From Geminicoccaceae bacterium (GTDB lineage: Bacteria > Pseudomonadota > Alphaproteobacteria > Geminicoccales > Geminicoccaceae): a stretch of 32,354 nt of DNA. The notes beneath the pieces are model-generated. The model had not been told where the DNA came from. It did no database searches and saw nothing but the letters and a program-made list of their open reading frames with translations. The DNA lies in NCBI GenBank assembly GCA_025054575.1, contig JANWZN010000021.1, positions 1-32,354 of the forward strand, written 5' to 3'. The number at the start of each line of letters is the position of its first letter. The stretch's first letter is position 1. This document shows positions 1-32,354 of this stretch, one piece after another. Position numbers and translations under genes: made by a program.

Positions 1-285
1 CAGCGCGAAGCGCTCGACCTCCTCCACGGTGTTGTAGAGCGCGAGCGAGGCGCGGCAGCTCGCGGCCACGCCGAAGCGGCGATGCAGCGGGTGAGCGCAG
101 TGATGTCCGCTGCGCACGGCCACCCCCTCGAGATCGAGGAAGGTCGCGAGATCCTGGGCGTGGATCCCCTCGACGACGAAACTCGCGATCGCTAGCTTTC
201 CGGGCGCCTCGCCGAGGAGGCGCAGGCCGGGAACCTCGCGCAGCCGATGCTCCAGCGCCGCGCCGAGCTCGCGCTCGCTTCCTGA
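1..285 (-). pseudogene. sufS: 3' fragment of SufS-type cysteine desulfurase
   Basis: Read on the minus strand, this stretch encodes the C-terminal part of a group II (SufS) PLP-dependent cysteine desulfurase, which supplies sulfur for Fe-S cluster assembly. The catalytic-cysteine loop RSGHHCAHPL is visible at about 72-120, followed by the conserved tail SCRASLALYNTVEEVERFAL, which runs off the window at base 1. Before the loop are GLRLLGEAPGKLAIASF and IHAQDLATFLD, as in SufS. Recognisable homology stops near base 270-285, roughly residue 310 of a protein of about 410. Upstream of that (bases above 300) is gltB on the other strand, and no minus-strand frame there resembles SufS. The PLP-lysine domain is therefore missing. 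The frame has no stop and no good start at the break. Either it is a 5'-truncated remnant or the sequence is joined here artificially. Confidence 0.8.
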
Positions 286-287
286 GC

Positions 288-299
288 GGGAGGTGAAGG
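288..299 (+). promoter_or_regulatory. Strong Shine-Dalgarno of gltB
   Basis: GGGAGGTGA at 288-296 lies directly before the ATG at 300. It fixes the gltB start and lies where homology of the sufS fragment ends. No promoter fits in the few bases between them, so the gltB promoter must lie within or beyond the sufS fragment. Confidence 0.6.
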
Positions 300-4832
<4,533 letters not shown>

Positions 4833-4842
4833 GGACCACGGC

Positions 4843-5811
4843 TCAGCCCCGCGGCGGCGCCTCGCCCAGGGCCTTGCGGATCTGGGAAAGCCGCGGCGGC
4901 TCCTCGGCCACGAAGGGCAGGGGCCGGCTCTCGCGAATGGCCTCGAGGCCGAGCTTGGCCGCCAAGAGCGCGTTGCCGGCACCCTGCCCGGCACGCGCCG
5001 AGAGCGTCGCCAGGATCGACGCACCCGCATGCTCGAGCGTCGCCTGTGCCACGACATCGGCGAGCCCGGCCAAGGCCGCGTTGCGCAGACATTTGCGGAA
5101 CAAGGCGAGGCTCGCGGCCGGGCCCGGCGCCATGCCGTAGAGCCGGGCGATCGCCTTCAACAGAAGCGTCGTGCGCCACAGCACGAAGAGCCCGTCGAGG
5201 AGCCCGACCGGGCTCAAGGTGGTCAACAGGCCGATGTCGCGCGCGCTCTCGAGCACGAGCCGATAGGCGCGGCGGTCGAGCGGTGCGAGCACGGTCCGCT
5301 CGAACAACAAGAGCCGCTCGCCGTCGGCCAGCGCGTCGCTCGCGAGTTCTCGGAACCGCGCCAAGGCCGGCGCGGCTCCGGCCGCGGGCGCGAGCTCGCG
5401 GCCCACGGCCTCGAGCAGCTTCGGCGCCTCCCCGTGCAGCTCGGAGCCGGACAAGCGTGCCGCCTCCTCGCGCAGCCGCGCCCGCCGCGCGAGCCGCCGC
5501 AGCTCGGCGAGCTCGCGGCCGAGCAGGACCGCCGTGCTGCTCGCCACGACCAGGAGGAGGAGCGCGAACGGCCAGCCGAGCCACGGGCTCTCGGCGACCA
5601 GCCCGCGGACGTAGACGATCGCCTGGAGAACGAGGATGCCGAGCAAGCCACCCGTGAGCAGGCGCCAAAGCCAAGGGCGCGGGCGGTCCGGGGGCTCGAT
5701 CGCCGCCGGTTGCGCCGTGGGCTCGGGCAGGGCTGCCTCGGGCTCGGCCAGAAGAGGCGCCTTCTCGGGGTCGAGCTCGAAGGGGCGCGGCGGTCGACGC
5801 GGCTCGCTCAT
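4843..5811 (-). CDS. ycjF: YcjF/DUF697 family membrane protein
   Basis: A 322-residue protein of the YcjF (TIGR01620, DUF697) family, whose biochemical role is not settled. It starts at ATG 5811 with a Pro- and charge-rich cytoplasmic N-terminus. Two membrane segments follow, roughly residues 48-68 and 78-98 (LLTGGLLGILVLQAIVYV and FALLLLVVASSTAVLLG). After a helical charged stretch comes the DUF697 domain with hydrophobic helices around LSPVGLLDGLFVLWRTTLL and Gly/Ala-rich repeats. Its ATG overlaps the stop of ycjX in an ATGA, so the two are translationally coupled, as in many proteobacteria where ycjX and ycjF are paired. YcjX/YcjF are best known as stress-linked partners in Enterobacteria, but no function can be assigned from sequence. 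It is the last gene of the minus-strand group and ends 10 bases from the gltB stop, without a visible terminator. Confidence 0.88.
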   Translation of the reverse strand: MSEPRRPPRPFELDPEKAPLLAEPEAALPEPTAQPAAIEPPDRPRPWLWRLLTGGLLGILVLQAIVYVRGLVAESPWLGWPFALLLLVVASSTAVLLGRELAELRRLARRARLREEAARLSGSELHGEAPKLLEAVGRELAPAAGAAPALARFRELASDALADGERLLLFERTVLAPLDRRAYRLVLESARDIGLLTTLSPVGLLDGLFVLWRTTLLLKAIARLYGMAPGPAASLALFRKCLRNAALAGLADVVAQATLEHAGASILATLSARAGQGAGNALLAAKLGLEAIRESRPLPFVAEEPPRLSQIRKALGEAPPRG

Positions 5812-7214
5812 CGCAGCTTGTCGCCGATCAGGAACTCGAGCGCCTGGTCGAGCCGGATGTGCTGCCCCGGCACGCCCGGTTGCAGCCGGCGCGGGGCGAA
5901 GGCGCGGAAGCGGAAGCGGCCGCTCGTCCAGTCCTCGGGCTCGGGCAGCTCGGGCGGGATCTCGCCCGGGAACAGGACCGTCTCCCGCCCGTCCTCGGCG
6001 AGCCTGCCGCGCACGCAGGAGAGGATCTGACCGTCGTGCTCGGTGCGCACGACATCGGTCGAGCGCAGCGCGCTGATCGCCAGGAACTCCGGCACGAGCC
6101 CCTCGAACCGTGCCGCCCGGCCGGCCGGGGCGACCAGGATCTCGAGCAGCTGCTTCAAGGCGGCGTGCTGGCTCGGTGCCACGTGATCGGCCTTGCTCGC
6201 GGCGAACAGCACCCGGTCGATCCGCGGCGCGAACAGCCGGGCCAACAACCCGCTGCGGCCGTAGCGAAAGCTCGCGGCGAGCCGCTCGAGCGCGCGCTGC
6301 GTGTCGGCGAAATGCGCGGGACCCTGGTTGAGGGCGGTCAACAGGTCGACGAGCACGATCTGCCGGTCGAAGCCGCGGAAGTGATCCTCGTAGAACGGCC
6401 GGACCACCTCCTCGCGGTAGCGCTCGAACGCCTCGATCACCGCCGCGCGCAGACTGCCGGGCCGGGTCGGGGCGGGCGGCAGGGGCGCGAAGCGAAGGGC
6501 CGGGTGCCCCTCGAGCTCGCCCGGGTGGACGAAGCGCCCGGGCACCACATAGGCGAGCCCGAGCTCCTCCTGACAGGCGCGCAGATAGGCGCAATAGGCG
6601 GCCGCCAGCCGATCGATCGCGGCGGCCTCGGGCGGCCCCGCCTGGTCGAGGCCGCGGGCGAGCTCGAGCCACGGGCGCGCGAGCGCGGCGCGCGGCGCTC
6701 GCGCCGCCAGCGCCAACGCCTCCTCGGCGAACGACTCGAACGAGCCGCCCAGGATCGGCAGATCGAGCAGCCACTCGCCCGGATAATCGACGATCTCGAG
6801 CAAGAGCTCCTGGATCGGCTGGATCGCCCGCAGAAGCGGGTTGGTGGTGTAAAATCGCACCGCCAACAAGAGCCGCGACAGCCGCTCGGTCGGCTTCGGC
6901 CAAGAGGGCGGGTCGGCGCTCAGCGCGGCGTGGTAGCGCGCGAACGGAAACTCTTCGCCGTAGCCCAGAGGAACGAGGCGCGCCCCGAGAAAGCGGCCCT
7001 CGTGGACCGCGGCCAGAAACGGCAGACCGCGCCCGTCGAGGAGGTGGTGGACGAGCGCGGTCGTGAACACCGTCTTGCCGCTGCGACGCAGCCCGGTCAC
7101 CGCCAGGCGGAGATGCCGGTCGAGCGCGCGATCGGCGAACTGGCCGAGATCGCTCCACAAGCCCTCGAGCCAGGAACGCTGCGAGCCCTCGGCCGCCGTT
7201 CGGGTGTCGGCCAC
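5808..7214 (-). CDS. ycjX: YcjX family P-loop NTPase (DUF463)
   Basis: A 468-residue cytoplasmic P-loop NTPase of the YcjX/DUF463 family. The Walker A motif GLRRSGKT is at residues 41-48, close to the N-terminus as is usual. Family-typical segments follow: YTTNPLLRAIQPIQELLLEIVDYPGEWLLDLPIL, where DYPGEW is the switch-like signature, and later IVLVDLLTALNQGP and LFAASKADHVAPSQH, which resembles the TKAD nucleotide-base motif. Family members bind guanine nucleotides and in Enterobacteria are induced with the phage-shock/heat-shock response. The cellular role here is unknown. It is coupled to ycjF (4-base overlap) and lies 6 bases after ubiA, so the three probably share a transcript. The ATG at 7214 is the first start compatible with the family N-terminus. 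Confidence 0.93.
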   Translation of the reverse strand: MADTRTAAEGSQRSWLEGLWSDLGQFADRALDRHLRLAVTGLRRSGKTVFTTALVHHLLDGRGLPFLAAVHEGRFLGARLVPLGYGEEFPFARYHAALSADPPSWPKPTERLSRLLLAVRFYTTNPLLRAIQPIQELLLEIVDYPGEWLLDLPILGGSFESFAEEALALAARAPRAALARPWLELARGLDQAGPPEAAAIDRLAAAYCAYLRACQEELGLAYVVPGRFVHPGELEGHPALRFAPLPPAPTRPGSLRAAVIEAFERYREEVVRPFYEDHFRGFDRQIVLVDLLTALNQGPAHFADTQRALERLAASFRYGRSGLLARLFAPRIDRVLFAASKADHVAPSQHAALKQLLEILVAPAGRAARFEGLVPEFLAISALRSTDVVRTEHDGQILSCVRGRLAEDGRETVLFPGEIPPELPEPEDWTSGRFRFRAFAPRRLQPGVPGQHIRLDQALEFLIGDKLR

Positions 7215-7220
7215 CGCTCC

Positions 7221-8150
7221 TTAGCTGCCCGCAGCGCCGATGCCGAGCTCGCCCGCGAGCAGTGCGGCGGTGACGAGCAGCCCCGTGAGCCGGTTCATCC
7301 GGAAGCGCCGGATGCAATCCTTGGGATCGTCGAGATCGAGGCCTCGCAGCTGGCGGGCGAGGCTCCACGCCACGAGCGGCAAGAGCAGCCAGAAGCCCGG
7401 GCCCTTTCCGGCGACCGCGGCCGCCAGGGCGATCAGGACGAGTGCTGTGCCGTAGAAGCCCAAGAGCCAGGGCATCGTCCGCTCGCCGAAGAGAAGCGCG
7501 GTCGAGCGCACGCCCACCAAACGGTCGTCCTCCTTGTCCTGGTGCGCGTAGATCGTGTCGTAACCGAGCGTCCAGGCCACACCGGCCAGATAGAGCAGCA
7601 GCATGGCGAGATCGGCCCGGCCCGTGACGGCGACGTAGCCCACGAGCACGCCCCAGTTGAAGGTGAGACCGAGCACCGCCTGCGGCCACCACGTCACCCG
7701 CTTCATGAGCGGATAGACGAGCACGAGGGGCACGCTCGCGAAGCCGACGAGGATCGCGGGCAGCGGCAGCTGGACGAGGACCAGCAGTCCCACGAGACAC
7801 TGCGCCGCCACGAACAGGAGGGCCTCCTTGACCCCGAGCCGGCCGGCCGCGAGCGGCCGGTTCGCGGTCCGCGCCACCTTGCGGTCGAACTCGCGGTCCA
7901 ACAGATCGTTGATCGTGCAGCCGGCACCGCGCATCGCGACGGCACCGACCGCGAACAGACAAGCGAGCCAGAGGTCCGGCGAACCGGGTGCCAGGGCTTG
8001 ACCCCACCAGCAGGGCAAGAGCAGGAGCCAGGTGCCGATCGGCCGGTCCCAACGCGCGAGCAGGCCGAGATCGCGCAGGCGGGGCGGCAGCCGACCGACC
8101 CACCCGAGCTGCTGATCGGCGAGGAGGAGTTCCCCCGTTTGGCTCGGCAT
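7221..8150 (-). CDS. ubiA: 4-hydroxybenzoate polyprenyltransferase
   Basis: UbiA attaches the polyprenyl tail to 4-hydroxybenzoate, the first membrane step of ubiquinone synthesis. The protein has 309 residues from ATG 8150 and about nine hydrophobic segments. The two prenyl-diphosphate/Mg2+ motifs are clear: NDLLDREFD in the first half and the YDTIYAHQDKEDD motif in the second. DRPIGTWLLLLPCWWG is the typical N-terminal signature of the ubiquinone branch, which separates it from the heme O synthase paralogue at 14666. It heads the ubiA-ycjX-ycjF group and diverges from rsmE, with 5' ends overlapping. Adjacency of ubiA and rsmE is seen in other Alphaproteobacteria. Ubiquinone feeds the respiratory chain that ends in the oxidase encoded at 12177-19260. 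Confidence 0.95.
   Translation of the reverse strand: MPSQTGELLLADQQLGWVGRLPPRLRDLGLLARWDRPIGTWLLLLPCWWGQALAPGSPDLWLACLFAVGAVAMRGAGCTINDLLDREFDRKVARTANRPLAAGRLGVKEALLFVAAQCLVGLLVLVQLPLPAILVGFASVPLVLVYPLMKRVTWWPQAVLGLTFNWGVLVGYVAVTGRADLAMLLLYLAGVAWTLGYDTIYAHQDKEDDRLVGVRSTALLFGERTMPWLLGFYGTALVLIALAAAVAGKGPGFWLLLPLVAWSLARQLRGLDLDDPKDCIRRFRMNRLTGLLVTAALLAGELGIGAAGS
8121..8141 (+). promoter_or_regulatory. Ribosome binding site deciding the TTG start of rsmE
   Basis: GAGGAGGAG at 8121-8129 is followed by 9 bases and then TTG at 8139. It lies inside the first codons of ubiA on the opposite strand. It is the only good initiation signal upstream of the RsmE PUA domain. Confidence 0.5.
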
Positions 8151-8930
8151 GGACACTCTTCTAGCCGCCCCGCCCGGACGGGCAAGCCGCGGGAGGACAG
8201 CGCCCGCGCCCCGCGGTTCTTCGTCACCGGTGCGCTCGGGCCCGGGGCGCGGGTCGTGCTCGATCGGGCGCGCGCCCATCAGCTCGCGCACGTCCTGCGG
8301 CTGCGCCCGGGCAGTCCGGTCCGCCTCTTCAACGCCGAATGCGGCGAGTGGCTGGGCACGCTCGGGCGCCTCGATCGCAGCACGGCCGAGGTCGAGATCG
8401 CGACGCTGTTGCGTCCGCCGGGCGAGGAGCCCGGACCGCGCCTGGCGCTCGCACCGATCCGCCCGAACCGACTGGACTGGATCGTGGAAAAGGCGGTCGA
8501 GCTCGGCGCCGCCGCGATCGACATCGTGCCGACCCGGCGCAGCGTCGTTCGCTTGGAGCGCAGCGAGCGGCTCGGCCTGATCGCGATCGAGGCGGCCGAG
8601 CAGTGCGGGCGGTTGAGCGTGCCCCCGATCGTCCTCCACCGCGATCTCGCGGGCTGGCTCGCGACGCTCGGCCCGGACACGCCGCTCGTCCTGGCCGACG
8701 AGACCGGCGGCGAGCCCGTATGCTCGGTGCTGCGCGAGCTGCCGGGGGCGGCGCTCCTGGTCGGGCCGGAAGGCGGCTTCGCGCCGGAGGAACGCACCCT
8801 GCTCCTGGCCCGGCCCGGCACGCGTCGCACGAGCCTCGGGCCGCGCATTCTGCGCAGCGAGACGGCCGCGATGTTCCTTCTTGTCTGCGAGCGGGTCGCT
8901 CGAGCGGAGGCACCCTCGGGCCCACCGTGA
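8139..8930 (+). CDS. rsmE: 16S rRNA m3U1498 methyltransferase
   Basis: RsmE methylates N3 of U1498 in 16S rRNA using S-adenosylmethionine. The N-terminal PUA-like domain begins PRFFVTGAL, and the SPOUT knot domain carries LLVGPEGGFAPEE and SLGPRILRSETAAMF, both diagnostic. No ATG, GTG or TTG lies in frame between 8142 and 8256, and the GTG at 8256 would remove the start of the PUA domain. I therefore choose TTG at 8139, which sits 9 bases after GAGGAGGAG (8121-8129). This gives 263 residues, slightly long because of about 25 weakly conserved N-terminal residues. The start overlaps the divergent ubiA start by 12 bases. A rare non-standard codon closer to the PUA domain is the alternative. Confidence 0.92.
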   Translation: MARHGHSSSRPARTGKPREDSARAPRFFVTGALGPGARVVLDRARAHQLAHVLRLRPGSPVRLFNAECGEWLGTLGRLDRSTAEVEIATLLRPPGEEPGPRLALAPIRPNRLDWIVEKAVELGAAAIDIVPTRRSVVRLERSERLGLIAIEAAEQCGRLSVPPIVLHRDLAGWLATLGPDTPLVLADETGGEPVCSVLRELPGAALLVGPEGGFAPEERTLLLARPGTRRTSLGPRILRSETAAMFLLVCERVARAEAPSGPP

Positions 8931-9051
8931 GGGTGGCGTCGAATGGCTTCGCCGCGCCTTCGGGGCCGGGCTCGGCGCCCGCGGATTCGGAAAGCGTTCC
9001 GCCGGCTCGGCGTCGCGCCGCTCCGAGATCCGGCACGAGCCCTCGAGGCGA

Positions 9052-11400
9052 TCAGGCCGAGGCGAGGAGGGGTTCGGTGGCGAACCGATCGGTGGCGCGC
9101 GTCGAGCCGCTCGTCGCGCTGGCTTCGAGCAAGCTCAGGACACGTTCGGGGGTGTCCGGAGCCCCGAGGAGAAATCCCTGCGCCTCGTCGCAGCCGACCG
9201 CGTCGAGCAGGCGCAGCTGCTCCGCCCGCTCGACCCCTTCGGCCACGATCGAGAGCTCGAGCGCGTGGCCGAGACGCACGATCGCGTCGACGATGGCGAG
9301 GCCCGCAGGGCCCTTGCCGAGCTCGCTCGTGAACCGACGGTCGATCTTGAGCTTATCGAGTGGAAAGCGCTGCAGATAGGCGAGAGCCGAATAACCGGTC
9401 CCGAAATCGTCGAGTGCGATCTTGATCCCGCGCCGCCGAAGACGCTCGAGTATTCCGACGGCCTGATCGAAATTGCGGATCAGGACATTTTCGGTGACCT
9501 CGAGCTCGAGAAGATCCGGGCGCAGTCCGGACTGATCGAGCGCGGCTTCGACCATGGCTTCGAGGCGGTCGACGATCGAAGGTGTCATCGAGAGATTGAC
9601 GGCCACGGGGCAAGCCAGACCGCGCTCGCTCCAGAAGCGGGCCTGACGGCAGGCGGTGCGGAGGACCCACTCGGTGAGTGGACCCACAAGGCCGCTTTCT
9701 TCGGCCACCGCCACGACATCAGCGGTCGAGACCCTTCGAGGGGCTCGGCCCTCGGGCCAGCGCAACAACGCTTCGCAGGCCGTCACCCGCCGGTCGGCGA
9801 GCCGCAGGATCGGCTGGAAGCGAAGCGCGAGGCCCCCGTGCTGGAGCGCGCTCTCGAGCGCGTTCGCCAGGCGGTGGCGGATCGCCTGGGCCGCGGCCAG
9901 CTCGGCCGAAAAGGGCAAAACACTGCCCCGGGCGGTGGCCTTGGCGCGGTAGAGGGCGATATCGGCGTGGCGCAGCAGCTCCTCGGCGCTGCGCCCGTGC
10001 TCGGGGGCGAGTGCGATGCCGATGCTCGCGCCGACGCGGATGCGCCCGTCGGTGGTGACGACAGGTTGGGCCAGGCTGTCGGCTAGGCGTCCCGCGAGTC
10101 GCTGGGCTTCTGCCGGACCCTCCGGATCCGGTTGGAGGACCGCGAACTCGTCACCTCCTAGGCGCGCGACCGTCGCCTGCGATCCCGCCGCACCGGCGAG
10201 CCTTCCGGCCACCGCGACGAGGAGCCGGTCGCCGGCCGGATGGCCGAGGCTGTCGTTGATTTCTTTGAAGCCGTCGAGGTCGAGGAGGTGAAGGGCGAGC
10301 CGACGTCCGGGTCTCGCGAGGGTCGCCGCGAGAAGGCGCGTGAAGCGGCTCCGGTTGGCGAGGCCGGTAAGGGGGTCGTGCTCGGCCAGGTGACGCAGCT
10401 GCTCTTCGGCCTCGCGGCGCTCCGTGACGTCGAGGGCGATGTGCACGGTCCGGGCGAGCGAACCATCCTCGCGCAGCACGCGCCTGGCGGTCGCGAGCAG
10501 GTGACGCCGGCTGCCGTCCGGGCAGTCGAGATCGACTTCTTGGAAGCCTCGCGCGTCGACCGGTGCAGTGCAGAGTGCCGCGGGCAGCCCTATCTCGATC
10601 GGGTCGCGGCCGAGCGCGGCGGACTCGGCGATGCCCGTGAGCTCGGCGGCATGGCGGTTGACGAGGAGGAGCCGGCCCCGCTCGTCGCGGGCGGTCACCG
10701 CGACCGGTAGGGCGTCGACCAACATGCGCAAGCTGTCCTCGGCCTCGCGAGCGGCGCTCGTTGCGTGCTCCGCCCGACGACGCGCGCTGCGCGCCTCCTG
10801 GACGGCACTTGCCACGAGCCCGGCCAGCAGCAATCCGCTGAGCCCGGTCAGACCGAGACTCCAAAGAATACCTTGCCGAAGACCGGCGGCGAGACGTCCC
10901 GAATCGGCCGCGGCTCGCAGAAACTGATCGTAGGTCCGGGCGACCAGTTCCGCGAGCGGCTGCCCGATCGCGTCGACTTTTTCCCGGATCGCCGCCAGCG
11001 CCGCTTCGTCACCCGGCTCGAGGGCCAGAAGGTCGGGCTCGGCCTCTGCCAGCCGTTGCTCGACCTCGAGCGCGAGACCGGCGAGAACCGGGTCGGCCAT
11101 GAGCCCGGCTCCGTCGCGCTCGCGGACCAGACGGCGGACCGCGAGAACGAGCACGTCGACCTGCTCGAGGAAGCCTTCCCGGTCCAGCCCGGCGCCTGCG
11201 GCGTACCGCTCGAGGAGCTTCGCGAAACGGAGGAGATGGGCTTCGGCTCGGCTCGCGAACCATCCCGAGTGCAGGCTCGCCTCGAGGTCGAGAAGGCGCT
11301 GCTCGCGCAAGCGGGCTCCGCCGGAGGCGAGCGCCGCCAGGAAACACAATGCAGCGAGCAACACCACGCCCAGACGGCGGCGATCCAAGGCCGTCTCCAC
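9052..11400 (-). CDS. Membrane PAS-GGDEF-EAL cyclic-di-GMP enzyme
   Basis: A 782-residue bifunctional cyclic-di-GMP protein. Membrane segments at about 10-26 and 178-200 enclose a periplasmic, mostly helical sensor region of about 150 residues. A PAS domain (about 223-330), a GGDEF domain (about 335-495) and an EAL domain (about 505-760) follow in the cytoplasm. The cyclase signature RLGGDEF (413-419) is intact, and INDSLGHPAGD is present. The RxxD inhibitory site expected at 406-409 is replaced by GSQA, so product feedback at that site is unlikely. The phosphodiesterase set known from EAL enzymes is complete: E543, N602, E634, D664, D665, K685, E721 and Q741. Both activities are therefore possible. 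The GTG at 11400 is 19 bases after the stop of the exported SUOX-fold protein; a TTG at 11388 is an alternative. The pair looks like a sensor-output unit. Confidence 0.92.
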   Translation of the reverse strand: METALDRRRLGVVLLAALCFLAALASGGARLREQRLLDLEASLHSGWFASRAEAHLLRFAKLLERYAAGAGLDREGFLEQVDVLVLAVRRLVRERDGAGLMADPVLAGLALEVEQRLAEAEPDLLALEPGDEAALAAIREKVDAIGQPLAELVARTYDQFLRAAADSGRLAAGLRQGILWSLGLTGLSGLLLAGLVASAVQEARSARRRAEHATSAAREAEDSLRMLVDALPVAVTARDERGRLLLVNRHAAELTGIAESAALGRDPIEIGLPAALCTAPVDARGFQEVDLDCPDGSRRHLLATARRVLREDGSLARTVHIALDVTERREAEEQLRHLAEHDPLTGLANRSRFTRLLAATLARPGRRLALHLLDLDGFKEINDSLGHPAGDRLLVAVAGRLAGAAGSQATVARLGGDEFAVLQPDPEGPAEAQRLAGRLADSLAQPVVTTDGRIRVGASIGIALAPEHGRSAEELLRHADIALYRAKATARGSVLPFSAELAAAQAIRHRLANALESALQHGGLALRFQPILRLADRRVTACEALLRWPEGRAPRRVSTADVVAVAEESGLVGPLTEWVLRTACRQARFWSERGLACPVAVNLSMTPSIVDRLEAMVEAALDQSGLRPDLLELEVTENVLIRNFDQAVGILERLRRRGIKIALDDFGTGYSALAYLQRFPLDKLKIDRRFTSELGKGPAGLAIVDAIVRLGHALELSIVAEGVERAEQLRLLDAVGCDEAQGFLLGAPDTPERVLSLLEASATSGSTRATDRFATEPLLASA

Positions 11401-11419
11401 TCCGTGCGGGACTCGGCGA

Positions 11420-11920
11420 TCAGCGAACGACGATCGAGCGCAGCTGCCACACGGCCCGCCCGCGATAGGGCTGCTCGACCGTCTCGGGATGCGTGCGCCA
11501 GGGGTAGACGAGCCACAGCGGGCCGCGCTCGCGGACCGGCATCGGTCGACCGTCCCTCCGGGTCGCGAGCAGGAGCGGGAAACGCTCCAGGTCCGCGATC
11601 GGAATGACCGCGCGGTAACCGTCGAGCGCCGCCGCCACGAGTTCGCTTCCGTGCGCCTCGACCATGCGGAGGAGGGCTCTCGGATCCACCCCGGAGAAAC
11701 GTTGCTCGCCCTCCGTCCAGGGGGTGGTGGTGACGAGCTCGCGCAATCCCAGCGCTTCGAGCATCGCGAGGTCGAAGACCGCTTTGCCGGGAGCGTTCGT
11801 CCGACCGATGGCGCCGGAGATCTCGAGTATCGGTCGACCGGTCGGCGCCGGTAGTTCACCCGCTGCCGGTTGTGCGGCATGTACGATCAATGCCGATAGG
11901 AGAGCGAAGAGGAAACGCAT
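11420..11920 (-). CDS. Exported SUOX-fold (molybdopterin-binding-like) protein
   Basis: A 166-residue protein with a signal peptide (MRFLFALLSALIVHAA, cleavage probably near residue 20), so it should act in the periplasm. The rest (LEISGAIGRTN..., FDLAMLEALGL, FSGVDPRALL, GYRAVIPIADLERFPLLLA, RGPLWLVYPW) resembles the small sulfite-oxidase-fold, oxidoreductase molybdopterin-binding domain. Full enzymes use a cysteine as molybdenum ligand. This protein has no cysteine at all, so catalysis of that kind is unlikely and a binding or sensing role is more plausible. The family match is from memory of its pattern and is moderate. It lies directly upstream of the GGDEF-EAL gene and is divergent from the oxidase cluster. 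An in-frame ATG at 11938 is an alternative start. Confidence 0.7.
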   Translation of the reverse strand: MRFLFALLSALIVHAAQPAAGELPAPTGRPILEISGAIGRTNAPGKAVFDLAMLEALGLRELVTTTPWTEGEQRFSGVDPRALLRMVEAHGSELVAAALDGYRAVIPIADLERFPLLLATRRDGRPMPVRERGPLWLVYPWRTHPETVEQPYRGRAVWQLRSIVVR

Positions 11921-12028
11921 GGCCTCTACCCCGAGCATACCTGCCGCGTACCCTTCGCCACCTGTTACCCCCCGGCCCTGAAAAAACAGTAAACAGGCCC
12001 GCCATGCCCGGCGGCGCGGCGCTAAACT

Positions 12029-12057
12029 CATATTCGAAAACGCTGTTTTTGCGACAA
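12029..12057 (-). promoter_or_regulatory. Possible promoter for the SUOX-fold/GGDEF-EAL pair
   Basis: On the minus strand TTGTCG (12057-12052), a 17-base spacer and AATATG (12034-12029) form a weak sigma-70-like promoter pointing to the SUOX-fold gene. It would leave a leader of about 100 bases. The -35 half overlaps the GCGAC/GTCAC dyad at 12051-12065, a position where a regulator could act. Confidence 0.3.
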
Positions 12058-12065
12058 TCTGTCAC
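12051..12065. promoter_or_regulatory. Dyad GCGAC-N5-GTCAC between divergent operons, RegA/PrrA-like
   Basis: GCGAC AATCT GTCAC (12051-12065) is a near-palindrome in an AT-richer patch between the SUOX-fold gene and ctaC. It resembles the GCGNC-Nx-GNCGC pattern described for the redox response regulators RegA/PrrA, which control oxidase genes in Rhodobacter, with one mismatch in the right arm. Assignment is inference. The wider gap 11921-12176 also holds a CCTGTT (11961-11966)/AACAGG (11992-11997) inverted repeat; no convincing plus-strand -35/-10 pair for ctaC was found. Confidence 0.25.
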
Positions 12066-12176
12066 GCGCGATGGCACGGCGCGCCCCGTATCCTCCTCCT
12101 CGCCGGTGCCGCGTCGAGTCGGCTCCGTGACCGTCCGGGGGCCCTCCGCGCCGCCCAGCAGGGGATCCGAGACCGC

Positions 12177-13010
12177 ATGACCGCGAGGCTTACACCCATG
12201 ACGGCCGCGCTCGCGGCCTTCCTTTTCGGCGGCCCGGCTTTGGCCGCCGGGCCGACGCCCTGGCAGCTCGGCCTCCAGCCGGCGGCGACGCCGATCATGG
12301 AGCGCATCGCGAGCTTCCACGGGCTGCTGCTCGGTATCATCGTCTTCATCTGCCTCTTCGTGCTCGCCCTCCTGGTCTATGCCTGCTGGCGGTTCCGCGA
12401 GGACCGCAACCCCGTGCCCTCGCGGGTCTCGCACAACACCGCGCTCGAGGTGGTCTGGACGGCGGTGCCGGTCCTCATCCTCGTCATCATCGCGGTGCCT
12501 TCGTTCAAGCTCCTTTATTTCCAGGACGTGTTGCCGAAGACCGAGATGACGATCAAAGCCATCGGCAAGCAATGGCTTTGGAGCTACGAGTATCCGGACC
12601 ACGGCAATTTCACGTTCGACGCGCTGATGGTCGACGACAGCGAGCTTCGCCCGGATCAGCGCCGGCTTCTCGACACCGACAACCTCGTCGTCATCCCGGC
12701 GCGGACCTATGTGAAGGTGCAGGTGACCGCTTCGGACGTCCTGCACTCCTGGACGGTGCCGGCGTTCGGTGTGAAAATCGACGCGGTTCCGGGCCGGCTC
12801 AACGAGGTCTGGCTCTACGTCAACGAGCCGGGCACCTATTACGGTCAGTGCTCGGAACTGTGCGGCCTGCGGCACGGCTTCATGCCGATCGCCGTCAAGG
12901 TCGTGCCGCGCGAGGAGTTCGAGACTTGGGTCGCGGAAGCGCAACAGAAGTTCGCGCGCGCGGGCGAGCCGGTTCGGGTCGCGGCCGCGTCGCCCGTTGC
13001 CGGTCGCTGA
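12177..13010 (+). CDS. ctaC: Cytochrome c oxidase subunit II
   Basis: Subunit II (CoxB/CtaC) of an aa3-type oxidase accepts electrons from cytochrome c through its periplasmic CuA centre. The 277 residues comprise a signal peptide (cleavage near residue 24, PALAAG), two membrane helices at about 48-70 and 92-113, and the cupredoxin domain. The CuA ligands are all present: H190, C225, E227, C229, H233 and M236 (QCSELCGLRHGFM). The aromatic electron-entry patch is KQWLWSYEYP at 131-140. There is no C-terminal cytochrome c domain, so this is a plain aa3 subunit and not a caa3 one. It opens the oxidase cluster. ATG 12177 is taken as the start; ATG 12198 with GAGG upstream would also give a complete signal peptide. 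Confidence 0.97.
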   Translation: MTARLTPMTAALAAFLFGGPALAAGPTPWQLGLQPAATPIMERIASFHGLLLGIIVFICLFVLALLVYACWRFREDRNPVPSRVSHNTALEVVWTAVPVLILVIIAVPSFKLLYFQDVLPKTEMTIKAIGKQWLWSYEYPDHGNFTFDALMVDDSELRPDQRRLLDTDNLVVIPARTYVKVQVTASDVLHSWTVPAFGVKIDAVPGRLNEVWLYVNEPGTYYGQCSELCGLRHGFMPIAVKVVPREEFETWVAEAQQKFARAGEPVRVAAASPVAGR

Positions 13011-13024
13011 GCCGCGTTCGATAG

Positions 13025-14641
<1,617 letters not shown>

Positions 14642-14665
14642 GGCTCGCGCGCAGGCGAGGATCGG

Positions 14666-15604
14666 ATGATGCAGGGCGCGAGCGTAAGGGGGCAGCCGGC
14701 GGCGGCGAGCGTCGCCGCTGAGCTCGGCCGGCTGGGCCGCGACCTCCTGGTCCTGTTCAAGCCCGGGGTGATGCAGCTCGTGCTGTTCACGAGCCTCGTG
14801 GCCCTCTTGCTCGCGCCCGCCTCGCTGCATCCGGTCCTCGCGATCGCCGTCATGGTGGCGCTCGCCCTGGGCGCTGCCGCCGCCGCGGCGATCAACAACT
14901 GGTACGATTCCGATATCGATCGGGTCATGGCCCGAACCCGGCGACGGCCGACCGCGGCCGGCAGGCTGGCGCCCGAAGAGGCGCTCGGGATCGGGATCGT
15001 GCTCGCCGGTGTCGCGATCGCGGTGATGGGGCTCGCGGTGGGCTGGCTCGCCGCGGCCCTCCTCGCCGCCACGATCGGCTTCTATGTCCTCGTCTACACG
15101 ATGTGGTTGAAGCGGCGGACCCCGCAGAACATCGTCATCGGCGGAGCGGCCGGGGCGCTGCCGCCGGTCGTGGCCTGGGTCGCCGCCACGGGCGGCATCG
15201 ACCTCTTGCCGGTGGTGCTGTTCGCCATCGTCTTCCTCTGGACCCCGCCGCATTTCTGGGCGCTGGCACTCTATCGCGCGGGCGATTACGGCAAGGTCGG
15301 GGTGCCGATGCTGCCGGTCGTCGCCGGCCGCACGACCACGGCGCGCCAGATCTTGCTCTATGCTGCGCTCACGGTGGCGGCTTCGGTGCTGCCGGTCGCG
15401 CACGGCGAGCTCGGCATCGCCTATGGCGTGGCCGCCTCGCTCCTGGGCGTTCGCTTCCTGGCTCTGGGCTGGAAATTGTGGCGCAGCGATAGCGACGTCG
15501 TGGCCAACCGGCTCTTCCGCTATTCGATCACCTACCTCTTCGCGCTGTTCGGGGCGATGCTCGTGGATCGCGCCCTCGGCGCGGCGATCGCGGCGTGGTG
15601 GTGA
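14666..15604 (+). CDS. ctaB: Protoheme IX farnesyltransferase (heme O synthase)
   Basis: CtaB/CyoE adds a farnesyl group to heme B, giving heme O, the precursor of heme A for subunit I. The 312-residue membrane protein has about nine hydrophobic helices. The prenyltransferase motif NNWYDSDIDRVMARTRRRP is at about 76-94, and FLWTPPHFWALALYRAGDY is the family-specific second conserved loop. It is a UbiA-superfamily protein, but these motifs separate it from the ubiquinone enzyme at 7221. The gene starts with a double ATG at 14666, after GCGAGG, 24 bases behind ctaD. Product passes to CtaA, encoded at 18307. Confidence 0.97.
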   Translation: MMQGASVRGQPAAASVAAELGRLGRDLLVLFKPGVMQLVLFTSLVALLLAPASLHPVLAIAVMVALALGAAAAAAINNWYDSDIDRVMARTRRRPTAAGRLAPEEALGIGIVLAGVAIAVMGLAVGWLAAALLAATIGFYVLVYTMWLKRRTPQNIVIGGAAGALPPVVAWVAATGGIDLLPVVLFAIVFLWTPPHFWALALYRAGDYGKVGVPMLPVVAGRTTTARQILLYAALTVAASVLPVAHGELGIAYGVAASLLGVRFLALGWKLWRSDSDVVANRLFRYSITYLFALFGAMLVDRALGAAIAAWW

Positions 15605-15609
15605 GCCCG

Positions 15610-15732
15610 ATGAGCGAAGAGGAGCAGCGGCGCCGGCGTGCGCGCAATCTGGCCGTGGCCGGCGCGCTTCTGGCCCTGGTCGTCTTGTTCTACGTGCTGA
15701 CGATCGTGCGCATCGGAGCCAACCTGTCGTGA
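15610..15732 (+). CDS. coxF: CoxF-like small oxidase assembly protein
   Basis: A 40-residue protein easily missed because of its size. It begins MSEEEQRRRRARNLAVAGAL, a basic cytoplasmic head, followed by one membrane helix (about 15-34, ALLALVVLFYVLTIVRIG). Size, layout and position between ctaB and ctaG match the small CoxF proteins of alphaproteobacterial oxidase clusters. The ATG lies 6 bases after the ctaB stop, and its TGA overlaps the GTG start of ctaG (GTGA), showing coupling. The precise role in assembly is not known from sequence. Confidence 0.85.
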   Translation: MSEEEQRRRRARNLAVAGALLALVVLFYVLTIVRIGANLS

Positions 15733-16307
15733 GCCTGGCGCGGCGCAACCGAACCACGGCACTCGTCGCGGGAACGGTGATCCTGGCGATGATCGGCCTC
15801 ACCGCGGCCTCGGTTCCGCTCTATCGGCTGTTCTGCCAGGTGACCGGATACGGCGGCACGACCCAACGCGCGGAGGCCGCACCCGGCGCCGTTGCCGACG
15901 GCGTCACGGTGACGGTTGCCTTCAACGCGGACGTGGCACCCGATCTGCCCTGGCGCTTCCTGCCGGCGCAGCGCCGGGTGAGCGTGCAGCCGGGCGAGCA
16001 GAACCTCGCCTTCTACACGGCCGAGAACCGCGCCGAAGAGCCCGTGGTGGGCACCGCGACGTTCAACGTCACCCCGCACAAGGCCGGGATCTACTTCCAC
16101 AAGCTCGCCTGCTTCTGCTTCGAACAGCAGACGCTCGAGCCCGGGCAGCGGGTCGAGATGCCGGTCTCGTTCTTCGTCGATCCGGCGATTCTCGAGGATC
16201 CCGCGACCCGCGACGTCCGCGAGATCACGCTGTCCTATACCTTCTTCGTCGACCGCGAGGCGACGGCCGAGCTGCGCCGACGCCGCGCGGCCGGCCCGAA
16301 CAGCTGA
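15729..16307 (+). CDS. ctaG: Cytochrome c oxidase copper chaperone CtaG (Cox11)
   Basis: CtaG/Cox11 delivers copper to the CuB site of subunit I. The 192-residue protein has a short cytoplasmic head, one membrane helix at about 11-33 and a periplasmic immunoglobulin-like domain. The copper-binding motif CFCF is at 128-131, and the additional conserved cysteine is C36 (LYRLFCQVTGYGG). TPHKAGIYFHKLACFCFEQQ is a very typical family segment. The GTG at 15729 overlaps the coxF stop by four bases, and no better start exists before the membrane helix. The subunit III gene follows after 31 bases. Confidence 0.96.
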   Translation: MSLARRNRTTALVAGTVILAMIGLTAASVPLYRLFCQVTGYGGTTQRAEAAPGAVADGVTVTVAFNADVAPDLPWRFLPAQRRVSVQPGEQNLAFYTAENRAEEPVVGTATFNVTPHKAGIYFHKLACFCFEQQTLEPGQRVEMPVSFFVDPAILEDPATRDVREITLSYTFFVDREATAELRRRRAAGPNS

Positions 16308-16338
16308 GCGGCCACGAGAAGGATCAGGTGGGAGACCG

Positions 16339-17211
16339 GTGACCATGGCGACGAGCGCAACGGCCGGGACGGCGCACGGGCACGCCCACGCGGCCAAACA
16401 TCCCTACCATCTGGTCGACCCGAGCCCCTGGCCGCTCGTCGGGAGCGCGGGCGCGCTGTTGCTGACCGCGGGTGCCGTCATGTGGATGCACGGCAGCGCC
16501 GGGGGCAAATGGGTGACGCTCGCCGGCTTCGCCACCGTGATCTTCACGATGTTCATGTGGTGGCGCGACGTCCTCGCCGAATCCTACAGCGGCGCGCACA
16601 CCGATGTCGTCGCCCGCGGCCTGCGGATGGGGATGCTGCTGTTCATCACCTCCGAGGTCTTCTTCTTCTTCGCCTTCTTCTGGGCGTTCTTCTGGGGCGC
16701 GCTCGTGCCGCCGGAGCTCGAGGCGGTGAGCTGGCCGCCGCAGGGCGTGGAGCCGGTTCCGACCTGGGGCATTCCGTTCCTCAACACCCTGATCCTGCTG
16801 ACCTCCGGGACGACGGTCACCTGGGCGCATCACGCCATTAAGCAGAACGATCAGAAGACCGCGTTCAAAGCGCTGCTGCTGACCGTTCTGCTCGGTCTCA
16901 CCTTCACCGGCTTCCAGGTCTACGAATACATTCACGCTTATCACGAGGGCTTCACGCTGCAGTCGGGCATGTTCGGCTCGACCTTCTACATGGCGACCGG
17001 CTTTCACGGGCTGCACGTGCAGATCGGTACCGTCTTCTTGATCGTCATGATGATGCGGGCCTGGTACGGCACGCTCAAGCCCGAAAAGCACGTCGGCTTC
17101 GAGGCGGCTGCCTGGTACTGGCACTTCGTCGACGTGGTCTGGCTCTTCCTGTTCGTCTGGGTCTACTGGTGGGGCGGCAGCCTGCGCTGGTCGACCACGG
17201 GGCTCGGGTGA
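16339..17211 (+). CDS. ctaE: Cytochrome c oxidase subunit III
   Basis: Subunit III of the aa3 oxidase, 290 residues with the full seven-helix length. It is a core subunit that stabilises the enzyme and supports proton uptake. Diagnostic segments include HPYHLVDPSPWPL near the N-terminus, SEVFFFFAFFWAFFW with its conserved glutamate, WGIPFLNTLILLTSGTTVTWAHH, and the GFHGLHVQIG and WYWHFVDVVWLFLF motifs towards the C-terminus. The histidine-rich head (AHGHAHAAKH) may only be cytoplasmic extension. GTG 16339 follows GGTGGGAG; ATG 16345 in the same frame is also possible. Its stop overlaps the start of the DUF983 gene. Confidence 0.97.
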   Translation: MTMATSATAGTAHGHAHAAKHPYHLVDPSPWPLVGSAGALLLTAGAVMWMHGSAGGKWVTLAGFATVIFTMFMWWRDVLAESYSGAHTDVVARGLRMGMLLFITSEVFFFFAFFWAFFWGALVPPELEAVSWPPQGVEPVPTWGIPFLNTLILLTSGTTVTWAHHAIKQNDQKTAFKALLLTVLLGLTFTGFQVYEYIHAYHEGFTLQSGMFGSTFYMATGFHGLHVQIGTVFLIVMMMRAWYGTLKPEKHVGFEAAAWYWHFVDVVWLFLFVWVYWWGGSLRWSTTGLG

Positions 17212-17579
17212 AGGCGGGCGCGAGCGAGGGGGAGGTCTCGCCGCTCGCGGCGAGCCTCGGCGCGCGCTGCCCGCGCTGCGGCCGGGGCCGCCTGTTCGCC
17301 GGGTTCCTGTCGGTGGTCGAGCGCTGCGACGTCTGCGGCCTCGACCTGCGCGCGCAGGACAGCGGCGACGGGCCGGTGGCGTTCATCATTCTGATCGTGG
17401 GCTTCGTCGTGGTCGGCGCCGCGCTCTTCGTCGAGGTTCGCTGGGGCTGGCCCGTGTGGCTGCATCTGCTCGTCTGGCTGCCGCTCGCGGCGGCGCTCTG
17501 TCTCGGGCTGATGCGGCCGCTCAAGGCAGCACTGATCGCGCTCCAGTACCGCCACCGGCGCGACACGCTCGGCGGCTAG
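17208..17579 (+). CDS. DUF983 family protein
   Basis: A 123-residue membrane protein of the DUF983 family, which is routinely encoded within alphaproteobacterial oxidase clusters; its function is unknown. A cytoplasmic zinc-ribbon-like head has two CxxC pairs, CPRC at about residues 20-23 and CDVC at about 38-41. Two hydrophobic helices follow (FIILIVGFVVVGAALFVEV and LLVWLPLAAALCLGL), and then a basic tail. The GTG at 17208 overlaps the ctaE stop (GTGA). The four cysteines suggest metal binding, which is inference. Surf1 follows immediately. Confidence 0.9.
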   Translation: MKAGASEGEVSPLAASLGARCPRCGRGRLFAGFLSVVERCDVCGLDLRAQDSGDGPVAFIILIVGFVVVGAALFVEVRWGWPVWLHLLVWLPLAAALCLGLMRPLKAALIALQYRHRRDTLGG

Positions 17580-17599
17580 GCGAGCGCTCGAGCGCGGCG

Positions 17600-18310
17600 T
17601 TGCGCCGTTTCCGACCCGGGGTGACGCTGACCGTGCTGTGGGCGGTGGCCACGGCCGTGCTGCTCGGCCTCGGGACCTGGCAGTTGCAACGGCTCGCCTG
17701 GAAGAACGAGCTGATCGCCAAGGCGGCGGCCGCCGCAGCCGCCGCGCCGATACCTCTGCCGGCCGCGGTCGTGGATCCTGCGGCCCTCGAATTCCGCCGC
17801 GTACGGCTGAGCGGGGCCTATCTCTCGGGGAAGAATTTGGCCATGGGCCTCCTGACGCGCGACGGGCGCAGCGGCAGCCGGCTGCTGGCGCCGTTTCGGC
17901 TCGAGGACGGGCGCATCGTCCTGGTCGACCGCGGTTTCGTCGCCGAGGCTCGGCTGCGCGAGGCGCTGGCAGCGGCCCCACCTGCGGGCCCGCGCCTGCT
18001 CGAGGGGATCGTGCGGACGCCCGGTGCTGCGAGCTGGGCGACCCCGGCACCCGATCTCTCGCTGCCGCGCTGGTACGCGCCCGACCTCGCGGCGATCGGT
18101 CGCGCGCTGGGGCTCGTGCTCGAGCCCTTCCTCGTGATCCTCGAGCGGCGCGAAGCGGACGCGGAGCCGCTCGCCGAACCCGCCGCGGTGGCCGTCGATC
18201 TGCCCAACCCGCATCTCGGCTACGCGCTGACCTGGTTCGGGCTCGCCGCCGCGCTCCTCGTCTTCTACATCCTGTTGGGCATGCGAGCCGGGAGGGAGCA
18301 AGCAACGTGA
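17600..18310 (+). CDS. surf1: SURF1 family oxidase assembly protein
   Basis: SURF1 (Shy1) helps place heme A in subunit I. The protein has the expected hairpin layout: an N-terminal membrane helix (LWAVATAVLLGLGTWQLQRLAWK, where GTWQL is the family signature), a large periplasmic domain, and a C-terminal helix (LTWFGLAAALLVFYILLG). Other signatures are FRRVRLSGAY, VDRGFV and HLGYALTWFGLA. The start is uncertain. TTG at 17600 keeps positively charged residues before the first helix (236 residues), and GTG at 17621 is the alternative. There is no ATG in a suitable place. The stop TGA overlaps the GTG of ctaA. Confidence 0.93.
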   Translation: MRRFRPGVTLTVLWAVATAVLLGLGTWQLQRLAWKNELIAKAAAAAAAAPIPLPAAVVDPAALEFRRVRLSGAYLSGKNLAMGLLTRDGRSGSRLLAPFRLEDGRIVLVDRGFVAEARLREALAAAPPAGPRLLEGIVRTPGAASWATPAPDLSLPRWYAPDLAAIGRALGLVLEPFLVILERREADAEPLAEPAAVAVDLPNPHLGYALTWFGLAAALLVFYILLGMRAGREQAT

Positions 18311-19260
18311 TCGCGATCCGGCGGCTGGCGGTGGCGACCGCCATCCTCGCTTACGCCCTGATCGTGCTGGGGGCACTGGTCCGCTCGACCAATTCCGGCC
18401 TCTCCTGCCCGGACTGGCCGACCTGCTACGGCTATTGGGTGCTCACCCCGGCGGATTTCGCAGCCCTTCCCTACACCGGCTACACCTACGGCCAGGTCAT
18501 GCTCGAGTGGGTGCACCGGCTGATCGCCGGCGTCTTCCTGGGCCCGCTCGTCCTCGTTCTGTTGGCGCTGATCGTCTGGTGGCGCCGCGAACGGCCGGGG
18601 CTGTTGGCCGCGGGCGGCCTCCTCTTGGCACTGTTGATCGTCCAGAAGCTCCTGGGCGGGGTGACCGTCCTCGATCGCAACAGCCCCTGGTCGGTGGCCC
18701 TGCATCTCGGCAACGCGATGCTGGTCCTGGCGACGCTCCTGTGGATCGCCGTCCGCGCCTCCGACATCGCGCGCGTCACGGTTCCCACAGGACTGGCCGG
18801 GCTCACCGCCGCCACCTGGTTCCTGGTGATCGGGGCGATCACCTCGGCTGCCATCGTCGCCAAGAGCGGTGCCGCGCTCGCCTGCTCGAGCTGGCCCCTG
18901 TGCGACGGCGCCCTGATCCCCGACCTCGCCGATCCCCTGATCCGCGCCAACTTCACCCACCGCGTGCTGGCCGGCCTCGCCGCCGCGGCGCTCGTGCTGC
19001 TCGCGTGGCAGGTGGGGCGCGCCGGCTTGCCGGCCGGGCTCGTGCGGCTCGCCCGGTTCGCGGCGATCCTCGTGCTGATCGAGGTCGTGCTGGGAGCGGT
19101 CACGGTCTGGGGCGAGATCGCAACCGCGCTCGCCGTCCTCCACCAAGCGGTCGGCGTCCTCGTCTTCGCCAAGCTGACGCTCTTCTGGTGGCGGTTGCGC
19201 GCGGCGGCGCAGCCCGTTGCGGTCGAGGCCGGGAATGGGCTGGCACTACGCGGCGCTTGA
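18307..19260 (+). CDS. ctaA: Heme A synthase with two cysteine pairs
   Basis: CtaA (COX15 family) oxidises heme O to heme A in the membrane. It has 317 residues and eight predicted helices in two similar four-helix halves. The four heme-ligand histidines can be placed at H70, H133, H218 and H279, and the essential-type glutamate at E67 (MLEWVHR). Two periplasmic-loop cysteine pairs are present, C34/C40 (SCPDWPTC) and C193/C199 (ACSSWPLC), spaced almost as in Bacillus subtilis CtaA. Many alphaproteobacterial and mitochondrial enzymes lack these pairs, so the gene may come from a different lineage. The GTG at 18307 overlaps the surf1 stop. The last 26 bases overlap the downstream peptidase gene. 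Confidence 0.96.
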   Translation: MIAIRRLAVATAILAYALIVLGALVRSTNSGLSCPDWPTCYGYWVLTPADFAALPYTGYTYGQVMLEWVHRLIAGVFLGPLVLVLLALIVWWRRERPGLLAAGGLLLALLIVQKLLGGVTVLDRNSPWSVALHLGNAMLVLATLLWIAVRASDIARVTVPTGLAGLTAATWFLVIGAITSAAIVAKSGAALACSSWPLCDGALIPDLADPLIRANFTHRVLAGLAAAALVLLAWQVGRAGLPAGLVRLARFAAILVLIEVVLGAVTVWGEIATALAVLHQAVGVLVFAKLTLFWWRLRAAAQPVAVEAGNGLALRGA

Positions 19261-20728
19261 GGATCGCTTCGCGCGCCTCGGCCATCTCGAAGGCGCGCTC
19301 GCGATCCTGCATTGGGACACGGCCGTCTGCATGCCCGAGGCCGCGAGTGCCGCTCGCGGCGAGCAGGTGGCGACCCTCAAGCGTCTCGCCCACGATCTCT
19401 TGACCGCCGACGAGACCGGCGAGCTTCTGGCCGGGGCCGAGGCGGAGTCCGATCTCGATCCCTGGCAGCGCGCCAATCTCCGCGAGGCGCATCGCCGCTT
19501 CCGCCGGGCCCGCGCGCTCGAGCCGGCACTCGTCGAGGCGCTCGCGCGCGCCACCAACGCCTGCGAGATGACCTGGCGCGAGGCGCGGCGGCGGTCCGAT
19601 TTCGCGATGCTGCGACCGGCCCTCGAGGAGGTCGTGCGGCTCGTCCGCGAGGCCGCACGGATGAGCGGTGCCGCCCTCGGCCTCGAGCCCTACGATGCGC
19701 TCCTCGACGAGCACCAGCCCGAGCTGCGCGATGCGCTCGTAGCACCGCTGCTCGACCGGCTCGCGGCCGAGCTGCCGAGCAGCCTCGATGCCGCGATCGC
19801 GCGCAACCGGCCCTTTCGGGCGCCGCGCGGGCCCTTTCCGATCGAGGCCCAGAAAAAGCTCGCCGAGCGGCTGATGGCGCGGCTCGGCTTCGACTTCCGT
19901 GCCGGCCGGCTCGATGCCAGCACCCACCCCTTCTGCGGCGGGACCCCGGCCGACATCCGCATCACCTCGCGCTGGCGTGAAGACGATGTCGGCTCGGCGC
20001 TGATGGCGGTCCTCCACGAGACCGGCCACGCGCTCTACGAGGCCGGCCTACCGCGCCAATGGCTCGGCCAGCCGGTGGGCGAAGCGCGCGGCATCGTCGT
20101 CCACGAGAGCCAGTCGCTCCTGCTCGAGATGCAGGTCTGCCGTTCGCCCGCCTTCCTGCGCTTTCTCGCGGGCGAGCTCGAGGCCGCGTTCGGCCCCGAT
20201 CCGGCCTGGACGGCCGCCAACCTGCGAGCGCTCTGGCACCGGGTCGAGCGCGGCTTCATCCGGGTCGACGCCGACGAGGTCTCCTATCCGCTGCACGTCA
20301 TCCTGCGCTGGCGCCTGGAAAAGGCGCTGCTCGCGGGCGAGCTCGCCGTGGCCGATCTCCCCGGGGCCTGGGCAGAGGGCATGCGCGCCCTCCTGGGCGT
20401 GACCCCGCCCGACGACGCGCGCGGCTGCCTGCAGGACATCCACTGGCCCGTAGGCGCGTTCGGCTATTTCCCCTGCTACACGCTGGGCGCCTTGCTCGCG
20501 GCCCAGCTCGCCCGGGCGGCACGCCGCGAGCTCGCGGGGCTCGACGACGAGATCGCACGAGGCGACATCGCCCGCCTGCTCGCCTGGCTGCGCGCGCGCG
20601 TGCACGCGCGCGGCTCGCAGCCCGGCTTCGAGGAGCTGATCGAGGAGGCGACGGGCGGGCCGCTCGCGGCCGAGCCCTTCCTCGACCACCTGCGCGCGCG
20701 CTACCTCGAACGGCCGGGTGCTGCCTGA
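19235..20728 (+). CDS. M32 family metallocarboxypeptidase (Taq type)
   Basis: A 497-residue cytoplasmic zinc carboxypeptidase of family M32 (thermostable carboxypeptidase 1 type), full length. The zinc motif HETGH is at 261-265, and the third-ligand region HESQS is at 290-294, with E291 as probable ligand. Other family signatures are ILHWDTAVCMPEAA near the N-terminus, HPFCGGTPADIRITSR, VSYPLHVILR and DIHWPVGAFGYFPCYTLGALLAAQ. Such enzymes release C-terminal amino acids from peptides, except after proline. The ATG at 19235 lies inside ctaA with GAGG 7 bases upstream, giving a 26-base overlap, so it is probably translated from the oxidase transcript. Whether it serves oxidase turnover or is only carried along is unknown. 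Confidence 0.95.
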   Translation: MGWHYAALEDRFARLGHLEGALAILHWDTAVCMPEAASAARGEQVATLKRLAHDLLTADETGELLAGAEAESDLDPWQRANLREAHRRFRRARALEPALVEALARATNACEMTWREARRRSDFAMLRPALEEVVRLVREAARMSGAALGLEPYDALLDEHQPELRDALVAPLLDRLAAELPSSLDAAIARNRPFRAPRGPFPIEAQKKLAERLMARLGFDFRAGRLDASTHPFCGGTPADIRITSRWREDDVGSALMAVLHETGHALYEAGLPRQWLGQPVGEARGIVVHESQSLLLEMQVCRSPAFLRFLAGELEAAFGPDPAWTAANLRALWHRVERGFIRVDADEVSYPLHVILRWRLEKALLAGELAVADLPGAWAEGMRALLGVTPPDDARGCLQDIHWPVGAFGYFPCYTLGALLAAQLARAARRELAGLDDEIARGDIARLLAWLRARVHARGSQPGFEELIEEATGGPLAAEPFLDHLRARYLERPGAA

Positions 20729-20737
20729 GCCGCCCGC

Positions 20738-21958
20738 TCAGCCGGCGGCGAGTGCCCGATCGAGGTTCTCCTTGACCTTGGCCATGAACCGGGTGGTCGT
20801 GAGCCAGGGTTGATCCGGGCCGACCAGGACCGCGAGGTCCTTGGTCATGTACCCCGACTCGACCGTCTCGATGCAGACCCGCTCGAGGGTCTGCGCGAAG
20901 CGCTCGACCTCGGGGGTGCCGTCGATCCGGCCACGGTAGGTGAGCCCGCGGGTCCAGGCGAAGATCGAGGCGATCGGGTTGGTCGAGGTCTCCTCGCCCC
21001 GCTGCCATTGACGATAGTGTCGTGTCACCGTGCCGTGCGCCGCTTCGGCCTCGATCGTCTTGCCGTCGGGGGTCATCAGGACCGAGGTCATGAGGCCGAG
21101 CGAGCCGTAGCCCTGGGCGACCGTGTCGGACTGGACGTCGCCGTCGTAGTTCTTGCAGGCCCAGACGAACCCGCCCGGCAGCTTGAGCGCCGAGGCCACC
21201 ATGTCGTCGATCAGCCGGTGCTCGTAAAAAAGGCCGGCGGCGGCGAAGCGGTCCTTGAACTCGCTGTCGAACACTTCCTGGAAGATGTCCTTGAAGCGGC
21301 CGTCATAGGCCTTGAGGATCGTGTTCTTGGTCGAGAGGTAGACCGGGTAGCCGCGCTGCAGGCCGTAGTTGAAGGAAGCCCGGGCGAAATCTCGGATCGA
21401 ATCGTCGAGATTGTACATGGCGAGGGCCACGCCCGCGCCCGGGAAGTCGAACACCTCGAAATGCAGCGGCGCGCTGCCGTCGGCGGGGGTGAACGTCATC
21501 GTGAGCTTGCCGCGACCCGGAACCTTGAAATCGGTCGCTTTGTACTGGTCACCGAAGGCGTGGCGGCCGATCACGATCGGCTTCGTCCAGGAGGGCACGA
21601 GTCGCGGCACGTTCTTGCAGATGATCGGCTCGCGGAAGATGGTGCCGCCCAGGATGTTGCGGATCGTACCGTTCGGCGACTTCCACATCTGCTTGAGGCC
21701 GAACTCCTTCACCCGCGCTTCGTCGGGCGTGATCGTCGCACACTTCACGCCGACATTGTGCTTCTTGATCGCCTCCGCCGCTTCGACCGTGACGCGGTCC
21801 TCGGTCGCGTCGCGGTTCTCGATGCCCAGGTCGTAATAGAGGAGCTCGACGTCGAGATAGGGCAGGATCAGCTCCTCCTTGATCATCTTCCAGATGATCC
21901 GGGTCATCTCGTCGCCGTCGAGCTCGACGATCGGCTTGGCGACCTTGATCTTGGGCAT
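20738..21958 (-). CDS. icd: NADP-dependent isocitrate dehydrogenase
   Basis: A 406-residue isocitrate dehydrogenase of the dimeric, eukaryote-like NADP class, which converts isocitrate to 2-oxoglutarate in the TCA cycle. Start ATG 21958 gives [20 protein letters not shown], the canonical N-terminus. [21 protein letters not shown] contains the substrate-binding serine/asparagine region. [42 protein letters not shown] has the metal-binding aspartates, and [24 protein letters not shown] is the NADP-binding segment. The product 2-oxoglutarate is also the substrate of GltB at 300. It is convergent with the M32 gene, with 9 bases between the stops. Confidence 0.97.
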
Positions 21959-22039
21959 CGGCGTCTCCCCGGCACGGGCCTCGGCCGGCTCTAGCCGAGC
22001 CGGTCCCGGGCGCCAAGCGATGCTGCGTCGCAGCAAGGC

Positions 22040-22717
22040 TCAGCGACGCCAGACCGGATCCTCGAGCTGGTCCAAGAGGGCAGCGTGCGCCTCGAGCTCG
22101 GCCGGGCTGGGCGCGTGCGGCCGTGGCGGTCGATAGCGCCGAGCCCCGACCGCCGCCTGCCCCGGGCCCGCGCGTCCGGCGACGCCCAGGGCGAGGTCGA
22201 CCTGCCGGCCGCCGATCAGATGCAGGTAGACCTCGGCCAAGAGCTGGCAGTCGAGCAGTGCCCCGTGCAGCTTGCGCGCGCTCGCGTCGACCGCGAACCG
22301 GCGACAGAGCGCATCGAGGCTCGCGGGTGCGCCGGGAAAGCGCCGCTGCGCGATCGCGAGCGTGTCGATCACGCGATCCGCCTCGAGCAACGGTCGCTCG
22401 ATCCGGGCGAGTTCGGCGTTCAAAAAGGCGAGATCGAAGGCGGCGTTGTGGATGACGAGCGGGCTGTCGCCGAGAAAGGCCAAGAGCTCGTCGACCGCCT
22501 CGGCGAAGGTCGGAAAGCCCTCGAGAAAGGCTCGGTCGAGACCGTGCACCCGACGCGCCTCCTCCGGCACGTCGCGCTCGGGGTTCAAATAGCTCTGGAA
22601 GGTGCGGCCGGTCGGCACGTGGTTGACGAGCTCGAGGGCCGCCACCTCGACGAGCCGGTGGCCGGCGGCCGGATCGAGCCCCGTCGTCTCGGTATCGAGC
22701 ACGATTTCGCGGATCAT
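22040..22717 (-). CDS. dnaQ: DNA polymerase III epsilon subunit
   Basis: The proofreading 3'-5' exonuclease of the replicative polymerase, 225 residues. The DEDDh motifs are in order: Exo [10 protein letters not shown] near residue 8, Exo [13 protein letters not shown], and Exo III with [14 protein letters not shown], where the histidine is general base. After the nuclease domain, GGRQVDLAL carries a QxxLxL-like sliding-clamp motif. The tail is rich in Pro and Arg and would bind the alpha subunit. The ATG at 22717 overlaps the coaE stop (ATGA), so the two are coupled. Confidence 0.96.
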
Positions 22718-23370
22718 CGGCTTCGTCCCTTGGACGCGAGTTCGCTCGAGAGCCAGCGCTCGGGCCAGGCCCTGCCGCGTTCCCGGGCCAGGCTGCGGAT
22801 GATCCGGGCCACGGCCTCGGCCGTCCGGCCGCGATCGGCACCCGAGCCGATCACGAAGTCGGCGCGCCTCAGCTTGACCGTTTCCGGCGCTTGCTCGGCG
22901 CGGATCGCCGCCAGTTTGGCCAGCGTCATGCCCGGCCGGCGCAGCGCTCGCTGCGCTTGCAGAAGCGGATGCGCGCTCACCACCACCACCCGATCCACCC
23001 TCCGCTCGGCCCCCGTCTCGAACAAGAGCGGGATGTCGAGGAGCACGATCGGCCGGCCGGCCCGGCACTGCACCTCGAGGAAGCGACGCTGCGCGGCGCG
23101 GACGAGCGGGTGCACGATCGCTTCGAGCCGGCGCAGGGCGTCGCGGTCGCCGAGCACGAGCCGCGCGAGCTTCGGCCGGTCGACGCCGCCCTCCGGCCCG
23201 ATCGCCTCGGGAAAGGCGGCGCCGACCGGGGCGACCGCCGCCCCGCCGGGCCGGAACAGATCGTGCACGAGCGCATCGGCATCGCACACCGGCACACCCA
23301 TGGCACGGAACAGCCGGGCGGCGTGGCTCTTGCCCATCGCGATCGAACCGGTGAGGCCCAGGATCAACAA
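22714..23370 (-). CDS. coaE: Dephospho-CoA kinase
   Basis: CoaE phosphorylates the 3'-OH of dephospho-CoA in the last step of coenzyme A synthesis. The 218-residue protein has the P-loop [11 protein letters not shown] at 5-15, [11 protein letters not shown] with the catalytic-type aspartate at about 29-39, and [13 protein letters not shown] in the middle, a strong CoaE signature. The start is a TTG at 23370, 8 bases after GAGG; no ATG is available before the P-loop. It follows maf by 10 bases and overlaps dnaQ by four. In many Alphaproteobacteria aroE sits between maf and coaE; here it does not. Confidence 0.95.
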
Positions 23371-23380
23371 GGAGCACGCC

Positions 23381-24034
23381 TCAGTCGAGGAGCACGCGCT
23401 GCTCGCGCAAAAAGGCCAGAAGCGGCAAGAGCGGCAGGCCCAGGATCGTGAAATGGTCGCCCGCCACGCGGCTCACGAGCTGCGCGCCTTCGCCCTCGAG
23501 CCGATAAGCACCGACGCTCGCGAGCACGCCGTCGCCGCAGCGCGCGAGATAGGCGTCGAGGAACGCGTCCGAGAACGGTCGCACGAGGAGCTCGGCCACG
23601 TCGACCGTGTGCCAGATCCGCGCCCCCTCGCGCAGCACGACGACGGCGCAGACGAGCCTGTGGGTCCGGCCGCGCAGGCGCTCGAGCTGGCGGCGTGCGG
23701 CCGCGAGATCGGCCGGCTTCTCGAGCCAATCGCCGTCGAGCTCGAGGATCTGGTCGGCGGCGATCACGAGGCTGCCCGGCGCGGCACGCCCGCTCACCGA
23801 GCGGCCCTTGAGCTCGGCCAAGAGGGTGGCGGCGTCGCGCACGGCAGCCCCTTCGGCACGAAGCGCGGCGAGCGCCTCGCTCTCGTCGACCGCCGGGGCG
23901 AGGGTGGTGAAGGCGAGCCCCGCCGCCTCGAGCAGCGCGGCGCGCGTCCGGCTGCCCGAGGCCAGGACGAGCGGCGGCTCGGGCCTCTGCCAGGCGGGCG
24001 CGGTGCTCGTCGCGAACGGTTCGTTAACCCGCAT
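23381..24034 (-). CDS. maf: Maf family nucleotide pyrophosphatase
   Basis: A 217-residue Maf protein, a cytoplasmic nucleoside triphosphate pyrophosphatase that cleans non-canonical or modified nucleotides. LVLASGSRTRAALLEAAGL is the N-terminal signature. AADQILELDGDWLEKPAD places a Gln after the catalytic-type Asp, closer to the YceF (m7GTP-like) branch than to the ADT-type dTTP/UTP branch; this subclass call is inference. GDGVLASVGAYRLEGEGAQLVSRVAGDHFTILGLPL is the C-terminal signature. It starts at ATG 24034, about 13 residues before the core, and heads maf-coaE-dnaQ. It diverges from the DUF1150 gene. Confidence 0.93.
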   Translation of the reverse strand: MRVNEPFATSTAPAWQRPEPPLVLASGSRTRAALLEAAGLAFTTLAPAVDESEALAALRAEGAAVRDAATLLAELKGRSVSGRAAPGSLVIAADQILELDGDWLEKPADLAAARRQLERLRGRTHRLVCAVVVLREGARIWHTVDVAELLVRPFSDAFLDAYLARCGDGVLASVGAYRLEGEGAQLVSRVAGDHFTILGLPLLPLLAFLREQRVLLD

Positions 24035-24078
24035 GTGCTGCAATCGCGGTGGCTCCGGCAGGGGGCCGCGCACGGTTC

Positions 24079-24098
24079 GAGGAGGAGGTGTCGGTATG
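24079..24098 (+). promoter_or_regulatory. Strong ribosome site of the DUF1150 gene
   Basis: GAGGAGGAGGTG (24079-24090) stands just before ATG 24096 and fixes the start of this 70-residue gene. It suggests efficient translation. Confidence 0.5.
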
Positions 24099-24308
24099 GC
24101 TCGCCAGCGACCGCCGGGCACGGCCCGCCGCCCGCGCACGACTTATGCCGATCGGCCGGCCGCCTATGTCAAGCCCGTGAGCGAGGAGGGCGAGACCGTC
24201 TATGCCGTGTTCAGCGAGGACGGCCGGCTGGTCGGCATCGCACCCACCCGGGCGCTCGCGATCTGGGGTGCGCGCCGGCACGCCTTCGTCCCGGTCGACG
24301 CGCATTGA
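24096..24308 (+). CDS. DUF1150 family small protein
   Basis: A 70-residue soluble, basic-headed protein. The core YVKPVSEEGETVYAVFSEDG and the end ALAIWGARRHAFVPVDAH fit the DUF1150 family of Alphaproteobacteria, which is short, ends in a similar His/Pro/Val pattern, and has no known function. DUF1150 genes are often beside a small heat-shock protein gene; none is here. The gene stands alone between the divergent maf and the convergent sensor-kinase gene. The gap 24309-24424 contains a 9-base inverted repeat (24316-24324 with 24414-24422) around a small GC hairpin, perhaps a weak terminator. Family assignment is by eye. Confidence 0.75.
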   Translation: MARQRPPGTARRPRTTYADRPAAYVKPVSEEGETVYAVFSEDGRLVGIAPTRALAIWGARRHAFVPVDAH

Positions 24309-24424
24309 GCGACGCCCGGGATCGGCTGCGCGGAACGGCCCCGAGAAGCGATACGAGGGGGCGACCGCGAGAAAACGACCCCGCAGAGCGGTCCGCTCGC
24401 CCGCGGCGGGCAGCGATCCCGGTT

Positions 24425-25777
24425 TCAAAGCGGCAGGCGCACCGTCGCCTTGAGGCCGCCCTTGCGCGAGCGGTCGAGCGTGAGATCGCCGCCGTGGCCG
24501 AGCACGATGTCGCGCGCGATCGTGAGCCCCAGGCCCACGCCCCCGGTCGCGCGCGAGCGCGACTGGTCGAGCCGGACGAAGGGCTGGAAGACGCGCTCGC
24601 GCTGCGCTTCGGGAATGCCCGGTCCGTCGTCCTCGACCGCGATCTCGACATGGTGGGTGTCGCGCCGGGCGCTGATCCCGACCCAGCGGGCGTGGCGACA
24701 GGCATTGTCGACGAGGTTGGCGAGGCAGCGGCGGAAGGCGAGCGGCCGGACCGGCAGGGTGAGCGCGGGGTCGGCCTCGACCTCGGCCGCAAGCCCGCTG
24801 CGCTGGGCCCGTTCGCGCATCGATTCGAGGATCGGGGCCAGGGGCGTGGGCTCGATCGTCTCGCGCCCCTCGCCGCGGGCGAAGGCCAGATAGTCCTCGA
24901 CCAGCTGTTCCATCTCGGCGACGTCGGCCTGCAGCCCGGCCACGATCGGATCGCCGTGATCGCGCAGCAGTTCGAGCTCGAGCTTCATCCGGGTGAGCGG
25001 TGTGCGCAGATCGTGGCTCACCGCCGCCAGCATCTCGGTGCGCTGCGCCACGAAGCGGTTGATGCGCTCGCGCATCTGGTTGAAGGCGCGGGCGGCGGCG
25101 CGCACCTCGGCCGCACCCTGCGGCCGGAAGGGCCCCGGATCCCGCCCCTTGCCGAAGCTCTCGACCGCGCGCGCGAGCCGGCGGATCGGCCGGACCTGCA
25201 GGCGCATGAAATGGATCGCGATCAGCAAGAGCACGACCGAGGCCCCGACCATCCACGCCAAGAGGATTCCCGTCGTGGTCGAGGTCACGCGCTTGCGCGA
25301 ACTCAACACGCGCAAGACGCCGTCCTCGAGCTCGACGTAGACGGCGATCCGTTCGGGCTCGACCGGGCGCAGATCGACCAGGAACGGCCGGTCGAGCGCC
25401 TCCTCGAAGGCTTCCACGATCTTGTTGTCGATGTGCGCGAGCAGGCCGCGATCGATCCCGGCCGTCCGCGCCGCCTGCTCGAGGCGCTCCCCCGGCGAGA
25501 AGGAGAGGCGCAGATCGAGCCGGCGCCGGGCCTGGTCCATGAGCCTGGCCTCGGCCTCCGGGCCGGGCGCCGCCTCCAACAGTTCGGCCAGGAGTGCCAC
25601 CTCGCCCGCCACGCCTGTGGCGAGCCAGCGCGTCACCGTGTCCCAATGGCGATTGTAGAAGACGATCGTGAGCAGGATCTGCAGCAGCACGATCGGCAGG
25701 ACGACGATCAGGAGCGAGCGGCCGAAGAGCGAGCGCGGCACGATCGTGCGGTCGAGGAACCGGCGCACCGGGCCCAA
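24425..25777 (-). CDS. EnvZ-like sensor histidine kinase
   Basis: A 450-residue membrane kinase partnered with the OmpR-type regulator upstream. Membrane helices at about 20-40 and 169-190 bracket a periplasmic domain of about 125 residues. A HAMP linker (about 191-243) leads to the phospho-acceptor His255 in AAVSHDLRTPLTRMK. The ATPase has N box LANLVDNACRHA, G1 VEDDGPGIP and G2 GGVGLGLTIA, all intact. The start is a TTG at 25777 with GGGGAG about 8 bases upstream, 3 bases after the regulator stop. The input signal is unknown. The layout is EnvZ-like, but the periplasmic sequence does not identify a ligand. Confidence 0.93.
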   Translation of the reverse strand: MGPVRRFLDRTIVPRSLFGRSLLIVVLPIVLLQILLTIVFYNRHWDTVTRWLATGVAGEVALLAELLEAAPGPEAEARLMDQARRRLDLRLSFSPGERLEQAARTAGIDRGLLAHIDNKIVEAFEEALDRPFLVDLRPVEPERIAVYVELEDGVLRVLSSRKRVTSTTTGILLAWMVGASVVLLLIAIHFMRLQVRPIRRLARAVESFGKGRDPGPFRPQGAAEVRAAARAFNQMRERINRFVAQRTEMLAAVSHDLRTPLTRMKLELELLRDHGDPIVAGLQADVAEMEQLVEDYLAFARGEGRETIEPTPLAPILESMRERAQRSGLAAEVEADPALTLPVRPLAFRRCLANLVDNACRHARWVGISARRDTHHVEIAVEDDGPGIPEAQRERVFQPFVRLDQSRSRATGGVGLGLTIARDIVLGHGGDLTLDRSRKGGLKATVRLPL

Positions 25778-25780
25778 GGC

Positions 25781-26473
25781 TCAACTCCCCGTGCGCAGGA
25801 CGTAGCCCGCGCCGCGCAGCGTCAACAGCCAGCGCGGCTGCCGCGGATCCTCCTCGATCTTGCGGCGCAGGCGGACGATCTGGACGTCGATCGCGCGGTC
25901 CGAGCCCGTGAGCTTCGCGCGCGCCCCGAGTTCGGCGCGGCTCAAGGCGCGGCCCGGCTGCAGCGCCAGGCATTTGAGGAGCGCCGCTTCGCCGGCCGTC
26001 AGATGGACCGGCGCGCCCTCGCGCTCGAGCACGAGGGTGGTCGGATCGAAGCGAAAAGGGCCGAAGCGCACCGCACCACCGGTCGCATCCGCACCCGACG
26101 GGACCCGGCGAAGGATGGCCGCGATCCGCAACAAGAGCTCGCGCGGCTCGAACGGCTTGACGAGATAGTCGTCGGCCCCGGATTCGAGGCCCTTGATCCG
26201 GTCCTCCGGCTCGCCGCGGGCGGTCAACAGCAAGATGGGCACGCTCCAGTCGCGCCGCAGCCGCGCGGTGAGCTCGATCCCGTCGCGATCGGGCAGCATC
26301 ACGTCGAGCACGATCAGATCGACGGCGAGCCGCGCGAGCGCCGCCTCGGCGCCGGCGGCATCCGCGGCGAGCGAGACGAGATAGCCGTGCTGGACGAGAT
26401 AGCGGCGCAACAGCTCGCGCAAGCGGACGTCGTCGTCGACGACGAGGATGTGGACACCCTCTACGGCCGGCAT
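25781..26473 (-). CDS. OmpR-family response regulator (PetR-like)
   Basis: A 230-residue response regulator. The receiver domain has the acidic pair D13/D14, phospho-acceptor D57 (IVLDVMLPDRDG), T84 and K106 (DDYLVKPF). The winged-helix DNA-binding domain from about 135 contains LTAGEAALLKCLALQPGRALSR, DRAIDVQIVRLRRKIEEDP and LLTLRGAGYVL. It lies between a MarR gene and a kinase gene on one strand. This order recalls the PetP (MarR) and PetR (OmpR) pair described in Rhodobacter capsulatus, where PetR supports respiratory growth. Orthology is inference from context and should be tested by phylogeny. Confidence 0.94.
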   Translation of the reverse strand: MPAVEGVHILVVDDDVRLRELLRRYLVQHGYLVSLAADAAGAEAALARLAVDLIVLDVMLPDRDGIELTARLRRDWSVPILLLTARGEPEDRIKGLESGADDYLVKPFEPRELLLRIAAILRRVPSGADATGGAVRFGPFRFDPTTLVLEREGAPVHLTAGEAALLKCLALQPGRALSRAELGARAKLTGSDRAIDVQIVRLRRKIEEDPRQPRWLLTLRGAGYVLRTGS

Positions 26474-26482
26474 GGCGAGCGC

Positions 26483-26962
26483 TCAGCCGGTCGGCCGGCC
26501 GCCCGGGCGCCGGGTCGCGGCCTCGGCCAGCTCGCCGAGCACCCGTTGGAAGCCGGCCACGGCCTCGGCCCCGGCGCTCTGGAACGCGCGGCGCAGGCCG
26601 AGCTTGCGCCGCTCGCCGATCGCGTTCACGAGCGCTCGACCGCGTTCGGTGAGCCGCAGAGGCCGGCGGCGACGATCGCCGCGATCGCGCTCGCGGGTGA
26701 CGAGCCCGGCCGCCTCGAGGGCCTGGAGATGGCGCGAGGTCGACTGTTTGGCCGTGCCCAACAGGCTCGCGAGCTCGGCGAGCGTGGCGCCCGGGCGGCG
26801 GTGGATCAGCCACAAGAGGTCGAGATCGTGCTCGGCGAGCCCGGCCCGCGCGCGCGCACCCGCACTCTCCGCGGCGAGCCCGCGCTCGGCCAGCAACAAC
26901 AGCTCGAGGGCCTGCTCGAGCGCGTCGTCGCGCAGAAAGAGAGGGCTCGTGAGGCTGCTCAT
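26483..26962 (-). CDS. MarR-family regulator (PetP-like)
   Basis: A 159-residue winged-helix regulator. The recognition region is LAELASLLGTAKQSTSRHLQALEAAGLVTRERDRGDRRRRPLRLTERG (about 60-110), with the arginine-rich wing DRGDRRRRP. MarR proteins act as dimers, usually as ligand- or redox-responsive repressors. It has no cysteine, so thiol sensing is unlikely. The ATG at 26962 precedes the regulator gene by 9 bases after its stop, so MarR, regulator and kinase form one unit. It diverges from ilvE across 116 bases that hold the promoter at 26996. Confidence 0.9.
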   Translation of the reverse strand: MSSLTSPLFLRDDALEQALELLLLAERGLAAESAGARARAGLAEHDLDLLWLIHRRPGATLAELASLLGTAKQSTSRHLQALEAAGLVTRERDRGDRRRRPLRLTERGRALVNAIGERRKLGLRRAFQSAGAEAVAGFQRVLGELAEAATRRPGGRPTG

Positions 26963-26995
26963 GCGGGCGCGATGGGTCGCCTGCCGGGGCTCGCG

Positions 26996-27020
26996 TTGAC
27001 ACTTATGGTGCCGGATGATA
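26996..27020 (+). promoter_or_regulatory. ilvE: Probable ilvE promoter
   Basis: A consensus -35 TTGACA occurs at 26996-27001. The -10 is less clear: GATGATA at 27014-27020 is the most A/T-rich candidate, with a spacing shorter than ideal. It sits in the divergent gap between the MarR gene and ilvE, so MarR autoregulation could also affect ilvE. Confidence 0.35.
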
Positions 27021-27078
27021 GCGGAGGCAATCCCGAATACCACAGTCGGGCCGCGTAGAACATCCGGGACGAGCCGTG

Positions 27079-27945
27079 ATGGCCGATATCGTGCCCTTCG
27101 ACGATCGCGACGGCTGGATCTGGTTCAACGGCGAGTTCGTCCCCTGGCGGGAAGCTCGGATCCACGTGCTCACCCACGCCCTCCACTATGCGAGCTGCGT
27201 GTTCGAGGGCGAGCGCTGCTACAACGGCAAGATCTTCAAGAGCACCGAGCACAGCCAGCGGCTTATCGACAGCGGCCGCATGCTCGGCTTCGAGATCCCC
27301 TACACGGTGGCCGAGCTCGACGCCGCCAAGGCCGCCACGGTGGCCAAAATGGGCTTCAAGGACTGCTACGTCCGGCCGCTCGCCTGGCGCGGCTCGGAGC
27401 AGATGGGGGTCTCGGCGCAGAAGGCGCGGATCAACGTCGCGATCGCCTGCTGGGAGTGGGGGGCGTACTACAAGGATCTCCGCCTCACCCGCGCGATCTA
27501 CGACCGGCCGGCGCCGAACACCGCCCCGGTCCACGCCAAGGCGGCCGGGCTCTACATGATCTGCACGCTGTCCAAGCACGCGGCCGAGGCCAAGGGCTTC
27601 GGCGACGCCTTGATGCTCGATTGGCGCGGCTATGTCGCCGAGACCACCGGCGCCAACATCTTCCTCGTGATCGACGGTGCGCTCCACACGCCCAAGCCCG
27701 ACTGCTTCTTGAACGGCATCACCCGGCAGACCGTGATCGCGATGGCGAAGGCGCGCGGCATCGAGGTGATCGAGCGCCACATCAAGCCCGAGGAGCTCGC
27801 CTCCGCCCAGGAGGTGTTCGTCACCGGCACCGCCGCCGAGATCACGCCCGTCCACGCGATCGACGATCTGACCTACCAGACCGGCCCGATCACCCGCACC
27901 CTGCTCGAGGACTTCCACCGCGCCACCCGCGGCCACGCCGGCTGA
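27079..27945 (+). CDS. ilvE: Branched-chain amino acid aminotransferase
   Basis: A class IV (D-fold) PLP aminotransferase of 288 residues that interconverts valine, leucine and isoleucine with their 2-oxo acids using glutamate/2-oxoglutarate. The catalytic lysine is K154 in VHAKAAGLY. THALHYASCVFEGERCY is the N-terminal signature, and GYVAETTGANIFLV and LNGITRQTVIAMA are the C-terminal phosphate-binding signatures. A GTG at 27076 directly precedes the ATG at 27079, so the start differs by at most one residue. A D-amino acid aminotransferase or aminodeoxychorismate lyase is less likely given length and motifs. It is convergent with secB. Confidence 0.94.
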   Translation: MADIVPFDDRDGWIWFNGEFVPWREARIHVLTHALHYASCVFEGERCYNGKIFKSTEHSQRLIDSGRMLGFEIPYTVAELDAAKAATVAKMGFKDCYVRPLAWRGSEQMGVSAQKARINVAIACWEWGAYYKDLRLTRAIYDRPAPNTAPVHAKAAGLYMICTLSKHAAEAKGFGDALMLDWRGYVAETTGANIFLVIDGALHTPKPDCFLNGITRQTVIAMAKARGIEVIERHIKPEELASAQEVFVTGTAAEITPVHAIDDLTYQTGPITRTLLEDFHRATRGHAG

Positions 27946-27951
27946 GCGGAC

Positions 27952-27980
27952 GGCCGGGGCGGGCGCCGACGGCGCCGGCC
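27952..27980. terminator. GC-rich hairpin between ilvE and secB
   Basis: GGCCG (27952-27956) pairs with CGGCC (27976-27980), and inside them GGCGCC (27962-27967) pairs with GGCGCC (27971-27976) around GAC; the two pairings share one base, so they are partly exclusive. The site lies between two converging genes, but no T-run follows on either strand. It may act as a weak bidirectional or Rho-assisted terminator. Confidence 0.35.
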
Positions 27981-27995
27981 TCGGCCGCGCGGTGT

Positions 27996-28499
27996 TCAAG
28001 CCGACCCGGCCGCCTCCTGGCGGGCCGCGGCCTGCTGAGCGAGCCGGCGACGATAGAGGGTGGCGAAGTCGATCGGGTCGAGCAACAGCGGCGGCAGGCC
28101 GCCGTCGCGGGTGACGTCTGCGACGATCCGCCGCGCGAACGGGAACAGGATCCGCGGGCACTCGATCAACAGCAGCGGCTGCAGCGCATCCTCGGGGATG
28201 TTGGCGAGGGTGAAGACGCCGCCATAGGCCAGCTCCAGCAGGAAGAAGGCGGTCTCGCCCGATTTCGCGTCGATCCTGATCTGCAGCACGACCTCGTAAT
28301 GCTGCTCGCCGACCTGGCGGGCGTTGACATCGACGCCGATCTGGATCTCGGGCCGCGGTTGACCGGGGGCGAGGCCCATCGGCGCGCGCGGATTCTCGAA
28401 CGACAGGTCCTTGACGTACTGGGTCAGGATCGACAGGCGCGGTTGGTTGGCCTGCGCTTCCTCGCCCGCACCCTGGGGCGCGTTCGCCTCGCTCGTCAT
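27996..28499 (-). CDS. secB: Protein export chaperone SecB
   Basis: SecB is a tetrameric cytoplasmic chaperone that keeps exported precursors unfolded and hands them to SecA. The 167-residue protein shows LSILTQYVKDLSFENPRAP (about 22-40), the beta-strand core HYEVVLQIRIDAKSGETAFFLLELAYGGVF, and IECPRILFPFARRIVADVTRDGGLPPLLLDPIDFATLY, all strongly diagnostic. An acidic, glutamine-rich N-terminal tail precedes the core, and the C-terminus is Ala/Gln-rich. It starts at ATG 28499, 27 bases after the histidine-phosphatase gene on the same strand. Confidence 0.97.
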   Translation of the reverse strand: MTSEANAPQGAGEEAQANQPRLSILTQYVKDLSFENPRAPMGLAPGQPRPEIQIGVDVNARQVGEQHYEVVLQIRIDAKSGETAFFLLELAYGGVFTLANIPEDALQPLLLIECPRILFPFARRIVADVTRDGGLPPLLLDPIDFATLYRRRLAQQAAARQEAAGSA

Positions 28500-28526
28500 C
28501 GCTTCCTCGCTGGCGGTCGGTCTCGG

Positions 28527-29066
28527 CTAGGGGGTCGGTACGCCTTCCGGCAGCCGCAGGCGGACCGCGCCCAGATTTCCCACTTCCTGGCCGGTCAGGC
28601 AACGGATGAAGCCCCAATGGGTGACGACCGCGACCGTCTCCGGGGCCTCGAGCCGGGCGGCGCGCTCGAGAAAGCGACGGGCACGCGCTTCGAGGCTCGC
28701 CACGCTCTCGATCACCCCGCCCCACCACAGCGGCTCCAGATGGCCGAGCTCGAGCCCGGGCCACTCGGCGGCCAGGCGCTCGGGCGGCGACCCCTGGTCG
28801 CAGGAGAAGGCGCAGCGCTCGCGCACCAGAGGCTCGACCTCGATCGGCGCCTCGAGGCGCTCGGCCAGGATCACCGCGGTCTGCAGCGCGCGCCGATAGG
28901 GGCTCGCGATCAGCCGGCGGATGCCCTGGCGGCGCAGCTGCTCGGCGGCGGCCCGGGCCTCGGCCACGCCCTCGCTCGTGAGCGGCGGGTCGGGCAGGCC
29001 GGGATCGACCCGGCTCGCGCCGAACCGCCGGTTCCACTCCGATTGCGCGTGTCGCACCAACAGCAT
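28527..29066 (-). CDS. Histidine phosphatase family protein
   Basis: A 179-residue member of the histidine phosphatase (phosphoglycerate mutase-like) superfamily. The phospho-accepting motif is LLVRHAQSEWN at residues 2-12, with H6 as the nucleophile, and RRLIASPYRRALQTA follows. The second catalytic histidine is in VAVVTHWGFIRCLTG, and an acidic residue is supplied by the VEPLVRE region. It lacks the length and extra segments of a true phosphoglycerate mutase. The substrate cannot be told from sequence; small-molecule or protein phosphatases of this type are diverse. ATG 29066 gives the shortest possible lead to the motif. It is upstream of secB in the same direction and divergent from the Tim44-domain gene. 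Confidence 0.9.
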   Translation of the reverse strand: MLLVRHAQSEWNRRFGASRVDPGLPDPPLTSEGVAEARAAAEQLRRQGIRRLIASPYRRALQTAVILAERLEAPIEVEPLVRERCAFSCDQGSPPERLAAEWPGLELGHLEPLWWGGVIESVASLEARARRFLERAARLEAPETVAVVTHWGFIRCLTGQEVGNLGAVRLRLPEGVPTP

Positions 29067-29125
29067 CCGCTCCGCCCGTTCGCTGAATCGGCGTCCCGGC
29101 CGAGAGCGCCGGAGGCCCGGGCGGT

Positions 29126-29154
29126 TTGTTTTCGCCCGCGGCGGCTTATATGAT
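29126..29154 (+). promoter_or_regulatory. Sigma-70-type promoter for the Tim44-domain gene and mltA
   Basis: TTGTTT (29126-29131), a 17-base spacer and TATGAT (29149-29154) form a good housekeeping promoter. The transcript would begin near 29161, about 70 bases before the ATG at 29233. It stands out as an AT-rich patch in GC-rich sequence. Confidence 0.6.
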
Positions 29155-29232
29155 CGCTAGCGGCGCTTCTCGCCACCGGGGCGGCTGCGCCGGGTCCCGT
29201 GCCGGCCGAGGCTTCCCGGACGAACGTTGCGC

Positions 29233-29922
29233 ATGTCCGACGGCTACGCTCTCCTCGACATCCTGTTCTTCGCCGTCGTGGCGGTGTTCGTCGCGATGCG
29301 CCTGCGCTCGGTGCTCGGCCGCCGCACCGGCCACGAGCAAGAGCGACCGCCGAGGATCCGGCCGCAGCCCGCACCCGCCAATGGCGAGGCGAGCGAGAAG
29401 GTGGTGGCCCTACCCGACCGGCGTCGCGCCCCGGCCGAGGAGGCCGCGATCGCCGCGGAGGCCACACCCGGGCTCAAGGACGGCTTGACGCGGATCCGCC
29501 TCGCCGACCCGAGCTTCGACCTCGACGGTTTCCTCGAAGGGGCCAAGATCGCCTTCGGGATGATCGTCGAGGCCTTCGCCAAGGGCGACAAGGCGACGCT
29601 GGAGCCGCTCCTGGCACCACCCGTCTTCGCGAGCTTCGCAGCCGCGATCGACGAGCGCGGGCGCGCGGGCCGCACGCTCGAGACCGAGCTCGTCGCGATC
29701 CGTTCGGCCGAGCTCGTCGCTGCCGCGCTCGAGGGCCGCACGGCGCGCCTGACCGTCCGGTTCACGAGCGAGCAGATCAACTGCACGCGCGACGCCTCGG
29801 GGGCGGTGGTCGAGGGTGATCCGACCGCGGTCGAGACGGTCGTCGACCTCTGGACCTTCGAGCGCGACGTCACCTCGCGCGACCCGAACTGGCTCCTGGT
29901 CGAGACCCGATCGGCCTCGTGA
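29233..29922 (+). CDS. Tim44-like domain membrane-anchored protein
   Basis: A 229-residue protein with one N-terminal membrane helix (about 7-24, LLDILFFAVVAVFVAMRL), a variable Pro/Arg-rich linker to about 75, and a Tim44-like domain (about 85-225). The domain includes FDLDGFLEGAKIAFGMIVEAFAKGDKATLEPLLAPPVFASF and VDLWTFERDVTSRDPNWLLVETR, typical of alphaproteobacterial homologues of the mitochondrial import component Tim44. The bacterial role is thought to be at the inner membrane, possibly in membrane-protein handling, and is inferred. ATG 29233 is chosen; TTG at 29227 is in frame. The stop overlaps the mltA GTG. Confidence 0.92.
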   Translation: MSDGYALLDILFFAVVAVFVAMRLRSVLGRRTGHEQERPPRIRPQPAPANGEASEKVVALPDRRRAPAEEAAIAAEATPGLKDGLTRIRLADPSFDLDGFLEGAKIAFGMIVEAFAKGDKATLEPLLAPPVFASFAAAIDERGRAGRTLETELVAIRSAELVAAALEGRTARLTVRFTSEQINCTRDASGAVVEGDPTAVETVVDLWTFERDVTSRDPNWLLVETRSAS

Positions 29923-31127
29923 GCCGATCTCGGCTCCTCGCGGCCCTCCTCCTCGCGCTCCTGCTCGCAGCGGGCGGGCTCTTCTGGTGGTGGACGCGGC
30001 CGGTGCCACCGGCCGAGCCCGCGCTCGTGTTGCGCCCTGCCCGTTTCGCCGAGCTCCCGGGCTGGAGCGAGGACGATCCGCGTCCCGCACTCGAGGCCTT
30101 CGCCCGCTCCTGCCGCGCGCTCGCACGGCGGCCCCCGAACGAGCCCCTGGGCCGCGATCCCGCGCTCGGCCGGGTCGCCGATTGGCAGGCTATCTGCGCG
30201 GCCCTGAGCGCGCCGTTCGCCGATGCCGCGGGGGCGCGGCGAGCCCTGGAGGAACGTTTCCGCCCCTGGCTCGCCACCGATCGCGGCGGAAGCGAGGGCC
30301 TGTTCACCGGCTATTTCGAGCCGCTCCTGGAGGGCGCTCTGGCACCCGACCCGGTCTACCGCTACCCGCTCTACGGCCGTCCGGAGGATCTCGTCACGGT
30401 CGAGCTCGGCCGTTTCGATCCCTCGCTCGAGGGGCGGCGGATCGCCGGCCGGGTCGAGCGCGGCCGCCTCGTGCCCTATCCCACCCGCGCCGAGATCGAC
30501 GGCGGCGCACTCGCCGGTCGCGGGCTCGAGCTCGCCTGGGTCGCCGACCCGGTCGCCCTCTTCTTCCTCCACGTCCAGGGTTCGGGTCGGATCCGGCTCG
30601 CCGAGGGCGGCGAGCTCCGGGTCGGCTACGCCGACCAGAACGGCCATCCCTATCGCGCGATCGGCCGCGACCTCGTCGAGATGGGGGCCCTCGCCCGCGA
30701 GGAGGTCTCGATGCAGCGCATCAAGGCCTGGCTCGCGGCCCATCCCGAGCGGACCTTCGAGCTCCTGCACAAGAACCCGTCCTACGTCTTCTTCCGCAGG
30801 CTCGAACTGGAGCCGGGTGCACCCGGGCCGCCGGGCTCGCAGGGTGTGCCCTTGACCCCCGGGCGCTCGCTCGCGGTCGATCGTCGGTTCGTACCGCTGG
30901 GCGTACCCTTGTGGCTCGATACCATCGCGCCCTTCCCCGAGGGCGAGGGGCCGCTCCGCCGGCTGGTCGTGGCCCAGGATACGGGCGGGGCGATCCGCGG
31001 GCCGGTGCGCGGCGATGTCTTCTGGGGCTCGGGACCCGAGGCCGAGCACGCGGCCGGCCACATGAAAAGCCGCGGCCGGTACTGGCTCTTGTTGCCGAAG
31101 GGCCTCGACCCCACCCGAAGCGAATGA
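29919..31127 (+). CDS. mltA: Membrane-bound lytic murein transglycosylase A
   Basis: MltA cleaves the glycan strands of peptidoglycan in the periplasm, leaving 1,6-anhydromuramic ends. The 402-residue protein starts with a membrane or signal segment (about 6-26). No lipobox cysteine is evident, so it is probably anchored or exported without lipidation, unlike E. coli MltA. The catalytic domain has GLFTGYFEPLLEG, LAWVADPVALFFLHVQGSGRI, GYADQNGHPYRAIGRDLVE and the 3D-domain aspartates in VVAQDTGGAIRGPVRGDVFWG, whose last Asp is catalytic in the family. The GTG at 29919 overlaps the Tim44-domain stop in a GTGA. Neighbourhood with Tim44-domain and secB genes is common in Alphaproteobacteria. Confidence 0.95.
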   Translation: MSRSRLLAALLLALLLAAGGLFWWWTRPVPPAEPALVLRPARFAELPGWSEDDPRPALEAFARSCRALARRPPNEPLGRDPALGRVADWQAICAALSAPFADAAGARRALEERFRPWLATDRGGSEGLFTGYFEPLLEGALAPDPVYRYPLYGRPEDLVTVELGRFDPSLEGRRIAGRVERGRLVPYPTRAEIDGGALAGRGLELAWVADPVALFFLHVQGSGRIRLAEGGELRVGYADQNGHPYRAIGRDLVEMGALAREEVSMQRIKAWLAAHPERTFELLHKNPSYVFFRRLELEPGAPGPPGSQGVPLTPGRSLAVDRRFVPLGVPLWLDTIAPFPEGEGPLRRLVVAQDTGGAIRGPVRGDVFWGSGPEAEHAAGHMKSRGRYWLLLPKGLDPTRSE

Positions 31128-31171
31128 TCCGGTCCGCAGCCGGCGTGCTCCAACGCGAGCCCGCTTGGTCG

Positions 31172-31205
31172 AACAAAACGGGGCGAGGCCGGGCGGCCTC
31201 GCCCC
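31172..31205 (-). terminator. Intrinsic terminator of the cytochrome c peroxidase gene
   Basis: A perfect 11-base stem (31180-31190 with 31195-31205) closes a 4-base loop. On the minus strand it is followed by GTTTTGTT, a U-rich tract. It lies 17 bases past the peroxidase stop. It may also slow plus-strand transcription from mltA, although no T-run follows on that strand. Confidence 0.85.
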
Positions 31206-31221
31206 CTACCCGCCGGTCGGC

Positions 31222-32268
31222 TCAGCGGACCTCGGCCGTCGGCCGTGGCGTGGCCCCCGTCTCGGGCGGCAGGATCGGATAGACCACCGTGGGCGGCGTG
31301 CCGGTCAGGCTCTCGAGGAAGGCCACGATCCGCTCGACCTGAGCGTCGTTCAGCTCCTGGCCGAGCTGGGCGGTGCCCATGATCGCGACCGCCTGGCGCA
31401 GATCCCAGACCTGGCCGGAGTGGAAGTAGGGTGCCGTGAGCGCGATGTTGCGCAAGGGCGACGCGCGGAAAACGTAATCGTCGCCCGGGGTGCGCGTGAC
31501 CATGAAGCGGCCCTTGTCGGTCTCGGGCAGCACTTCCGCACCCGGCCGCTGGAGCACGCCGAACGGATAATAGCCGTGGCCGCCGACGTTGACGCCGTTA
31601 TGGCAGGCGACACAGCCCGTGTCCATGAACAGAGCGAGCCCCTCCTTTTGCGCCGGAGTCAGCGATTCCTCGTCACCGTTCAGATAGGCATCGAACGGTG
31701 CGGGCGTCAGCAAGGTGGCCTCGAACGCCTCGATGGCCTTGGCCATGTTGTCGAAGGTCACCGAGTCCTTCTCGCCCGGGAACGCCGCCGCGAACCACTG
31801 GACGTATTGCGGCATCGACTTCAGGGTCGCGACCACGCGTTCGGGCGTGTTGGCCATCTCCACGCTCGCCTGGATCGGGCCCTTGGCCTGTTCCTTGAGA
31901 TCGGCGGCCCGCCCGTCCCAGAACTGCGCCTCGTTGAACACGGCGTTGAACACCGTCGGTGCGTTGCGCGGACCTTTCTGCCAGCCGTGACCGATCGAGG
32001 TCGGCAAATTGTCGTCGCCCCCGGTCGCCAAATTGTGGCAGGAGTTGCAAGAGAAGACGCCCGAGGCCGACAAGCGCGGGTCGAAGAACAGGGCTTTGCC
32101 GAGCTCGATCTTCTCCTTCGTGATCCGGTTGTCCTTGACCGCGGGCAGGGTCGAGGGCAGCGGCCTGAATTGCTCCAGAGCGCGCTGGCGCAGCTCGCTC
32201 GCATCTACCGGCGCCGTCGTGGCGAGCAGGCCCGCGAGCGTGGCGGCTGCGAAGGCGGGAATACGCAT
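31222..32268 (-). CDS. ccpA: Di-heme cytochrome c peroxidase
   Basis: A 348-residue periplasmic enzyme that reduces hydrogen peroxide with electrons from cytochrome c. The signal peptide is residues 1-23 (cleavage near VDAS-EL). Two heme c sites are visible: C74-C77-H78 (CNSCH, the peroxidatic heme) and C219-C222-H223 (CVACH, the electron-transfer heme). W96 lies in HGWQKGPRNAPTVFNA, the conserved inter-heme region. MGTAQLG at 297-303 and SPLRNIALTAPYFHSG at 270-285 fit bacterial CcpA and not MauG. The start ATG 32268 follows AGGAAGGAG. Upstream is a perfect FNR-type box, so expression under low oxygen is likely. Confidence 0.95.
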   Translation of the reverse strand: MRIPAFAAATLAGLLATTAPVDASELRQRALEQFRPLPSTLPAVKDNRITKEKIELGKALFFDPRLSASGVFSCNSCHNLATGGDDNLPTSIGHGWQKGPRNAPTVFNAVFNEAQFWDGRAADLKEQAKGPIQASVEMANTPERVVATLKSMPQYVQWFAAAFPGEKDSVTFDNMAKAIEAFEATLLTPAPFDAYLNGDEESLTPAQKEGLALFMDTGCVACHNGVNVGGHGYYPFGVLQRPGAEVLPETDKGRFMVTRTPGDDYVFRASPLRNIALTAPYFHSGQVWDLRQAVAIMGTAQLGQELNDAQVERIVAFLESLTGTPPTVVYPILPPETGATPRPTAEVR

Positions 32269-32297
32269 GCCGGATCTCCTTCCTTGGAGGCCGCCGG

Positions 32298-32338
32298 AAT
32301 GTAGAGTAGACTCGCGGACCCGCTTTGATTTGAATCAA
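32298..32338 (-). promoter_or_regulatory. FNR/FnrL box and class II promoter for ccpA
   Basis: TTGAT TTGA ATCAA at 32325-32338 is a perfect match to the FNR-family consensus TTGAT-N4-ATCAA. A -10-like TACATT on the minus strand (32303-32298) is placed so that a start near 32290 puts the box centre near -41.5, the usual class II activator position. The ATG of the peroxidase follows at 32268. A CRP/Dnr-type relative could use the same site. Confidence 0.75.
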
Positions 32339-32354
32339 TGATCGCCCGACACGG

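Follow-up and report, generated by a model that had tools for sequence, protein, structure and literature searches.

Gene organization of the locus

The DNA studied here is a window of 32,354 nucleotides in a Geminicoccaceae bacterium (assembly GCA_025054575.1, contig JANWZN010000021.1). It contains two adjacent minus-strand genes, which we call pruR and dcpA for reasons given below (Table 1). The dcpA frame starts 19 nt after the pruR stop. On the other side lie plus-strand genes for subunit II (COX2, here coxB, starting at 12177) and subunit I (COX1, starting at 13046) of cytochrome c oxidase; 256 bp separate coxB from the pruR start. A preliminary description of the locus, made from the DNA sequence alone, had claimed a gene for a cysteine-free SUOX-fold protein followed 19 bases later by a second gene, the pair diverging from aa3 oxidase genes. 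The reading frames and the structural model described below agree with this arrangement.

Table 1. Features of the pruR-dcpA locus (positions in the window)
Feature	Position	Strand	Basis or remark
pruR, 166-aa cysteine-free SUOX-fold protein of the pterin-binding type, hydrophobic N-terminus	11420..11920	-	ORF (ATG at 11920, stop ending at 11420), Pfam, model, alignments
dcpA-type receptor, 782 aa: TM1, all-helical predicted periplasmic domain, TM2, PAS, GGDEF, EAL	9052..11400	-	Frame (GTG start at 11400, stop ending at 9052), Pfam, hydrophobicity, model, motifs
Receptor residues 1-210: TM1, predicted periplasmic helical domain, TM2	10771..11400	-	W47 kept; residue 55 is His, at position +8 of WX7E
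Divergent intergenic region between pruR (-) and coxB (+)	11921..12176	.	256 bp

A scan of 11300-12250 for sigma-70-like promoters and an Rfam scan of 8800-12400 gave no match. Three terminator-like matches were obtained (0.5 expected), one of them in the pruR/coxB intergenic region on the minus strand (12010-11994).

The known PruR-DcpA system

PruR-DcpA is a pterin-responsive c-di-GMP switch of Agrobacterium tumefaciens. According to the available sections of the review 'Emerging roles of pterins as signaling molecules in bacteria' (PMC13259868), it has been described genetically, biochemically and crystallographically in this species and surveyed across Proteobacteria. In A. tumefaciens, a tetrahydropterin produced by PruA is captured in the periplasm by PruR, and the resulting complex binds to the periplasmic portion of DcpA, which is thereby biased towards c-di-GMP breakdown. 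Pterins are given there as the known ligand class of PruR, with tetrahydromonapterin preferred. The number of unique PruR-linked pair sequences in Proteobacteria exceeds 5500, and the receptor encoded in such two-gene operons is either a GGDEF/EAL protein or a histidine kinase (PMC13259868).

Sequence, fold and pocket of PruR

The PruR of the window is close in length to the approximately 170 aa expected of PruRs; its N-terminus was judged hydrophobic by inspection, and none of its 166 residues is a cysteine. It barely reached the Pfam family Oxidored_molyb (24.5 bits, with a cut-off of 24). The PDB holds the PruR structures 7KOS, 7KOU, 7RKB, 7KP2 and 7KOM, and in a phmmer search of the PDB the top match was 'Pterin Binding Protein' 7RKB (E 1e-39), followed by 7KOS/7KOU (E 4e-39) and then the Vibrio PruRs 7KP2 and 7KOM, whereas sulfite dehydrogenases reached E 0.7 at best. 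The AlphaFold2 model (pLDDT 93) has a SUOX-type fold, as confirmed by Foldseek and VIA-align. It was closest to 7KOS, the A. fabrum PruR Atu3496 (Z 27.5, rmsd 0.9 Å over 146 residues, 46% identity). The same fold was seen in the Klebsiella pneumoniae PruR 7RKB, which was solved with neopterin (Z 26.9, 44% identity), and in the PruRs of Vibrio cholerae (7KP2, 33%) and V. vulnificus (7KOM, 31%). The listed molybdoenzymes were more distant (Z at most 16.0, rmsd above 2 Å): sulfite oxidase, sulfite dehydrogenase and MsrP (YedY) have the cofactor-domain fold in common with PruR, but they are larger and carry the molybdenum-ligand cysteine.

Tyr104 and Trp160, named as pterin-binding residues of A. 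tumefaciens PruR (PMC13259868), correspond to Y102 and W158 here, the numbering being shifted by 2. W158 was invariant across 29 aligned PruR sequences, an alignment that leaves out the partial PruR of locus L037, the second copy in L048 and the protein of L064. Asn102 of the A. tumefaciens protein is replaced by Asp (D100); a change of N102 is flagged in the review as possibly tied to pterin specificity. The column of the molybdenum-ligand cysteine, located by alignment with the Cys-bearing SUOX-family protein L064 from our survey, is occupied by Thr (T64). PruRs are said in the review to carry Trp in place of the enzyme cysteine, whereas the present alignment gives Thr, with the Trp of the conserved TPW four residues beyond it.

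The Pfam match at the cut-off, as well as plasmid records that label homologues as molybdopterin-dependent oxidoreductase, would suit a catalytic molybdenum oxidoreductase of the MsrP/YedY or sulfite dehydrogenase type, next to which the receptor is a bystander. We regard this as extremely improbable, given that PruR has no cysteine and Thr in the Cys column, that PruR structures are far closer than the enzymes, and that both genes are missing together in two relatives (see below). A catalytic role of PruR was thus rejected on the absence of cysteine and the PruR-like fold. The same observations bear out the earlier proposal that the missing molybdenum ligand points to binding and not to catalysis.

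The receptor and its periplasmic domain

Pfam assigned EAL (5e-61), GGDEF (4.5e-40) and PAS (5e-8) domains to the second protein, and its GGDEF and EAL-type motifs are complete. Two hydrophobic segments (approximately residues 10-28 and 182-200) enclose about 150 residues, which were modelled as all-helical (pLDDT 92.5) and could be aligned with the corresponding domain of the receptors adjoining other PruRs, the survey receptors serving as the comparison set. The second gene had been described beforehand as encoding a membrane protein with a periplasmic region and complete cyclase and phosphodiesterase motifs, in agreement with these findings. A fold search with the N-terminal model returned helical bundles at low significance; the best had E 0.04, and no match reached 0.001. 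Among them were the sensor domains 4K0D, NarQ, NarX and LytS-N.

The docking motif WX7E reads WX7H in the window receptor: W47 is present and Glu is replaced by His. The same WX7H was found in G003, G004 and G005, thus in all four genomes of the genus that hold the pair. In the review the Glu is conserved in 'the vast majority' of receptors, not in all (PMC13259868). Among 40 receptors encoded beside PruR (the window, 24 others from the first sample and 15 from the second) 33 had the W, and position +8 was occupied by E in 28, H in 7, D in 4 and Q in 1. Excluded from these counts were one masked-base receptor, L127, L133, L137 and L139, which have no DcpA-type neighbour (the frames given for L127 and L137 are possibly spurious), and those 3 of 22 additional class-sample matches that had no locus. 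In the second sample the receptor frame of L128, which is among the 15 counted, closes after 100 aa. Receptor alignment A3 omits L041, L042, L044, L049, L053 and L063. Since five of these receptors are without the W, its invariance in A3 is partly by choice; the counts from 40 receptors are unaffected. We treated WX7E as a common but not obligatory feature and the window receptor as a putative variant of the DcpA type. Across the survey table the co-occurrence of receptor His with PruR Asp was not strict.

Pairing of PruR homologues with receptors

PruR homologues were detected in 25 of 96 genomes, the host genome of the window included (E 1e-6), in 14 of 31 genomes of the family (E 1e-10) and in 32 of 190 genomes drawn from the class (E 1e-15). 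In the 96-genome search a same-strand DcpA-type receptor gene lay directly downstream of 25 of the 31 non-own homologues, one of these receptors having a masked start and one a split frame (L040). Fourteen of the receptors were of the GGDEF type and 11 of the histidine-kinase type, which are the two configurations given in the review (PMC13259868). The six homologues lacking an adjoining receptor were those of L043, the second copy in L048, L059, L060, L061 and L064; in L064 the enzyme cysteine is retained. The second sample comprised 22 new matches from the class, 19 of them with loci. Here 15 of the 19 homologues were followed by a DcpA-type N-terminus and 4 were not, as judged on the receptor N-terminus only, the output domains being mostly outside the stretch. 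Conserved adjacency in other genomes and a SUOX-like structure prediction had been named beforehand as tests of the proposed pair, and both were observed. In L133 the next same-strand frame after the PruR homologue opens with a different multi-TM region, not of the DcpA type.

When 24 receptors, including that of the window, were scanned with Pfam, GGDEF was found in 13, EAL in 11 and HisKA in 11; no single PAS model matched more than 9. The 11 kinases resemble the window receptor in being encoded after PruR and in having a periplasmic domain of the same type (PruR-DTB systems), but their output domain is a histidine kinase instead of GGDEF/EAL. The window receptor has a PAS domain before GGDEF, whereas the legend of Figure 5 of the review, by which the comparison was made, gives only GGDEF and PDE motifs for DcpA (PMC13259868). 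Since PAS also precedes GGDEF-EAL in L048 and L057, this arrangement is not peculiar to the window. The host draft genome (3.5 Mb) gave 18 GGDEF matches, so that adjacency of pruR to a GGDEF gene by chance should be rare.

Seven named loci with PruR were found. The three nearest, with best-segment identities of 82, 80 and 85%, come from metagenome-assembled genomes: two are Geminicoccaceae (KatS3mg117, HOT.CON.139) and one is an uncultured alphaproteobacterium.

Conservation of the cytochrome oxidase neighbourhood

In the window, G004, G005 and G011, the last of which belongs to another genus, pruR is divergent from coxB. In G007, from a third genus, a single gene separates the two; we take it to be a TldD-like frame. 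The RNA methyltransferase gene flanking the pair is presumably rsmE, and the order rsmE - dcpA - pruR - coxB is the same in G004 and G005 as in the window. The contig of G003 stops inside pruR, with the cox side out of view. In G001 and G002, which are of the same genus as the window, the rsmE and coxB neighbours are both intact and lie about 0.3 kb apart, with neither pruR nor dcpA between them. PruR was absent from the whole G001 and G002 genomes; dcpA was sought at the rsmE/coxB site only. The two genes appear to have been gained or lost together, and their joint absence between intact neighbours counts in favour of one unit.

The position beside the cox genes in three genera may reflect inheritance or function. 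If function, the pair could sense the respiratory or oxygen state via pterin oxidation and share its regulation with the oxidase genes that diverge from it. Such a role would accord with the recurrence of the position (adjoining coxB in four genomes, one gene off in G007) and with the redox activity of pterins (PMC13259868). We nevertheless consider it rather improbable, as the cox genes are kept without the pair in G001 and G002, simple inheritance can explain the shared position, and tblastn with coxB on the 30 loci L035-L064 gave just 3 matches (L035, L036 and L038), these loci mostly spanning only about 2 kb upstream of pruR (the G007 case came from a wider look).

Pterin supply in the host genome

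The best PruA-like gene of the genome is an SDR gene on another contig (L068 1468-2268, G000:C421). Its product scored above the cut-off for NCBIfam NF006597, a model with a generic SDR name; the second-best model was pteridine reductase NF006598 (189 bits, with a cut-off of 288). The protein contains the TGX3RXG motif (TGAAKRVG). At the position of YX3K it has YX3R (YTASR), as in all six genomes of the genus, G001 and G002 (which lack PruR) among them. Because of this difference we regard L068 as a PruA-like candidate only and do not assign it as PruA. GTP cyclohydrolase I was found. The draft genome, which is about 96% complete, yielded no FolB/FolX-type protein and no pterin-dependent aromatic hydroxylase; the absence of FolB/FolX could be due to draft incompleteness or to a different folate route.

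The YX3R in the reductase candidate, the Asp at position 102, which is possibly linked to specificity, and the His at +8 in all genus genomes with the pair (shared by 7 of the 40 receptors) raise the possibility that the input of this PruR-DcpA system is not that of A. tumefaciens: the pterin or its oxidation state could differ, or the polarity could be reversed. The +8 residue varies elsewhere too, the Asp does not strictly track the receptor His, and the pocket Tyr and Trp are unchanged, so that we hold such an altered input to be possible but on balance unlikely.

Identity of the pair and proposed mechanism

We identify the window pair as a PruR-DcpA system, with a probability of about 90 per cent, because PruR structures are its closest matches, the pocket Tyr and Trp are kept, the receptor is a W-bearing GGDEF-EAL protein with two TMs, and the adjacency is recurrent. 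The direct basis consists of the sequence, the predicted fold, the pocket residues, the gene order, the joint absence in two relatives and the catalytic motifs. Counted against this identity were the WX7H motif, the Asp in place of N102, the YX3R of the reductase candidate, the absence of FolB/FolX, the missing receptor in 6/31 and 4/19 cases, and the Thr where the review places Trp.

Compared with A. tumefaciens/fabrum PruR (Atu3496)-DcpA, as far as the review describes it, the gene order, the SUOX fold lacking the molybdenum-ligand cysteine and the pocket Tyr and Trp are alike, as are the periplasmic domain between two TMs and the complete GGDEF and EAL domains. PruR is 46% identical and differs by the Asp, while the receptor has WX7H and the neighbours are cox genes. 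The preliminary description took the pair for an undescribed signalling unit, a claim that does not stand in view of the published PruR-DcpA system (PMC13259868) and the PruR structures in the PDB. Its suggestion that a periplasmic ligand is linked to c-di-GMP is likely to be correct, by homology to this system. The pair is thus a new and largely ordinary example of a known switch, not a new kind of signalling.

By homology with A. tumefaciens, from which every step beyond the fold and gene order is drawn, the switch most likely works as follows. PruR, with the fold of the sulfite oxidase cofactor domain minus its molybdenum-ligand cysteine, would be exported, and its shortened pocket would hold a small pterin, probably in reduced form. 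The loaded protein would then dock on the periplasmic helical domain of the receptor. TM2 and the PAS linker would relay this event to the GGDEF and EAL domains and so tip c-di-GMP turnover towards synthesis or breakdown (in A. tumefaciens, breakdown is favoured). Export, the pterin ligand, docking and the direction of output are in this sense predictions for the window pair. Given the motif His and the pocket Asp, it is not certain that the ligand preference and polarity of the A. tumefaciens system apply here as well. A more far-reaching proposal is that in the Geminicoccaceae lineage a cox-adjacent switch has been retuned, as marked by WX7H, the pocket Asp and YX3R, and reports the respiratory or oxygen state via oxidation of an exported pterin, possibly with another pterin or polarity than in A. 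tumefaciens; we think this doubtful.

A literature search for Geminicoccaceae together with c-di-GMP found no paper. The present pair puts a pterin-to-c-di-GMP switch in this family, in which the three nearest named relatives are metagenome-assembled genomes. Natural variants of the docking motif and of the pocket, such as those described here, could help to find the residues that set ligand choice and polarity.

PruR homologues on plasmids

PruR homologues were also carried by 596 PLSDB plasmid records, 378 of which are typed as conjugative (E 1e-10). On one Klebsiella and one E. coli plasmid (L120 1967-5976, L121 2032-6129) the order HTH regulator - hypothetical protein - PruR - hybrid histidine kinase occurs near conjugation genes, and PruR is annotated only as a molybdopterin-dependent oxidoreductase. 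It is possible that this PruR-kinase block provides a pterin input to conjugation. On an Aminobacter plasmid (L119 2103-6901) a PruR-EAL pair adjoins genes for an acyl-homoserine-lactone synthase and an autoinducer-binding regulator.
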